From Thermodesulfobacteriota bacterium (lineage in GTDB: Bacteria; Desulfobacterota; Desulfobacteria; Desulfobacterales; Desulfosudaceae): a stretch of DNA of 64,000 bases. The notes beneath the pieces were generated by a model that saw only the letters and a list, made by a program, of their open reading frames with translations, ran no database searches and was not told the origin of the DNA. The position numbers were made by a program, and so were the translations under genes. The DNA lies in contig JBFMDX010000008.1 of assembly GCA_040753795.1 (NCBI GenBank), forward strand, positions 62,001 to 126,000. The letters run 5' to 3'. Of the stretch, positions 1-64,000 are shown in pieces (within the stretch, counting starts at the first letter, position 1; each line of letters begins with the position of its first letter).

Positions 1-991
1 TGCCCGGCACTCCTTCTTGTGACCGTTTGCCCGGTGGCTCATCCTGTGACTGTTTGTCCGGCGGCGTCTTTATCTCAGACCATTGGATCAGGCCGTGTTT
101 TTCCGCGTCGCCGCAGTCAAGCCCCACGGCCATCCGGATAAACCGGCTGCCGACAAACATTTCCGTGCCCTGGGGATCAAAGGGCATCCAGTTTAAATCC
201 GGAAACCAGACCTCTATCCAGGCATACCGGCCCTGGGCGTTCTTCATCACCAGGGTGCCTCCGGAAGCCAGCCGGATCTCATAAGGCTGTTTCAGGGTCA
301 CGCCGGTGACGATTCTGACCGGAATGCCGACGGCCCGCATCAGGGCGGCGGATAAGCGGGAAAAGCTCTGACAGTTGCCTTTGCCGGTGCGCAAGGCGGA
401 GAGGGCGTCATGTTGGTCCGGAAGCTGGGCATAGCGCACGTTGTCAACGACCCAGGACAGGATTCGCTGAACCGCGTCAAACTGGCTGGCGGCGCCGGCG
501 GTCAGTTCCCGCGCTTTGGCCTGAATTTCCGGATTGTTGGACGGCGCCTGGGCGGTGGCGGCAAGATAAGGGACTATGTCCGGGGCCGGCTCTCCGACGG
601 GGAAGGGCGCCGCGGTTGTCAACGGTTCCAGCCGCACACCGGTGTTGACGGCAAGATCAATGGTCGCGATCAGTTTTGGCGGCGGTTTTTCCCAGACGGC
701 TTCAATGATGTCGTTGCCATGAGCATCGGTCCGTTTTTCTTCCCTGTCCGGCGCGGTGGAGTAATTGACGTAAAATTTCTCCACCGTCTGGTTGTACGTC
801 GGCGAGCTGAAATTCACCGGCTGGATGAAATTCAGCGCCAATTTTTGCGCGGTTTCCGGGATGCCGATTGATTGGGCGATATGTAAACGGATGGCCGTTT
901 GCTGGCCGCCGTTGAGCAGCAAGGTCTCCGCCATCGCCGGCACGGCCGCGAGCATCAGGCACAAGATGATGAAACCGGTTTTCCTGCTCAT
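1..991 (-). CDS. Exported transglutaminase-like protein (partial, runs off window)
   Basis: The protein starts with a short Sec signal peptide (about residues 1-22, ending AAVPAMAE). A central transglutaminase-like core follows, with the nucleophile motif GKGNCQSFS (Cys207) and the later WMPFDPQ (Asp272). In catalytic members the strand between them reads H-A-W-x-E-V; here it reads RYAWIEVW, so the catalytic His is replaced by Tyr256. The last visible residues form an imperfect nine-residue repeat (PPDKQSQDE, PPGKRSQEG, VPG), so a repetitive tail continues beyond the window. The ATG at 989-991 is chosen because the signal peptide begins there. It lies upstream of, and is unrelated to, the aminotransferase. 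Members of this fold act as proteases, amidases or non-catalytic binding domains; with the Tyr change the activity is uncertain. Confidence 0.8.
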   Translation of the reverse strand, partial: MSRKTGFIILCLMLAAVPAMAETLLLNGGQQTAIRLHIAQSIGIPETAQKLALNFIQPVNFSSPTYNQTVEKFYVNYSTAPDREEKRTDAHGNDIIEAVWEKPPPKLIATIDLAVNTGVRLEPLTTAAPFPVGEPAPDIVPYLAATAQAPSNNPEIQAKARELTAGAASQFDAVQRILSWVVDNVRYAQLPDQHDALSALRTGKGNCQSFSRLSAALMRAVGIPVRIVTGVTLKQPYEIRLASGGTLVMKNAQGRYAWIEVWFPDLNWMPFDPQGTEMFVGSRFIRMAVGLDCGDAEKHGLIQWSEIKTPPDKQSQDEPPGKRSQEGVPG

Positions 992-1044
992 GGTTCTGTC
1001 CTCAGGCCGGGCTTTATTTCAATCCGTAACCGCCGAATCCGGCG

Positions 1045-2352
1045 TCAACCAAGCTCCTGGACGCCTTTTAACACGGTGTCAAAAAGGAGCTGAACGTCCT
1101 TTTCCTCGATGCAGGAGAAGGCCACGCGCAGGTCGTGATCCCCGATGGAAATGAGGCCCACGCCGTACTTGTCCAGCAGGTGAACCCGCAGCTTTTCGGC
1201 ATTGACGGTTTTCAGCCGGATGCACATGAAATAGCCGGAGTTAAACGGATAGACATCCCAGGCGGCGGCGTATTTCGGGTCGGCCAGTACCGCTTTGACG
1301 CGGGCCGCCTTGCCCTTGAGAATCTCGTATTTTTCTTTCTTCTCCTTCTGGTAGGAGTCGCTCTGCAGGGACTTTAACGTGATGGTCTGGCTCAGGTGCG
1401 AGGCGTTGGAAATATTGCCCCGGATACAGCCGGCCGTCTTTTTCTCCAGGGCGTCGAAGATCCCGGCCAGGTTGCTGTCTGCCGCGCAGCCGTAGGTGAT
1501 AAATCCCACCCGCAACCCCCAGACATAGATTTCCTTGGTGGCGCCGTCGAGTTTGATCGGCAGCAGCCGGGGATGGCGGTTGCACAGTTTGGCAAACAGG
1601 GATTCCTTCATGACGTCCGGTTCATAGAAAAGCCCGAAATAGGAGTCATCGCAGACGACGATGACGTTGCTGCCGCTTTCGGCAATCCCGGTCAGGATCG
1701 CGGCCAGGTCCTCGCCTTCCTTTTCCCGGGCGGTATAGCCGGTGGGGTTATGGGGAAAGTTCATCAGCACGATCAGCTTTCCGTCTTTATTGGCCAGTTC
1801 TTTCGCCCTGGTTGCAAAAGCGTCCAGGTTAAAGCCGCCCTTTTCGTCAAACAGCTTAAATTGCGCGATCTTGACGCCCTTGCGGACGGACAGGATCATG
1901 TTGTAGTTGCCCCACATCATGTCCGGCAGCAGCACCGTGTCGCCGGGGTTGGTCCAGACATCGGCGAAAATACTGATGGCATGGGTAATGCCACAGGTAA
2001 CCACGGGCAGGCTGATGCTCCGGCCTTTGAGGCCCGGGTTTTTGGCGAAAATTTCCGTTTGCCACTGTTTTCTCAGCCCGGGAATCCCGAAGGAAGGGGC
2101 ATAGGTGATGGACTCTTCCGGCGCCAGGCCGCCGATCATGCCCATGACCGAGGACAGGTGCATGATGCCTTTCCCTTCCTTGGCGATGCCGATGGTGGCG
2201 TTGATGGTATGGGCTTTCTCCTTGGCCTCGGCGCTCTGGCTCAATATGCCTTTGGGAAAAAACAGTTCCCGGCCGATACCCGACAGCATTTCCAGTATAT
2301 GGGGGTTGCCGGCTTCAATGGTCGCGTTCAGTTCTTTGGCAATGGGGTTCAT
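1045..2352 (-). CDS. PLP-dependent aminotransferase, class I/II
   Basis: A 435-residue fold-type I aminotransferase. Visible landmarks are NFPHNPTGYT (the Asn that contacts the PLP ring region), VVCDDSYFG (Asp pairing with the pyridine nitrogen), LDGATKEIYVWGLRVG with Lys273 as the likely Schiff-base lysine, and LRVAFSC near the C-terminus with the substrate carboxylate Arg. Length is normal to slightly long for the family. A clear Shine-Dalgarno (AAAGGAAAG) lies just upstream of the ATG. The amino-acid substrate cannot be read from the sequence, and no pathway neighbours help: the gene is flanked by an exported transglutaminase-like gene and, divergently, by carA. Confidence 0.85.
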   Translation of the reverse strand: MNPIAKELNATIEAGNPHILEMLSGIGRELFFPKGILSQSAEAKEKAHTINATIGIAKEGKGIMHLSSVMGMIGGLAPEESITYAPSFGIPGLRKQWQTEIFAKNPGLKGRSISLPVVTCGITHAISIFADVWTNPGDTVLLPDMMWGNYNMILSVRKGVKIAQFKLFDEKGGFNLDAFATRAKELANKDGKLIVLMNFPHNPTGYTAREKEGEDLAAILTGIAESGSNVIVVCDDSYFGLFYEPDVMKESLFAKLCNRHPRLLPIKLDGATKEIYVWGLRVGFITYGCAADSNLAGIFDALEKKTAGCIRGNISNASHLSQTITLKSLQSDSYQKEKKEKYEILKGKAARVKAVLADPKYAAAWDVYPFNSGYFMCIRLKTVNAEKLRVHLLDKYGVGLISIGDHDLRVAFSCIEEKDVQLLFDTVLKGVQELG

Positions 2353-2748
2353 GTGGTTCTTTCCTTTAATGATGATGATTTTCTTCTTCAGGGATTGTCA
2401 AAGGGCTGTTATTTCGAGATCATTCTTTTCAGCAGGTGGATAAAATACAGGCTGTTGCATATTTTTGAAAGAAAAATTTTGCGCTCACCTCTAAAAAGTC
2501 GTCTTTTCCCGGAGCCGGCAAGAAAATGTTTGCACCGATTTGGGATATTATGATACTAACCGGGGCAGCCTGGAGCATCGAACTCATTCTTCCCCGGTGT
2601 TACGGAACAACGGCGTTCCTGAACAATCGCAGATGATTACCGCAAGGGCTTCTGCGCCCTTTTCCCGACGGGGAGGATCATGGCCCGCATTCGGCCCTGA
2701 AACGGGCCGTTGTGGTAAGAAAAGACGGAACAAAAGAAAGACAAAAAG
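2353..2748. other. Intergenic leader region between aminotransferase and carA
   Basis: About 400 bases without a convincing gene. It must carry the divergent promoters for the aminotransferase and carA. A possible carA promoter is TTGCAC at 2530-2535 with TATGAT at 2549-2554 or TGATAC at 2551-2556, but the spacing is short (13 or 15), so this is weak. Two small stem-loops lie in the presumed carA leader: AAGGGC/GCCCTT (2644-2649 with 2656-2661) and CGGCCC/GGGCCG (2692-2697 with 2704-2709). They could be an attenuator, but neither is followed by a proper T-run. Confidence 0.35.
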
Positions 2749-3886
2749 ATGGACGCGATGCTGGCCCTGGAAGACGGGCGAATCTTTACCTGTCGCTGTT
2801 TCACCGAACCCGGCGAAGCCTGGGGGGAGGTCGTTTTCAACACTTCCATGACCGGATACCAGGAAGTGCTGACCGATCCTTCCTACCGGGGACAGATGGT
2901 GACCATGACCTATCCCCTGATCGGCAATTACGGGGTCAATGATGAAGACGTGGAGTCCGACCGGATTCAGGCGGCGGCTTTCATCGTGCGCGAATATCAG
3001 CCCTGCCCGAGCAATTTCAGGGCCACGGGCACCCTGGCCGACTATCTCAACCGCCAGCATATTATCGGCGTGGACAACCTGGACACCCGGGCCCTGACCC
3101 GGCATCTTAGAACCGCCGGCGCCATGCGCGGGTTTATTTCCTGTTCGGACCTGGATCCGGAATCCCTGGTCAAGCGGGTGAAAATGACGCCGGTCATGGT
3201 CGGCCGGGATCTGGTCGGCGAGGTGACCACGGAAAAACCTTACCGGTGGGAGAAGGGCCGGCCGGAGCGGTTGTCGGAAGCAGCAGAGGAACTGACCCCG
3301 GACGTCTGGCGCCATCGGGGTGACAGGAAGGCCGTGGTCGTTTTTGACTACGGCGTCAAATACAATATTCTGCGGTGCCTGGAGCAGGTCGGCTGTGAGG
3401 TGCTGGTGGTGCCGGCGAAAACCGGAGCGGACACGGTCAAACGGCTGGCCCCGGACGGTGTTTTTCTGTCCAACGGCCCCGGCGATCCGGAGCCGCTGAC
3501 CTATGCCGTGGACACCATCCGCCAGCTGCTGGGCGTTTTTCCCATCTTCGGCATCTGCCTGGGGAACCAGCTGCTGGGCCTGGCCATGGGCGGCAAAACC
3601 TATAAATTGAAATTCGGCCACCGCGGGGCCAATCAACCGGCCAAGAATTTTTCCACCGGCCGGGTCGAGATCACCTCCCAGAACCACGGCTTTGCCGTGG
3701 ATACCGGCAGCATCGACATGGGCGACGTGAACGTGACCCATATCAATCTCAATGACAACACCCTGGAAGGTTTCCGGCACCAGGGCCTGGGCGCTTTTTC
3801 CGTGCAGTACCATCCCGAGGCGTCGCCCGGCCCCCATGACGCCCGGTACCTGTTTGACGATTTTGTAAAACTGATGAAAGCGCATC

Positions 3887-3894
<8 letters not shown>
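2749..3894 (+). CDS. carA: Carbamoyl-phosphate synthase small (glutaminase) subunit
   Basis: Supplies ammonia from glutamine to CarB for carbamoyl phosphate, the precursor of pyrimidines and arginine. The N-terminal CarA domain is recognisable ([17 protein letters not shown], then PLIGNYGVN). The C-terminal class I glutamine amidotransferase domain has the full triad: Cys270 in [11 protein letters not shown], and His355 and Glu357 in [11 protein letters not shown]. At 381 residues it is of usual length. The stop overlaps the carB start by eight bases, the common carAB arrangement. The Shine-Dalgarno upstream is poor (AAGAAAG), so translation may depend on the leader. Confidence 0.97.
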
Positions 3895-7123
<3,229 letters not shown>

Positions 7124-7159
7124 CGGTTTTGTAAAAAGCGTAATATTCGTTGGGGTTGG

Positions 7160-8431
7160 TCACCGGTTCAGAACGACCACGTCCGGAACCGGTTTGATGA
7201 AATTCTGGCGCAGGCTGTAGGTATAGGCGCCCTGGGCGGGAATCATCAGGATATCGCCCACCTGGATATCCTGCCCGAAATAACTGTATCCCCAGACATC
7301 ATGCGGCGTGCACAAGGCGCCCAGAACATGGCAGGGCCGTTCCGTCAGGTCCGGCCGGGTCAGGTTCAGCACCGGAAAATAATCGGTTTCAAACCGTTCC
7401 CAGCCGATGGTGTTGGTGCCGGCATCGGTGATAACCAGGTCGTCGCCTTTTTTATCCACCACGCTCATTAAAAGCTGCATGGCCTCGTGGCAGATCCAGC
7501 GGCCGGGTTCAAGGCAGATCCGGCAGGCGGTAACCGGCCAGATGCTTTCTGTCACCGCCCGGCCGATTTCCCGGGCAAATACCGTAATCGGCTCAGCGGC
7601 AAGCCGATAGTGGGGTCGGCATTTACGCGAAGGGTTATGTTCCGGTGTCCCGGTTTCGCCTTCCGGCAACTGGTGCAGCCATTCGCCCTGCTCCGGCCAG
7701 TAGCCGCCGCCGATATCAATAAACGCCAGTTGCCGGGTAAATGCTTCCGGCATAGCGGCAAGCAGCGCCCCCAGGGTCCGGATAAAGTCGGCGTGAGCCC
7801 GCGGGGTCAGGTTCCAGCTGGTGTGAAACTGGATTCCCCGCAGGTCGATGTGGGGACACCGAAGGGCGGCCTGTTGAAATTCCGGGAGCTGGTCCGGGAG
7901 AATGCCGAATTTTCTCCACAACCCCGATGGATTGGTGGTCAGGCGCACGCCGGCGCGAACGGTCGTGTTGGCGGCGGCGGCAATGGGCTCAAGCCGCTGC
8001 AGCTCTCCGAAGCTGTCGATCAGCACCGTCACCCGGCCGGCGTTGTCGACGGCGAGCTTCAGTTCATCGGCTGTTTTTCCGGGGCCGCTGAAAACGATGT
8101 TGTCCGCCCCGAGATCAAGGGCCATCCGCAGCTCCAGGCCGCTGGACACATCCAGCCCGAATCCGGATTCCAGAAGCGTTCGGGCCACACCGGGATGATT
8201 ATTGCTCTTGACCGCGAAATAAAAACCGGTTTCGGGCAAAACCGGCTGAAACGCTTTCTTGAACCGGTCAGCCTGACGGGTCAGCACGTCCGGCTCCAGG
8301 ACATACAGCGGCCGGCCATTCTCCCGGAAGAGCCGCAGATAGGTCTCCCGGCGGTCAAACCAGGATTGAACAAAAGAAGCCAGCGCCTCGGCCGGCAGTA
8401 TCGCCTGGTCAGGGGTCGGATGATGGGTCAT
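7160..8431 (-). CDS. PLP-dependent fold-type III decarboxylase (DAP/ornithine decarboxylase-like)
   Basis: An alanine-racemase-fold decarboxylase of 423 residues. Lys75 in FYFAVKSNNHPG is the PLP lysine. Further landmarks are IQFHTSWNL (the His stacking on PLP), FIDIGGGYW (phosphate-binding glycines), LEPGRWICHEA, and at the C-terminus CTPHDVWGYSYF followed by GAYTYS, which match the Cys/Asp and Tyr active-site positions of diaminopimelate, ornithine and carboxynorspermidine decarboxylases. The whole active site is therefore present. The ATG at 8431 overlaps the stop of the upstream ATP-grasp gene as ATGA, which decides the start against a longer reading to 8476. It is the last gene of a four-gene operon whose first gene is AdoMet-decarboxylase-like. 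This suggests decarboxylation of an amino acid or an amino-acid conjugate in a polyamine-type pathway; the substrate is not known. Confidence 0.85.
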   Translation of the reverse strand: MTHHPTPDQAILPAEALASFVQSWFDRRETYLRLFRENGRPLYVLEPDVLTRQADRFKKAFQPVLPETGFYFAVKSNNHPGVARTLLESGFGLDVSSGLELRMALDLGADNIVFSGPGKTADELKLAVDNAGRVTVLIDSFGELQRLEPIAAAANTTVRAGVRLTTNPSGLWRKFGILPDQLPEFQQAALRCPHIDLRGIQFHTSWNLTPRAHADFIRTLGALLAAMPEAFTRQLAFIDIGGGYWPEQGEWLHQLPEGETGTPEHNPSRKCRPHYRLAAEPITVFAREIGRAVTESIWPVTACRICLEPGRWICHEAMQLLMSVVDKKGDDLVITDAGTNTIGWERFETDYFPVLNLTRPDLTERPCHVLGALCTPHDVWGYSYFGQDIQVGDILMIPAQGAYTYSLRQNFIKPVPDVVVLNR

Positions 8432-9699
8432 CGGGGTTCGATCTCCACGTTCAAACGGTTCAACAGATCCCGGCACTCTTCCGGTGCGGTTTGGCGGCTT
8501 TCAGGGGCGAAAATGATGCTGCCCAGGAGGAAAGATTCATAATCATCCGGCGGGATCCGGATGGTGTCGCCGGGACGGCGCAGGGGAAAAATTTCTTTTA
8601 CCCGGGGATCACCGGCAATGGTCTTCCAGTCAACTATTTTCAACACGCCGCCTTGGCCGGCGTGAACGCGCAGGCCCGCCATGGGCCGGACAGGGGGAAG
8701 GGATTCCAGTTCCAGCGGCCGGTTCTGGGCCAGGTCCAGCGTCAGGGTCAGCATGTCAAGGCCCAGGGCATGACGGATCAGGGCGGGAAGGCAGTCTCCG
8801 CCCGGCCGGGGGGTGATTTCCAGCAAAAAGATCTGTCCGTCGCGCACCATGAAATCGGTCATGCAGACACCCCGGGTAAGCCCCAGGGCGGTCGCGGCCC
8901 TGGCCAGATTACGGCAGAGGTCCTGGCGGTCGACGCCCGGCAGGGAGTCGATCAGGACGTACCCCATGGTGGTGCCGAAAGCGGTCGTGGTGCAGGAAGG
9001 CAGTTTTTCTGACAGTCGGATCAGCCGGGCCCGGTTGTTCTCCAGCAGGAAATCACAGCTGAATTCAGGCGCCCGGATAAACTCTTCAGCAATAACAGGG
9101 GCCGAGTGAACGGACCGGTCGCTGTAAAGCCGGTTGTTCGACCGCCGGGCAAGGCCTTCCTCAATGACCGCATATGCCTGCCGGCAATCCGCTTCGGTGC
9201 GGCAGCAGAAGACCAGTTCGCTACCGCTGCCCGACACCGGTTTGAGCACGCAGTCGGCACCCAGTTGGCGAAAAAAGGCAACGGACTCGTCGGCCGTCCT
9301 GACAGCGGCCACCCGGGGAGCGGACAGACCGTTTCGCAGCCATATTCTTTTGGAAGCAGACTTGTCCCGGCAGTTGGAAACCGCTTCCGGGGAAGGAAAT
9401 GGCAAAGAAAAATATCCGGCCAGGAGCGCGGCCGGCGCCAGGGATTCGCAGTCGAAACAGGCCACGCCGTTTACGGTCAGATGCCATTGCCCCAGATGGG
9501 CGGTAACCGCCTGCCGGAGCCGGTCCATGTCGGTCAGATCGCAGAGGACCTCCTCGTCCGGCGCGGGCGCGGGTTCCCGGGCCTTGCGACGGATATCCTG
9601 ATCCGTTACAAAAACGGATCGTTGCGGACAGGCGCGCCGGATCCAGTCAATATAGTCGGGCGTTGTGCCCACCACCAGTACGCGACGATCAGGCGCCAC
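8428..9699 (-). CDS. ATP-grasp ligase of unknown specificity
   Basis: A 423-residue ATP-grasp protein. Motifs seen are VLVVGTTPDYIDWIRRA at the N-terminus (pre-ATP-grasp fold), DKSASKRIWLRNGLSAP (the start of the ATP-grasp domain), CVLKPVSGSGSELVFC (the nucleotide-binding Lys and small loop), IAEEFIRAPEFSCDF, and IFLLEITPRPGGD (metal-binding acidic residue). Such enzymes join a carboxylate to an amine through an acyl phosphate. The GTG start at 9699 is preferred because GAGGAG lies eight bases upstream; a longer reading to 9861 would run deep into the GNAT gene. It overlaps the GNAT stop by 11 bases and the decarboxylase start by four, so the genes are translationally coupled. Confidence 0.82.
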   Translation of the reverse strand: MAPDRRVLVVGTTPDYIDWIRRACPQRSVFVTDQDIRRKAREPAPAPDEEVLCDLTDMDRLRQAVTAHLGQWHLTVNGVACFDCESLAPAALLAGYFSLPFPSPEAVSNCRDKSASKRIWLRNGLSAPRVAAVRTADESVAFFRQLGADCVLKPVSGSGSELVFCCRTEADCRQAYAVIEEGLARRSNNRLYSDRSVHSAPVIAEEFIRAPEFSCDFLLENNRARLIRLSEKLPSCTTTAFGTTMGYVLIDSLPGVDRQDLCRNLARAATALGLTRGVCMTDFMVRDGQIFLLEITPRPGGDCLPALIRHALGLDMLTLTLDLAQNRPLELESLPPVRPMAGLRVHAGQGGVLKIVDWKTIAGDPRVKEIFPLRRPGDTIRIPPDDYESFLLGSIIFAPESRQTAPEECRDLLNRLNVEIEPR

Positions 9700-10657
9700 A
9701 ATCGCCACTCCTCTTTTCAGCAGAAGATTCGGCCGCGGTTCCCGGTTCAGGATAATGAAATTTGTAAAGCGGCCGCGGTTGCAGGCGGAACCGTGTTTTC
9801 CAGGCAAAATCACCGCACAGAAAATCAACCATGCCCAGCCGCTCCCGGCAGGCCCATTCAATATGATGAAAATTGATCAGCTTGGCCACACCGGGAAATT
9901 CGGGATCCGTTCCGCCGGCAATCACCGTGTAGGTGTTGTTCCACAGGGCGCCCACGTCCACCGCCGCCAGGCGGCCGCCGATCAGGACCGAGGTGACGCG
10001 AAGCATGTTGTTTTCTTTAAAAAAGGTCAGCAGGTCGATAAAGGAGCCGAAAAACCGGGGATCATGAAAGTAGGAGTGTTCGCCGAAGGCCGCCAGGTTC
10101 ATGCGCATCATCTGGTCCACGTCGGTCATCCGGTCATAATGCCAGGTGACCGTCTGCGTTTCCAGCCGTCTGATTTCCTGGTCGAATTTTTTCCGGGTTT
10201 TTCCGGGGAATGTCCGGCGATAGGTTTCAAATGAATAGTCGTATTGCCCCGGGGTAAACAGGTAGCCGATCTCATCTTCGACGGTGTGGCGGCCGGGGGA
10301 AAAAAGAAAATTTTCGTCAAGGTACCGGATAAATACCTTTCCGGGGATTTTCTCCATCAGGGCTTGCGGGGAGGAATCGGCGACGCCGATGATCTTGTTC
10401 TGTTCCAGCCAGGTTTTACCCTGCCAGGTCTCTCCCGGAAAATGGCCGTAATATTGTTCTTCTTCGATCCAGGAAAGCGCCAGGAACAGGGGAGGGTGAT
10501 CCGCCTGTTCCCGGCTTAAGAAAAAAAGAGGACGTTGATAGTGTTTCTGAAAACAGGCCCTGACCGGCCAGAGATCGAAAACGGCTTTCTGTGGCCACAA
10601 TCGTTCCCAGAGGTTCCGGCAGTCGTCTGTTTTGTGCGCGATATGGATGAGATCCAT
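9689..10657 (-). CDS. GNAT-fold acyltransferase (BioF2/FemAB-like)
   Basis: A 322-residue protein resembling the acetyltransferase family that includes FemAB-like aminoacyl or acyl transferases (Pfam Acetyltransf_6 type). The C-terminal half carries the recognisable pattern: VTSVLIGGRLAAVDVGALWNN, then PGVAKLINFHHIEWAC and DFLCGDFAWKTRFRLQ, ending in the family's typical RPLYKFHY. The N-terminal half is more divergent and Trp/Tyr-rich. No signal peptide or membrane segment is seen, so it acts in the cytoplasm. It starts four bases after the SpeD-like gene and overlaps the ATP-grasp gene, so it belongs to the same transcript. A role in acylating an amine made by its partners is inference. Confidence 0.75.
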   Translation of the reverse strand: MDLIHIAHKTDDCRNLWERLWPQKAVFDLWPVRACFQKHYQRPLFFLSREQADHPPLFLALSWIEEEQYYGHFPGETWQGKTWLEQNKIIGVADSSPQALMEKIPGKVFIRYLDENFLFSPGRHTVEDEIGYLFTPGQYDYSFETYRRTFPGKTRKKFDQEIRRLETQTVTWHYDRMTDVDQMMRMNLAAFGEHSYFHDPRFFGSFIDLLTFFKENNMLRVTSVLIGGRLAAVDVGALWNNTYTVIAGGTDPEFPGVAKLINFHHIEWACRERLGMVDFLCGDFAWKTRFRLQPRPLYKFHYPEPGTAAESSAEKRSGDCGA

Positions 10658-10661
10658 TCCA

Positions 10662-11087
10662 TCAATATCGCGGTGTTACATTCAAAATACTGTGGGTGCC
10701 TTTGAAAAATTTCTGGGCAAAACTTCTCACGGTTTCGGCGTTGTAAAGCTTGCAGCTGAACACGTCCAGATAAACCGTGTTGGTCAGGTTGGCAAAATGG
10801 GCGGAAATCAATGACGTTTCGATCAACTGGGTCATGGAGTAGCCGGCCACGCGCTCATCTTCGCCAAAATTGACCACCTGCGTTTCTCCAAAGCGCTTCA
10901 TCTCGATCAGGTCGCACAGCTCAACGACAAAGCGGCGAATGGCTTCCGCGTCCCTGATCAGGTCCGGATCACAATTGTAAATATCGATGGACGAAGCCAG
11001 TCCCCAGATGGATTGCGTTTCTTTTTCCGCAACGTATTGAGGCGATTCCTCCTCCTGGGGTTGTCTTGCCGCTGCCACTGTTTTCAT
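10662..11087 (-). CDS. S-adenosylmethionine decarboxylase family protein (pyruvoyl type)
   Basis: A 141-residue protein of the prokaryotic SpeD family. The segment LIETSLISAHF followed by TNTVYLDVFSCK aligns with the self-processing region of bacterial SpeD: Ser92 would form the pyruvoyl group, His97 lies five residues later and Cys112 twenty residues later, the same spacing as in Bacillus SpeD. The residue before the serine is Thr rather than Glu, and the next residue is Leu rather than His. The start at 11087 is fixed by AAAAAGGAGG about eight bases upstream. It is the first gene of the operon, about 90 bases downstream of a sigma-54 promoter. Relatives of this family have evolved other decarboxylase activities, so the substrate need not be AdoMet. 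No aminopropyltransferase gene is nearby. Confidence 0.75.
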   Translation of the reverse strand: MKTVAAARQPQEEESPQYVAEKETQSIWGLASSIDIYNCDPDLIRDAEAIRRFVVELCDLIEMKRFGETQVVNFGEDERVAGYSMTQLIETSLISAHFANLTNTVYLDVFSCKLYNAETVRSFAQKFFKGTHSILNVTPRY

Positions 11088-11190
11088 CAGGCTTGCCTCC
11101 TTTTTCTCTGGTTCCCAGCAGGACCAGTTTTTTAGGACCCGTTTATTCCGGCCGATTTTCCGGCCGCGCACTTTACTTTTTAACCATTAA

Positions 11191-11205
11191 GCATTTTTTG
11201 TGCCA
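11191..11205 (-). promoter_or_regulatory. Sigma-54 (-24/-12) promoter for the speD-like operon
   Basis: Read on the minus strand the site is TGGCAC, then AAAAA, then ATGCT. This gives the invariant GG and GC dinucleotides with exactly the ten-base spacing required for RpoN promoters (consensus TGGCAC-N5-TTGC). It lies about 105 bases upstream of the speD-like start, in the correct orientation, and the gene on the other side of the same intergenic region encodes a sigma-54 activator. Confidence 0.75.
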
Positions 11206-11252
11206 TGTTTTTTTTAACGACAACACATCGTTTTAATATGGTTTTTTTGGTG

Positions 11253-11280
11253 TCCCCTAAAAAAAGGATTTGTAAGGGGA
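11253..11280. promoter_or_regulatory. Inverted repeat, possible activator-binding site
   Basis: TCCCCT (11253-11258) and AGGGGA (11275-11280) form an inverted repeat separated by 16 A/T-rich bases. It is located about 50-75 bases upstream of the sigma-54 promoter in the 440-base gap between the speD-like operon and its divergent activator. Enhancer sites for NtrC-type activators are commonly dyads in such positions. The rest of the gap holds A/T runs and no gene. Confidence 0.35.
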
Positions 11281-11526
11281 AAAACGGGTATTTTTTTACC
11301 TTTTTTTATTAAAATTCAGCAATTCCGTGCTTAATAATCAGTTATCAGCCTGTTTACCGGAGAAAAGATCAGCTAAAGCGGAACCGAAAAGCCTGGCGGC
11401 GGGCAAAATATTTTTTAGCGGAGAGATGGAGAGAGGAGAAGAAAAGGGATTTTGCTTGAAAACCGGTTCTCTCTGTCGTATGCTTTAAAAAATTCGGTAT
11501 TTGATTTCTTTTTTTGAGGGGTACCC

Positions 11527-12972
11527 ATGCTCATTCGTCTGGTCCTGGCAATAAAAAACAGAAAGCTGCAAACCTACCTGGAAAAAAACTTCCAACAGTT
11601 TGATGATATTCAGGTAGCCTGCTGCGGCGATGACAAAAGCCCCTGGCAGTCGGTTATCCGCAGTTGCGGCGATATCATTGTCGTCAGTGAGACCTTCATT
11701 CCTCCGCAGATCGAATCCAGCATCTCCATGCTGAATCAGCTCCCGGAAACACCGACGACGGTGGTGCTGCACAACAGCGATTCTTCCGAGGAGCATGCCC
11801 AGCTCGTCGGCGCCGGCGCCGATGTGGTGCTGTATTCCGGCATATCCAGAAAAAGCCTGGTCGAAGCCATTGAATCCACCATGGAGTCCCGCCGGCAGTT
11901 CATTCAGAAAAACCGGCTTCACGCCAAAGGACAGGCTTCTCCCCGACTCAGCGATTTTATTTCCCAAAGCAGAAACATGCAGGTGCTCATGGAGGAAATA
12001 TGGAAAGTCATCCCCAGCAACGCGCCGTTGCTTATTCTGGGGGAAACCGGCGTCGGCAAGGAGCACCTGGCCCGGGCTATTCACGCCGAAAGCCCGCGTT
12101 CGGCCGGACCGTTTGTTGCCGTCAACGCCGCGGCCCTGCAGGAACAGCTCCTGGAAAGCGAGCTTTTCGGCCATGAGGAAGGCGCCTTTACCGGCGCTAT
12201 CCGGTCCCGGCGGGGAGCCTTTGAAATGGCCCACGGCGGCACGATTTTCCTGGATGAAATTGGGGAAATGCCGTTGCACCTTCAGGCCAAACTCCTGCGG
12301 GTGCTTCAGGACTACGAAGTGCGTCCCCTGGGAAGTGAGCGGTCCACCTGGGTGGATATCCGGGTAGTTGCCGCTACCAACCAGCACCTGGAGTCTTCGG
12401 TGGAACAGGGGAAGTTTCGGAAAGACCTTTACTACCGGCTTAGCGTCATCATGCTGACCATCCCGCCGCTGCGGGACCGGGCCGAAGATATCCCCGGTAT
12501 GGTCCACCGTCTCATCGAGCACTATCAGATGAAAATAGGTAAAGATATCAGGGGGGTAACAGAGGCAGCCATGCAGGCGCTGTGCCAGTACGGGTGGCCG
12601 GGAAATGTCCGGGAACTCATGAATGTCATTGAGCGGGCCATTCTTCTCTGCCAGACGGAAATCATTTCCGTTACCGATCTTCCCTATATTTTCCATGAAC
12701 CGGCCTCTTTTGCCAGTCCCCTGGCCATGCCGGGCGCGCTGATGTCCGATTCCTGGAAGGGGAAAACCCTGCCGGAAGTACGGGAACTGATATTAGACCA
12801 GGTGGACCGGGAATACCTGACCATGGTGCTGCGGCAAACCCGGGGTCGGGTCGGCGAAGCGGCCCGGATGTCGGGAATTCACAGTCGGGCGCTGTATAAT
12901 AAAATGAAGCGGCTGGGCTTGAGCAAGAACGCCTTCAAAGGGAACCGCAAAGAAGGCGAAGGACTGCTTTAG
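11527..12972 (+). CDS. Sigma-54-dependent transcriptional activator (NtrC type)
   Basis: A 481-residue enhancer-binding protein. The N-terminal ~120 residues look like a receiver domain, but the usual phospho-acceptor strand reads [11 protein letters not shown] with no Asp at the expected position, so it is probably not a classical phosphorylated receiver. The AAA+ domain is complete: Walker [10 protein letters not shown], the sigma-54 contact loop GAFTGA at residues 219-224, Walker [12 protein letters not shown], and the R-finger region ([11 protein letters not shown]). The C-terminus has a Fis-type helix-turn-helix ([25 protein letters not shown]). The Shine-Dalgarno GAGGGG precedes the ATG. 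It is divergent from the operon that carries a sigma-54 promoter, its likely target. Confidence 0.92.
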
Positions 12973-13346
12973 CGGTAGTCGGCAGGCGCGCCCAAAAAAT
13001 CGGAACTTGAATACCGATATTTTTCGTTTCATCCCCCTGATGATTGTTTTGTCGGTTTAATAGCCGGTCTTTTCCCCTGCGCGCCTATTACCTTTCAAAC
13101 ACGTTGCCCCCGACACGTTTTTTCAAAGTTCGTTTTGAAGCGTTCTGTTTTTAAAAAATAACCATTTAAAATAACGAAGGAATAAAAATATTTTGACCGG
13201 CGATGGCGCCGGGCGCCCCTGATGGTGAAGAAGGCCGGCATAACCCGCCGGCCGGACAGTCCGGCAAATAAATTAGTGATTGACTTTATGAAGAATAATT
13301 TTGTATTTTGACGATCAATTCACTTTTTGAATCTTAACGTCATGCC
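12973..13346. other. Intergenic region upstream of the TetR/RND operon
   Basis: About 375 bases with no gene. It contains a stem-loop GGCCGGC/GCCGGCC (13233-13239 with 13247-13253, loop ATAACCC) without a T-run. Nearer the TetR gene is an imperfect dyad, AGTGATTGA at 13275-13283 against TCAATTCACT at 13315-13324. This dyad flanks TTGACT (13280s) and is a candidate promoter/operator for an autoregulating TetR protein. Confidence 0.35.
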
Positions 13347-14012
13347 ATGTCCGGTAACAGCCGCTCATGGGTCAAGGAGAATGTCCTCTTGCAGACCGGG
13401 AAACTTTCCAGAAGGGAAAGAGAAAAGCTGCGCCAGCGCCAGGAAATCCTGACCGCCGCCCTCGGTCTTTTCTCCGAAAAAGGGTTCCACAACGTCTCCA
13501 TCCAGGAAATCGCGGAAACCGCTGAATTTGCCATCGGCACCCTGTACAAGTTTTTTCAGAACAAGGAGGACCTGTACCGGGCGCTGGTCATGGAGCAGTG
13601 TGAACGGTTTGAAGCCGCTTTTCTGGCCGCCATCGAAGGGCCGGGCGATGAGATCGAAAAGCTGCGGAATTTTGTCCGGGCCCGGGGCGACATGTGCCGG
13701 AGCAATCTGCCGTTTGTGCGACTGTTTATCGCCGAAAGCAAGGGGGCGAGTTTCAACCTCAAGGCCGGCCTTGACGCGGAGCTCCGCCGACGGATCGACT
13801 TGTTTATGGAAAAACTGGCGCAGGTCTTTGCGCGCGGGATCGAAAGCGGGCGGTTTCAGAAAATCGCCGACCCTTACGCCCTGGCCGTTGCCCTGGACAG
13901 CGCCATTGACGCCTTTCTGCTGCTCTGGGTGGAATCGCCGGAACGTTTTCCTTATCCCGAAGATCCGGATGCCATACTGGATATTTTTTTAAAAGGGCTG
14001 CTCAGCCCGTGA
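13347..14012 (+). CDS. TetR/AcrR family repressor of the RND efflux operon
   Basis: A 221-residue protein with an N-terminal TetR helix-turn-helix (RQEILTAALGLFSEKGFHNV, then IAETAEFAIGTLYKFFQNKEDL) and a helical C-terminal ligand-binding domain. It directly precedes genes for a membrane fusion protein, an RND pump and an outer-membrane factor, so it most likely represses that operon until a toxic ligand binds. Start choice is uncertain. The ATG at 13347 has no good ribosome site, whereas a TTG at 13389 follows AAGGAG by nine bases and would give a protein beginning just before the DNA-binding domain, which is usual for the family. Confidence 0.88.
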   Translation: MSGNSRSWVKENVLLQTGKLSRREREKLRQRQEILTAALGLFSEKGFHNVSIQEIAETAEFAIGTLYKFFQNKEDLYRALVMEQCERFEAAFLAAIEGPGDEIEKLRNFVRARGDMCRSNLPFVRLFIAESKGASFNLKAGLDAELRRRIDLFMEKLAQVFARGIESGRFQKIADPYALAVALDSAIDAFLLLWVESPERFPYPEDPDAILDIFLKGLLSP

Positions 14013-14066
14013 TGTCCCTTGCGGGTTTGATAATTAAATATCGGTATCATTATTAATAGGGAGACA

Positions 14067-15263
14067 TTGATGCGATTGGAAAGACAAGCGTGGAAGCCGC
14101 TGGATCGGGTATGGGTTTTGTTGCTGCTGGCCGGTTTTCTGGGGCTGAACGCCTGCCAGAAAGGAAATGGACAGCAGGCCCCGCCAATTCCCGAAGCAGG
14201 GGTGGTCACCATCGCCCCGCGGCAGGTCAGGCTGACCAGCGAACTGCCCGGGCGCACCTCGGCCTTTCTCATGGCCGAGATCAGACCCCAGGTCAACGGC
14301 ATTATAATGACGCGGGCCTTTCAGGAGGGGACCGATGTCAAGGCCGGCCAACTCCTGTATCAGATCGATCCGGCCCCGTACCAGGCGGCCCTGAACGCCG
14401 CCGTGGCGTCCCTCGCCGCGGTTGAGGCAAACCTGCCATCCCTGCAAGCCCGGGCGGACCGGTACCGGGAGTTGCTGGCCGACAAGGCGGTCAGTCAGCA
14501 GGATGTCGATGACGCGGCGGCCGCCCTGAACCAGGCCCTGGCTGAAATGCAGCGCTGGAAAGCGGCCATTGAAACCGCCCGCATCAATCTGGAGTACACC
14601 CGGGTTTCGGCCCCCATTTCCGGACGGATCGGCAAATCCGGCGTGACCGACGGGGCCACGGTAACGGCCTATCAACCGCAGCCCCTGGCCGTTATTCAGC
14701 AGCTCGATCCCATTTATGTGGACGTCACCCAGTCTTCCGCCGACCTGCTGCGGCTCAAGCGCCGGCTGGAATCCGGGACCCTCAACGCGGATGGTGAGGC
14801 GGCGAAAAAAGTGGCCATCCAACTCGAAGACGGAACGCGCTATCCGCAGGAGGGGGACCTCCAGTTCCGCGATGTTACCGTGGACCCGACGACCGGTTCC
14901 TATGTCCTGCGGGTGGTGGTGCCGAATCCGGACCTGCTGCTGCTGCCGGGCATGTTCGTCCGGGCCGTGATTCAGGAAGGTGTTGCCCGGGAGGCCATTC
15001 TGGCGCCGCAGCAGGGCGTCAGCCGCAATACCAGAGGCGAACCGGTGGCCCTGGTGGTGGATGAGGCCAACATGGTTCAGTTGCGGACCCTGACCCTGGA
15101 CCGGGCCATCGGGGATCAGTGGCTGGTCACCTCCGGGCTTTCCAGCGGTGACCGGCTGATCGTCGAAGGCATGCTCAATATCCGGCCGGGGGCCGAAGTC
15201 AGACCGGTTCCCCTGGATGCTGCCGCTCCGGCTTCCGGAGAGGCGGGTAACGGAGGAAAATAA
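14067..15263 (+). CDS. RND efflux periplasmic adaptor (membrane fusion lipoprotein)
   Basis: An AcrA/MexA-type adaptor of 398 residues. A lipoprotein signal peptide ends in GLNAC (about residue 29), anchoring the protein to the inner membrane. The barrel-sandwich hybrid motif begins GRTSAFLMAEIRPQVNGII, followed by a coiled-coil hairpin (AVASLAAVEANLPSLQARAD and onward), the returning lipoyl half (RVSAPISGRIGKSGVTDGA) and a beta-barrel plus membrane-proximal domain. Shine-Dalgarno GGGAG precedes the ATG. The stop overlaps the pump start by one base (TAATG), showing tight coupling. Confidence 0.95.
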   Translation: MMRLERQAWKPLDRVWVLLLLAGFLGLNACQKGNGQQAPPIPEAGVVTIAPRQVRLTSELPGRTSAFLMAEIRPQVNGIIMTRAFQEGTDVKAGQLLYQIDPAPYQAALNAAVASLAAVEANLPSLQARADRYRELLADKAVSQQDVDDAAAALNQALAEMQRWKAAIETARINLEYTRVSAPISGRIGKSGVTDGATVTAYQPQPLAVIQQLDPIYVDVTQSSADLLRLKRRLESGTLNADGEAAKKVAIQLEDGTRYPQEGDLQFRDVTVDPTTGSYVLRVVVPNPDLLLLPGMFVRAVIQEGVAREAILAPQQGVSRNTRGEPVALVVDEANMVQLRTLTLDRAIGDQWLVTSGLSSGDRLIVEGMLNIRPGAEVRPVPLDAAAPASGEAGNGGK

Positions 15264-18200
15264 TGCTGTCCAGATTTTTTCTCGATCGTCCGGTTTTTGC
15301 CTGGGTTATCGCCATCATCATGATGCTGGGCGGGGCACTGGCCATTCACCATCTGCCGATATCCCAGTACCCGCCCATCGCTCCCCCGTCCATCGCCATC
15401 GACGCCTTCTATCCCGGTGCTTCGGCCGAAACAGTCGAGAACAGCGTGGTGCAGATCATCGAGCAGAAGATGACCGGGTTTGACAAGATGCTTTACATGA
15501 CGGCCAGCAGCGACGCCTCCGGGTCCGGCCGAATCGAATTGACCTTCGCGCCGGGGACGGACGCGGATCTGGCCTGGGCCCAGGTGCAGAACAAGCTCCA
15601 ACTGGCCATGGCCAGCCTGCCCGACGTGGTCCAGCGCCAGGGAGTCAAAGTCAGCAAGTCCACCCGCAACTGGCTGATCATCGTGGGGCTGACGTCGCTC
15701 AACGACAGCATGAGCGATATCGACCTGGCCGACTACGCCCAGGCCAATCTGGAGCAGGTCCTGGCCCGGGTGCCGGGCGTGGGCGAGGTGGAAGTCTTCA
15801 TGTCTCAGTATGCCATGCGGCTCTGGCTCAATCCGGAAAAATTGACCGATTATCGCCTGACCATGGAGGATGTCATCGCGGCGCTGAAGGCCTATAACGC
15901 CGAGGTGTCCGCCGGCCAGTTCGGCGGCGCGCCGGCCGTGGACGGCCAGCGGCTGAACGCCTCCATTATCGTCCAGAGCCTGCTCAAGACGCCGGAGGAG
16001 TTCGCCGCCGTTCCGCTGCGCATCAATCCCGACGGGTCGATGGTGCGGGTGAGCGACGTGGGCCGGGTGGAACTGGGCACCGAACGATATGGCAGCCATC
16101 CGCTGTATAACGGCCATCCCGCCACCGCCCTGGCCGTGCGCCAGGCCGCCGGCGCCAATGCCCTGGCCACGGCCGATGCCGTCAAAGCCAAAATGAAGGA
16201 TCTGGCCAAATACTTTCCGCCCGGCATGGAGGTCATCTATCCCTACGACACCACGCCGTTTGTGCGGGTCGCCATTGAAGAGGTAGTCAAAACCCTGCTG
16301 GAAGCCGTGCTGCTGGTCTTTCTGGTGATGTACCTTTTCCTGGGCAACATCCGGGCCACGCTGATTCCCACCCTGGCCATGCCGGTGGTCATTCTGGGCA
16401 CGTTCGCCGTGCTGGGAATATTCGGCTTTTCCATCAATATGCTGACCATGTTCGCCATGGTCCTGGCCATCGGCCTGCTGGTGGACGACGCCATCGTGGT
16501 GGTGGAAAACGTGGAACGGATCATGACGGAAGAAGGTCTTTCGCCCCGGGAGGCCACCCGCAAATCCATGGACGAAATCACCAGCGCCCTGATCGGCATC
16601 GGGCTGGTGCTGGCGGCGGTGTTCGGCCCCATGGCCTTTTTCGGCGGCTCCACCGGCGTCATCTACCGCCAGTTTTCCATTACCGTTATTTCCGCCATGC
16701 TCCTGTCCGTGCTGGTGGCCCTGATCCTGACGCCGGTGCTGTGCGCCTCCCTCCTCAAACCCGTCCCCAAAGGGCATGAGCCCGCGGACAACGCTTTTTT
16801 CCTTTTCCGCCCGTTTTTCCGCTGGTTTGACCGGACCTTTTTTCGGATTCGCGATAAGTACCAGGCCGCCATCGGCGGCATCCTGAACCGGAAGAGCCGG
16901 TTTTTGTTCATTTACCTGTTGCTGGTGGCGGCGCTCTTCTTCCTTTTTCAGCGCATGCCCACCGCCTATCTGCCCAGCGAAGACCAGGGCGTCATGTTCG
17001 CTCAGGCCATGCTGCCGTCCGGTTCGACCCTGGAGCAGACCGACGCGGTCATGAAACAGATCCGGGATCATTTTATGAAGGATGAGGCCGAAACCGTTAA
17101 ATCCATTTTCACCATATCCGGCCGGGCGTTTTCCGGCGCCGGACAGAATGTCGGCATGGCTTTTGTTCACCTCAAGGACTGGAAAGAACGCAATCGGCCG
17201 GACATGAAAATCAACGCCGTGGTGGGGCGGGCCATGATGAAATTTTCCGCCATCCGCAATGCCCGCGTTTTCGCCTTTCCGCCGCCGGCGGTGGTGGAAC
17301 TGGGGCAGGCCGGCGGGTTTGATTTTCAACTCCAGGATCGCGGCGGGGTAGGCCACCAGGCCCTGATGGCGGCCCGCAATCAACTGCTCGGTATGGCTGC
17401 CAAGGACGACCGGCTGACCAAGGTCCGGCCCAACGGTTTGAATGACGTGCCCCAGTACCACATCGATATTGATTGGGACAAGGCCGGCGCCCTGGGTATT
17501 CCCCTTAACTCCATTCAAAACACCATCGCCGCCTCTTTCGGCAGCGCTTATGTCAATGATTTTATCCAGAAAGGCCGGGTCAAGCGGGTCTTTGTTCAGG
17601 CCGACGCGCCTTACCGCATGCTGCCCGGGGATCTGGAAAAACTTTACGTGCGCAACGCCGCCGGAACCATGACGCCTTTTTCGGCGTTCGCCACGGGGCA
17701 CTGGTTTGAGGGCTCGCCGCGACTGGAGCGTTTCAACAGTTTTTCTTCGGTCAACATCTGGGGGGAGCCGCCGCCGGGAAAAAGTTCCGGTGAGGCTATG
17801 ACCGCCATGGAGGAGATCGCCGCCAAGCTGCCCAAGGGCATCGGCTTTGACTGGACCGGTATTTCCTACCAGGAGCGCATGGCCACGTCCCAGACCGGAC
17901 TGCTGTATGCCTTTTCCATGATCGTTATTTTTCTGTGTCTGGCGGCCCTTTACGAAAGCTGGACCGTTCCCATTGCCATCATGCTTTCCTTGCCCCTGGG
18001 CGTCATCGGCGGCGTGCTGGCCTCGTCATTGCGGGGATTTCCCAATGACGTCTACTTCCAGATCGGGCTGCTGACGGTTCTGGGACTGACCACCAAAAAC
18101 GCCATCCTGATTGTCCAGTTCGCCATGGCCAAGGTGGCCGACGGCATGGGCCTGCTGGAGGCCACCCTGGCAGGCGCCCGGCTGCGTCTGCGGCCCATTG

Positions 18201-18439
18201 TCATGACATCCCTGGCGTTCGGATTCGGCGTGCTTCCCCTGGCGCTGGCGTCAGGCGCCGGCGCCGGCGCCCAGACCGCCATCGGCACCGGTGTCCTTGG
18301 CGGCATGCTGACCTCCACCTTTCTGGCGATTTTCTTCATTCCGCTGTTTTACATGACGGTGGTCCAGACGTTTGGGAAAAAGAAGCCGCGAACGCAAACG
18401 CCCGTTTCCGACGGCGGGACTTCTTCGGAGGTGCGCTGA
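15263..18439 (+). CDS. RND multidrug efflux transporter, HAE1 family (AcrB/MexB-like)
   Basis: A 1058-residue inner-membrane pump. It has the N-terminal FFLDRPVFAWVIAIIMMLGG helix, large periplasmic loops after TM1 and TM7, and twelve membrane segments in the expected positions. The proton-relay motif GLLVDDAIVVVENVER contains the two aspartates essential in this family. The QIGLLTVLGLTTKNAILIV segment and its Lys are also present. It sits between its adaptor and outer-membrane factor, forming a tripartite drug, solvent or detergent exporter energised by proton influx. Length is normal and no damage is seen. Confidence 0.96.
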   Translation: MLSRFFLDRPVFAWVIAIIMMLGGALAIHHLPISQYPPIAPPSIAIDAFYPGASAETVENSVVQIIEQKMTGFDKMLYMTASSDASGSGRIELTFAPGTDADLAWAQVQNKLQLAMASLPDVVQRQGVKVSKSTRNWLIIVGLTSLNDSMSDIDLADYAQANLEQVLARVPGVGEVEVFMSQYAMRLWLNPEKLTDYRLTMEDVIAALKAYNAEVSAGQFGGAPAVDGQRLNASIIVQSLLKTPEEFAAVPLRINPDGSMVRVSDVGRVELGTERYGSHPLYNGHPATALAVRQAAGANALATADAVKAKMKDLAKYFPPGMEVIYPYDTTPFVRVAIEEVVKTLLEAVLLVFLVMYLFLGNIRATLIPTLAMPVVILGTFAVLGIFGFSINMLTMFAMVLAIGLLVDDAIVVVENVERIMTEEGLSPREATRKSMDEITSALIGIGLVLAAVFGPMAFFGGSTGVIYRQFSITVISAMLLSVLVALILTPVLCASLLKPVPKGHEPADNAFFLFRPFFRWFDRTFFRIRDKYQAAIGGILNRKSRFLFIYLLLVAALFFLFQRMPTAYLPSEDQGVMFAQAMLPSGSTLEQTDAVMKQIRDHFMKDEAETVKSIFTISGRAFSGAGQNVGMAFVHLKDWKERNRPDMKINAVVGRAMMKFSAIRNARVFAFPPPAVVELGQAGGFDFQLQDRGGVGHQALMAARNQLLGMAAKDDRLTKVRPNGLNDVPQYHIDIDWDKAGALGIPLNSIQNTIAASFGSAYVNDFIQKGRVKRVFVQADAPYRMLPGDLEKLYVRNAAGTMTPFSAFATGHWFEGSPRLERFNSFSSVNIWGEPPPGKSSGEAMTAMEEIAAKLPKGIGFDWTGISYQERMATSQTGLLYAFSMIVIFLCLAALYESWTVPIAIMLSLPLGVIGGVLASSLRGFPNDVYFQIGLLTVLGLTTKNAILIVQFAMAKVADGMGLLEATLAGARLRLRPIVMTSLAFGFGVLPLALASGAGAGAQTAIGTGVLGGMLTSTFLAIFFIPLFYMTVVQTFGKKKPRTQTPVSDGGTSSEVR

Positions 18440-18440
18440 C

Positions 18441-19874
18441 ATGACAAGTAAAAAGCTTATTTCCATGGCCATTGCCGGTCTTCTTTTCGCCGGCTGCACC
18501 ATGATTCCCAAATACAACCGGCCCCAGGCGCCTGTGCCGGAGAGCTGGCCGGCCGTGAGCGACTACGGGGATGCCGCCGGGGACACCGGCGCCGTTCCGG
18601 CCGCGGATCTGGCGTGGCGCCAGTTCTTCACGGATCCCCGTCTCCAGAAGCTGATTGAGACGGCCCTGGTTAACAACCGCGACCTGAAAGCCGCGGCCCT
18701 CAACGTGGAGCGGGCCCGGGCCATGTACCGCATTCAGCGCAGCGAACTGCTGCCGGCGGTGGACGCTTCCGGTTCCCATTACCGGCAGCGCATGCCCGGC
18801 GATCTTTCCCGATCCGGAGAGTCCACGGTTTCCGGGGAAGACTGGCTGAAGGTGGGCATTACCGCCTGGGAAATGGATTTGTTCGGGCGTATCCGCAGCC
18901 TGAATAAGCGGGCCCTGGAAGAATATCTGGCCACGGACCAGGCCCGCCGCGGCGCCCAGATCCTGCTGATATCGGAAATCGCCAACACCTGGCTGACCCT
19001 GGCCGCGGACCGCGACTCCCTGGCGTTGTCCCGTTCCACCCTGGCCGCCCGGCAGGAGGCTTTCGCCCTCATCCGGCGGCGTCATGAAGTCGGGGTGGCC
19101 ACCCGGCTGGATTTGAGCCAGGCCCGGACCGGATTGGAAGCGGCCCGGGTGGACGCGGCCCGGCTGGCTGAGCAGGTGGCCCGGGATGAAAACGCCCTTA
19201 ATCTTCTGGCCGGAAGTCCGGTGCCCGCGGACCTGTACCCGCCGTCGCTGACCGGACTGGCGCCCCTGGGGGACATCGCGCCCGGAACGCCGTCCGAGGT
19301 GCTGCTGCGGCGGCCGGACATTCTCCAGGCCGAAAACAATCTTAAGGCCGCCTATGCCAACATCGGAGCGGCCCGGGCCATGCTGTTTCCCCGCATTGCC
19401 CTGACTACGTCTTACGGGACCGCCAGTGATGAATTGTCCGGCCTGTTTGATTCCGGATCGCGGGCCTGGGTGTTCGGCGTTCAGGCCGGGCTGCCGGTGT
19501 TTGATCCGCGGGTCTGGTCGGCCCTGAAAGTCAGCCAGGTGGAAAGAGAAATCGCCCTGACGCAATACGAGGGGGCGATTCAAGCCGCGTTCCGTGAAGT
19601 GGCCGACGCCCTTGCCCGCAAGGGCAGTATCGGCGAACAGAAGGACGCCCAGCGGTCTTTAGTGGAAGCCACCGCGGAAACCCACCGGCTTTCCGCCCTC
19701 CGTTATGACAAGGGCAGCGGTATTTACTTAAACGTCCTGGACGCCCAGCGGGCCCTGTACGCGGCCGAGCAGGGGCTTATCGCCGTTCAACTGGCGGATC
19801 TGGCCAATCAGGTGCGTCTTTACGCCGCTATGGGTGGAGGCGGGGATCGGGCTGCGGAGAGCGGGGAAAAATAG
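18441..19874 (+). CDS. Outer-membrane efflux channel lipoprotein (NodT/OprM family)
   Basis: A 477-residue TolC-like channel. The lipobox is LLFAGC, followed by the family signature MIPKYNRPQAPVPESWP. Two repeats of the outer-membrane efflux fold can be followed (NNRDLKAAALNVERARAMYR and, in the second half, LLRRPDILQAENNLKAAYAN). The start at 18441 is chosen because GGAGGT lies nine bases upstream and the lipoprotein signal begins there; an in-frame ATG at 18372 lies inside the pump gene. It is the last gene of the TetR-MFP-RND-OMF operon. Confidence 0.94.
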   Translation: MTSKKLISMAIAGLLFAGCTMIPKYNRPQAPVPESWPAVSDYGDAAGDTGAVPAADLAWRQFFTDPRLQKLIETALVNNRDLKAAALNVERARAMYRIQRSELLPAVDASGSHYRQRMPGDLSRSGESTVSGEDWLKVGITAWEMDLFGRIRSLNKRALEEYLATDQARRGAQILLISEIANTWLTLAADRDSLALSRSTLAARQEAFALIRRRHEVGVATRLDLSQARTGLEAARVDAARLAEQVARDENALNLLAGSPVPADLYPPSLTGLAPLGDIAPGTPSEVLLRRPDILQAENNLKAAYANIGAARAMLFPRIALTTSYGTASDELSGLFDSGSRAWVFGVQAGLPVFDPRVWSALKVSQVEREIALTQYEGAIQAAFREVADALARKGSIGEQKDAQRSLVEATAETHRLSALRYDKGSGIYLNVLDAQRALYAAEQGLIAVQLADLANQVRLYAAMGGGGDRAAESGEK

Positions 19875-19902
19875 AGGGTTCAAGGGGCCGAGGGTTCAGG
19901 GT

Positions 19903-21999
19903 TCACGGGGGGCCGGCGTTCTGGTTACAGCTTTTCCGCTGCGCCTCGTTCAGGATCGATGCGGCTGTTTCCAGATACGGGTGATGCCGGCCCAGGGCGT
20001 CGGCATAAAGGTCCACAACCCGGCGCATATAAAAAACGGCCTGCGGGTAATCTCCCCGGGCATGGCTGACCAGGCCGAGGTTAAAATAAGTCGCGGCGGT
20101 CATGGGGTGATTTTCCCCCAGCGTCTCCAGCTCAATGTCCAGGGCCTGCCGGTAATACCCGATAGCGGTTTCGTAATCCCCGCGGCTGCCATAGGCCAGT
20201 CCGATATTGTTGAAGGATTCGGCGACATGGGGATGCCGTTCCCCCAGCAACCTTATTCTGATGGCCAGGGCCCTGTGAAAAACAGCCAGGGCTTTTTCAC
20301 CGTCTCCCCGGTTATACCAGGCGCTGCCCAGGTTGTTGTATATGGCGGCCGTATTCAGGTTTTCATCGTCTCCGCCCGCCCGTTCCATCTCCAGCGCCTG
20401 CTGATAATAATAAAGAGCCGCGTCCGAATCGCCCTTGCCGTCAAGAGCCAGGCCGATGTGACTATGGATTTCAAACAGGTGACGGCTGCCGGCGCCGAAA
20501 ACGGTTTGCAGGATGCCCAGCGCTTCCTGATGGCAGGCCAGGGCCTGGTCAAAATTTCCCTGCCGGTAATAAACCAGGCCGATATTGCTCAGGCTTTCAG
20601 CCACATCCGGGTGCGTTTCGCCCAGTTGCTCTTTTCTGATTCTCAAGGCCTTGTTTAAAAAGAACAGGGCGTTGTCCAGACCGCCCGCTTCTTTATAGGC
20701 CAGCCCCAGGTTGTTGCAGGGGATCGCCTTATCCGGAGATTTGCGGACGGTATCCTGCCAGAAGACGAGGGGATCGGCCCAGACCCGGTTGCGCCGGTAT
20801 GTGCCCCAGGCGCAGAGGGCGATCAGCAGGCAGACCGCTATGGCTCCGGCCGGGGCCGGTTTGATCCGGCGGGTCAGGAAATGGGCCGCCGCGATGGCCG
20901 GAAAAACCGAGGGCAGGTAGGTGCGGTGCTCAAAAATCAGGGCTAGCCCCAGAAACGACGACTCGATGGCCAAGGCGGCCAGAAACCAGAAAACGGAAAA
21001 AGCGTAAAGCCGGTGTTTCCCGGCCGCGACCACGGCGACGGCCGTCAGGGCCGCCAGCGCCAGAATGGCCGGCAGGGTCACAACCGGGTTGACCAGGCAG
21101 TAACTTAAGGGAAAATCGTAATCCAGGTTGAGCCGGTCCGGGTGGGGGAACAGCAGCAGCGTCAGATAATACAGGATGACCCCGGGCTCGGTCAGCAGCC
21201 GCTGGCCTGGCGTGAAATCCAGTTTGGCGTACATTCCCGCCAGTTTTTCAAAGGGGTGCCCCGCCGTCAGCACAAGCGCGGCGACAACCGCGGCCAGAGC
21301 GGCCGGGCCTATCCAGGCGAGCTGCTTTTTCAGCCAGGCCCGGCTCAAGTCCTGGAAAAAAAACCATTCATAGAGCAGGAGGAGGACCGGCAGGATGGCG
21401 GCGGTCTCCTTGGCGGCCAGGCCGCACAGGCCGGAAAGCGCGGTTCCGGCCAGCAGGATCAGCGGCCGGTAACCGGTCCGGCCTTGCCGCTGCAGCCGCC
21501 GGGCCGTGATGTAGCAGACCATGGCCAGGAGCACGAACATGGCCGACAGGGCGTTCATGCGCTGGACGATATAAGTGACCGACTGGGTATGCACGGGGTT
21601 GACCAGCCACAGGGCCGCGGCCAGAAAGGCCGTCCCCGCCCCCTGTTTAGCGTCCGGTCCGGGGGTGAGGCGGGCGACCAGAAACACCAGCAGGGCCGAG
21701 AAGATATGGATGGCCAGGTTGACCAGGCGGTATCCGGCCACATCATATCGGCCGATGTAATAATTGAGGGCAAAGGAAGCGTTAGCCAGAGGGCGAGCAG
21801 GGTTTGGACTTTTTAAAATATTGACAAGATTGTCCCGCGTGACAGCCGTCAGGCGGATACCCGGATTATTAACGATGTTGGCCATGTCGTCGAACACAAA
21901 GGGCGCCCGGAGCGCCGGCGCGTACAGATACCAGACGGCGGCGGTGAATACGGCCGCGACAAGAATGATTGCGGATAAAGTTCGCAGAGATTGGTTCAT
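19903..21999 (-). CDS. Membrane protein with GT-C-like N-terminus and C-terminal TPR repeats
   Basis: A 698-residue protein. The first ~400 residues hold about ten hydrophobic segments, and the loop after TM1 reads APFVFDDMANIVNNP, which resembles the Asp-containing loop of TMTC/PMT-type (GT-C fold) mannosyltransferases. From about residue 425 to the end there are six or so TPRs of the kinesin-light-chain type (NNLGLAYKEAGGLDNALFF, SNIGLVYYRQGNFDQAL, NNLGSAWYNRGDGEKAL, and so on), which would face the periplasm. Many bacteria encode such proteins and few have a known acceptor. It is convergent with the efflux operon, and three short AGGGTTCA repeats lie in the 28-base gap. Protein glycosylation is an inference from the fold. 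Confidence 0.75.
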   Translation of the reverse strand: MNQSLRTLSAIILVAAVFTAAVWYLYAPALRAPFVFDDMANIVNNPGIRLTAVTRDNLVNILKSPNPARPLANASFALNYYIGRYDVAGYRLVNLAIHIFSALLVFLVARLTPGPDAKQGAGTAFLAAALWLVNPVHTQSVTYIVQRMNALSAMFVLLAMVCYITARRLQRQGRTGYRPLILLAGTALSGLCGLAAKETAAILPVLLLLYEWFFFQDLSRAWLKKQLAWIGPAALAAVVAALVLTAGHPFEKLAGMYAKLDFTPGQRLLTEPGVILYYLTLLLFPHPDRLNLDYDFPLSYCLVNPVVTLPAILALAALTAVAVVAAGKHRLYAFSVFWFLAALAIESSFLGLALIFEHRTYLPSVFPAIAAAHFLTRRIKPAPAGAIAVCLLIALCAWGTYRRNRVWADPLVFWQDTVRKSPDKAIPCNNLGLAYKEAGGLDNALFFLNKALRIRKEQLGETHPDVAESLSNIGLVYYRQGNFDQALACHQEALGILQTVFGAGSRHLFEIHSHIGLALDGKGDSDAALYYYQQALEMERAGGDDENLNTAAIYNNLGSAWYNRGDGEKALAVFHRALAIRIRLLGERHPHVAESFNNIGLAYGSRGDYETAIGYYRQALDIELETLGENHPMTAATYFNLGLVSHARGDYPQAVFYMRRVVDLYADALGRHHPYLETAASILNEAQRKSCNQNAGPP

Positions 22000-22234
22000 A
22001 CCGGCTTTAAAAGCTGATGACTACCATTTCAAATCAATGATGAAGCGCCCCTCCACCGACCCGTCCGGGCCGTTTTTTGTAAGATAGCCGAGCGGGCCGG
22101 CCATTGCAACTTTACAGATGAAACCATTTTCGAAGCTTGCATGAACACCCGGGAAATTCTATAAGAATATCTTATGAACGCGGTCATATACACGGACGAT
22201 CGCTGAATCATGGCCTTTTGGCGGTGATGACAAG
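22000..22234. other. Divergent intergenic region with a small palindrome
   Basis: This 235-base gap lies between the TPR membrane protein (minus) and the first SGNH gene (plus). A 15-base palindrome, ATAAGA-ATA-TCTTAT at 22161-22175, lies about 60 bases before the SGNH start and could be an operator or overlap a -10 element. Nothing else is recognisable. Confidence 0.3.
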
Positions 22235-23263
22235 ATGAAAAAAAAAGATCTCCTGATTATCGGGCTGATCACGATGGCGGCGCTGGGAATGATGGAAATC
22301 GCCTGCCGGGTATACGGTTCAGCCAGAAACGCGGATTCGGATTTCCGGTTTTATATCCGGCACGTGGACAACGACCTGCGCCTGGATTATATCGTTGAAG
22401 ACCCGCTTCTGATGTGGGCGCTGCTGCCGGGATACAAAGACCGCCACGTGACGATCAGCAGCCAGGGCTTCCGGGACAGGGAATATGATAAGAAAAAACC
22501 CGACGGTGTTTTCCGTATTCTCTGCCTGGGAGATTCGAGTACCTTCGGTTTTCCAATGCCCCTGGAACTGACCTATCACGCCCTGCTGGAAGAGCGGCTG
22601 AACCGTGAACAGGCGCGTTCCGACCGGCGCTATGAGGTGATCAACGCCGGGGTTCTCGGATACACCTCGCTTCAGGGCTTGAGCCTGTACCTGTTCCGGG
22701 GCGCCGCATTCAAGCCGGACCTGGTGACGGCCTATTTCGGCGCCAATGAAACCGTCACCCGTTTTTATTTAAGCGACGCCGATATCTTGAAACCCGGCCG
22801 GCCGAAATGGCTGAGGCTTTTTGTGAACAAGTGGCTGCTGAGATCATCGCTGGTCAGGGTGATCCGCAAAAACTTCTCCGATGTTTCCGGAGGGGAATCG
22901 GGGGCAAAACCCCTGAAAGAGCGCTTGTCAGCCGAAGATTTCCGTCAGACCCTTCTAAAACTCAAAGACGCCTGCGACCAAAACGGCGCCGGGCTGGTGC
23001 TGATTTCACCGATGCTGCGGTTCACCGGAATTGATGAAAAAAGAGAAATGAAAATCGTCCGTTATCGGCAGGTTCTCGAGCAGACAGCCGCTGAAGCGGG
23101 GATTCCCCTGCTGACGATCCCGGAGATGACCGAAAAGAATACCGCCGATGACTCAACCGCCCTCTTCCAGGCAAACGATGCCGTCCACCCCAGCCCGGCC
23201 GGCCATCTGCTGATCATGCGGCGGCTCCATGACTTTCTCATTGAAAACGGACTGCTGGAATGA
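22235..23263 (+). CDS. Membrane-anchored SGNH/GDSL hydrolase-like protein
   Basis: A 342-residue protein with an N-terminal membrane anchor (LLIIGLITMAALGMMEIAC) and an SGNH hydrolase fold. Block I is LCLGDSSTFGFP (nucleophile Ser), block II is NAGVLGYTS (oxyanion Gly), block III is YFGANE (Asn), and block V is NDAVHPSPAGH (Asp and His of the triad). All four named SGNH blocks are therefore present and the enzyme should be active, probably as a periplasmic esterase or O-acetyl(transfer)ase. Its stop overlaps the start of the next gene by four bases, and that gene encodes a related protein. Confidence 0.85.
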   Translation: MKKKDLLIIGLITMAALGMMEIACRVYGSARNADSDFRFYIRHVDNDLRLDYIVEDPLLMWALLPGYKDRHVTISSQGFRDREYDKKKPDGVFRILCLGDSSTFGFPMPLELTYHALLEERLNREQARSDRRYEVINAGVLGYTSLQGLSLYLFRGAAFKPDLVTAYFGANETVTRFYLSDADILKPGRPKWLRLFVNKWLLRSSLVRVIRKNFSDVSGGESGAKPLKERLSAEDFRQTLLKLKDACDQNGAGLVLISPMLRFTGIDEKREMKIVRYRQVLEQTAAEAGIPLLTIPEMTEKNTADDSTALFQANDAVHPSPAGHLLIMRRLHDFLIENGLLE

Positions 23264-24939
23264 CAACGCGGCGCTGGCATTACCTTGTCCTGATCCTCAT
23301 GCCGGTCGTGTTTTTTCTTTTGCTGGACCTGGGTCTGCGTCTGGCCGGGATCAATCCTTATGAAAAGGAGTCGCTTTCTCCGCGGTTGCCCGCTTCAGCC
23401 GGCAGTCTCTATGAAAAGAGCGTTCTGCCTGACGGCCGGGAGGCTTATGTCTGTTTGGCCGGAGGAACTGACCCCCGCCGGCTCCAGCCCATTTTGACGC
23501 CTAAACCGGAAAACGCGTTTTATATTTTTGTCTCCGGCGGCTCCGCCCCGGGCGGGTTCCCCTATTCCGGCCGGGTCGCTTTTCCGCAATGGCTCCAATC
23601 CGGGCTGGAGGCCGTCTACCCGGACCTCTCTTTCCATGTCGTCAACGCCGCCCTGCCCGGAATCACCATCAACACGGTTGCCGCCGTTGTCCTGGAAATG
23701 CTGGCGTATCAACCCGACGCGGTTGTCATCTATTCCGGCAACAACGAGCAGCGCAACCTGAACGAGGGAACGACCGTTTTTAGAAATACGGATGTCGGCT
23801 CCCGTCTGCTGCGCCTCTGCTGGAACCTCCGTTCCTTTCAGGTGTTGCACTACCTGATCGTCGGCCGGCGGCCCTCTTTTGACTGGAAATTCGCGGTGGC
23901 CGGCCCGGAGAACAAGGGTGCGCCCCGTTCGGCGGATGAACTCCCCTATCTTCTTGAAAAATATACCGCCGGTCTGAAGGAGATCTTCCGAATAACTTCC
24001 GAAGCCCATGTGCCCCTGGTGTTCTGCACCGTCCCGGTCAACGAAAAAGACTGGCCGCCTTATGTGTCGATTCATTCCCAACCGCTTACGGAACCGGATC
24101 AGGCGCGCTGGATGGATGATCTCCGCCGGGCCGCGCAACGGCTCGACAGCCACCGTCCCCGGGAGGCCGGGGATATCTGTCGGCGGTTGCTGGATCAGGA
24201 CAGCCGCTACGCCCTGGCCCATTTCCTCCTGGGGAAAGCCAGTGAGCAGATGGGACAATATGAAGCGGCGCGGGAGGCTTACCAGGCGGCTCTGGATGAG
24301 GACGGCCTGCGGCTGCGGGCCTGCGGCGCCTTGAACCGGACACTGCTGGCGTTCTGCCGGTCCCGGTCCATCCCTGTGGCCGACTGCGTCAGTGCCTTGC
24401 GCCGTGACGCCGCCAACGGCCTTCTCGGCTTTGATCAGTTCCTGGACAACTGCCATCCCAAACCGGCCGTTCACCGGGACCTTGGCAGGGAGGTCGGTCG
24501 CGCCCTGATCCAATCCGGCGCGCTCCCCCCGCCGCCGGAAGACTGGCCGAGCCGGTTTGAAAGCGGTCTGGCCCGATACGCCCGGGACATGATCATTGCC
24601 GACCAGGAACAGGCCCTGGCCTGCCTGAATACGGCGAAGGCCCTGCTGGAAGGGATCACCTTCCGCATGGACGCGGAGGCGTTCCGGCGGGCGGAGGAAA
24701 TGCTGGCCCTGGCCCTGGACGCGGACCCGGCGCTCTGCACCGGCCATTTCTACCTGGGCATCATCCACTTTCTGGCCGGAGACCCCGGGCTCGCCCGGAA
24801 GCAATGGCAGGCGGAACTGGAATCCTGCCCCCGTTTCCCGGATACCCGGATCGCCCTGGATCTGCTGGATTCCGGACGGTTGAGCCGGGAGATGCTGCTT
24901 CAGAAAAGCGTGTTTAACCTGCCGGTTCCGGAACCCTGA
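23260..24939 (+). CDS. SGNH hydrolase-like protein with inserted and C-terminal TPR-like helices
   Basis: A 559-residue paralogue-like partner of the preceding gene. An N-terminal transmembrane anchor (YLVLILMPVVFFLLLDLGLRL) precedes an SGNH domain in which block I reads FVSGGSAPGGFPYSG (a degenerate GDS), block III is YSGNNEQRN, and block V is LDNCHPKPAVHRD (Asp-x-x-His). A TPR-like stretch (AGDICRRLLDQDSRYALAHF, then MGQYEAAREAYQAAL) is inserted before block V, and more helical repeats follow at the C-terminus. The layout matches SGNH-TPR proteins found beside glycosyltransferase or exopolysaccharide genes; here the neighbour is a TPR GT-C-like protein. A role in acyl modification of a surface glycan is inference. 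Confidence 0.78.
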   Translation: MTTRRWHYLVLILMPVVFFLLLDLGLRLAGINPYEKESLSPRLPASAGSLYEKSVLPDGREAYVCLAGGTDPRRLQPILTPKPENAFYIFVSGGSAPGGFPYSGRVAFPQWLQSGLEAVYPDLSFHVVNAALPGITINTVAAVVLEMLAYQPDAVVIYSGNNEQRNLNEGTTVFRNTDVGSRLLRLCWNLRSFQVLHYLIVGRRPSFDWKFAVAGPENKGAPRSADELPYLLEKYTAGLKEIFRITSEAHVPLVFCTVPVNEKDWPPYVSIHSQPLTEPDQARWMDDLRRAAQRLDSHRPREAGDICRRLLDQDSRYALAHFLLGKASEQMGQYEAAREAYQAALDEDGLRLRACGALNRTLLAFCRSRSIPVADCVSALRRDAANGLLGFDQFLDNCHPKPAVHRDLGREVGRALIQSGALPPPPEDWPSRFESGLARYARDMIIADQEQALACLNTAKALLEGITFRMDAEAFRRAEEMLALALDADPALCTGHFYLGIIHFLAGDPGLARKQWQAELESCPRFPDTRIALDLLDSGRLSREMLLQKSVFNLPVPEP

Positions 24940-24961
24940 TGCCCATTTTTATCCGTCAGTG

Positions 24962-25930
24962 TCAGTGAACGGCCAGGCGCTTCAGACGGAATACAGGCGC
25001 CGGAGGGGATTCGCCGGCGACAAACAGGTCGCCGGTCGAAGGCTGAATGCACAGCCCCTCCCGGATGGGCAGCAGGCCGACGCCCGGATGAGGCAGGGGA
25101 ACGGTGACGCCGGGCGCTGCTATTGCCGATCGCCAGGACTGTTCCGGTGGTTTGACAAAGGCGTAAGCATGCTTGTAGGTCAGGATGACCAGCCGGCTGC
25201 CGTCGGTTGACAGGTCCATGGCCGTCGGCCGCGACCAGGAAAACCCGTACGGCTGTCTGACGTCTTCAGGGGTGGGCCGCGGGATAGAGGCCGGGCCGAT
25301 AACCGTGGCCTTCACCTCCGCGGCATCGGGCAGCAGGGGCAGTTCGTAAAGAACCGGCGACCGGGAGTGTTTGCTTAACAGCAGAACCCGCTTTCGAGGG
25401 ACGTCAACGGCCGCCGCCTCGCAGTCCCGGGGGCCGTCCGGATATGCAAACTGAATCCGCCATTTTACCGGCAAGGTCCCTTCCTGCACCTGCAGGCCTT
25501 CCATAACTTCCGGTTCTTCGACAACATAAAGGGCAAAATGAGTCCGGCCGGCCATATTGTCGCCGGTGTCGGCGATGAGCAGGTAAGGAATCTGGTCCAG
25601 GGTAAAGGAGGCCAGGTCCTCCCAGTCATCGTTGGGCGTGCCGGCGAGGATGAATTTCCCGAGGATGCGGCCGTTCGGCGTGATGGCGAACAGCGCGGCC
25701 GGGTTGCCGCTGTCATTGATGACCCACAGCAGGTTGTCATCCCGCCGCGAGGCGGCCAGGCCCGAGGCTTCGGCAATCTCCGGGTCGACAATAGTTCCGA
25801 CCTGAACCGCCGGGCCGTAGAGCGCTTCCTTGCCGGCCGGTTCCGGGGCAACCGGCGGCGCGGCCCCGCCCTGGAGGCGAACCAGGATGAGAGCGAACAT
25901 CAGAACCGACAGTATTGACCGCCTGCTCAT
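24962..25930 (-). CDS. Exported beta-propeller-like protein (phytase-like fold), function unknown
   Basis: A 322-residue protein with a Sec signal peptide (RSILSVLMFALILVRLQGGA). The body has WD-like hydrophobic strands typical of secreted propellers related to esterase-like/phytase-like domains: EASGLAASRRDDNLLWVINDSG, LLIADTGDNMAGRTHFALYV and DCEAAAVDVPRKRVLLLSKHS. It may bind a ligand or cleave phosphoesters, but no catalytic set can be named. Shine-Dalgarno GGGAG precedes the ATG. It is convergent with the SGNH pair and not obviously linked to it. Confidence 0.65.
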   Translation of the reverse strand: MSRRSILSVLMFALILVRLQGGAAPPVAPEPAGKEALYGPAVQVGTIVDPEIAEASGLAASRRDDNLLWVINDSGNPAALFAITPNGRILGKFILAGTPNDDWEDLASFTLDQIPYLLIADTGDNMAGRTHFALYVVEEPEVMEGLQVQEGTLPVKWRIQFAYPDGPRDCEAAAVDVPRKRVLLLSKHSRSPVLYELPLLPDAAEVKATVIGPASIPRPTPEDVRQPYGFSWSRPTAMDLSTDGSRLVILTYKHAYAFVKPPEQSWRSAIAAPGVTVPLPHPGVGLLPIREGLCIQPSTGDLFVAGESPPAPVFRLKRLAVH

Positions 25931-26135
25931 GTCGCTTGTCTCCCTGCCATGATTGTTGCTCCTGTTTTCAACGACGCGTCGTCATGCCGGCCAGCGATAA
26001 AAACCGAGCGGAACCCAAAGGAATAAAGTTTCATGCGAGTTTAACCGATTGACGCAATGGTGAGTGATATCCTATCATAATTTTTAAAAGGCGCCGCTAA
26101 AAACCGCCTTACTAATTACCATCAAAGGTTTCTTT
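25931..26135. other. Divergent intergenic region
   Basis: This gap of about 200 bases holds the promoters for the exported propeller-like protein (minus) and the unknown gene (plus). An A/T-rich stretch (CCTATCATAATTTTTAAAAG, ending near 26090) may hold the plus-strand -10. No RNA or repeat is recognised. Confidence 0.3.
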
Positions 26136-27044
26136 ATGAGCAGCGGATCTGACCATTGCCGGGAACTGGCCGCGAGGATTCTGAACCTGATGGCCGCCGG
26201 ATTTGAAGCGGACGCGTCCGTTGTTCATTTCATCAACTCCACGTTTGCTTATCCCGGCTATGGGCAACTGCAAGCCATTTTAAACAACGCCGACAGTGCT
26301 GATCGGGAAGGACTGATCGAACTGATTATTTCTCCGGATCCGGTCGTCTGCCGCGAGATGGAGGAGTTGTTTTCGCGAGCCTCTTTTTCGGACGAAGCTG
26401 TTAATAAGGTGCTATCCCTGCTGCCGGAAGCGCTTTCGACCAGCGTCCGGGTACCCGGCCTGTCCGGGGCGGTCTGCTTTTTCGTACCAGGTTCCTGCCG
26501 GCGCCGGTTTCTTGGCCAACTTAACTTAACGCGGGCCATCGACCCGGAGATCCGAGCTGCCCTGGAAGAGCGCCTGCCGGAGCGTTCCGACCTGCTGGCG
26601 GCCCTGGCCGCCATCCGTCACTCCCGGGCGGATCTGACCGGGCCGCGAACATCGTTTCTGCTGCGATTCATCCGGCAATCCGGTCCGGCCACAAAAGAGC
26701 AATGGTTTTCTTATCTTGAGGTGATCCTCGACCTTCCGGGCCGGCCGATAACGGATGAAGACATGTGGATGGTTTTCGGCGCGGAAAGAGAACGCTGCCT
26801 GAAGCAGATGGAATACAGCCGCCGGGTGACGGAACAGTTGAATAAAAGCAACATGGAAACCCTCCTTCTCCAGGGCACCCGCATCGGGGCGACCGCCGAT
26901 ATCGAAAAGATTTCGCAACAAATCAAGACAATTGATGAAATCTGCCTGATCGTCTGGGGCCGGATTCCCATGGCCGGCGGGGCGGGTTTCCCGTCTTCGG
27001 ATGCGGTCTCCTTTCTGTTTGAAAAAGAAACGCCCGGGGAGTAA
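26136..27044 (+). CDS. Conserved-looking hypothetical protein upstream of pdxA
   Basis: A 302-residue soluble protein that I do not recognise. It is predominantly helical, without signal peptide or membrane segment. It has regularly spaced Leu/Ala patterns and charged segments (LIELIISPDPVVCREMEELF, LEERLPERSDLLAALAAIRH) and an FLLRFIRQSGPATKEQWFSYLEVIL stretch that looks like a folded helical domain. The C-terminus mentions no metal-binding or catalytic motif. Codon use matches the neighbours, so it looks native. It ends 84 bases before pdxA and reads in the same direction, so it may share a promoter with pdxA-uvrA. Confidence 0.6.
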   Translation: MSSGSDHCRELAARILNLMAAGFEADASVVHFINSTFAYPGYGQLQAILNNADSADREGLIELIISPDPVVCREMEELFSRASFSDEAVNKVLSLLPEALSTSVRVPGLSGAVCFFVPGSCRRRFLGQLNLTRAIDPEIRAALEERLPERSDLLAALAAIRHSRADLTGPRTSFLLRFIRQSGPATKEQWFSYLEVILDLPGRPITDEDMWMVFGAERERCLKQMEYSRRVTEQLNKSNMETLLLQGTRIGATADIEKISQQIKTIDEICLIVWGRIPMAGGAGFPSSDAVSFLFEKETPGE

Positions 27045-27128
27045 TATCTATTCTTCATTTTTAACTGGTGTCCATTCGTTGTTTTTATTAATAGGCTCAC
27101 CGAAACGTTTTCAAATGGGACACAACCC

Positions 27129-28151
27129 ATGACCACCCGCCCCTTCATCGGCATCACCATGGGAGATCCGGTCGGGATCGGACCGGAAATCATCATCCGC
27201 GCCCTGGCGGACGAATCCCTGTACGCGCTTTGCCGCCCCCTGGTGATCGGCGATATCGATGTGTTAAAACGGGCCGCCGGGATTGTCGGCCAGAATCCCC
27301 TCTTTCATCCGGTCCCTGATCCGGCTGCCGGGAAATATGTTCGCGGCACCATCGCCGTGATAAACCCTTGCGGCCCCTTTTCCGGCCCGGTCGAGTGGGG
27401 CCGGCCTACCCCGGAGACCGGCCGCTTCATGGAGGCGTACATTACCACGGCCGTCGACCTGGCCGTGTCCGGAAAAATCGCCGCCATGGTGACCGCGCCT
27501 ATTAATAAGGAAGCGTTGAAAATGGGCGGCAGCCCCTACACCGGCCACACCGAGCTGATCGCCGAGCGGGTCGGCTGCAAGCGCTACGCCATGATGCTGG
27601 CCGGCGACCGCCTGCGGGTGGTGCTGGTGACCATCCATATGGCCCTGACCAGGGTCCCGGCCGCGCTGACGCCGGAAAAGATTCAGACCGTTCTGGAGAT
27701 CACGGCCGAAAGCCTGCGGTCCCGGTTCGGCATCGTTTCTCCCTCTATCGCCGTGGCCGGGCTAAATCCCCATGCCGGCGAAGGCGGCCTGTTCGGTGAT
27801 GAAGAGGCGCGGCTCATCGCGCCGGCCGTGGACAAGGCCCGGCAAACCACCGGCGCGACCATCACCGACCCGCTGCCGCCGGACACCGTTTTCGTGGCCG
27901 CGGCCGCCGGCCGCTACGACGCCGTGGTCTGCATGTATCATGACCAGGGGCTGATTCCCCTCAAGCTGCTCCACTTTGAAGACGGCGTCAACACCACCCT
28001 GGGCCTGCCCATCATCCGCACCTCCGTGGACCACGGCACGGCCTATGATATCGCCGGCACCGGCAAGGCGGGCTGCGCCAGCCTGATAGCGGCCGTCCGC
28101 ATGGCGGTTCATCAGGCGACCCGGTCCGCCGCCGGAACGGAACGGCCATGA
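27129..28151 (+). CDS. pdxA: 4-hydroxythreonine-4-phosphate dehydrogenase
   Basis: Oxidises 4-phosphohydroxy-L-threonine in the deoxyxylulose-dependent pyridoxal 5'-phosphate pathway. The 340-residue protein shows the family signatures: [14 protein letters not shown] at the N-terminus, [24 protein letters not shown], metal-ligand His in [11 protein letters not shown], and [19 protein letters not shown] with the second metal His, then [17 protein letters not shown]. Length is normal. The stop overlaps the uvrA start by four bases. PLP supply fits the PLP enzymes elsewhere in the window, but that is not a specific link. Confidence 0.96.
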
Positions 28152-30979
28152 CCACTGATGCCATCATTATCCGGGGCGCCCGGCAGCATAACCTGAAAAA
28201 CATCGACGTGACCCTGCCGCGCAACAAGCTGGTGGTTGTCACCGGCCTGTCCGGGTCAGGCAAGTCCTCCCTGGCTTTTGACACCCTATACGCCGAGGGC
28301 CAGCGCCGCTACGTGGAATCCCTGTCCACCTATGCCCGCCAGTTTCTGGGCCGCATGGACAAGCCCGACGTGGACGTCATCGAAGGGCTGTCGCCGGCCA
28401 TCGCCATCGAGCAGAAGACGGCCGGCCACAACCCCCGCTCCACCGTGGGTACGGTCACCGAAATTTACGACTACCTGCGGCTGCTGTTTGCCCGCTGCGG
28501 CCGCCCCCATTGTTATCTGTGCGGCCGGCCGATCTCGTCCCAGAGCATCGACCAGATCATGGATCAGGTCACGGCCCTGCCCGGGGGCACGGCCATCGTC
28601 ATTCTCTCGCCCCTGGTGACCGGCCAGAAAGGGTCCCACGAAAAGCTGCTGGCCCGCCTGAAAAAAGAGGGGTTCGCCCGGGTCCGGGTCGACGGCGAGC
28701 AGCATGAACTGGAAGCGGTCCCCAAGCTGGAAAAAAACAAAAAGCACACCATCGAGGTGGTCTGCGACCGGCTCCATGTCCGGCCGGGCATTGAAAAGCG
28801 CCTGGCCGACTCCCTGGAACTGGCCCTGTCCAAATCCGAGGGCATGGCCATCGTGGACGTGCTGGAGGCCGGGACCCGCCAGGCCGCCAGCACCCTGCTG
28901 TTCAGCGAAAAATCCGCCTGTACCGTCTGCGGCATCAGTTGCCCGGAACTGACCCCGGCCAGCTTTTCCTTCAACTCCCCCCAGGGCGCCTGCCCCAAGT
29001 GCGACGGCCTGGGGTCGGTCATGGAATTTGCCCCGGACCTGCTGGTGCCGGATCCCAACCTGTCCCTGCGGCAGGGGGCCATCGCCATCTGGGCCAACCG
29101 CAATTCCGTTCAGTTCGCGGATTTTCTGGACGCCCTGACCGCCTTTTACAAGGTGGATATCTATACCCCTTACAAAGATCTGCCGGAACCCTTCCGGCAG
29201 ATCCTGCTGTATGGCTCGGGCCGGACCGAGATCCCGTTCTACGTGGAGCGGGGCGGCCGGCGCCTGACCTACACCAAGGCCTTTGAGGGCGTCATTCCCA
29301 ATCTGCACCGCCGCTACCTGGAAACCGATTCGGCCTGGTCCCGGGAGGAGATGCGGCAGTACATGAATTTCAGCGTCTGCGACGAATGCCGGGGGACACG
29401 CCTGAACCGCTCCAGCAGCGCCGTCACCGTCGGCGGCCGCACCATTTCCCAGACCACCGCCCTGTCCGTGGCCGCGGCCCGGGAATTTTTCGCCGGCCTG
29501 GCCTTTGCCGGCAAGGAGAAGATCATCGCCGCGCCGGTGTTAAAGGAGATCGACGAACGGCTCGGTTTTCTGGCGGACGTGGGCCTGACCTACCTGACCC
29601 TGGACCGCGGCGCCGGCACCCTCTCCGGCGGTGAAAGCCAGCGCATCCGCCTAGCCACCCAGATCGGCTCCAAGCTGACCGGCGTGCTGTACGTGCTGGA
29701 CGAGCCCAGCATCGGCCTGCACCAGCGGGATAACCTGCGGCTGCTCTCCTCCCTGCTGAAAATGCGGGACCTGGGCAACACGGTCCTGGTGGTGGAGCAT
29801 GACCGGGAGACCATCATGGCCGCCGACCACGTGGTGGACATGGGTCCCGGCGCCGGCATGAAGGGCGGCTCGGTGGTGTTCGCCGGCCCGCCGGCGGAGA
29901 TGCTCAACCACCCCGAGTCCCTGACCGGGCAGTATTTTTCCGGCCGCAAATCCATCGCCGTGCCGGAAAAACGGCGGCCGGCCGGCAAGAAGGCCCTGGT
30001 CGTGCGCGGCGCCCGCCAGAACAACCTCAAGAACATCGACGTGGCCTTCCCCCTGGGCACCCTCATCTGCGTCACCGGCGTGTCCGGGTCCGGCAAGTCC
30101 ACCCTGGTGCTGGACACCCTTTACCGGCGCCTGGCCCAGCGCATCAACCAGTCCCGCAAAACACCGGGACGGCATGACGACATCACCGGCATCGAACTGG
30201 TGGACAAGGTCATCAACATCGACCAGTCGCCCATCGGCCGCACGCCCCGCTCCAACCCCGGCACCTATACCGGCGTCTTCACCTTCATCCGCGAGCTCTT
30301 TGCCGAAACGCCCGACGCCCGGACCCGGGGCTACACTCCCGGCCGGTTCAGCTTCAACGTCAAGGGCGGCCGCTGCGAAGCCTGCGAGGGTGACGGCATC
30401 ATCAAGATCGAGATGCATTTTCTGCCGGATGTGTTCGTGGCCTGCGACATCTGCAAGGGGAAGCGCTACAACCGGGAAACCCTGGAAGTCCACTACAAGG
30501 GCAAAACCATCGCCGACGTGCTGGACATGACCGTCAACCAGGCCATGGAGTTTTTCAAGAATATCGGCAGTATCCGCACCAGGCTGCAGACCCTGGTGGA
30601 CGTGGGCCTGGGCTATATTCACCTGGGCCAGGCCGCCACCACCCTGTCCGGCGGCGAAGCCCAGCGCATCAAACTCTCCCGGGAGCTGAGCAAGCGAGGC
30701 ACCGGCCAGACGGTCTATTTCCTGGACGAGCCCACCACCGGCCTGCACATCGACGACATCCAGAAGCTGCTGGCCGTGATCGACCGGCTGGTGGAGACCG
30801 GCAACACGGTCATCATCATCGAGCACAACCTGGACGTGGTCAAACACGCCGATTATATCATCGACCTCGGCCCGGAAGGCGGCGACGAGGGCGGCCGGGT
30901 GGTGGCCAAAGGCACCCCCGAACAGGTGGCCGCCGTCAAAGAATCCCACACCGGCCGGTTTCTGAAACAAGTGCTGTGA
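28148..30979 (+). CDS. uvrA: Excinuclease ABC subunit A
   Basis: The damage-recognition ATPase of nucleotide excision repair, 943 residues. It has two ABC ATPase modules with Walker [14 protein letters not shown] (residues ~32-44) and [13 protein letters not shown] (~643-655), and signature motifs [12 protein letters not shown] and [12 protein letters not shown]. The zinc-binding cysteine sets are present ([18 protein letters not shown] with [16 protein letters not shown] with [10 protein letters not shown]). The C-terminal [13 protein letters not shown] and the end are intact. It is coupled to pdxA by ATGA overlap, an unusual but seen pairing, and is complete and normal. Confidence 0.98.
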
Positions 30980-31018
30980 TCTCTTATCCCGCCGGGGAAA
31001 AATTTTTCCGTTTTTATC

Positions 31019-31047
31019 TTGACTTTAACCGGGAGTTTTTATAAACA
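31019..31047 (+). promoter_or_regulatory. Putative sigma-70 promoter of tRNA-Asn
   Basis: TTGACT at 31019-31024 is followed by TAAACA after 17 bases (or TATAAA after 15), about 20 bases before the tRNA 5' end. Both position and sequence fit a strong stable-RNA promoter. Confidence 0.55.
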
Positions 31048-31067
31048 TTTCTGGTTTACTTGACTGA

Positions 31068-31143
31068 TCCCCAGTAGCTCAGTCGGCAGAGCAGGTGGCT
31101 GTTAACCACCGTGTCCGCGGTTCGAGTCCGTGCTGGGGAGCCA
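31068..31143 (+). tRNA. tRNA-Asn (anticodon GTT)
   Basis: A 76-base cloverleaf including an encoded CCA. The acceptor stem is TCCCCAG/CTGGGGA with discriminator G. The D arm reads AGCTCAGTCGGCAGAGC, and the anticodon stem GGTGG/CCACC has loop CTGTTAA giving anticodon GTT. The T arm contains GTTCGAGTC. The promoter is just upstream and the terminator just downstream. The defence-type island begins immediately after it, so the tRNA is a plausible integration site. Confidence 0.97.
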
Positions 31144-31150
31144 AAATTCA

Positions 31151-31191
31151 AAATGGCCTTTTTTCGTCGAAAAAGAGGCCATTTCTTTTTT
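31151..31191 (+). terminator. Rho-independent terminator of tRNA-Asn
   Basis: The stem AAATGGCCT (31151-31159) with AGGCCATTT (31176-31184) extends inward through T-run/A-run pairs. It is followed by CTTTTTTT, eight bases after the tRNA CCA. Confidence 0.9.
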
Positions 31192-31280
31192 GCAGGCCAT
31201 GTTGCTTTCAACAAGCATATCAAACGGCTGCCGATGATATCCAGCGCGCCGGCATGGATTTTGACTGTCAGATAAAATAG

Positions 31281-32273
31281 TTATCGGTATTTTTTTCTTG
31301 TTGCTTCTATGGATTGCACCACTTCATCCGCCAGCCAGGCGGGTGACAGCACCTTGACCTGATCGCCGAACGACAAAACCCAGGAAAGCACCTCCGGCTC
31401 CGATGAAGCGGTAAAGGTCAGGATGATGCCCTCCTTTTTCCTCTGAATTTTCTGGTCCGGGCTCAAGCGACGTTCCATGGCATAGGCAGCCGCATACCCG
31501 CTCAGCTCCAGCCTGACCCGGAAGGAATCGTCTTTTATTATGCCAAAGGCTTGGTTGAACTGTTTCTCAAAGTTATAGTCTTTGGGAACAACGAACTTTC
31601 TATCGGTCGGTGACACCTTTTCCAGCCGATGGACGGCCAGCAGGGGATCAAAGTCAAACTCCGTCTTCCGTGATCCGGGATAACGGGCCATGCCGGCGTG
31701 AAGATAAAGGGCGTTGTTATAGGCAAAAAGTTTGTAGGGCTTGATATAAAAGGTTTTGCCCGTCTCTTCCATGGGGCTTTTGTAAACGATCTCGCAGACG
31801 GTCTTCTCATCCATGGCCCTGATCAACCGCCGGATGTCTTGCTGCCGGGGCGTGTAATCGATGGTGCCGGGCAGAAAGGCCGCGAAGGAATCGGATCCGG
31901 CCGAGCCGGCCGCCAGCAAGCTGCTTTTCTGAATGGCCTTTTCAGACTCCAGAAACAGATCTTTGCCCAGCAAGTGCCGCGTAAAGGCCTGGCACATGTA
32001 CAGCATGGACAGTTCGGACGGCGACATACTCACGGCGCCGGGAGGCGTTTCCGGCCGCGGGATCCGGTAATAGCTCTTTCTGCCTTCCCTGGTTTCTTCA
32101 ATCGGCACATATGCCCGGCTGATATGATTGACTATCCGTATCACTGCCTGTTTGGAGCATTCCATCTCCTCGGCCAGGTCGCTCAGCGACCGGGATTTCC
32201 CTGTAAAATAAAGCTCGGCAAACAGCCAGATCAGCTTTTCCCCGTAGGTTTTATCCGATTTCTTCCGCGGCAT
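31281..32273 (-). CDS. WYL-domain transcriptional regulator
   Basis: A 330-residue regulator. The N-terminal winged helix-turn-helix is visible (LSDLAEEMECSKQAVIRIVN). A WYL ligand-sensing domain follows (KTFYIKPYKLFAYNNALYLH), then a C-terminal WCX-like extension ending in SWVLSFGDQVKVLSPAWL. Proteins of this layout (BrxR/CapW-like) repress phage-defence operons and respond to nucleic-acid or nucleotide signals. The start is fixed by GAGGAGGGGG four bases upstream of the ATG. Its own promoter contains an inverted repeat between -35 and -10, so autorepression is likely. It is the first island gene after tRNA-Asn. Confidence 0.9.
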   Translation of the reverse strand: MPRKKSDKTYGEKLIWLFAELYFTGKSRSLSDLAEEMECSKQAVIRIVNHISRAYVPIEETREGRKSYYRIPRPETPPGAVSMSPSELSMLYMCQAFTRHLLGKDLFLESEKAIQKSSLLAAGSAGSDSFAAFLPGTIDYTPRQQDIRRLIRAMDEKTVCEIVYKSPMEETGKTFYIKPYKLFAYNNALYLHAGMARYPGSRKTEFDFDPLLAVHRLEKVSPTDRKFVVPKDYNFEKQFNQAFGIIKDDSFRVRLELSGYAAAYAMERRLSPDQKIQRKKEGIILTFTASSEPEVLSWVLSFGDQVKVLSPAWLADEVVQSIEATRKKYR

Positions 32274-32296
32274 GAGTCCCCCTCCTCATAAAAGGA

Positions 32297-32324
32297 ATTA
32301 TCGTTCCGTTTTATGGAACAATAA
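32297..32324 (-). promoter_or_regulatory. Promoter/operator of the WYL regulator gene
   Basis: On the minus strand, -35 TTATTG and -10 GATAAT are separated by 16 bases, and the inverted repeat GTTCC-N7-GGAAC (32303-32319) fills the spacer. The dyad extends imperfectly to TATyGTTCC/GGAACAATA. A near-identical site occurs at 54836-54852 before another island gene. Confidence 0.65.
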
Positions 32325-32404
32325 CGTGCGATGCTGGTGGTGTCAAGCAGACGGATCGGATGGAACTTGTTTTTTATAGGTGCCACGAGGGAAAAAAGTG
32401 GACA

Positions 32405-32466
32405 ATGACCCATTTATGCGTCATAATCGGGTCAAAACATAACCCAAAAAAAGATATTCGGGTCAT
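32405..32466. repeat. GGGTCA repeats upstream of the Fic gene
   Basis: ATGACCC (32405-32411), CGGGTCA (32428-32434) and CGGGTCAT (32459-32466) form one inverted and one direct repeat of the same core. They lie in the 75 bases before the Fic start, probably as operator or activator sites. The last copy ends 18 bases before the start codon. Confidence 0.45.
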
Positions 32467-32483
32467 CCATTGATGAGGTAATA

Positions 32484-33593
32484 ATGACGCGCTATATATG
32501 GCAGCTCCCCGCATGGCCGAATCTGATCCGGGACGATTCAGCGCTGTTACGCCCCCTGGGCAAAACACGTCAGGCCCAGGGAGAACTGTTTGCCAGGGCA
32601 GATTATTTTGAGCTGAACCTGCAGGCCGATGTGCTGACCGAAGAGGCCTTCACCACCGCGGCCATAGAGGGCGAATCCCTTAACCGCCAAGCCGTCCGCT
32701 CATCCGTCGCCCGACGGCTGGGTCTGCCGACAGCCGGGTTGCCGGCCTCCGATCGGCACATTGACGGCCTGGTGGAAATGCTCATCGATGCCACCCGAAA
32801 TTATGCCACGCCATTGACGGCATCAAGACTAAAAGGGTGGCAGGCGTCGCTTTTCCCGACCGGGTACGCGGGCCTGCACAGAATCGTCACGGGTGACTGG
32901 CGGCGGGACAAAACTCCCATGCAGGTAATTTCCGGGCCGGTCGGCAAGGAAAAAATACATTTTGAAGCCCCACCGGCCGCAAACGTGCCGGCTGAAATAA
33001 AACAGTTTCTGGCCTGGTTCAAATCATCGCCGGACCGGCTCGACGGACTGGTGCGGGCGGCCGAAGCCCACCTCCGCTTTGTCACCATTCACCCTTTTGC
33101 CGACGGCAACGGCCGCGTTGCCCGGGCCATCACCGACATGGCCCTGGCCCAGGATGAAAAAAAAGGCTTTCGCCTGTACAGTATGTCCGCCCAGATCAAC
33201 GCCGAACGCGAGCAGTACTATAATGTCCTGGAACGGACGCAAAAGGGCAAGGGCGACATCACCGAATGGATCATCTGGTTTCTGGAATGTCTTCAGAGGG
33301 CAATGGAGCAATCCGCCCTCGAAATTAACAAGGTCATGGACAAAGCCCGCTTCTGGCGGAACGTGGCTGACCATAACCTTAACGACCGTCAGAAAAAAGC
33401 GGTCAACAAGCTTTTAGATGCAGGGCCCGGAGGATTTGAGGGGGGATTGACTAATAAAAAATACCGGGCCATGACCAGAACCACCCGGGAAACCGCTAAA
33501 AGAGACCTGATCCAACTGGTCGGCATGGGCATACTCAAAAAAAATCCCGGCGGCGGCCGCAGCGTCAGCTATGATCTGTTTTGGTCGGAATAA
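32484..33593 (+). CDS. Fic family protein (DUF4172 N-terminus), likely AMP transferase
   Basis: A 369-residue Fic protein. The N-terminal DUF4172-like region contains TTAAIEGESLN, matching the inhibitory (S/T)xxxE(G/N) helix that blocks ATP in class II Fic proteins. The catalytic motif HPFADGNGRVAR is complete (His, Asp, both Asn/Gly and Arg), so it should transfer AMP or another nucleotide monophosphate to a target hydroxyl. The C-terminal ~80 residues look like a winged helix (TTRETAKRDLIQLVGMGIL), which could let it bind DNA or a regulator. It is divergent from the WYL gene, within an island of defence-type genes. Confidence 0.9.
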   Translation: MTRYIWQLPAWPNLIRDDSALLRPLGKTRQAQGELFARADYFELNLQADVLTEEAFTTAAIEGESLNRQAVRSSVARRLGLPTAGLPASDRHIDGLVEMLIDATRNYATPLTASRLKGWQASLFPTGYAGLHRIVTGDWRRDKTPMQVISGPVGKEKIHFEAPPAANVPAEIKQFLAWFKSSPDRLDGLVRAAEAHLRFVTIHPFADGNGRVARAITDMALAQDEKKGFRLYSMSAQINAEREQYYNVLERTQKGKGDITEWIIWFLECLQRAMEQSALEINKVMDKARFWRNVADHNLNDRQKKAVNKLLDAGPGGFEGGLTNKKYRAMTRTTRETAKRDLIQLVGMGILKKNPGGGRSVSYDLFWSE

Positions 33594-33642
33594 CCGATCA
33601 AGTTCTTGCCTGTTTTTACGAAGTCGCCAGAAATGATATAAT

Positions 33643-36225
33643 ATGAAAATAACCTTCGACATGGCCTTTGACCAGGGCTGCTGGCCCGGCCCCCTGACAG
33701 ACCGCAAAGCAGCGGCCGGCGAACTCTGGGTCGGCCCCCTGGGCCTGCTCAACCTCATCGAAACCATGACCGGCCTGCGCGGCCCCGGCATACCCGGGGC
33801 TGTCCGTGTCGCCTCCCTGGTGCCGGCCATTCGCCAAACCAGCCGGTTCTGGAGCCAGTCCGCCGTCGTTGACCCCTTTGGCACGGCCGCCAAAATTCTG
33901 GACTGGCGGGATTTTCTCTTTCTGCACGGCTGGCAGGGCGAAAAAGGCCATGGCCGCCTGCCGGCCCTGGCCGAAGTCACCGCCGCCGTCCTGCCCGGCA
34001 TTCCCGACCGCCTGCGTCAGGCCGCCGGAACCATCTCCGGCCAAAACAACGCCATCTCCGAACTGCACCTATTTGAACCGCCGGCCGATCTGCCCCGGAC
34101 CTGGCAGCAGGTCATCACCGCCCTGACACAGACCGGTACCACCGTGGCCATCCAGGGCATCCTCCCGGCCACACCCAAAGGCGACCTGGCCGCCTGCCGT
34201 AAAACCGCCTTTTCGCCCACGGGCGACGGCTCCCTGCAACTTCTCCGGCCCCTTACCCCGGGAGCGGCCGCCCAGGAGGCAGCGGCCTGGCTGTCCGGCC
34301 TTTCAAACCTGGATCGCACCGTCATCATCGGCCCGGACAACACCCTGGATGCCGCCCTGTACCGCTTCGGCCTGCCCACCACCGGCGGCGGCATCCCGGT
34401 GTATGACAACGCCCTGCTGCAAATCCTGCCGCTGGTGCTGGAAATGGCCTGGTCCCCGCCCGACCCCCAGCGGGCCCTGGAACTGCTGATGCTGCCGGTC
34501 AGCCCCATCCCCAGGGGGATCGCCTTCCGGCTGATCCGGGCGCTGCAAAACTACCCGGCCGTGGAATCAGAAGAATGGCGCCGGGCCCTGGACACGGGCC
34601 TGCAGGAAATCCCAGACACCAGCCGCCTCAAAAACCTCAAAAACCGGCTGGAAGCCATTTTCAACCCCTGCATCAGGGACAAACAATACCCGGTCACCGA
34701 GGTCCACACCCGCATCGATCTCCTGCGCAACTGGGCCCGTGGCCGCATGCAGCATGATCCCGCCGAAGGCCTGGACTGGCAGCCACTGATCGCCCAACTG
34801 GAAAACGCCGGGCGCATGGTTTCCCTGTCCGGGCTGGGACATTTCACCGCGCCCCAGATCCGGCGCATGATTCACGATATCACCGTTGAAAGCCATGTCC
34901 TGCCCCTGTACCCGGACCAGGCCGGCCTGGCCCATGTGGACGCGCCCGAATGCCTGGTGGACCGGGCCGAAAACATCCTCTGGTGGTCATTTAACCGCGA
35001 TTCAGCCGGGTCTGTTTTCACCGACCCGTTTTCCGATGACGAAAGACGCTCCCTGCGGGATATCGGCGTCGTGCTGCCCGACCCGGGCCGGCAGGCCATC
35101 CGCAACGCCGTCCGCTGGCAGCGACCCCTGCTGCTGGCCGAAAAGCAGCTCATTCTGGTCTGCCCGAAAAACAGCCTTGCCAACGAAGAACAGTTCCCCC
35201 ACCCCCTGTGGGACGAACTGGTCGGCCGGTTAAAAAACAGCGCCAATGCCGCGGCCCTTGAAACGCGGGACATTCTCTCACCCAAAAAGCCGGCCCTCAA
35301 AAAACGCAAAAGAATTCCCCTGCCCGGCCCGGAGAGCGAACTGCATATCGATCCAACCCTGATCATCAGGCCCGAGTCGGAATCGCCCGACAGCCTGTCC
35401 GACCTGTTTTCCTGCCCGTTTCGCTGGCTGGTAACCCGCCTGGGCCGGATCTCCAGCGGCCTGTCCGCCGCCCTCTCGTCACCCGAAGAGCTGGAAGGCT
35501 GGTTCATTCATGAAATTTTAAGGCGCCTGCTGGAACAGGGCAAACAGGCGCCGACCGCCGCCGCCAAAAAGGCCGGCAGCATATTCGATCAACAGGGGCC
35601 GTTTCTGGCAGCCAAATTTTTCCTTCCCGGTCACGACGACCTGCGGGCCCGGGTGAAAAGCAACACGGAAACAGCCGCCGCTCAGATCTTCCGGCTGATG
35701 GACCGGGTCGGCTTTTCCATTGACGCCGTGGAGCAGAAATATGAACAGAAGGCGCCGTCCCTGAAGATTACGCTCAACGGCCGTCCGGACCTGGTGCTCG
35801 GCACCCCCCAGGCGGTGATCGACTTTAAACGCGGCGGGGTTAAATACCGCCAGACCGAGCTGGCCAACGGCACCAGCATCCAACTGGCGGTTTACGGCCA
35901 CCTGCTGCGGGGAAAAGAAAGCGCGCCTTTCCCTCCGGCCGCCTATTTCATGCTCAAAACCGGGCAACTGATCACCACCGAACCGCGGGCGTTCCCCGAA
36001 GCAATCGCCGTTAATGGCATTGAATTAAAAGAGACCTGGCAGGCCGTTAAAACCACGTACAAAGCCGTCCGTGAAGAACTTGACCGGGGAGAGGTCGGGA
36101 TTCCGGGCAACCAGGAAGAACCTCCCAAAGAAAGCCAAATCATCGACGGCCGGCTTTCCTTAAAACCCTGCGCTTTCTGCAATCTGGGCGCTCTCTGCGG
36201 CCAGGCGTTTATGGAGGCGGAATGA
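33643..36225 (+). CDS. AddB-like PD-(D/E)XK nuclease subunit
   Basis: An 860-residue protein pairing with the helicase downstream. The C-terminus carries a RecB-type nuclease core: GRPDLVLGTPQAVIDFKRGG supplies the Asp and Asp-x-Lys residues, and the Gln of the QxxxY motif is in TSIQLAVYGHLL. Four cysteines flank the core: one in FSCPFRWLVTRLG and three in CAFCNLGALCG, with the C-x2-C-x5-C spacing of the AddB iron-sulfur staple. The N-terminal two thirds resembles an inactive helicase-like body; no Walker A is visible, unlike Bacillus AddB. The stop overlaps the helicase start (ATGA). Expected role: end resection of double-strand breaks and degradation of foreign linear DNA. Confidence 0.82.
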   Translation: MKITFDMAFDQGCWPGPLTDRKAAAGELWVGPLGLLNLIETMTGLRGPGIPGAVRVASLVPAIRQTSRFWSQSAVVDPFGTAAKILDWRDFLFLHGWQGEKGHGRLPALAEVTAAVLPGIPDRLRQAAGTISGQNNAISELHLFEPPADLPRTWQQVITALTQTGTTVAIQGILPATPKGDLAACRKTAFSPTGDGSLQLLRPLTPGAAAQEAAAWLSGLSNLDRTVIIGPDNTLDAALYRFGLPTTGGGIPVYDNALLQILPLVLEMAWSPPDPQRALELLMLPVSPIPRGIAFRLIRALQNYPAVESEEWRRALDTGLQEIPDTSRLKNLKNRLEAIFNPCIRDKQYPVTEVHTRIDLLRNWARGRMQHDPAEGLDWQPLIAQLENAGRMVSLSGLGHFTAPQIRRMIHDITVESHVLPLYPDQAGLAHVDAPECLVDRAENILWWSFNRDSAGSVFTDPFSDDERRSLRDIGVVLPDPGRQAIRNAVRWQRPLLLAEKQLILVCPKNSLANEEQFPHPLWDELVGRLKNSANAAALETRDILSPKKPALKKRKRIPLPGPESELHIDPTLIIRPESESPDSLSDLFSCPFRWLVTRLGRISSGLSAALSSPEELEGWFIHEILRRLLEQGKQAPTAAAKKAGSIFDQQGPFLAAKFFLPGHDDLRARVKSNTETAAAQIFRLMDRVGFSIDAVEQKYEQKAPSLKITLNGRPDLVLGTPQAVIDFKRGGVKYRQTELANGTSIQLAVYGHLLRGKESAPFPPAAYFMLKTGQLITTEPRAFPEAIAVNGIELKETWQAVKTTYKAVREELDRGEVGIPGNQEEPPKESQIIDGRLSLKPCAFCNLGALCGQAFMEAE

Positions 36226-39200
36226 GAAACATCCACATCATCACCGCCAGCGCGGGCTCCGGCAAAACCTACCGCCTCTCCACCCTGCTGCACGAACGCA
36301 TTACCGCCGGCAGTGTGCGGCCGGAAGCTGTCATCGCCACCACCTTCACCCGCAAGGCCGCGGCCGAACTGTCCGAACGGGTCCGCCGGCACCTGATCGC
36401 CGGAAACCTGATCGAGGAAGCCAACCGCCTGGCCGCCGCCCGCATGGGCACCATCAACTCCGTCTGCGGCCGCCTGATCAGCGATTTTGCCTTTGAGCAG
36501 GGCATCTTTCCCGAGGCCGGCGTGCTGGACGAAGCCGCCGCCAACCGGGAAGTCCGCCGCGCCATCTCCAGCGTGGTCACCCAGGACCGCGCCCGTCAAC
36601 TGACCGAGCTTGAAAACCGGCTGACCAGCTTCAATTGGTCCGAATCGGTCCGCGATATCATCGGCCTGGCCAGAAGCAACGGCCTGACAACAGCGGACCT
36701 GGAAAAATCAAAAGCCCACAGCCGCGAAAGCATCCGGTACCTGCTCGGCCGGACATCCACGGCCAAGGCCGCGGCCGACCTGGAGCAGTCTGTCAAAGAC
36801 GAATTGGCCGCCCTGATCCCCCAAATCGACCTGGATGAAGACACCACCAAGGGGACCAAAAGTGCGCTTGATTTTTGCCAAAACACCCTGACCCAGATGC
36901 AACAGGGCCGGCCGATTGCCTGGGCGGCCTGGCTTAAACTCACCAACCCCGGTTTCGGAAAAAAGTCCGCTGAACTTGCCCAACCCCTCATGGCCCTGGC
37001 CGCCGCTCACGACAGCCACCCCGGCTTAAAACAGGACCTGGATGACGCCATCGGCCTGGTCTTTGATATCGCCATTGCCACCCTCGATATTTACCAGGAG
37101 CACAAACGGCTCTGGGGTGTGGTCGACTTTACCGACCAGGAAGTCCTGATGCTCGAACTGCTCGACCGGCCCGAAGTCGTCAGCCGCCTGCAGGGCCACA
37201 TCGACCTGCTGCTGGTCGATGAATTCCAGGATACCAGCCCCATCCAGCTGGCCATCCTGCTGAAACTGGCGGGCATCAGCAAAGAAACCGTCTGGGTGGG
37301 CGACCAGAAGCAGTCCATCTACGGGTTTCGCGGCACCGACCCGGCCCTCATGGACACCTGCCTGGCCGAAATCGTCAAAAACCGCCGCCCCGAAATCCTG
37401 GACAAATCCTGGCGCAGCCGCCCGCCCCTGGTCAAACTGACCTCGGATGTCTTCAGCCGGGCCTTTGCCCGGCACGGCATCCCCGAAGACATGATCCGTC
37501 TCTCTCCGGCCCATCAAAAAGACGACCCGGATCTGGGTCCGACCGTCGAATGGTGGACCATAACCAGCAGTGGCCGGGCATCACAGACCCAGGACGCCGC
37601 GGCCCTGGCCGATGGTATCCGCAAGCTCTTAAACGACCCGAACACCCGTGTCCGCGACAAGGCCACCGGCGCCACCCGCCCGGTCAAACCGGGCGACATC
37701 GCCATCCTCTGCCGCAGCCACGACGTCGGCCGCAAAACCGCCGCCGCCCTGGAAAGCCTCAACATCCGGGCCGTGCTGCCCCGGACCGGCCTGCTCAACA
37801 CCCCGGAGATCATGGCCGTCATGGCCGGCCTTCGCCTCTGGGTCGATGTCCGCGACTCCCTGGCCGCGGCCGAACTGGCCCGCCTCTTTCATTTTCCGGA
37901 TGCCCCCGGGCAATGGCTGGAAACCCTGTTAAAAAACCCCGGCGCCCCGGCCTTTGCCGACCTGCCCGAAATCACCGCCATCATCGCCCAATCGCAACTG
38001 CACCCGGCCGCCGGCATCGAGCAGAGCCTGGATCGGGTCTGCCGGGCCGTCAATATCCGCAAGTGGTGCCTGGCCTGGGGCGATGCCGCCGAGCGCTTCG
38101 CCAACCTGGATTCGCTCAAGGCCCATGCCCGCAACTACATCAACGCCTGCTTTGAGGAAGGTATCGGCTGCACCCCGGCCGGGCTCATCGCCCACCTCTA
38201 TGATCTCAACGCCAACGAAGAAGACAGCCGCGCGCCGGTCACCGGCGAAAACGCCGTCAACATCGTCACCTGGCATGCCTGCAAAGGACTGGAATGGCCC
38301 ATCACCGTCCTGGCCCAGATCGGCAAAACCTTTGATCCCGATCCCCTGGGCGTGCAGGTGGTCAACAACTGGCGGACCTTCAGCCTGGACAACCCCCTGG
38401 CCGACCGCCTGCTGCGCTTCTGGATCTCCCCCTATCATGAACGGACGAAAAATTCGGCTTTCCACGACCGCCTGCAAAACCATCCCTCCATGGCAGAAAC
38501 CGCCCGCCAGCATAACCGCCAGGAGCTGCGCCTGCTGTACGTGGGCTGGACCCGCGCCCGGGACCGCCTCATCCTGGCCGGACGGGAAAAGGAATTTTCC
38601 TCCGGCATCCTGGCTATGCTGGTCGACGATCAAAACCAGTGGCTGCTGTGCCCCCCGGACAAAAACAAGGCCACCTGGGCCGGCAAAAAGATAGACATTC
38701 ACACCCGCGTCCTGAACCCGGTCGACCCCGAACCCCGGCAAACCATTCCGGGAAAAGATTATCCGGACGTCTGCCCCCCGCTGCAAGACTCCGGCCATCC
38801 CCCGGCCCGGCTCTCTCCCTCGGCCATCCCCGGAACCGGCCGGATCATCTCCCTGGAGAAAATCAGCGACCGCCTGCCCCTGGCCGACCAGGCGGACATG
38901 ACCGCCCTGGGCGAAGCCATCCACACCTTTTATGCCGCCGACCGCCTCGGCCTTGAGAAAACCGCACGCCTGACCCTGGCCGCCGATATCCTGCACCGCT
39001 GGCAGACCGCCGCCAGCTTAACGCCCGAACACCTTCTGCAATCCGCCGACGCCCTTACGGCCTGGGTTGACCGGAATTACCCCAACGCATCCTGGAAAAA
39101 AGAGATGCCCATCCTCCACCGCCTGGACAACGGCACCCTGATTTCCGGGTTTATCGACCTGCTTCTGGAAACCCCGGAACAACTGGTCATCATCGACCAC

Positions 39201-39359
39201 AAGGCATTCCCCGGCAGCCAGGATGAGGTCAATAAAAGGTCAGCGGAATATTTCGGCCAACTGGCCGCCTACGAGAATTGTCTAAAGGAAATCAGCGCTA
39301 AGCCGGTGGTGAAGATTTTGCACTATCCGGTGTCGGGGTGGGTGGTAAGGGTTGATTAA
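36222..39359 (+). CDS. AddA-like UvrD/Rep helicase-nuclease subunit
   Basis: A 1045-residue SF1A helicase with a C-terminal nuclease. The motifs in order are ASAGSGKTYRLS (Walker A, residues ~9-20), TTFTRKAAAELSERV (Ia), LLVDEFQDTSPIQ (II), VGDQKQSIYGFRG (III), TWHACKGLEWP (V, a variant of the usual VHKSKGLE) and LLYVGWTRARDRLIL (VI). The C-terminal RecB-like nuclease shows GEAIHTFY (His), SGFIDLLL (Asp), VIIDHKAF (Asp-x-Lys) and FGQLAAYENCL (Gln). With two nuclease sites in the pair this is AddAB-like rather than RecBCD-like. It may be the organism's only end-resection complex or an island-borne one; the GC content matches the chromosome. Confidence 0.88.
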   Translation: MRNIHIITASAGSGKTYRLSTLLHERITAGSVRPEAVIATTFTRKAAAELSERVRRHLIAGNLIEEANRLAAARMGTINSVCGRLISDFAFEQGIFPEAGVLDEAAANREVRRAISSVVTQDRARQLTELENRLTSFNWSESVRDIIGLARSNGLTTADLEKSKAHSRESIRYLLGRTSTAKAAADLEQSVKDELAALIPQIDLDEDTTKGTKSALDFCQNTLTQMQQGRPIAWAAWLKLTNPGFGKKSAELAQPLMALAAAHDSHPGLKQDLDDAIGLVFDIAIATLDIYQEHKRLWGVVDFTDQEVLMLELLDRPEVVSRLQGHIDLLLVDEFQDTSPIQLAILLKLAGISKETVWVGDQKQSIYGFRGTDPALMDTCLAEIVKNRRPEILDKSWRSRPPLVKLTSDVFSRAFARHGIPEDMIRLSPAHQKDDPDLGPTVEWWTITSSGRASQTQDAAALADGIRKLLNDPNTRVRDKATGATRPVKPGDIAILCRSHDVGRKTAAALESLNIRAVLPRTGLLNTPEIMAVMAGLRLWVDVRDSLAAAELARLFHFPDAPGQWLETLLKNPGAPAFADLPEITAIIAQSQLHPAAGIEQSLDRVCRAVNIRKWCLAWGDAAERFANLDSLKAHARNYINACFEEGIGCTPAGLIAHLYDLNANEEDSRAPVTGENAVNIVTWHACKGLEWPITVLAQIGKTFDPDPLGVQVVNNWRTFSLDNPLADRLLRFWISPYHERTKNSAFHDRLQNHPSMAETARQHNRQELRLLYVGWTRARDRLILAGREKEFSSGILAMLVDDQNQWLLCPPDKNKATWAGKKIDIHTRVLNPVDPEPRQTIPGKDYPDVCPPLQDSGHPPARLSPSAIPGTGRIISLEKISDRLPLADQADMTALGEAIHTFYAADRLGLEKTARLTLAADILHRWQTAASLTPEHLLQSADALTAWVDRNYPNASWKKEMPILHRLDNGTLISGFIDLLLETPEQLVIIDHKAFPGSQDEVNKRSAEYFGQLAAYENCLKEISAKPVVKILHYPVSGWVVRVD

Positions 39360-39381
39360 ATAATTTGTGTGGAATTTTTTC

Positions 39382-40437
39382 TCATTTTTTGTGGCCACGC
39401 TTATTGACAGTTTCAATCTGTTTCAGTTTTTTTTCCGCCTCAATGAAGTGTTTTTCGGCTTCGGTCGGTTCGGCCAACTGCCGTACCCGGAACCTTTCGT
39501 ATTCCTCGTGGGCTTTGCGCAACGCCTCTTCATGGCTTATTTTCCCGGCATGGGTGAGCAGCTCGCGGCCGGTCATGGTTAAAAACTGGTGCAGGCGCTC
39601 TATCCAATCGGCCATGGTCATGGGGTTGCGGTTCAAAGCCTGGATTTCAGCAACCTCAAGATAAGCGGTCACGATCCGGTTAAGCAGATCCAGTTCCTCT
39701 TTGTTCAGATAGTTTTTGGCCACTTCCACATCGCGCTTGAGCAGTTTATTGCCCGGATAATTGGTCACTCCCATATTGCTTCGCGCGGCATCGGCGCGTT
39801 CATAAATCAGTTCAGCCGCCGTTTGTCCATGGGCGGCCCAGTGCATCATGTTTTGCACCTGCCTGAAAAATTTCTGAGATGTCTCCACCATGGGGTCATA
39901 GTCAATGCTGGTGGCATAAATATCCAGCACCTTGCGCCAAAAAACCTTTTCTGAAGACCGGATGTCGCGAATACGGGCCAGCAACTCTTCAAAATAACGC
40001 CCGCCTTCCGGCTCTTTCAGCCGTTCATCATTTAGGGTAAATCCCTTGACGATATATTCCTTCAGACGCTGGGTGGCCCAGATGCGAAAGCGGGTGGCTA
40101 CCCGGCTCTTGATGCGGTAACCGACTGAAATGATTATGTCGAGGTTGTAAAAATCCAGTTCCCGGCGCACATCCCGATCCCCTTCCCGACGAACTGTTAA
40201 GAATTTCTTAATAGTTGCTTCCGGCGTCAGCTCCCCCTCTTCGTAAATGTTGCGGATATGCATGCTGATATTTGGAACCGTTGTCTGAAAAAGATCCGCC
40301 ATCCGTTGCTGCGTCAGCCAGACGGTCTCATCCTCCAACCGTACATCAATTTTTATCCGGCCGTCTTCCGCTTCATAAACGAGAAGCTGCCCCTTGTCGA
40401 AAGTTGAAATCGTGTTTGTCACCAAATCCCTGGTCAC
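39382..40437 (-). CDS. RhuM-family protein
   Basis: A 351-residue member of the RhuM (virulence protein RhuM/Fic-DOC associated) family. The N-terminal part has the family hallmark DVRLEDETVWLTQQRMADLFQTTVPNISMH (given here as a region of residues ~31-60), which looks like a KilA/HTH-like DNA-binding segment. This is followed by LDFYNLDIIISVGYRIKSRV and ATRFRIWATQRLKEYIVKGF, typical of the group. The start is GTG at 40437, eight bases after GGAGGA. RhuM proteins are widespread in restriction-modification and defence loci but have no established biochemical function. It follows the SNF2 helicase on the same strand and is probably co-transcribed; GC content is intermediate. Confidence 0.85.
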   Translation of the reverse strand: MTRDLVTNTISTFDKGQLLVYEAEDGRIKIDVRLEDETVWLTQQRMADLFQTTVPNISMHIRNIYEEGELTPEATIKKFLTVRREGDRDVRRELDFYNLDIIISVGYRIKSRVATRFRIWATQRLKEYIVKGFTLNDERLKEPEGGRYFEELLARIRDIRSSEKVFWRKVLDIYATSIDYDPMVETSQKFFRQVQNMMHWAAHGQTAAELIYERADAARSNMGVTNYPGNKLLKRDVEVAKNYLNKEELDLLNRIVTAYLEVAEIQALNRNPMTMADWIERLHQFLTMTGRELLTHAGKISHEEALRKAHEEYERFRVRQLAEPTEAEKHFIEAEKKLKQIETVNKRGHKK

Positions 40438-40509
40438 TTTTCATTTCCTCCTCAATGAGTTTCTCTACCCGGACAATGGCCCGGTCAATAAACCATAAAA
40501 CTAAGCCTT

Positions 40510-43320
40510 TTATTTTCGGATAGTATTCACCGGGTCAAAATCTGGTGCTGCTTTCGCTATTTTTAGGCGTTCTCCTTCTCCCAGCCTAGCCAACGCTTCC
40601 TCATCCAACAACGCCCCAAACAGTTGTGCCTCCAAAGAACGCCGTCGACTCTCAAGTGTTCGGAACTGCCATTCATCATAAGTGCCTTTAAAAACTACAA
40701 ACGTGCACTCGATCTTAGGATATGTCTCTGGGTTTTTATCGTTGTTTTTCCACTCGATAGCCATCTCGTTCCATAAGGACCGAATTCGATCAACCCTACC
40801 GATTTCCTGTTCAACAATTGCCGGATTCCACTCTGGATGAAAAAGAACAACTCTTCTGCAGGCTCGATGCAGATTAAGGCCTTCTCGTCCAACGAGGCTC
40901 TGGGCAACAAGAACTTTCGGCATCGCCCCTTTTCGATTGAATCGTTCCTGTACTATTCTCCGCGTAGACATTGCCATACTGCCGTCCATTAATCTGCAGA
41001 AACCGCCACGCTGAACCGTGGTTCTTTCGGTAGTATCAATTTCCATTGCACTTAACAGGTGATATGGCGTTATATGATCTCCAAGCGCATCAACTTCCCG
41101 GAATTCCTTATCACCATCCCATTCGGTACTTTTCTGGATATCTGAAGAGAGATTCTGATCATATGCACCCTGTATATAATCTGACCAGATTTCGATTATT
41201 CGCTTAGTCAAATTATTCCGACTGTCATCATCTAATTCAGTATCATTTTCGTTAAAAGAAAAAATATTTCTTCTATTTGATGTACCCTCAAGTAACTCTT
41301 CCAACAAATCAGCCCGCAGTTGGTGCAATACACTTTTTAAATTTTTTCCGGAAGATTCATCATCTTTCATGCTTTTGAGGCAGGAGTCTCCTGGAAGCTT
41401 TTTTAACAATTCATCTTCATCAAACCATCTTGCCAGACGTTCCTGAAGATTCAAATACTCTTTTTCGGCCTCTTTAAGTTTATTGATCAGGTCTTCTTTG
41501 TTTTTAAACCGTAAATGTGTATCACTGAATCCCAACATATCATTTCTATTGTCAAGACGTTGATAAGTATTCCAAAGTGCATCATCAGACACTCTCATCG
41601 AAAGAGTCGGTTTTCCTGATACAAGTTGACGTATCACATAGCGGGCGTTCAATTCTTTCACAAGTCCTTGCATTGGTTTGGTAAAAGTACCGAATACAAG
41701 AAATTTTTCGTCCGGATATTCCCGCAGTGTCGCCTCAATAAAGTCAGCTGTTTTTTGTACCCGTGGATGACTGGTACTATCCCACCTACCGTCATGATTT
41801 ATTACATGAGAAAGGGCAAGTTTATGCCAGAAACGAACACGGTTTTCTTTCGATAATTTAGGGCCCGGAATATTATTCGCAACCATATCTTGTTCTGCCG
41901 TGCCTGCACTCAAATCAAGCATTCCAGAAGCATAGCGGTATCTGACTATTTTAGCTCCATTGTTAACTTTTGTTCCAGCTGCCGCCAGAGACATGCCTTC
42001 CAACGCCAGTACCGCTTTTTTCCAAGGTTCATTTAAATCATTAATATCCACTGATAAGGTATTCATGAATCGATGGGGGTGTGCGGTTTCTTCAGAGATA
42101 AGAAGGTCCTTATGTTCCTTTTGATTGATTCTTCGGCGTCTGACCATTACCGGTCGCAGACTCGCTTCGAAATCTTTTGCAGTAATTTCAAGCTGATCAA
42201 TAGCCTGTGGATCGTCCGGAGCCATATTTGCTTTTTTCAAGCATTCCTCAAACTTAACCAGGCAGTCTTTTTCAACTTCATTGATTTTTGCCCGCTGCAG
42301 CAGGTCTTTCCATTGGCTTGCTCCCAATTCAACTGGAGTCGCAGTCAGGCAGAGACGTCGTGAAGTGCTGTTTCTCGGCTGGATGATCTCTTCAAGAAGG
42401 GTCGAAAGTCGTTTCATCACTCTACCGTTAGAATCGGAATCCTCTGATTGCTCTTCGCGACTTTTGTGTGCCTCGTCTATAATCAGAAGGTCCACTTTCC
42501 CAAGTATATGTCCGATAAGTTCATGCAGGGGTTTCCGGCCATAACCATTTTGCTGAAAGGGTTCCGCAGCATTGTCAAGTGGACTCCCATCACGCTTAAT
42601 CGGTGGGGCCATTTCATTTACAAAATTTTGTGTATGGCTACTTAAGGAATTATATTTTTTAACAAGATATTCAGCAGCTTTTTTTACCTGATTATTCCAT
42701 TTCTCCTCTTTTTCAATCTTGGTTTTCCATGATCGATTTGAGCGTTCATCAAACACGTTGCTTAAATACTTTATCCAAATCGAATTTCCATGTTCTTCAT
42801 TAGACAATGCGATCAGGCTTCTTACCAGAATTGGAAGTTCAAACTTCCAAAGCTCCGTATTGCTTTGAACCCGGTTTAAAAAGCCAAAGTTGTGCGAGAC
42901 CAGTAACCAATCGCCATTTTTCTGATTGACAAGTGGATAAGTATCAACGTCATCATAAATACCCCAGTATGATCGGAGCTTTTTAGCTTTTTTCAACGCA
43001 CAAGTGTCGGGGGCGACGGAATTAATTGAGTCGCTAAACTCCTTACTTTCAAATTCCCATTGATAAACAAGCCCCGGCGGCACTACTGCCGCAACCGCAC
43101 CACCTGCCCGCATAACCGCATCCATAATTGCAAGAGCCACTCTGGTTTTTCCCAAACCGACTTCATCCGCCAATATCGTTCCACCATCGCGGAGCCTCTT
43201 AACAATTGCTCTTGCCGCATGTTCCTGACCGAAACAGGGTTTCCCTTTGCCGGATGCGCTCATGGATGCAATGACAACTTCGAGGTGACTTGCCACATTG
43301 TCCCAATTAAAATTAGACAT
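40510..43320 (-). CDS. SNF2/DEAH-type helicase of an AT-rich defence-like module
   Basis: A 936-residue SF2 translocase. Walker A is ILADEVGLGKTRVALAI (residues ~49-65), and the DEAH box is VDLLIIDEAHKSRE. Motif III is RLCLTATPVELG, and the second RecA domain has FLVFGTFTKPM, QSLVGREGLNLHRA and motif VI QEIGRVDRIRSLWN. The ADEVGLGKT and GRVDRxxS forms are typical of the SNF2/RapA-like branch that moves on double-stranded DNA. A long charged insertion separates the two halves. The ATG at 43320 follows GGAGGTGG and overlaps the stop of the TDP1-like gene by eight bases; a longer reading to 43338 is rejected. The AT-rich composition differs sharply from the flanks. Confidence 0.85.
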   Translation of the reverse strand: MSNFNWDNVASHLEVVIASMSASGKGKPCFGQEHAARAIVKRLRDGGTILADEVGLGKTRVALAIMDAVMRAGGAVAAVVPPGLVYQWEFESKEFSDSINSVAPDTCALKKAKKLRSYWGIYDDVDTYPLVNQKNGDWLLVSHNFGFLNRVQSNTELWKFELPILVRSLIALSNEEHGNSIWIKYLSNVFDERSNRSWKTKIEKEEKWNNQVKKAAEYLVKKYNSLSSHTQNFVNEMAPPIKRDGSPLDNAAEPFQQNGYGRKPLHELIGHILGKVDLLIIDEAHKSREEQSEDSDSNGRVMKRLSTLLEEIIQPRNSTSRRLCLTATPVELGASQWKDLLQRAKINEVEKDCLVKFEECLKKANMAPDDPQAIDQLEITAKDFEASLRPVMVRRRRINQKEHKDLLISEETAHPHRFMNTLSVDINDLNEPWKKAVLALEGMSLAAAGTKVNNGAKIVRYRYASGMLDLSAGTAEQDMVANNIPGPKLSKENRVRFWHKLALSHVINHDGRWDSTSHPRVQKTADFIEATLREYPDEKFLVFGTFTKPMQGLVKELNARYVIRQLVSGKPTLSMRVSDDALWNTYQRLDNRNDMLGFSDTHLRFKNKEDLINKLKEAEKEYLNLQERLARWFDEDELLKKLPGDSCLKSMKDDESSGKNLKSVLHQLRADLLEELLEGTSNRRNIFSFNENDTELDDDSRNNLTKRIIEIWSDYIQGAYDQNLSSDIQKSTEWDGDKEFREVDALGDHITPYHLLSAMEIDTTERTTVQRGGFCRLMDGSMAMSTRRIVQERFNRKGAMPKVLVAQSLVGREGLNLHRACRRVVLFHPEWNPAIVEQEIGRVDRIRSLWNEMAIEWKNNDKNPETYPKIECTFVVFKGTYDEWQFRTLESRRRSLEAQLFGALLDEEALARLGEGERLKIAKAAPDFDPVNTIRK

Positions 43321-45313
43321 TTCCACCTCCAACAACACCCGGCATATTTTTCATGCCCCATTTGTTTACGAGTTCGTCAATTAACGCATTCCAAAATTTG
43401 TTTTTCCATGGAGGTGCAAAATCTGGACACTTTAACACTTCGAGAAAATTAATCCCTATTGAACGCCACTCTGTTATCTGCTCAGGTGACAGACAGGAAA
43501 TTGTGGCAGAAACTTGATTCACCCAATCTTCAATATATTCCGGCCCTGGAAGATGTTGATTACGATCCGCTAAAAATTCAACAAATCGCATGCTTGTATA
43601 AAGCGGGTATTGGTCCTTTGCAATGCCGCTCTTATCTGTTTTTTTCGGTTTAATGGAATGATTTTTGTCTTTTCCGTCTCCATCGTCTCCATCGTCTCCA
43701 TCGTCTTGATCGTTGTCATCCAAATTGTTATTCGGATAATTGAGAAGGAATGCAAATAGATCGTCGACACGACTTAACTCTGGTTTTTGAGAAGGGAACA
43801 TTCCGTTTTCAGTTATCACAGGAATAATATATCTATCCTGCCTCCAAATTACTTTCACATAATTCGGTATATTACCTTCCCATCCAACATCAACGGTAGA
43901 ACCGACCATAATTTGTTCAGAAATCTCATTATGCTTCAGCAGATAAATTTTATCGTCTTTTAAAGACACCGATCCATTATTCCAGGAAGGGCGCAATATA
44001 TTTTCTCCGGATACCTCGAAATATGTTATTGGAGGCGGTTCGGTAAATTCGATATCCGGTATAGACCCATTGTCGTTTCCTGATTTTAAATCGTTTTTAT
44101 CAACATCAATCTCATCACCACATGCAAGTGTTTTATACAGTGTATCCTCATTGAAGATTGCATTCGAATCGAAATGGAATACAACTCCAGCTTCAATGTT
44201 TCCCTTACCGAATTTGTCATTAGGACTTTGCCCGGGTGCCGAATGCAATCCCATCATACTAAGATTGCCTGACCCAATGTAAATAGAACCGTATTCTATT
44301 TTACCCGAGCTTTGTAATTTACCGACAAAGATGTACTTGGCGTGCAACCGCGATCTGCCTGCATCAGCAGGATCGGATGGTTTGAGAATTTCCCATGAAT
44401 TTCTTTGGGTATCACTTCTATCCCATAAGGCGACCTGCCCACAAAAATCCGGATTTGCAATCAGATATTTCCTTGGATCTTTCTGCAATACTTTTGCAGA
44501 CTTTAATTGAGTGCCGATAATGCTCAGTGATTTCGGTTCCAGATCAGAGTCACCTGCCTGCTCAAAAAAACCCGAACCGCAAACAAGCATATTTCGTGCA
44601 GGATGATCACCCTTCAGTCGAGAGATGATAGATGTTATCAAAGGCCTTCCGATTGCTTTCTCCTGAGTCCCATCAGGCAAAGGATGGTCAAGTGAAGTAA
44701 AAAAACGGGGCCTTTTTTTACCGATTGTTTGTTCCGCCTCCAGAGAATCAATCAGATTCAGCATTCTACTGCATAAACTTTTATTCACACTATAAAAGGT
44801 TATGAGATTTTTAAAAAACTGTGCGGCTGCGACTATGTCCAAAATATCTATTTTATCATCTGCGGACAATTTTCCAGATTCATTAGTTCTGACATCGAGG
44901 TACCACGCCATTTCGATTGTCTGATTGCCCGAAGATTCTGTCCAGTTACCACTCGTTACGACTAAACGGTAACATAATGGTTTTCCGTTAGGGGTTTTTC
45001 CGAAAGAGAGGAGGGCAACCTTAGCATGTTGTGATGCGATCCATTTTTTCCAGAGTTCACACCTATGAGGTTTAAGCCATATAAGGCCTGGCAGTTCCAA
45101 CTCGTTCAGATCCACACAATGGGGATTAAGCATAAGAAACAGATTTGTATATCCGCATAACCTTCTGTGCATCTTGCTGCGTTGTGTAAAAGTTTCAAGA
45201 ATTCGATCAACATACGACTGTGATGCACTATAAGCACAGGTAATTCCGACTTGTCCTACCAAGCCATCTGGAGGAAGAAACAATTCACTTAACGTCAAGT
45301 TGTTCGAAGACAC
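43313..45313 (-). CDS. TDP1/PLD-like phosphodiesterase of the AT-rich module
   Basis: A 666-residue protein with two phospholipase D-superfamily half-sites of the HKN type. The first is SQHAKVALLSF with VVTSGNWTESS (about His96, Lys98, Asn123). The second is RLHAKYIFVG with YIGSGNLSMMG (about His324, Lys326, Asn350), followed by NIEAGVVFHF. The missing Asp of classic HKD enzymes, and the SGNLS...E-x-G-V-x-F pattern, match tyrosyl-DNA phosphodiesterase 1 better than nucleases such as Nuc. It could cleave DNA-protein phosphodiester links or DNA ends. A low-complexity Asp/Gly stretch is near residue 550. The GTG start at 45313 follows GGAGGGGG and overlaps the previous stop by one base. Confidence 0.75.
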   Translation of the reverse strand: MSSNNLTLSELFLPPDGLVGQVGITCAYSASQSYVDRILETFTQRSKMHRRLCGYTNLFLMLNPHCVDLNELELPGLIWLKPHRCELWKKWIASQHAKVALLSFGKTPNGKPLCYRLVVTSGNWTESSGNQTIEMAWYLDVRTNESGKLSADDKIDILDIVAAAQFFKNLITFYSVNKSLCSRMLNLIDSLEAEQTIGKKRPRFFTSLDHPLPDGTQEKAIGRPLITSIISRLKGDHPARNMLVCGSGFFEQAGDSDLEPKSLSIIGTQLKSAKVLQKDPRKYLIANPDFCGQVALWDRSDTQRNSWEILKPSDPADAGRSRLHAKYIFVGKLQSSGKIEYGSIYIGSGNLSMMGLHSAPGQSPNDKFGKGNIEAGVVFHFDSNAIFNEDTLYKTLACGDEIDVDKNDLKSGNDNGSIPDIEFTEPPPITYFEVSGENILRPSWNNGSVSLKDDKIYLLKHNEISEQIMVGSTVDVGWEGNIPNYVKVIWRQDRYIIPVITENGMFPSQKPELSRVDDLFAFLLNYPNNNLDDNDQDDGDDGDDGDGKDKNHSIKPKKTDKSGIAKDQYPLYTSMRFVEFLADRNQHLPGPEYIEDWVNQVSATISCLSPEQITEWRSIGINFLEVLKCPDFAPPWKNKFWNALIDELVNKWGMKNMPGVVGGGNV
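43680..43706. repeat. Tandem 9-bp repeat (CCATCGTCT) inside the TDP1-like gene
   Basis: Three perfect copies of CCATCGTCT encode the DDGDDGD acidic stretch on the minus strand. Copy-number slippage would keep the reading frame, so it changes the length of an acidic linker rather than switching the gene off. Confidence 0.7.
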
Positions 45314-46611
45314 TATACTGTTCCCCCTCCACAATTGAGCCAGAGATTATGGAATTGTTGTAATCTGTTAAGCACCCAGGGGTTTTCATGATTCACTTCC
45401 GAAGGGGTATTGTCACCGGTTTCCTCGTCATGGATGTCAGTCTCCGAGAAACCTGTTTTAAATAAAGGCCCCTTTGAAACTTTTCCGTCGATGATTTGGA
45501 GTATGCGACCATCACGTGCCAGTAGAAACGACAGTTTTTCTTTTAGATTTTCACTCACCATTTGACTGGCAAAAACTTGTGCATCGCGCGGGTATGGCCC
45601 CTGTTTTTCTATTAAGGAAAGGTACTGTTCTGCGGATCGAGTTACCTCTCCAAAAGCATGAGCAATCTCCTGCAATTGTGATAATTTTACGATAGGTATA
45701 CCAATATCTTCATTTTCCATGGCCATTGCAGATACATCCAGCAGTTTGACACAACTCAACCGCATATCTTCAAATGCTTTTGCATTCAGTAAATGATTTG
45801 CGTGAATACGTGCTTTTTCGTCGGATACTGCCATCTTTTCTAAAAGGTCTTGCCACGAGCCTGAATCATTCTCTTTGAAATATTTGACGATTCGCCGACG
45901 TCTCTCTTGATCATCAGAGCAAACACCTCCAGTCACAAAGCTGTTAAGACGTCCTAATACAATTTCCTTCTCTTTTTCTGTAGGGTAACTGGGACCTAAC
46001 CTCTGTGAAATTGATTGTGGATCAACATATTGTCCTGGGCCTGCTTGTCCCTGAATCCATTCTGATAGAAATTTTACGACAGCTTTATTACCCCTTCCAA
46101 TTCCACTTTCCTGCTTAAGAAGAAATGCCTCTGCAAGAGATTCTCCCAATTTTGAAAGATGCATTGTGTTGAACCGAATTCCTTCGCCCTCCACAAACCC
46201 TAACCCGATATTGGAGGGTAAAGCACGAACGGTTGATTGCCGGTAGGTAATCTGAACGTAATGCCGTTTCTGAACCAATTGTCTGAAGTTCCAAGTGTCG
46301 TCATTCTCCTGATCTCGACTGAATGCCCGTTTCCCACGGAAAGAGTAAGTGTCCAAATTGTTTTGATATTCTGCCTTGCACCCAAGCGCCTCTATCGCGT
46401 TTGCAACTCTGATTGGACTTTCCTTAATATTCTCTTGAACTAATTTAAGGCCGGCAACTGCCCAGCTCAGTTGCCGAACAAACCATACACCACCAAGTCC
46501 CGGTATTGTTTGTTCCCGATGATAACGCATTGCAGACCGTAATCTGAATGTCAGATCAACACGGGAGGTGGGAATTACCTCCGGATCAGGAATGAAGAAT
46601 GTGCCAGACAT
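45313..46611 (-). CDS. Unknown protein, first gene of the AT-rich module
   Basis: A 432-residue protein that I do not recognise. It is soluble with no signal peptide. The N-terminus (PTSRVDLTFRLRSAMRYHRE, then GLGGVWFVRQLSWAVAG) is strongly conserved-looking and rich in Arg/Trp, as in DNA-binding or complex-assembly subunits. The middle and C-terminal parts are helical and charged (RRRRIVKYFKENDSGSWQDL; FGEVTRSAEQYLSLIEKQ). No nuclease, ATPase or methylase motif is seen. Shine-Dalgarno AAAGGAAA precedes the ATG. It overlaps the TDP1-like gene by one base, and that gene overlaps the helicase gene, so the three proteins are made together and probably form one complex. Confidence 0.7.
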   Translation of the reverse strand: MSGTFFIPDPEVIPTSRVDLTFRLRSAMRYHREQTIPGLGGVWFVRQLSWAVAGLKLVQENIKESPIRVANAIEALGCKAEYQNNLDTYSFRGKRAFSRDQENDDTWNFRQLVQKRHYVQITYRQSTVRALPSNIGLGFVEGEGIRFNTMHLSKLGESLAEAFLLKQESGIGRGNKAVVKFLSEWIQGQAGPGQYVDPQSISQRLGPSYPTEKEKEIVLGRLNSFVTGGVCSDDQERRRRIVKYFKENDSGSWQDLLEKMAVSDEKARIHANHLLNAKAFEDMRLSCVKLLDVSAMAMENEDIGIPIVKLSQLQEIAHAFGEVTRSAEQYLSLIEKQGPYPRDAQVFASQMVSENLKEKLSFLLARDGRILQIIDGKVSKGPLFKTGFSETDIHDEETGDNTPSEVNHENPWVLNRLQQFHNLWLNCGGGTV

Positions 46612-46673
46612 ATAATTTCCTTTGAATCTTCGTAATAGGACTTTTAAAACCTTTTCATATCAATTATCATCAT

Positions 46674-49454
46674 TCATACCTTAAACACCTTCATCACTTC
46701 ATCCCCCAGGTGGTTGATGACTTTGACGGCGATGCGGCCGGAGGCGGGTTTAGGGAAGGGGCGGGAGGTGTCGGAGTTGAGGGATTCCCAGGCCTCCTGG
46801 TTGATTTCGGCTTTGAGGGTGGTTTTGAGTGACTTGTAGGGATCATTGGCGCCGAGGAAATAGGCGTGGCGGACGAAGAAGCTTTCTTCGTTGTAATCGG
46901 TATCGATGAACCAGCAGGCGATTTCGTCAGTGTTGTTGCTGCGGATTTCGCCGGTGGAGGGATGGAACACATCCACGCCTTTGACCTGAACCTGAATCTG
47001 GTCGTCTTCGGCAGGCAAGATCTCGATGTCGGGTTCGCCGAAGATGACAAAGAGGTTGCCCTTGCCGGTGTTTTTCAGCTCATCGGCCATGTGCAGGTCG
47101 GCGTTCATGCGGGCCTTTAAAATGGGGATGCGGCCCAGCTTGTCGAACTCCGAGGAATGGGCATCGTAGTTGAAGGCGCAGGCAATCAGCGTGTCAAATC
47201 CGCCGTCGCCGGCTTCCCGGGCCGCGGCCACCAGGTCCGGCTTGGAGACGGTGCCGAATTCCGGGCCGATCAGAATGGCGGCCCGTTTTTCCGTGTCGCC
47301 TTCGGCGTAGCGGCCTTCGGCGCAGACATAGTGGCCCGGCCAGGGCGCAAGCGAGGTAAAGGTGATTTTGTCTTCCTTGTGGGCCTGCTGAACCCCGGCG
47401 ATTTTCAGGTTTTCCAGGATTACGGTGGTAAAGTCGTAGGTTTCTGAAAAGCCATCGCCGGGTTCGGACACGCCGTCGATCAGCTCATCGTTTTCATCCA
47501 CCCCGAGCACCCGGTGGGGCGAAAGGCTTTCCACGGTAAACGGGCCGGCCACCCGGACTTTTTTGCCGTCCTCGTAAGGTTTGTCATAGAGGTATTCATA
47601 ATCGGCTTTGGCGGCAATGGAGGCGTCGATCTCCTTTTGCCGGGCAATGCGGCTTTCCCACCAGTCGGCATGAAGTTTTTGCGCGGCTTTGGGCCAGTTG
47701 TCATCTGCTTCGCGGGGAATTTCCCACTCTTCCCATTTTTCTTTTACGGCCTTGTTCAGTTTTTCCCGCAGGGGTTCCAGCACCGCCTGATATTTTTCCC
47801 AGATGACGTCGATTTCGGTATTGTTGGCAATGGATTTTAGGGTGATGTGGGGCACGCGCTGGTAAACAAAGCCCTGGCGGATGTCGTTATAGGTGGGTGT
47901 GCGGGATGGTTCGATCTGGGTAATTTCCGCTTCTTTCCGCCGGCCTTCCGGGCTGTCGGCCAGCAAATAATAAGAATAGCGGGCGCCCATGAGCCGGGCA
48001 CGGGCCAGGGCCAAGGCCACCCGGGAGGTGTCGATGGTGATCCAGCGGCGGCCCCACTGCTCGGCCACGTAGGCGGTTGTTCCGGACCCGCAGGTTGGAT
48101 CAAGAACCAGATCGCCAGGGTCGGTGCTTAAAAGGATGCAACGTTGGATAACAGTGCTGGCTGTTTGTACCACATACGACTTATTTTGTTCTGAAAGCTG
48201 CTCGCTCCATAAATTTGTGATTGGTAATACATCAAAATCCTCAAGAAACCGTTTATATCTTAGTGTGTCACCAACCACCATCAAACGATCCGCTTTCTGT
48301 AGGTTGTACATGCCATCTGTCGAAGTTGACCAATATCTTTTTTTGGGGTTAAATTCTTTTCCACAATGATAAATGTTTTCGCTCTTGCTATAGTGAGAAG
48401 AAGTCAAATCAGAAGAGGCAAAAATCTTTCCGCCTGCTTTTATTTCTTTTCCTAAATCACTTATGCTCGCTATTGGTGCAGTTCTGCCATCTGCAGTCTG
48501 GATTTGCCCGTATCCAGTAGTGCCAAATTCACCAAATATTTTACGATTAAAAAGTTGTCGGTATTTTGTCATCCGAATGTTTTTACCAAACCATAAAATA
48601 TTGTCATTTACTATCGGCATCAGATTGGATCCTTGAGTGCTAGTAGTCTGATATACAATCTGACAACAAAAATTGTCTTCTCCAAACACCTCATCCATCA
48701 GCGCCCGGACCCGGTGCACATTCTCGTCCCCGATCTGGACAAAGATGGACCCGGAATCGGTGAGCAGGTCCCGGGCCACGGTGAGCCGGTCCCGCAGATA
48801 GGTGAGATAAGAATGAATGCCGTCGCGCCAGGTGTCCCGGAAGGCCTTGACCTGTTCGGGTTCCCGGGTGATGTGTTCGGCCTTGCCGTCCTTGACGTCG
48901 CGGCTGGTGGTGGACCACTGGAAATTGGAATTGAACTTGATGCCGTAGGGCGGGTCGATGTAGATGCACTGGACTTTGCCGCGCAGGCCTTCGCGCTCGG
49001 CCAGGGAGGCCATGACCTGGAGGGAGTCGCCTAAAATCATGCGGTTGGACCAGTTGGCGTCGTGCTTATAAAACTCGGTTTTGGCCTTTTCATCGGGCAG
49101 GCCGTTAAAATCGGCAAACAGATCCAGTTGCTGGGGTTTGCCGGCTTGTTCTTCTGCTTCGGTTTGGCGGCGCAGGTCGTCGATGAGGATTTTGGGATGG
49201 ACTTTTTCCTGAATATACAGGGGCGGGGCCTGAACGATCAGATCGGACCAGTCCTGCATATCCTTGCCGCGCCAGACCAGTTGGGGGTCCAGGTCGCGGT
49301 TGCGGCGCTGATAGGCCAGGAGAACCGGATTTTTCTCCTCGTCGCGCATGACCGACTGATATTCGGCGGTGGGGATGTTCTTGCGCGAGGCCCTGGCGTG
49401 GGTGATGGTGGTGACTTCTTTGACAGTTTCTTTTTTCGTGCTCTTTTTTGCCAT
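46674..49454 (-). CDS. Type III-like adenine-specific DNA methyltransferase (Mod)
   Basis: A 926-residue beta-class N6-adenine methyltransferase. Catalytic motif IV is YIDPPYGIKF (DPPY at residues 167-170), and AdoMet-binding motif I is LDPTCGSGTTAYVA (from residue 452). The order IV - target recognition - I is that of type III Mod and related beta-class enzymes. The N-terminal region (LDPQLVWRGKDMQDWSDL, then PPLYIQEKVHP) and a C-terminal ~350-residue extension match Mod proteins that pair with a DEAD/DEAH restriction subunit. Residues ~258-443 are encoded by markedly AT-richer DNA than the rest, as if swapped in. It lies 18 bases after the res stop and would methylate the recognition site and protect self DNA. 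Confidence 0.9.
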   Translation of the reverse strand: MAKKSTKKETVKEVTTITHARASRKNIPTAEYQSVMRDEEKNPVLLAYQRRNRDLDPQLVWRGKDMQDWSDLIVQAPPLYIQEKVHPKILIDDLRRQTEAEEQAGKPQQLDLFADFNGLPDEKAKTEFYKHDANWSNRMILGDSLQVMASLAEREGLRGKVQCIYIDPPYGIKFNSNFQWSTTSRDVKDGKAEHITREPEQVKAFRDTWRDGIHSYLTYLRDRLTVARDLLTDSGSIFVQIGDENVHRVRALMDEVFGEDNFCCQIVYQTTSTQGSNLMPIVNDNILWFGKNIRMTKYRQLFNRKIFGEFGTTGYGQIQTADGRTAPIASISDLGKEIKAGGKIFASSDLTSSHYSKSENIYHCGKEFNPKKRYWSTSTDGMYNLQKADRLMVVGDTLRYKRFLEDFDVLPITNLWSEQLSEQNKSYVVQTASTVIQRCILLSTDPGDLVLDPTCGSGTTAYVAEQWGRRWITIDTSRVALALARARLMGARYSYYLLADSPEGRRKEAEITQIEPSRTPTYNDIRQGFVYQRVPHITLKSIANNTEIDVIWEKYQAVLEPLREKLNKAVKEKWEEWEIPREADDNWPKAAQKLHADWWESRIARQKEIDASIAAKADYEYLYDKPYEDGKKVRVAGPFTVESLSPHRVLGVDENDELIDGVSEPGDGFSETYDFTTVILENLKIAGVQQAHKEDKITFTSLAPWPGHYVCAEGRYAEGDTEKRAAILIGPEFGTVSKPDLVAAAREAGDGGFDTLIACAFNYDAHSSEFDKLGRIPILKARMNADLHMADELKNTGKGNLFVIFGEPDIEILPAEDDQIQVQVKGVDVFHPSTGEIRSNNTDEIACWFIDTDYNEESFFVRHAYFLGANDPYKSLKTTLKAEINQEAWESLNSDTSRPFPKPASGRIAVKVINHLGDEVMKVFKV
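48124..48685 (-). other. AT-rich target-recognition segment within mod
   Basis: Inside a GC-rich gene, base composition drops abruptly at about 48,685 and recovers at about 48,124. The segment encodes residues ~258-443, exactly between the DPPY and DPTCGSGTT motifs, where beta-class enzymes hold their target recognition domain. This is the expected footprint of domain exchange by recombination. Confidence 0.65.
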
Positions 49455-49472
49455 GTGGCTATCCTCTGTTTT

Positions 49473-52400
49473 CTAAGGCTGAGGGGAAACAGAATGAACT
49501 ATTTGCTCGAACTGTTTTTCGATAACATCCTTCAGATCGCTCTCCATGCCATAAACCTCCGTTAACTCCGCAAAGGCCCAGCGGCCGTAGCGGCCGGAAT
49601 TGTTGACGCCGGGAATCCAGTAGGTTTCCATGGTCGCTTTCTTTTCCTTGGCATCTTCGCCGCGATAGCCCTTGATCTCCACGACCAGGTGCAGAGGATC
49701 GTCGCGGCCGTCGTCAATATCGACGATAAAATCCGGCAGGTAGGTGCGCACGCCGGAACCGTAGCGGTAAGGCACTTCCAGGCCCAGGTTGTGGTTCTTG
49801 ACATAGGCCCGGGCCCTGGGATGGGCCTCGGCCACCCGGCAGAACTCGGCCTCCCAGCCGCTGTCAAGTATGACCCAGTTGACATGGCAGCGGCGGGCGT
49901 CGGTCTGATAACGGTCTTGTTTGGAAGTATTAAAATTGACATGACGGGTGGAGCCGGTGGGATTGTAAGGATCGAGCACGGCCTGGACGGGACATTCTTC
50001 CACATGCGAGCGGGTAATGGCGCTGGTAATGCGTTCACAGGCCATGTCGGCCAGTTCCAAGTACATCAACTGGGCCGGATAGGTGTTGCCTTTGCAGACC
50101 AGGCAGGTGTCCAGCCACTGGCGGGTAATCTGCTTGAGCTGGCCGAAGAGGTGGAGCTTGGGGTCTTCGTCCGGGTCGTTCCAGCGGGTATAAAGCAACT
50201 GTTTGGTGAGATGATACAGCAGGGTGGCCGGGCGAACGGTTTCCAGATGCTTCAGGCTGAGATCCACATCCTGGCCGATAATGCCAGCATTTCTGGTGAT
50301 GGAGGGGCCGACCAGATCGGGCGACAGGGTCAGCACCGAATCGGCGGTGAACTTGGCGGACAGCCGGTCCCGGGGCAGTTCCACCCGGTAGCCGGTTACC
50401 CTGGGAAATCGGATTTCAAGGGCATCGCGGTCCGGCCGGACAGCCCGGACATGAATGGTTTTAGACGGCGGCTGGGGCGGGGCCACCACCGGTTTGGCGG
50501 TAAAGTCAAAAGGAATGCCGAGAATGTCGGCATACTCGGGGTTCAGCAGTCCGTCTGCTTCGTTGGTGGCATAGGATTGACGGCGCAGGGCGCGACCGAT
50601 GACCTGTTCGCAGAGAAGCTGGGTGCCGAAGGCGCGCACGCCGAGTACATGGGTGACGGTGTTGGCGTCCCAGCCTTCGGTGAGCATGGAAACCGAAACC
50701 ACGCAACGGATGGCCTCACCCAGGCGGCCCGGTTTGCCCACGGTGTTCATGACTTCCCGCAGCAGATCCTGGTCGGTGAGGTTTTCGGCCTGACGGCGGT
50801 CGCCGGTGCGTTCGATGATTTCCCGGCGGAAGCGCTCGATTTCGTCGCCGGCCATTTTCCGGAAGTTGTCGTCCAGAGCATCGCCGGACTCAAGCTGTTC
50901 GCTGTCGATGAGCAGGGTATGCGGCCGGGCCAGGGGCTGGTTGTTTTCGTCAAAATTGCGAAACAGGGCCAGGCGGCCGTTTTCCACCTGGCCGGGGCCG
51001 TTTTCCGTTTCGCGGACAAAGCCGGAAATATAGTCATAGACCAGCTTGGAAATGGCCGTGTTCTGGCAGACCACGATGAAACAGGGCGGCGAAGGCAGGT
51101 TTTCTTTTTCCCATAGATGAAAGGTTTCTTCATAATGGCCGTAAAGCGCTTCTAACGCGGTTTGCAGCTCTATGGGCAGGCTGAGGGGATCCAGTGAGCC
51201 GGATTTCCCCCTTCCTTTCTTGGGCATTTTTTTGCCGATGTGTGTCCAGAGGTCCCGGAAGCGGGGCATATCATCGCGCTTGATGAGGTTGTCGGCCACG
51301 GGCACGCGGGGCAGCTTGACGATGCCGCTTTCAATGGCGTCCATCAGGGAAAAGTCGCTCATGGTCCAGGGAAAGAGGGTGCCTTCGGCATAACCGGAGC
51401 CGCGCAGGAAAAACGGGGTGGCGGACAGGTCGATAACCCGGCGGACCCCCAGATGGCGGTTGACGGCTTCCAGGCCCGAAATCCAGAGCCGGGCCGCCTC
51501 GTTGTTTTTTTCCGCTTCTTTGCGGTCATCCCCTTTTAAGGCGAGCTCGTCTTCGTCCGGTGGTTTTTCGCGGTAGCAGTGATGGCCTTCGTCGTTGATG
51601 ACCAGAATGCTTTTCAAGCCCATGAGATCGGGCATGGCCCGTTGCAGCATCTGCCCTTCGGTTTCCAATGTGTCCAGGGGCGCGCCGTGGCCCTGGAGCA
51701 GGGCGCGGCCGCCTTTAGAAATTTCCAGGCGCTCGCGTCTTTTGAAGGTGTGAAAATTGGTGATGACGATCTTGGCCCGTTGCAATTCGCCGAGCATGTC
51801 GGGCGGAACCAGTTCCCGGCTCTGGTAGTAGCTGTCCGGATCGTTGGGAAAGAGGACGCGCAGTCGGTCGCGGATGGTCAGGCCGGGGGTGACGACCAGA
51901 AAGCCGCGGGTAAAGTTCGAGCTGGTGGGGCGACGCACGGCATTGATGGTCTGCCAGGCGATGAGCATGGCCATGACGGTGGTTTTGCCCGAGCCGGTAG
52001 CCATTTTCAGGGCCAGGCGGCTGATTTCCGGGTTGGCGTCATTGTTGGCATTGGCCAGATGCGTCAGAAAGCCCTGGCCCGATTTACCGGACTTCGGGGC
52101 CACTTCCGTCAGCCAGATGGCGGTTTCCATGGCTTCTACCTGGCAGAAAAAGGGACGGAAGCTGTTGAATTTATGATGACGCCAGTGTTGCAGCAGGCGG
52201 GCGGTTTCCGGCGTGACCCGCCAGTCGCTTGAATTCGGAATTTTCCGCCAGAGACCCACCTCCAGACGAAGCTGATTGATGATGGAGGTGGGGTCGTATT
52301 GCTGGGCCTCGGTGGACAGCCCCTTGCCTTCATCAAAGACAAACTCAAGTTGCTGCTCTTGGCTCTTTTTGCGTTTTCTCGGCTTGGGAATGGGGGTGAT

Positions 52401-52529
52401 GAATTGGGCCGGCCGGCGGTATTCCAGAATTTTCTGGGTCGGTTGACCCTGGCCGTCCAGTTCCCAGTGGCGGGCCGGATAGGTGTATGGTGAATTCAGG
52501 ACTGGTTGTTCGAAAAACCGATCATTCAT
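49473..52529 (-). CDS. Type III-like restriction endonuclease/helicase subunit (Res)
   Basis: A 1018-residue SF2 helicase-nuclease. Walker A is ALKMATGSGKTTVMAM (about residues 173-188), the DEAH-like motif II is LVINDEGHHC, SAT is IDLSATPFFL, and the second RecA domain has VVSVSMLTEGWDANTV and EQVIGRALRRQSY. The C-terminal PD-(D/E)XK nuclease reads YLPDFIVDIDDG with LVVEIKGYRGED. The N-terminal FFEQPVLNSPYTYPARHWEL and ITPIPKPRKRK are shared by a recognised family of Mod-associated restriction subunits (I recall the NCBI name BPTD_3080 family, unverified). The ATG at 52529 is preferred over an upstream in-frame codon at 52577. Here res precedes mod, the reverse of classical type III order. 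Confidence 0.88.
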   Translation of the reverse strand: MNDRFFEQPVLNSPYTYPARHWELDGQGQPTQKILEYRRPAQFITPIPKPRKRKKSQEQQLEFVFDEGKGLSTEAQQYDPTSIINQLRLEVGLWRKIPNSSDWRVTPETARLLQHWRHHKFNSFRPFFCQVEAMETAIWLTEVAPKSGKSGQGFLTHLANANNDANPEISRLALKMATGSGKTTVMAMLIAWQTINAVRRPTSSNFTRGFLVVTPGLTIRDRLRVLFPNDPDSYYQSRELVPPDMLGELQRAKIVITNFHTFKRRERLEISKGGRALLQGHGAPLDTLETEGQMLQRAMPDLMGLKSILVINDEGHHCYREKPPDEDELALKGDDRKEAEKNNEAARLWISGLEAVNRHLGVRRVIDLSATPFFLRGSGYAEGTLFPWTMSDFSLMDAIESGIVKLPRVPVADNLIKRDDMPRFRDLWTHIGKKMPKKGRGKSGSLDPLSLPIELQTALEALYGHYEETFHLWEKENLPSPPCFIVVCQNTAISKLVYDYISGFVRETENGPGQVENGRLALFRNFDENNQPLARPHTLLIDSEQLESGDALDDNFRKMAGDEIERFRREIIERTGDRRQAENLTDQDLLREVMNTVGKPGRLGEAIRCVVSVSMLTEGWDANTVTHVLGVRAFGTQLLCEQVIGRALRRQSYATNEADGLLNPEYADILGIPFDFTAKPVVAPPQPPSKTIHVRAVRPDRDALEIRFPRVTGYRVELPRDRLSAKFTADSVLTLSPDLVGPSITRNAGIIGQDVDLSLKHLETVRPATLLYHLTKQLLYTRWNDPDEDPKLHLFGQLKQITRQWLDTCLVCKGNTYPAQLMYLELADMACERITSAITRSHVEECPVQAVLDPYNPTGSTRHVNFNTSKQDRYQTDARRCHVNWVILDSGWEAEFCRVAEAHPRARAYVKNHNLGLEVPYRYGSGVRTYLPDFIVDIDDGRDDPLHLVVEIKGYRGEDAKEKKATMETYWIPGVNNSGRYGRWAFAELTEVYGMESDLKDVIEKQFEQIVHSVSPQP

Positions 52530-52791
52530 TGCCTGATGATTTCCCCCTTGTTGTTTTGTAAAACAATTTAACCGCAACGTGATCTTTTTTAAAGGAAATT
52601 CAATCCATTCCCTTAAAAACGGAAACGCTGTCTGCGGGAGATTGCTTATTCAATATGGTGAAAAATCGCCTGAAGCGCAAGCCCTTTCCGGCATGGCCGG
52701 CCGAAATCCGACTTGACGTTCCTTCCTATGGAATGATGGCGTTATTAGCGCTATTAATAATGAAGGGATTGGATTTGGCCGGGTGGCCCAA

Positions 52792-53409
52792 CTACCTGAC
52801 CCGGGAAGAATCGTGTTCAAGGCAAAAACTGGACCGGAGACTTCTTGCCGTCCTCGTCAGCATGTGCAAATTTTGCACATACTCGCCCGTCACCTCCCAG
52901 TGGCCGCCTTTCTTCGGCCCGATGCGGCGGATCAAACCATCTCTCTTCATCTTCGTCAGATTCCATTTTACCCAGCGTATCGAAAGTTGCAGCCGTTCAC
53001 TTAGCCCCATGTGGGTTATTTTTGGATTGGCTTGAAGAATCCGCAGGATTTCTCCCGCAGTTTTTCCCACAGTTTCCTGGGCGTTATCCCGACGCTTTCC
53101 CGACGCTTCACTCACATCAGCCGGCGTTTTCACCAAAACGTCTCCCTCGGTTTCAGAAGAAACCGCTTCCACAGGAATCCGGCCTTTGAACATGACCATG
53201 AGTCCGGTGGGCTCAAACCGGAAGGTGGGGAAATCCGTGCCGGTTTCCTGGCAGGCGGTGCGGGCTTTTTCGATGCCGCGTCCCCAGGACTCGACATCGC
53301 CGGTGCGGAAAAAGGCGCCGGCAATGAGCGGGTTGTGTGGTCTTGCCGGTCGGATGAAGTGTTGCAAAAGGATCGTGGCTGTGTCATTATTTAATAATCG
53401 TAATTGCAA
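52792..53409 (-). pseudogene. C-terminal remnant of an ATP-binding (AlbA/HATPase-like) regulator
   Basis: About 205 residues survive. The beginning (FIRPARPHNPLIAGAFFRTG, then VESWGRGIEKARTAC) is the conserved C-terminal segment of the large ATP-dependent transcriptional-regulator/Schlafen-AlbA_2 family. It is followed by a linker and a winged-helix domain (ITHMGLSERLQLSIRWVKWNLTKMKRDG). The N-terminal AlbA-like and ATPase domains, normally 300 or more residues, are absent: the nucleotidyltransferase gene begins just beyond on the other strand. This looks like a deletion relic; the winged helix could still bind DNA if translated. Confidence 0.7.
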
Positions 53410-53440
53410 TATGTTAAGAACCTTACCGGGGGATCGTCGG

Positions 53441-53755
53441 ATGAAACAAGACCAGCTACTGGACCAGATAAGACAGGCGGTCCATGAGATTGAACCGGCG
53501 GCGGAGATTATTCTTTACGGGTCCCGATCCCGGGGCGATGCCGGCCCGGAATCTGACTGGGATCTTCTTGTTCTGGTGGATGGTCTGGTCGATGATGAAC
53601 GCACCGATCGCATTCGTCACCGACTCTATGAGGTGGAATGGTCGGCCGGAACCGTGATTTCCGCCATTGTACGTTCCCACCAGGAATGGAAAAGCAAACG
53701 TTATCAGGGAATGCCGTTTTATCAACAGGTCGAAGCCGAAGGGATCCGTATCTGA
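53441..53755 (+). CDS. MNT-type minimal nucleotidyltransferase (antitoxin of MNT/HEPN pair)
   Basis: A 104-residue protein with the minimal nucleotidyltransferase fold: EIILYGSRSRGDAGPESDWDLLVLV contains GSRSRGD and the two catalytic Asp (DWDLL). These proteins neutralise HEPN toxins, in studied cases by adding AMP to the toxin. The ATG at 53441 is preferred because GGGGA lies just upstream and it starts at the domain boundary; a longer frame to 53186 runs antisense to the regulator remnant. The stop overlaps the HEPN start (TGATG). Confidence 0.9.
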   Translation: MKQDQLLDQIRQAVHEIEPAAEIILYGSRSRGDAGPESDWDLLVLVDGLVDDERTDRIRHRLYEVEWSAGTVISAIVRSHQEWKSKRYQGMPFYQQVEAEGIRI

Positions 53756-54149
53756 TGGAGTGGAACAAGGATCTGGTCGCGCACCGTCTGGCAAAAGCCG
53801 ATGAAACGCTGGAAGATGCTCGTGTTCTGGCTGACGCCGGACGGTGGAATGCCTGTGTGAACCGTCTATATTATGCCTGCTTTTTGCCGTTTCGGGACTT
53901 TTATGGCTGGACGGCCAGTCTTCTTCCAAACATTCCGGCGTACGCAGTCTTTTTAATCAACAGTTTGTTAAAACCGGAAAAATTTCAAAGGAGATGGCGC
54001 AAATTTATAATGACCTGTTTGAAAGCCGACAGGAAGGAGACTATGTTGACTTTGTCAGCTTTGACGAATCTCAAGTCTTGCCGTGGATACCAAAGGCGGA
54101 ACAACTGGTTTCATACATCACCGACCTGATTGGGCCGAAGAGTCCTTGA
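53755..54149 (+). pseudogene. HEPN-domain protein (toxin partner), interrupted by a frameshift
   Basis: The first ~43 residues (start MEWNKDLVAHRLAKADETLE, then NACVNRLYYACF) and the part after a -1 shift (FAVSGLLWLDGQ, KHSGVRSLFNQQFVKTG, LFESRQEGDYVDF) together make a normal HEPN protein of about 130 residues. The break is at a T5 run (53881-53885); a sixth T would restore the frame. In the annotated frame the tail becomes unrelated sequence. This may be a real inactivating mutation of the toxin, a slippage-prone site, or an assembly error. It pairs with the intact MNT gene upstream. Confidence 0.85.
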
Positions 54150-54318
54150 TTTTTGAAATATAATGATATTTCTCCCCTACCTTGCCAATAAGTAACTTAA
54201 TATGCCCCCAGGGAATTTGCCTGATTAACTGATATGAATCAGACTTTGTAACCATACGCAATTCGTCCCCGGGTTGGGGACCCATACCTCTGGCGGGTTT
54301 GGCGGGTTCCTTCGTCTG

Positions 54319-54343
54319 AACTATTCAAAATTTTTGAATAGTT
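54319..54343. promoter_or_regulatory. Perfect 25-base palindrome
   Basis: AACTATTCAAAA and TTTTGAATAGTT are perfect 12-base arms around a single T. It lies in the gap between the HEPN remnant and the convergent DUF1016 fragment. It has no following T-run, so it may be an operator for a lost gene or a bidirectional terminator. Confidence 0.55.
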
Positions 54344-54383
54344 ACCTCGTTGCTACGGGATCGATGGCGTAATAATATCGGCC

Positions 54384-54755
54384 TCATATTCCCCCATCTC
54401 CCCGACTAGCCTGTTCCAGCTCGTTCGTGATGTGTTCCAGCCTTGTTTTCAGCTCTTCCCTCTGGCCTTCGGTGGCGAGACGACGGATTTCGGCTTTGTC
54501 CCGGCTGAGTGCGAGACGCTGGTAGAGAGACGCTCTGATCTGGCGCTGGAGTTCACGAACGCTCCACTGTTTGACGGCGGCCTCAATTTCATAGAAGCGG
54601 CGTTCAGACGGGTCGTCCAGCGTGAGCAGTTCGACGTATTGAGACCAACAACCGAGGGCGAACCGACGGGAGAGGGGCTGCGCGGCGTCGGCAAGGTTCA
54701 AGCGAGCGGATTCCTTTGAAATAAATTCTCCCGACACTGTCGGTCGTAAAGCCAA
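54384..54755 (-). pseudogene. DUF1016 (YhcG-like) N-terminal domain fragment
   Basis: About 123 residues. The core LGCWSQYVELLTLDDPSERR, then VKQWSVRELQRQIRASLYQR and LALSRDKAEIRRLATEGQ, is the conserved DUF1016 N-terminal domain of YhcG-type proteins, usually followed by a PD-(D/E)XK nuclease domain. Here the protein ends about 25 residues later with an unrelated tail, so the nuclease half is lost. YhcG-like proteins occur with restriction-modification loci. Probably a relic. Confidence 0.7.
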
Positions 54756-54835
54756 TTTCGCACTACAAGCGAGAGGTCAACTGCCCGGACGCTTTTTGCC
54801 CCATTCCCGGCCCATACTCCGCAAACGCCTTCTTT

Positions 54836-54852
54836 GTTCCGTCTTATGGAAC
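54836..54852 (+). promoter_or_regulatory. Second WYL-type operator (GTTCC-N7-GGAAC)
   Basis: GTTCC, GTCTTAT and GGAAC are almost identical (including six of seven spacer bases) to the operator in the WYL regulator promoter at 32303-32319. It lies about 78 bases upstream of the repeat-protein gene start, just before a possible -10 (TATAGT, 54863-54868). Confidence 0.6.
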
Positions 54853-54929
54853 GATCCCGTTTTATAGTGTCAGCCAAAGCAGACAATCCAATCAACGGAA
54901 GGGCATAGACGAAACAAGGAGGAAGGCAA

Positions 54930-55526
54930 ATGAACGCGAAACTGATGATTAACAATTATGAAATCACCCTGGGCCACAAAGGGTTGGAAGAGATCGCATT
55001 CTGGCTGGAGGACGCGCCTGAGAACAGCGACATTTTTCATGAGTTGGCCAAATCGGAGTCCAGCGCGCTGCTGGTCAACCTGGTCGATAAAGAGCATTTG
55101 GCCAGGCTGACGGTGCGGATGCTGATCGAGGATTCATCGCTGGAAGTCATGCGGGCGGTCATTGACTCCAGGCACGCCAGAAAGCACATGACCCGCAGGG
55201 ATATGGAAGCATACCTTGCCACCGGCGACTGCGAGCTGTTGAGCACGATGGCCAGGGACCTGGAGTATTTTACGGAGGTTTACGAAGTCTGTGAAAAAGA
55301 CTGGTTGTGCGAAAAGCTGGCCGGCCAGAAGGACCCGGGCGTGCGGTTTGCCCTGGCCGAAAACACGGACACGCCGGTTCAGGTGCTGGAGGATCTGACC
55401 GAGGACGATGACCCGGATGTGGCCCGGCAGGCGGAAAAAACCCTGGCCGAAATACGGGAAGCAGAAGAGGATGAAGACGAAGAAGATGATGAGGATGAGG
55501 ACGAGGACGACGATATACCGCTGTAG
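54930..55526 (+). CDS. Alpha-helical repeat protein with acidic tail, unknown function
   Basis: A 198-residue soluble protein. The C-terminal half has HEAT/leucine-rich-variant-like repeats (WLCEKLAGQKDPGVRFALAE, then TPVQVLEDLTEDDDPDVARQ). The N-terminal half is also helical. The last ~25 residues are nearly all Asp/Glu before a short IPL end. Such tails often mimic DNA or bind basic proteins. A good Shine-Dalgarno (AAGGAGGAAGG) precedes the ATG. The WYL-type operator upstream suggests control by the regulator at the other end of the island. I do not recognise a named family. Confidence 0.65.
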   Translation: MNAKLMINNYEITLGHKGLEEIAFWLEDAPENSDIFHELAKSESSALLVNLVDKEHLARLTVRMLIEDSSLEVMRAVIDSRHARKHMTRRDMEAYLATGDCELLSTMARDLEYFTEVYEVCEKDWLCEKLAGQKDPGVRFALAENTDTPVQVLEDLTEDDDPDVARQAEKTLAEIREAEEDEDEEDDEDEDEDDDIPL

Positions 55527-55560
55527 GGGGGCGCAGACGTCCTGATCGGGCGATTCTGGA

Positions 55561-55581
55561 TCCCCCGGTCAAGCCGGGGGA
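55561..55581. terminator. Stem-loop after the repeat-protein gene
   Basis: TCCCCCGG and CCGGGGGA form a perfect eight-base stem with loop TCAAG, 35 bases after the stop codon. There is no T-run, so it may be a REP-like element or the head of the following repeat array rather than a strong terminator. Confidence 0.5.
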
Positions 55582-55783
55582 TGACGAGGAAAAGTGGCCG
55601 GAGGATGACGAGAAAAGGGCCGGAGTGGGCACAGGGAATGACGAGGAAAAGGGTCGGGGTGCCCAGGAAAAGTGGCCGGAAGATGACAAAGTGAGAAGCC
55701 GGGGGATGACAAGAAGACAAACCAGGGGATGACGAGGAAAAACGTAGGTGAATGACAATGTAAGAATACGGAGGGGCTTAACG
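55579..55783. repeat. Degenerate ~23-bp tandem repeat array
   Basis: A GGATGACGAGGAAAA-type unit followed by GGCCGG-like bases recurs through about 200 bases. ATGAC cores are at 55581, 55605, 55638, 55683, 55706, 55729 and 55752; the last four are spaced exactly 23 bases, and a copy near 55666 is damaged. The array runs up to the ribosome site of the FtsZ-like gene. It has neither the uniform repeats nor the unique spacers of a CRISPR. Confidence 0.7.
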
Positions 55784-56905
55784 ATGAAGAAACCATCATT
55801 ATTTTCCCGACGCGAATTTATGCGGCGGATGGCATTGGGCGCGGGAATGATTTTACCCTTATCGACCGGTGCCATCGTTTCAGCAGAACCAGAGATTAAC
55901 GGCGGTTTAACGATAAGGCGTCTGCCGTGCAAAACCGAGAGTAGCCCTAACGGAGCAACGATAAAGGCCTTTGGCGTGGGCCGGGCCGGCCTGCATACTG
56001 TTTTAAGGCTTTTCGAAGAGTACGGCCGAATTGATGACACCATCGAGTATATTTTAGTAGAGTCGCACGGCAGCGAGCCCATAAGGTCAATACCCGCCTT
56101 CACGAAGGAACAATTTTGTGAACTCAGCGACATTATAAATCACAGCCAGCTTGTTTTTATCATAGCCGGATTAGAAGAGCATACAACGGCTGACGTCGTT
56201 CCGGTTATATCGGACATCGGTAAAAAAATGGGGAAGTTTACCTTATCGGTCGTATCAATGCCGTCCGATCCCGTAAGTACCGGGAAAAAGCTGCTCGCTG
56301 AACAACGGCTTGAAGCATGGCGCCGGGCCGGTGATTGTGTCATCACCGTATCAAACGACAACATTTCAAACACAGGTAGCGACGGCAATGTTGTTTCAGC
56401 ACAGAGTGTTGACATACTTATGGCTGCTGCTGTTTCAGGCATAAGCCAGGCTTTGTGTAGTCAAGGAGTACTTGGGGGACTGGATTTAGCCAACATTAAG
56501 CTGATGATGTCAGGGGCCAAAGAATTATCGTTTGGTATTGGTTGGGGCTGGGGAAAGAAGCGAGCTGAAACAGCTGTCTCCTCCGCCTGGCGCTATCTGT
56601 CCGCCCGAAAAAGATCCATGCTTTTCAAGGGCGTGCTTTTGGCTCTGATAGCCCCTTACGATCTTTCGTTTTATGAATTGGAGGCAGCAAGCGATACGCT
56701 TTACAAGGCACTGCCCAAAAATGTGCCAACTGAGCTTTTGACGCCAATATCCCTTTACGATCTTCCGTTTTATGAATTGGAGGCAGCAAGGGATCCGCTT
56801 TACGAGGCACTGCCCGACAATCTGTCAACTGAATTCCTGTGGACGTACGCTATAAATCCCCGGATTGGAATGGATGGTTTGCAGGCCGTTATCTATGGTT
56901 GTTGA
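55784..56905 (+). CDS. TAT-exported FtsZ-like protein with degenerate GTPase site
   Basis: A 373-residue protein. The N-terminus is a twin-arginine signal (SRREFMRRMALGAG, then hydrophobic residues to AIVSAEP). The rest follows the tubulin/FtsZ order: IKAFGVGRAGLHTVLRLF (nucleotide-fold first strand), LVFIIAGLEEHTTADVVPVI (where FtsZ has GGGTGTG), FTLSVVSMPSDP, VITVSNDNIS, VSGISQALCSQG, and GGLDLANIKLMMSG (T7 loop, with the catalytic Asp replaced by Asn and the leading Asn by Gly). The C-terminal subdomain (GVLLALIAPYDLSFYELEAA to AINPRIGMDGLQAVIYG) contains an extra tandem copy of its first half. GTP hydrolysis is unlikely. The start follows GGAGG by eight bases. Periplasmic location is inferred from the signal. 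Confidence 0.75.
   Translation: MKKPSLFSRREFMRRMALGAGMILPLSTGAIVSAEPEINGGLTIRRLPCKTESSPNGATIKAFGVGRAGLHTVLRLFEEYGRIDDTIEYILVESHGSEPIRSIPAFTKEQFCELSDIINHSQLVFIIAGLEEHTTADVVPVISDIGKKMGKFTLSVVSMPSDPVSTGKKLLAEQRLEAWRRAGDCVITVSNDNISNTGSDGNVVSAQSVDILMAAAVSGISQALCSQGVLGGLDLANIKLMMSGAKELSFGIGWGWGKKRAETAVSSAWRYLSARKRSMLFKGVLLALIAPYDLSFYELEAASDTLYKALPKNVPTELLTPISLYDLPFYELEAARDPLYEALPDNLSTEFLWTYAINPRIGMDGLQAVIYGC
56656..56839 (+). repeat. 99-bp-period tandem duplication inside the FtsZ-like gene
   Basis: Bases 56656-56740 and 56755-56839 are two closely similar copies offset by exactly 99 bases. They encode YDLSFYELEAASDTLYKALP and YDLPFYELEAARDPLYEALP. The duplication keeps the frame and inserts 33 residues in the C-terminal subdomain. 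The high DNA similarity suggests it is fairly recent. Confidence 0.85.
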
Positions 56906-57027
56906 GCCCCGGGGAACTCAACCTGCTGATGTGTTGAGGAGAATGTAATTCTGGCTTGTCGAAGCATCAGCAGGGCAATGTATTGTCCGGCCATCAAAGC
57001 GTGGCATGGATAACAGGGGAGAAAATC

Positions 57028-59400
57028 GTGATTTCTGAACAACCGAATTTTGTTCATTTGAACGTTCATACCGAATACAGCCTGTTCGGCAGTATCATTC
57101 GCATCGAGGATCTGGTTGAGCGGGTGCGCGAAATGGGCATGAAGGCCGTGGCCATTACCGACGACGGGGTCATGTACGGGGTCATGGATTTTTATCGGAC
57201 CATGGTCAGGGCCGGGATCAAGCCGATTATCGGGTGCGACTGTTATCTGGCGCCGCGAACCATGGCGGACAATACCCTGGCCCGTTGCCGGGAGGTCACC
57301 CATCTGACGCTACTGGCGGAAAATATGGAGGGCTATGGCAACCTGTGTTGCATCGCGACGTTTGCCGCTGTTTCCGGATTCTATCAGCAGCCGCGTGTGG
57401 ACAGCGACGTGCTGCAGCAATACAGCCGGGGCCTGATCTGTCTTTCCGGCGGCATGCAAAGCGATATTGCCAGGCTGGTACAGGAGGGCACCTTTAGCGC
57501 AGCCTGGGCAGCGGCGCGATATTATAAGGAAGTCTTCGGGGAAGACAGCTTTTACCTGGAAATCCAGAACACCGGCCTGGCCGGCCAGGCGGAAGTCAAT
57601 CAGGCCCTGCGTGAAATGAGCCGTGATCTGTCGATTCCCATGGTCGGCACCAATTGCTGCCGCTATCTTAACCCCGGCGACAGCCGGTTTCTTGAAATTC
57701 TGCTCTGCCAAAAGGCCGATAAAACAATCGATGATCCGGACCGCCCGCGGGTGGCAAGCGATCAGCTTTATGTAAAATCAGCCGGAAAGATGATTTCTAT
57801 GCTGGCTGGTTTTCCGGGGGCCGCGGAAAATACCGTGGCCATTGCCGAACGGTGCAATGTCGAGTTTGATTTTACAACCTATCATCTGCCCCGGACCCGT
57901 CTGGAAGCGAAAGCCGGCCGCAGTGCCATTGGTGTTTTGAAAGAAAAAGCCGGGCAGGGATTAGAGGTCAGGCTGGCGCAAAGACGGCATCAGGAAGCCC
58001 ATATCGACGAAAACATCTACCGGGCGCGGCTGGATCATGAACTTGCCAAAATACAGCAGGCAGGCATAGCCGGATATTTCCTGCTGGTAGCGGAGATTGT
58101 CGATTTTGCCATGGACAACAACATTCCTATTGGTCCGGGCCGGGGGGCCACGCCCGGGTGTCTGGCCTGTTACTGCCTGGGCATAACCGCCATTGATCCT
58201 GTCGCGCACGGTCTTCTGTTTGAGCGGTTCTTCAACTCTCTGCGTCCGGTCATGCCGGATATTGACCTGGATGTCTGCATTAGGGGGCGGGAGAAGGTTG
58301 TCCAACACCTTCTGGATACATACAATGCCGGCGATTTTCTCCAACATCGTGCCTCGCACATCATCACATTTGGCGCCATGAAAACCAGGCACTGTGTGCG
58401 AGAAGTGGCCCGGGTTCTGTCTGTTTCAAAGAAAAAAGCAGAAACAATTATCCGGTTGATACCGCCCCAGGCCAGAGATCTGGCCGATGCCCTGGCCCAA
58501 GTCCCGACCTTAGAAAAGCAGATGGACGGCTGTTCGGATCACGGTGAAACACTCAAGCAGGCGGTTCGAAAGCTGGAGGGGCTTCCCCGTCATCCCGCCA
58601 TTCATCAGGCTGGTATCGTTGTCGGAGATCAACCGTTGACCAGGACTATACCCCTTTCCATTATCAGGGGAAAAGTTGCCACCCAGTTTACTGCCTGGCA
58701 GGTGGAGTCCATGGGGCTGATCATACTGGACCTGCTGGGGCTGCGCCACCTGACAATCATAAACGATACCCTGGCATTGATAAAAGAACAGGGGAAAACC
58801 CCGCCGGATATGTGCCAACTCGATATGGCCGATGAACAGACGTTCCAGCTTCTTGGCCGGGGTGACACCGACGGTGTTTTTCAACTGGCAGCCGCAGGGA
58901 TAAGGGAACTTTTGATAAAAATGAAACCGGATGCTTTTTCGGATATTGTCACGCTGATCGGTTTATACCGGCCGGGGCCCCTGGAAGACGGGGTGATTGA
59001 TGATTTTATCGATCGGAAGCATGGCCGCAAAGAAGTTGCCTATCCTGTTCCGGGGCTGGAGCCATTCCTGAAAGAGACCTATGGCCTTCCTTTATATCAG
59101 GAACAGATCATGCGGATCGTCCAGGATCTGGCTGGCTTTTCTCCGGAGCAGTCGGACAGTTTTCGCAGAGCCGTGGGGAAAAAAATAGTAAAGGAGATGG
59201 AGGCTTTTCGACGGTTCTTTATCAATGGCCTGACGACTGGGGGTACAGCCGAAGACACTGCGCGAGAACTGTATGAACAGCTCGAATTTTTTGCCGGTTA
59301 CGGTTTCCATAAGTCCCACAGCACCGCTTACGCTCTGATCGCGTACCAGTCAGCGTATTTAAAAGCGCATTTCAGGGATGAGTTCATGGCGCAACTATAA
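57028..59400 (+). CDS. Shortened DNA polymerase III alpha-subunit paralogue (DnaE-like)
   Basis: A 790-residue protein. The N-terminal PHP domain (FVHLNVHTEYSLFGS, then AITDDGVMYGVMDFY) and the palm with the catalytic aspartates are present: PDIDLDVCIRG (Asp411, Asp413), and the third Asp in LDLLGLRHLTIIND. Fingers motifs such as GVFQLAAAGI and YRPGPLEDGVIDDFI are intact. The protein stops at YQSAYLKAHFRDEFMAQL, where full DnaE continues for roughly 350 more residues. The end of the fingers, the helix-hairpin-helix, beta-clamp-binding, OB and tau-binding regions are missing. The GTG start at 57028 follows GGGGAG by six bases; a longer frame from 56956 lacks such a site. It is likely a secondary or decayed copy; the true dnaE should be elsewhere. 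Confidence 0.82.
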   Translation: MISEQPNFVHLNVHTEYSLFGSIIRIEDLVERVREMGMKAVAITDDGVMYGVMDFYRTMVRAGIKPIIGCDCYLAPRTMADNTLARCREVTHLTLLAENMEGYGNLCCIATFAAVSGFYQQPRVDSDVLQQYSRGLICLSGGMQSDIARLVQEGTFSAAWAAARYYKEVFGEDSFYLEIQNTGLAGQAEVNQALREMSRDLSIPMVGTNCCRYLNPGDSRFLEILLCQKADKTIDDPDRPRVASDQLYVKSAGKMISMLAGFPGAAENTVAIAERCNVEFDFTTYHLPRTRLEAKAGRSAIGVLKEKAGQGLEVRLAQRRHQEAHIDENIYRARLDHELAKIQQAGIAGYFLLVAEIVDFAMDNNIPIGPGRGATPGCLACYCLGITAIDPVAHGLLFERFFNSLRPVMPDIDLDVCIRGREKVVQHLLDTYNAGDFLQHRASHIITFGAMKTRHCVREVARVLSVSKKKAETIIRLIPPQARDLADALAQVPTLEKQMDGCSDHGETLKQAVRKLEGLPRHPAIHQAGIVVGDQPLTRTIPLSIIRGKVATQFTAWQVESMGLIILDLLGLRHLTIINDTLALIKEQGKTPPDMCQLDMADEQTFQLLGRGDTDGVFQLAAAGIRELLIKMKPDAFSDIVTLIGLYRPGPLEDGVIDDFIDRKHGRKEVAYPVPGLEPFLKETYGLPLYQEQIMRIVQDLAGFSPEQSDSFRRAVGKKIVKEMEAFRRFFINGLTTGGTAEDTARELYEQLEFFAGYGFHKSHSTAYALIAYQSAYLKAHFRDEFMAQL

Positions 59401-59432
59401 AACGGGATATGGGTCTGTACCGGCCACACCCT

Positions 59433-60590
59433 TTACATGCGCAGCATCCACTGCAGGCTGCCTTTCTTCTTGACGATGGCCGCTTCCGGGCAGATTTCCA
59501 TGCAGCAATAGCAGCGGATGCACTTGTTGTAATCGTAAACCGGCGTTTTTCCCCCCTCGTCCGCCCGGGCAATGGCGCCGGCCGGGCAGATTTTATGGCA
59601 CTGATAGCAGAGGGTGCAGTGATCGGGCCGGGGCAGGGGGTGGTCGATGAACAGGTTGCGGAACCGTTTTGATGTGACCGGCCAGCGCACCATGTTGGAC
59701 ATGAAGGTGCCCCGGGATGGCTGGAACGGTTTGACTCTCATGTCTTCAGGCCGGCGGCCCTTGATTTCGATGTCTCCGGGACCATTGACGCCGAAATCGC
59801 GGCCAAACCCCAGGCGCACGGTGTAGGCCTTGTCCGGGTCCAGGCCGGCGGTCCTGACGGCCACCCAGTCCACGGCCACCGCGTCCAGGCCGGCGAGGAC
59901 GGCGTTCATGATTTTGGGCGTTCCCGAAGTGCCCGGGCCTTCACCCTCCTGGCAGACAATGGCGTCCATGAGGGTCAGCACGGTTTTGGGGGGATCAAAC
60001 CCGAACTGCATGGCCCCGTAAAGATCCAGCAGGAATTCCGCGAACGCCTCGGCATTGGGCAGTTTGACATGCATCTTGGATTTCTGCAGGCCGGGGATGG
60101 CGCCGAACAGGTTCTTGACCGCGCCGGTGACATAGGTCAGGCCGTGGGTCTTGAACTTGGGCAGGTTAACGATCAGGTCGGCGTCAAAAAAAGCGGCGGC
60201 GACATCGATGCTCTTAAATGATTTGGCCCCTTCGTAATGAAGCGCCCGGGTCTGCTGGGGGTCGGCCACTGCCACCCCTTCGGTGGTGACGATGTCATGA
60301 TAGCCGGTCTTGCGGATGGTGCGGTCCAGGGAATGAAAGGCCGGTGATTCAATCAGGACCGGCCGGCCGCCATATTGTTTGACCAACTGGACAGCGGCCC
60401 GGAAAAATTCCGGGTGGGTGATGATCGCCTTTTCCGGAGGCGACGGCATCAGCAGGTTGGGGTTGACGGCCACCCGGGCGTTTTTAAACCGGTCCGTGTC
60501 AAACCCGATATTGACCAGGCTCTGCTCCAGCACATCCTTGATATCGGTGCTGACATAACCGCTGCATTGCATCAGCGAAACGCGCGCCAT
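59433..60590 (-). CDS. DUF362 protein with two C-terminal 4Fe-4S clusters
   Basis: A 385-residue protein. The DUF362 domain fills the first ~300 residues (VAVNPNLLMPSPPEKAIITH, DADLIVNLPKFKTHGLTYVT, GAVKNLFGAIPG). Two ferredoxin-type motifs follow: CTLCYQCHKICP and CIRCYCCMEICP, each for one 4Fe-4S cluster. No signal peptide is seen, so it is cytoplasmic. DUF362 proteins are common in anaerobes and are thought to be electron carriers or iron-sulfur donors; the partner is unknown. Shine-Dalgarno GGGAGG precedes the ATG. It is convergent with the DnaE-like gene. Confidence 0.92.
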   Translation of the reverse strand: MARVSLMQCSGYVSTDIKDVLEQSLVNIGFDTDRFKNARVAVNPNLLMPSPPEKAIITHPEFFRAAVQLVKQYGGRPVLIESPAFHSLDRTIRKTGYHDIVTTEGVAVADPQQTRALHYEGAKSFKSIDVAAAFFDADLIVNLPKFKTHGLTYVTGAVKNLFGAIPGLQKSKMHVKLPNAEAFAEFLLDLYGAMQFGFDPPKTVLTLMDAIVCQEGEGPGTSGTPKIMNAVLAGLDAVAVDWVAVRTAGLDPDKAYTVRLGFGRDFGVNGPGDIEIKGRRPEDMRVKPFQPSRGTFMSNMVRWPVTSKRFRNLFIDHPLPRPDHCTLCYQCHKICPAGAIARADEGGKTPVYDYNKCIRCYCCMEICPEAAIVKKKGSLQWMLRM

Positions 60591-60715
60591 ATGGATTCCT
60601 CCCTGTCAAAAAAAGCTGAAAGCCATAACCGGGGTCAGATTACGACAAAAACAGTGCCGACACAAGACCGCTTTTGTCCTTGCCTTTCATCTCGCCCCTG
60701 CCGTACATTTCCTGA

Positions 60716-62218
60716 ATGTACAGTAACCGGACATATCGCATCCCCCTGCGCCGCAGGCCTTTTCTTTGCCTGTTCCTGGCGCTGCTGTTTGCATGCCAGG
60801 CGCCGGTTGCTCCCCGGGAAAAAAGCTACGCCGAGTACAAAGAATCCAGATATCTTCATCTGGACGCGGCGATTCAAAGCATGAAGGGCAAGTTGATTTC
60901 CTATGTGTCCGATGTTCAGACCAAGGCCAACCAAATCACTCAAGACGCGTTTGTCACGGATTTTTTTAAAATTATCATGGCCTTTCAGGCGCTGAAAGGA
61001 ACCGGCCAGCTGACGCCGCAGGCGATCCGGAACACCGAATTGCTGGAGAAAAAATTTAACGAGCATTATATCCTTCATTATCAGGGTTTTTATGATATTT
61101 TGTTCATCAACCCGCAGGGTGATGTTTTCTTCACTATCCGCAGGCAGAATGACTTACAGAAGAATATTTTCAACGGACAACTGAAAGATACGGCGCTCTC
61201 CAAAAAAATGACGGCCGCTCCCGCCGAGTCCTTCGTCGATTTTCAGTTCTATGAGATTTCCGGTGAACCGTCGGCCTTTTTTATCGAGCCAGTTCAGGAT
61301 AACAACGGTTTCCAGGGCTGGATCGTGCTTCAGTTTGCCGTGACGAAGATAAACGATCTCTTCAGCCAGGAGCAGGACATCGGTGCCACCGGAGAGATTT
61401 TCCTGGTCAATCGTGAACATTATATGCTGACCGACTCCCGTTTCAACGCCGAATCCACTATTTTAAAGGAGCACCTGCCGGACGAAAACATTTCCAGTAA
61501 ATTTGCCGCCGGCAAAGGACGCAAGGAAGTGGTCGACTACCGGGGCAAGCGCGTTGCCAGTTCGTTTGAAACCTTTGATTTTCTGGACAGCCGCTGGCTG
61601 ATCATCGCCAAAATGGATGAAGCGGAAATATTCACGGATTATTTCCGGCAGTACCCGGAAAAGTTGCGGCAGGCGATGGACCGTCTCAATCTCAACCAAC
61701 CCTCCGGACATGAACCAGTGGAATTTGGTTTTGATGACGGGCTTGAGGTGGATATGGATGAGTTCAGGAGAACCGATCAGCCACGGACCCTTTACACCTA
61801 CGGGGTTTCCACCTGCGCGGCTTTTGTGTTGAAGTATCCCGGCAAATTCACTTACCTCGCCCATATCAGCACCTATGATAAGGTCTATGGTGAAAACAGA
61901 ACCGATCTGATCGCCCATATCCTGAAAAAAGTGGAGTACCTGGAAATAAAGGCGGCCGAAAAAAACGACCTGGAGTTCTGTATGGTTTCGCCCAGCAGGA
62001 AGGCGTTTTACAACATGGTTGGCCGGCTGCTGGAACACGGGTATTTCCTGTCGCAGATCAGGCTGATGCAAAATCCGGATGCCGCCCACGCCAACGTCAA
62101 GAGCGAGGAGCTGGGAGGCGAGGTTCTGGTGAACTGGAAAATGAAGGACAATACCTATTATCTGGACCGCGCTTCAAAAAACCCTTCGCTGCAGGAACGC
62201 CTCAAACAAGCGATGTAG
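60716..62218 (+). CDS. Lipoprotein fusing a Cache sensor to a CheD-like deamidase domain
   Basis: A 500-residue protein. The signal peptide RRRPFLCLFLALLFAC ends in a lipobox with Cys27. Residues ~40-310 look like a double Cache ligand-binding domain (FYDILFINPQGDVFFTIRRQ, then GWIVLQFAVTKINDLF, GEIFLVNREHYMLTDS, RWLIIAKMDEAEIF). After an acidic linker, residues ~355-480 resemble CheD: TYGVSTCAAF gives Thr361 and Cys367, and LAHIS gives His383, with the Thr-Cys-His spacing of the CheD glutamine deamidase triad to within one residue. LGGEVLVNWKMKDN near the end matches the CheD terminus. The catalytic domain would thus lie outside the cytoplasm, which is unexpected for CheD. The ribosome site is weak. 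Confidence 0.7.
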   Translation: MYSNRTYRIPLRRRPFLCLFLALLFACQAPVAPREKSYAEYKESRYLHLDAAIQSMKGKLISYVSDVQTKANQITQDAFVTDFFKIIMAFQALKGTGQLTPQAIRNTELLEKKFNEHYILHYQGFYDILFINPQGDVFFTIRRQNDLQKNIFNGQLKDTALSKKMTAAPAESFVDFQFYEISGEPSAFFIEPVQDNNGFQGWIVLQFAVTKINDLFSQEQDIGATGEIFLVNREHYMLTDSRFNAESTILKEHLPDENISSKFAAGKGRKEVVDYRGKRVASSFETFDFLDSRWLIIAKMDEAEIFTDYFRQYPEKLRQAMDRLNLNQPSGHEPVEFGFDDGLEVDMDEFRRTDQPRTLYTYGVSTCAAFVLKYPGKFTYLAHISTYDKVYGENRTDLIAHILKKVEYLEIKAAEKNDLEFCMVSPSRKAFYNMVGRLLEHGYFLSQIRLMQNPDAAHANVKSEELGGEVLVNWKMKDNTYYLDRASKNPSLQERLKQAM

Positions 62219-62220
62219 TC

Positions 62221-62355
62221 CTATTCCGCCTTCGGTTCGCCGCCCGTATACCACTGCCAGGTTTGACGCATGCCATCGGTAAAATCGGTATACTCAAAAC
62301 CCAGGCTGCGCCCGAGGCGCGTAGTTGTAACGGCCGGCCAAATAACTGCCGCCGA
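62221..62355 (-). pseudogene. Possible C-terminal remnant of a sugar nucleotide epimerase
   Basis: A short minus-strand frame encodes TRLGRSLGFEYTDFTDGMRQ followed by TWQWYTGGEPKAE and a stop. This resembles the end of NAD-dependent epimerase/dehydratase proteins (x-x-G-F-x-Y-x-x-x-x-D-G-x-R-x-T-x-x-W). An in-frame stop lies about 45 codons upstream and no start is seen. The rest of the 180-base gap shows nothing. Confidence 0.35.
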
Positions 62356-62398
62356 TGATCAGCAATGATGGCTTCAGGTGCTTTTCCCTTTTTCCGGG

Positions 62399-63634
62399 TC
62401 ACAAGCGGACGTCATACGGCGCGACGAACTCCCGGGAATAAAAGTAGGCCTCGCTCCACTCTTCCAGTTTCCGGGGCGTCCGGTACCCCCTTTGAACGGC
62501 CAGCTCATACATGGCCGTGCCCGGGTAAGGCGTATACTGATTCAGCTTCCAGATGACGGCCCGGGGATTATCCGTTTTCAGGCGCTGAATCAGGTCCAGT
62601 GTCTGTTGAAAATCGGCTTTTGTTTCCCCCGGGAACCCGGCCATGAAACTGTATTGAGGGATAATGTCCGCCTCCTTCAGTTTAAGGTTCAGCCGGATGG
62701 CCATTTCCGGGGTTATGCCCTTGTTGATCAGCTTGAGCATTTCCGGAGATCCGGACTCGATCCCGCAGAAAATGGCAACCAGTCCGCTGTCTTTCAGGAA
62801 CCGCAGGGTTTGGTCATCCAGCTTCAGGGCCATGTCGACTCTACCCGTGCAGATCCACTGGAAAGCGAGGCCCTTTTCCCGGCACAGGGAAAAGATCGTC
62901 ACAATCCGCCGGATATCCAGGAGGAAGTTGTCGTCGAAAAAGCTGATGAAGCGCGGCTGAAGAAGCAGGGCCTCCTCGATCATCTTCAGAACATCGCCGG
63001 CGGGAAGCTGATAAAAGTCGGGATGCAGCACTTTTTCCACGCAGAAGGTGCAGTGAAAAGGACAGCCCCAGGAAGAGATAATCGGAATGGTCGTGGAGGC
63101 GGGGTAACGGGAGAGAAGGTGATAGGGAATGGCATGGTGTCCGGGCCTGGAAACAGTCCCCCGGTTGACGCGCGTCCTGCCGCTGCTGCGGAAACCGATA
63201 TGATTGATTCCCTCCACCGGCCCCCCCTCCTTCAGCGCGCGGACAAGGTTTAAAAAAGGCTCCTCGCCCCGGCCCAGGACGACATAGTCGATGAGCGGGC
63301 AGGCCAGCGTCTGCTCCGGGAAAAGAGAGGGGTGGGGGCCGCCCAGCACGATCGGCACGTCGGCCGCTTTCCTGACCCGTTCGCAGATGTTGATGACCGG
63401 GGAGATCTGGGGACCGGTCATGCAACTGATCCCGACGCAGATCAGGTCCGGGGTGAGGCGCTGCCTCACCCGGTCGTAAAAATCTTTTTCCATCCGCTGG
63501 TCAATAATTTCCACTTCCATGCCCGCGTCAAGGAGGGGCTGGGCAATATACAGCAGCGACAGGGGAATGAGGTCGTAGGCTTCCCCACCGGAACCCGGAT
63601 ACAGCAGCAGGACCTTGTTTTTGTCGGCGTTCAA
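62399..63634 (-). CDS. B12-binding-domain radical SAM protein
   Basis: A 411-residue protein. The N-terminal B12-binding-like fold is seen in LLYPGSGGEAYDLIPLSLLY, then LICVGISCMTGPQISPVINI and VPIVLGGPHPSLFPEQTL. The radical SAM core begins SSWGCPFHCTFCVEK with the CxxxCxxC cluster motif, then FISFFDDNFLLD, AIFCGIESGSPEMLKLINKG and QYSFMAGFPGETKADF. No DxHxxG is seen in the N-terminal part, so cobalamin may not bind in base-off form. Such enzymes often methylate or rearrange lipids, hopanoids or natural products; the substrate is unknown. The only in-frame start is a TTG at 63634, weakly preceded by GAGAG. Confidence 0.88.
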   Translation of the reverse strand: MNADKNKVLLLYPGSGGEAYDLIPLSLLYIAQPLLDAGMEVEIIDQRMEKDFYDRVRQRLTPDLICVGISCMTGPQISPVINICERVRKAADVPIVLGGPHPSLFPEQTLACPLIDYVVLGRGEEPFLNLVRALKEGGPVEGINHIGFRSSGRTRVNRGTVSRPGHHAIPYHLLSRYPASTTIPIISSWGCPFHCTFCVEKVLHPDFYQLPAGDVLKMIEEALLLQPRFISFFDDNFLLDIRRIVTIFSLCREKGLAFQWICTGRVDMALKLDDQTLRFLKDSGLVAIFCGIESGSPEMLKLINKGITPEMAIRLNLKLKEADIIPQYSFMAGFPGETKADFQQTLDLIQRLKTDNPRAVIWKLNQYTPYPGTAMYELAVQRGYRTPRKLEEWSEAYFYSREFVAPYDVRL

Positions 63635-63810
63635 ATGCTCTCTTCATCATAACAGATCATGATCAGGGCGGAGACCATGCGGCACGGACCCTGATCGCGT
63701 TTTCCGGAAGCCTCCCCAGACAAGTCCGGCAGCGGATGACGCCTTTGCCCGATAAGGCGATGAGCTTTTTCATATCCCCCAAACAGGGGAAAGGCAAGAA
63801 AATACGGGTA

Positions 63811-63840
63811 TTGATTTTTCCGCCCCGCTAAGGATAAATA
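63811..63840 (+). promoter_or_regulatory. Putative promoter of the terminal lipoprotein gene
   Basis: TTGATT at 63811-63816 and TAAATA at 63835-63840 (18-base spacer), 27 bases upstream of the lipoprotein start. The preceding ~170 bases hold only a small CCCC/GGGG stem-loop near 63777-63789. Confidence 0.4.
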
Positions 63841-63866
63841 GGGATAAAGAAGAAAGGAGAGTTGAC

Positions 63867-64000
63867 ATGATGCCGAAACGTTTCCGCCGTCTGATATTTA
63901 TCGTGGCCGTGGTGAGTTTTAGTCTTGCTGCCCTATCCTGCGGTTTGATCAACGCCGAAGAGACCTCGGAGGTCCGGCAGATCCGCCAGATCGCGGTCAT
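63867..64000 (+). CDS. Lipoprotein (partial, start only)
   Basis: Only 44 residues lie within the window. MMPKRFRRLIFIVAVVSFSL is followed by AALSCGLINAEE, a lipoprotein signal with lipobox LAALSC, and then a charged mature start (TSEVRQIRQIAV). Shine-Dalgarno GGAG lies eight bases upstream. The remainder is beyond the window, so no function can be given. Confidence 0.65.
   Translation, partial: MMPKRFRRLIFIVAVVSFSLAALSCGLINAEETSEVRQIRQIAV

Follow-up and report, generated by a model that had tools for sequence, protein, structure and literature searches.

The window, the 64,000-nucleotide stretch of DNA analysed here, carries on its plus strand a gene for an FtsZ-like protein with a Tat-type N-terminus, lying between a HEAT-like gene and an extra DnaE paralogue. 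The genes and features referred to below are as follows:

46674..52577, minus strand: type III restriction-modification genes, given as context, with mod at 46674-49454 (PADLOC MTase_III) and a helicase-like res at 49473-52577
54930..55526, plus strand: HEAT-like partner gene, whose 198-aa product has an acidic tail; the HEAT-like and FtsZ-like genes are linked in six of eight genomes
55573..55737, plus strand: intergenic repeats around CGGGGGATGACGAGG in the gap between the HEAT-like and FtsZ-like genes (repeat search)
55784..56905, plus strand: FtsZ-like protein with a Tat-type N-terminus, 373 aa (translation; matches to TIGR00065, to FtsZ in the PDB and of the model)
55784..55888, plus strand: Tat-type signal, residues 1-35, made up of an n-region, SRREFM at 8-13, a moderate hydrophobic stretch and VSA at the end (TIGR01409 below threshold; motif kept in relatives)
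55961..56023, plus strand: first Rossmann strand, T1 loop and first helix, with GVGRAGL for GVGGAGGN (alignment to FtsZ)
56168..56194, plus strand: site of the tubulin signature GGGTGTG, here GLEEHTTAD, residues 129-137 (alignment to FtsZ)
56474..56500, plus strand: T7 loop GGLDLANIK, with the Asn lost, the first catalytic Asp kept and the second Asp changed to Asn (alignment)
56635..56832, plus strand: 33-aa in-frame tandem duplication in the C-terminal domain, two head-to-tail 99-nt copies that are 86% identical (sequence comparison)
57028..59400, plus strand: extra DnaE (DNA polymerase III alpha) paralogue, 790 aa, with PHP, polymerase and finger domains and no HhH or later domains (domain search)

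An FtsZ relative with an altered nucleotide pocket

The FtsZ-like gene has the limits given in the initial annotation: it begins with an ATG at 55784 and its stop codon ends at 56905, a frame of 373 codons preceded by a strong ribosome-binding site (Shine-Dalgarno sequence GGAGG just 5' of the ATG). TIGR00065, the NCBI model for FtsZ, matches the protein at 2.6e-21 over residues 113-311, and a PDB search returned FtsZ chains at 9e-18, all of the matches listed being FtsZ except for one chance match. Pfam Tubulin reaches 2.7e-7, slightly below the Pfam cut-off. This homology is far above chance and, at the level of sequence, establishes descent from FtsZ, as had been proposed from the sequence at the outset. 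The score of 76.4 bits on TIGR00065 is well below the FtsZ equivalog cut-off of 295 bits, so that the window protein is an FtsZ relative and not FtsZ proper. The same genome encodes a normal FtsZ of 394 aa elsewhere, after murG, murC, murB, ftsQ and ftsA (names read from the sequences), with which the window protein shares 32% identity across 200 residues.

Modelling gave a compatible picture. AlphaFold on the single sequence without an alignment was uninformative (pLDDT 36), whereas a run supplied with an alignment of four FtsZ sequences from viral contigs reached pLDDT 66 and pTM 0.68, the core lying mostly at 70-87. This model, whose alignment contained FtsZs, superimposes on solved FtsZ with a Z score of 30.7 and 2.3 Å over 269 residues, and the Foldseek and VIA matches listed for it are all FtsZ. 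The comparison with FtsZ that the initial annotation had suggested thus returned an FtsZ fold, in a test that is not independent because the alignment rows are themselves FtsZ. The model shows that the window sequence is compatible with an FtsZ fold, and the claim of an FtsZ relative is carried by the sequence evidence.

The protein has the whole domain order of FtsZ (TIGR00065; PF00091 and PF12327), including GVGxxGL in the first strand and T1 loop, T7/H8 and the C-terminal domain. Unlike FtsZ, it lacks GGGTGTG and the T7 Asn, carries a Tat-type N-terminus and is encoded outside the division cluster. The replacement of GGGTGTG by GLEEHTTAD, as first annotated, is exact in the alignment to FtsZ. 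The accompanying claim that T7 had lost its catalytic Asp needs amending: FtsZ NLDFADVK has become GLDLANIK, which departs from NxDxxD in that the Asn is lost and the second Asp is changed to Asn, but the first Asp is kept. The description "dead GTPase motifs" therefore suits the nucleotide pocket and applies to T7 only in part.

The same pattern extends to the relatives introduced below. GGGTGTG is absent from all eight FtsZ-like members in the alignment (one G037 copy, C26, ends with its contig before a complete T4), and in all eight Gly or Cys stands in place of the T7 Asn. Every one of them retains the first T7 Asp and seven retain the second, T7 reading [G/C]xDxxD in the other seven as against GLDLAN in the window protein. 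Five members (G274, G716, both G037 copies and G739) have (R/K)DF(W/F)IAR in common at the position of the FtsZ signature, and a G-x-S/T-F/Y-type stretch follows the hydrophobic segment in the G274 group. From these changes we infer that the FtsZ-like family does not bind GTP. The 99-nt duplication in the C-terminal domain of the window protein is an additional feature that the initial annotation had passed over.

The Tat-type N-terminus and the family that shares it

The SRREFM motif first annotated as a twin-arginine signal lies at residues 8-13 and is followed by a hydrophobic stretch with a 13-residue mean of 1.72 on the Kyte-Doolittle scale (1.5-1.9 across members). TIGR01409, the NCBI Tat model, is the only match of residues 1-60, at 13.5 bits and below its cut-off of 16.7. 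It also ranks first for six of eight N-termini, only that of G037 lying above the cut-off (17.5 bits), and the search with Tat models gave no match for G002 and G069. The motif [S/T/N]RRxF is present in seven of the eight complete N-termini and the eighth, that of G002, reads RC (SRCDF where the window protein has SRREF). Most members have no obvious cleavage site. The initial annotation had raised a mis-start, to be recognized by absence of the signal from all homologues; the recurrence of the same N-terminus in relatives indicates that the window start is no mis-start.

Among 312 ORFs of at least 150 aa in the family loci and the window, an RRxF-type motif occurs in nine: eight belong to the family (the window gene being counted twice) and one to a neighbour of the G739 copy. 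A second small protein in G739 (L109:4461-5027), starting with ITRRKFL, is encoded between the HEAT-like and FtsZ-like genes. TatC is encoded in all eight genomes. Like Tat-exported proteins (TIGR01409 / PF10518), members of the family have RRxF near the start and a moderate hydrophobic stretch; they differ from them in the FtsZ-like body and in scores that mostly fall under the curated cut-off. Export through Tat would be the natural reading of this N-terminus.

Defined by a shared N-terminus or body, the family comprises nine proteins from eight genera and four families of one order: the window protein, one each from G002, G274, G716, G732, G739 and G069, and two from G037. Eight of the members are FtsZ-like, and eight have a complete N-terminus. 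The first relative, from G002, belongs to another genus of the same family and is 28% identical to the window protein over 318 aligned columns from residue 1. The G274 gene, whose product starts with MSNVSRRKFIK, was found through its linked HEAT-like gene across 291 genomes of the order, and searches with its product and relatives added the members from G716, G037 (two), G732, G739 and G069. A tree of the region from T7 to the C-terminus places the Tat members apart from FtsZ with support 87/84; its branches are long, leaving the order inside the Tat group unsure.

Draws of 395 and 375 genomes from the phylum yielded no convincing member outside the order, the second at a limit of 1e-30 that divergent members can escape. 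Scans of genome contigs for degenerate patterns, with the window protein and a two-member profile, gave no members; their sole match, L015, was rejected as antisense over a high-GC transporter gene. Viral contigs scanned with the FtsZ-like and HEAT-like profiles gave none, and no such protein turned up in plasmid and phage records, where one search returned ordinary FtsZ only. An extra FtsZ in G043 proved to be a fragment of ordinary FtsZ that retains GGGTGTG and is not a member.

G002 has three FtsZ-like genes in one locus (L075:13728-14276, L012:884-1492 and L012:9413-10381). Two of the products consist of the GTPase domain only and flank the HEAT-like gene, one of them with GGGTGTG intact and a gene that overlaps the HEAT stop codon; the third has the signal, T7 and the C-terminal domain. 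The two kinds complement each other as halves of FtsZ.

Comparison with known proteins sets the family apart. FtsZ and tubulins have been known as polymerising GTPases of the cytoplasm. PF13809 (Tubulin_2), which we take to be the likely Pfam counterpart of FtsZl1, gave no match to the window protein at E values up to 10. FtsZl1 and FtsZl2 resemble the window family as divergent extra FtsZ relatives that occur beside a normal FtsZ and have a suspected role at the envelope. Their best alignment lies in the nucleotide-binding half, and their extra parts are a coiled coil or about 300 aa of C-terminal sequence (Makarova and Koonin, 2010; PMC2875224), whereas in the window family the C-terminal half is the one kept. 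FtsZl2 has a mixed alpha/beta C-terminal region of about 300 aa after the GTPase domain (PMC2875224), and the window protein stops after the FtsZ C-terminal domain. The cytoplasmic location that the initial annotation ascribed to the FtsZl families is borne out as far as FtsZl1, called "likely cytoplasmic" by a reviewer whose report is printed with that paper (PMC2875224). A search of the full-text open-access literature for FtsZ with a Tat or other signal peptide found no exported FtsZ relative described, in line with the novelty claimed from the start. We read the family as a new, Tat-signal and non-GTPase branch of the FtsZ family, whose members are probably exported through Tat.

A recurrent gene cassette

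The FtsZ-like genes recur with the same neighbours, and some of these neighbours are defence genes. In the window, G716 and G732 the gene immediately upstream is a HEAT-like one (in G732 a second copy of the HEAT-like family). A HEAT-like gene is also present at a distance of one gene in G274 and G739 and of about 8.5 kb in G002; none was seen near the G037 and G069 copies. A WYL regulator adjoins the set in five of the eight genomes (G274, G716, G732, G739 and G069). Paralogues of DnaB or DnaE are linked in four of the eight: a protein with the C-terminal domain of DnaB beside the G274 and G716 copies, and a DnaE paralogue flanking those of the window and G002. The genome of the window has three dnaE genes, two of which encode proteins of about 790 aa that end after the finger domain. 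The gap between the HEAT-like and FtsZ-like genes holds five imperfect copies of CGGGGGATGACGAGG at 55573-55737, with none elsewhere in the window and 0.28 expected by chance.

Beside the G716 copy, PADLOC identified GajA and GajB (Gabija) as well as subunits of type I restriction. It also recognised one methyltransferase of type I close to the G002 cluster and one of type III in the window; res (49473-52577) had no PADLOC match and is named from its sequence. No PADLOC family matched the FtsZ-like or HEAT-like proteins, and the WYL regulator and ATPases gave only general matches.

The member from G732 has a different body. Its Tat N-terminus and FtsZ-like first strand are joined to an Endonuclease_NS segment (L095:9592-10338), the C-terminal half of a DNA/RNA non-specific endonuclease, which stands in place of the FtsZ body. 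Nucleases of the Endonuclease_NS family are often secreted. The HEAT-like protein nearest to this Tat gene (L095:10389-11426) ends in an MraZ domain, and MraZ in this HEAT fusion is another division-cluster protein. HEAT-like and WYL proteins with cut-down DnaB, DnaE or MraZ copies beside defence systems would make a candidate for a system as yet undescribed.

Several other observations concern the same loci. The DnaE paralogues of the window (57028-59400) and of L051 (9101-11485) both stop right after the finger domain, and that of L051 has ADIGLD where others have PDIDxD, a position that we take to be in the DnaE active site; it may be catalytically dead. The DnaE paralogue encoded at L012:5667-9320 has a restriction-alleviation domain (Lar) close to its C-terminal end, and a free Lar-like protein (2090-2512) is encoded in the same locus. 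L051:5451-13760 and L012:3104-9320, from two genomes, have in common a nuclease-like protein of 336 aa, a protein of the MBL fold and a DnaE paralogue; L051 further encodes an AAA protein of 748 aa that partly resembles IetA. At L076:12112-17042, L092:14610-18461 and L079:8929-10468, a HEAT-like gene of a second type is linked to a peptidase-like protein and to another protein about 110 aa long, the L092 set having a GHKL-ATPase protein as well; these three loci look like another recurring cassette.

Possible roles of the FtsZ-like protein

Our preferred explanation, a tentative one that we hold at somewhat below an even chance, is that the family is a Tat-exported, folded, non-GTPase branch of FtsZ serving as an envelope component of an accessory and perhaps defensive cassette. 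A division ftsZ would have been duplicated, would have lost nucleotide binding and would then have gained a Tat signal, founding the small family. The product would be exported in its folded state, and the Tat route, which carries folded proteins, suits an FtsZ body. Once exported, whether to the periplasm or to the outer side of the inner membrane, it would act as a non-GTPase binder or scaffold, its working surface presumably being the kept T7/H8 and C-terminal surface. The accessory cassette would consist of the HEAT-like protein, often joined by a WYL regulator and by a replication paralogue that has been truncated, and would sit in regions that are mobile or rich in defence genes; it might answer phage or foreign DNA, with the FtsZ-like protein often under WYL control. 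Descent from FtsZ, the missing GGGTGTG, the Tat-type N-terminus kept in relatives, the recurring cassette and some defence neighbours are observed, whereas export, folded state, lack of GTP binding, interaction surface and defence role are all predictions. If they are right, the FtsZ fold would have been reused outside the cytoplasm as a plain structural or binding module, the combination suggesting that an old cytoskeletal fold has been put to new use, and such a branch would directly test what the FtsZ C-terminal face can do without GTP.

A more specific version, which we regard as possible but doubtful, would make the nucleotide-free exported FtsZ body an exchangeable envelope effector of the WYL/HEAT cassette against phage or foreign DNA; the Endonuclease_NS swap in G732 supports such a slot for exported effectors. 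Several points weigh against export: the periplasm contains neither GTP nor FtsZ, so that the kept T7 Asp would have no obvious job there, and the Tat scores below cut-off, the RC of G002, the lack of a Tat match for G002 and G069 and the unclear cleavage sites point the same way. The preferred explanation as a whole is also weakened by the G037 and G069 copies, which have no HEAT-like gene nearby, by the lack of a PADLOC match for the FtsZ-like and HEAT-like proteins and by fold matches that rest on a model built with FtsZ rows.

These weaknesses at the N-terminus would be expected if the protein were instead a cytoplasmic or membrane-attached paralogue, its N-terminus a vestige or an anchor, acting as a decoy or regulator of division or replication inside the cell. 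The linked genes, which encode cytoplasmic proteins (DnaB, DnaE, HEAT and WYL), also fit this explanation. We nevertheless consider it unlikely. RRxF persists among members whose sequences otherwise have little in common, and few other ORFs in these loci contain it; a typical membrane anchor would be more hydrophobic than this stretch, and in G732 the same N-terminus precedes a nuclease segment.

Alternatively, export could serve as an antitoxin. The protein would be a dominant-negative partner of FtsZ whose T7 and C-terminal face docks on the GTP face of host FtsZ and caps its filaments; Tat would keep it out of the cytoplasm until infection collapsed the proton-motive force, export stopped and division was blocked. 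Conservation of T7, H8 and the C-terminal domain, which contact the nucleotide of the next subunit, beside an eroded pocket of its own fits this proposal, and the neighbours include other cut-down essential proteins (DnaB reduced to its C-terminal domain, DnaE without its C-terminal domains, the HEAT-MraZ fusion), several copies lying in defence-rich regions. SulA and MciZ are inhibitors that bind FtsZ, and the protein would likewise block contacts between FtsZ subunits; they are unrelated proteins that act in the cytoplasm, whereas the candidate here is itself derived from FtsZ. To our knowledge, such a mechanism has no precedent, most members have lost much of the N-terminal domain, which makes docking uncertain, and in one genome (G732) a nuclease segment has taken the place of the body; we consider the proposal improbable.

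It is very improbable that the gene is a decaying, functionless ftsZ duplicate with a signal-like start arisen by chance, as the lost pocket residues, the internal 99-nt duplication, the very long branches and the shortened adjoining DnaE might suggest, because the frame is open, the ribosome-binding site is good and relatives in eight genera share the N-terminus, the T7 pattern and the neighbours.
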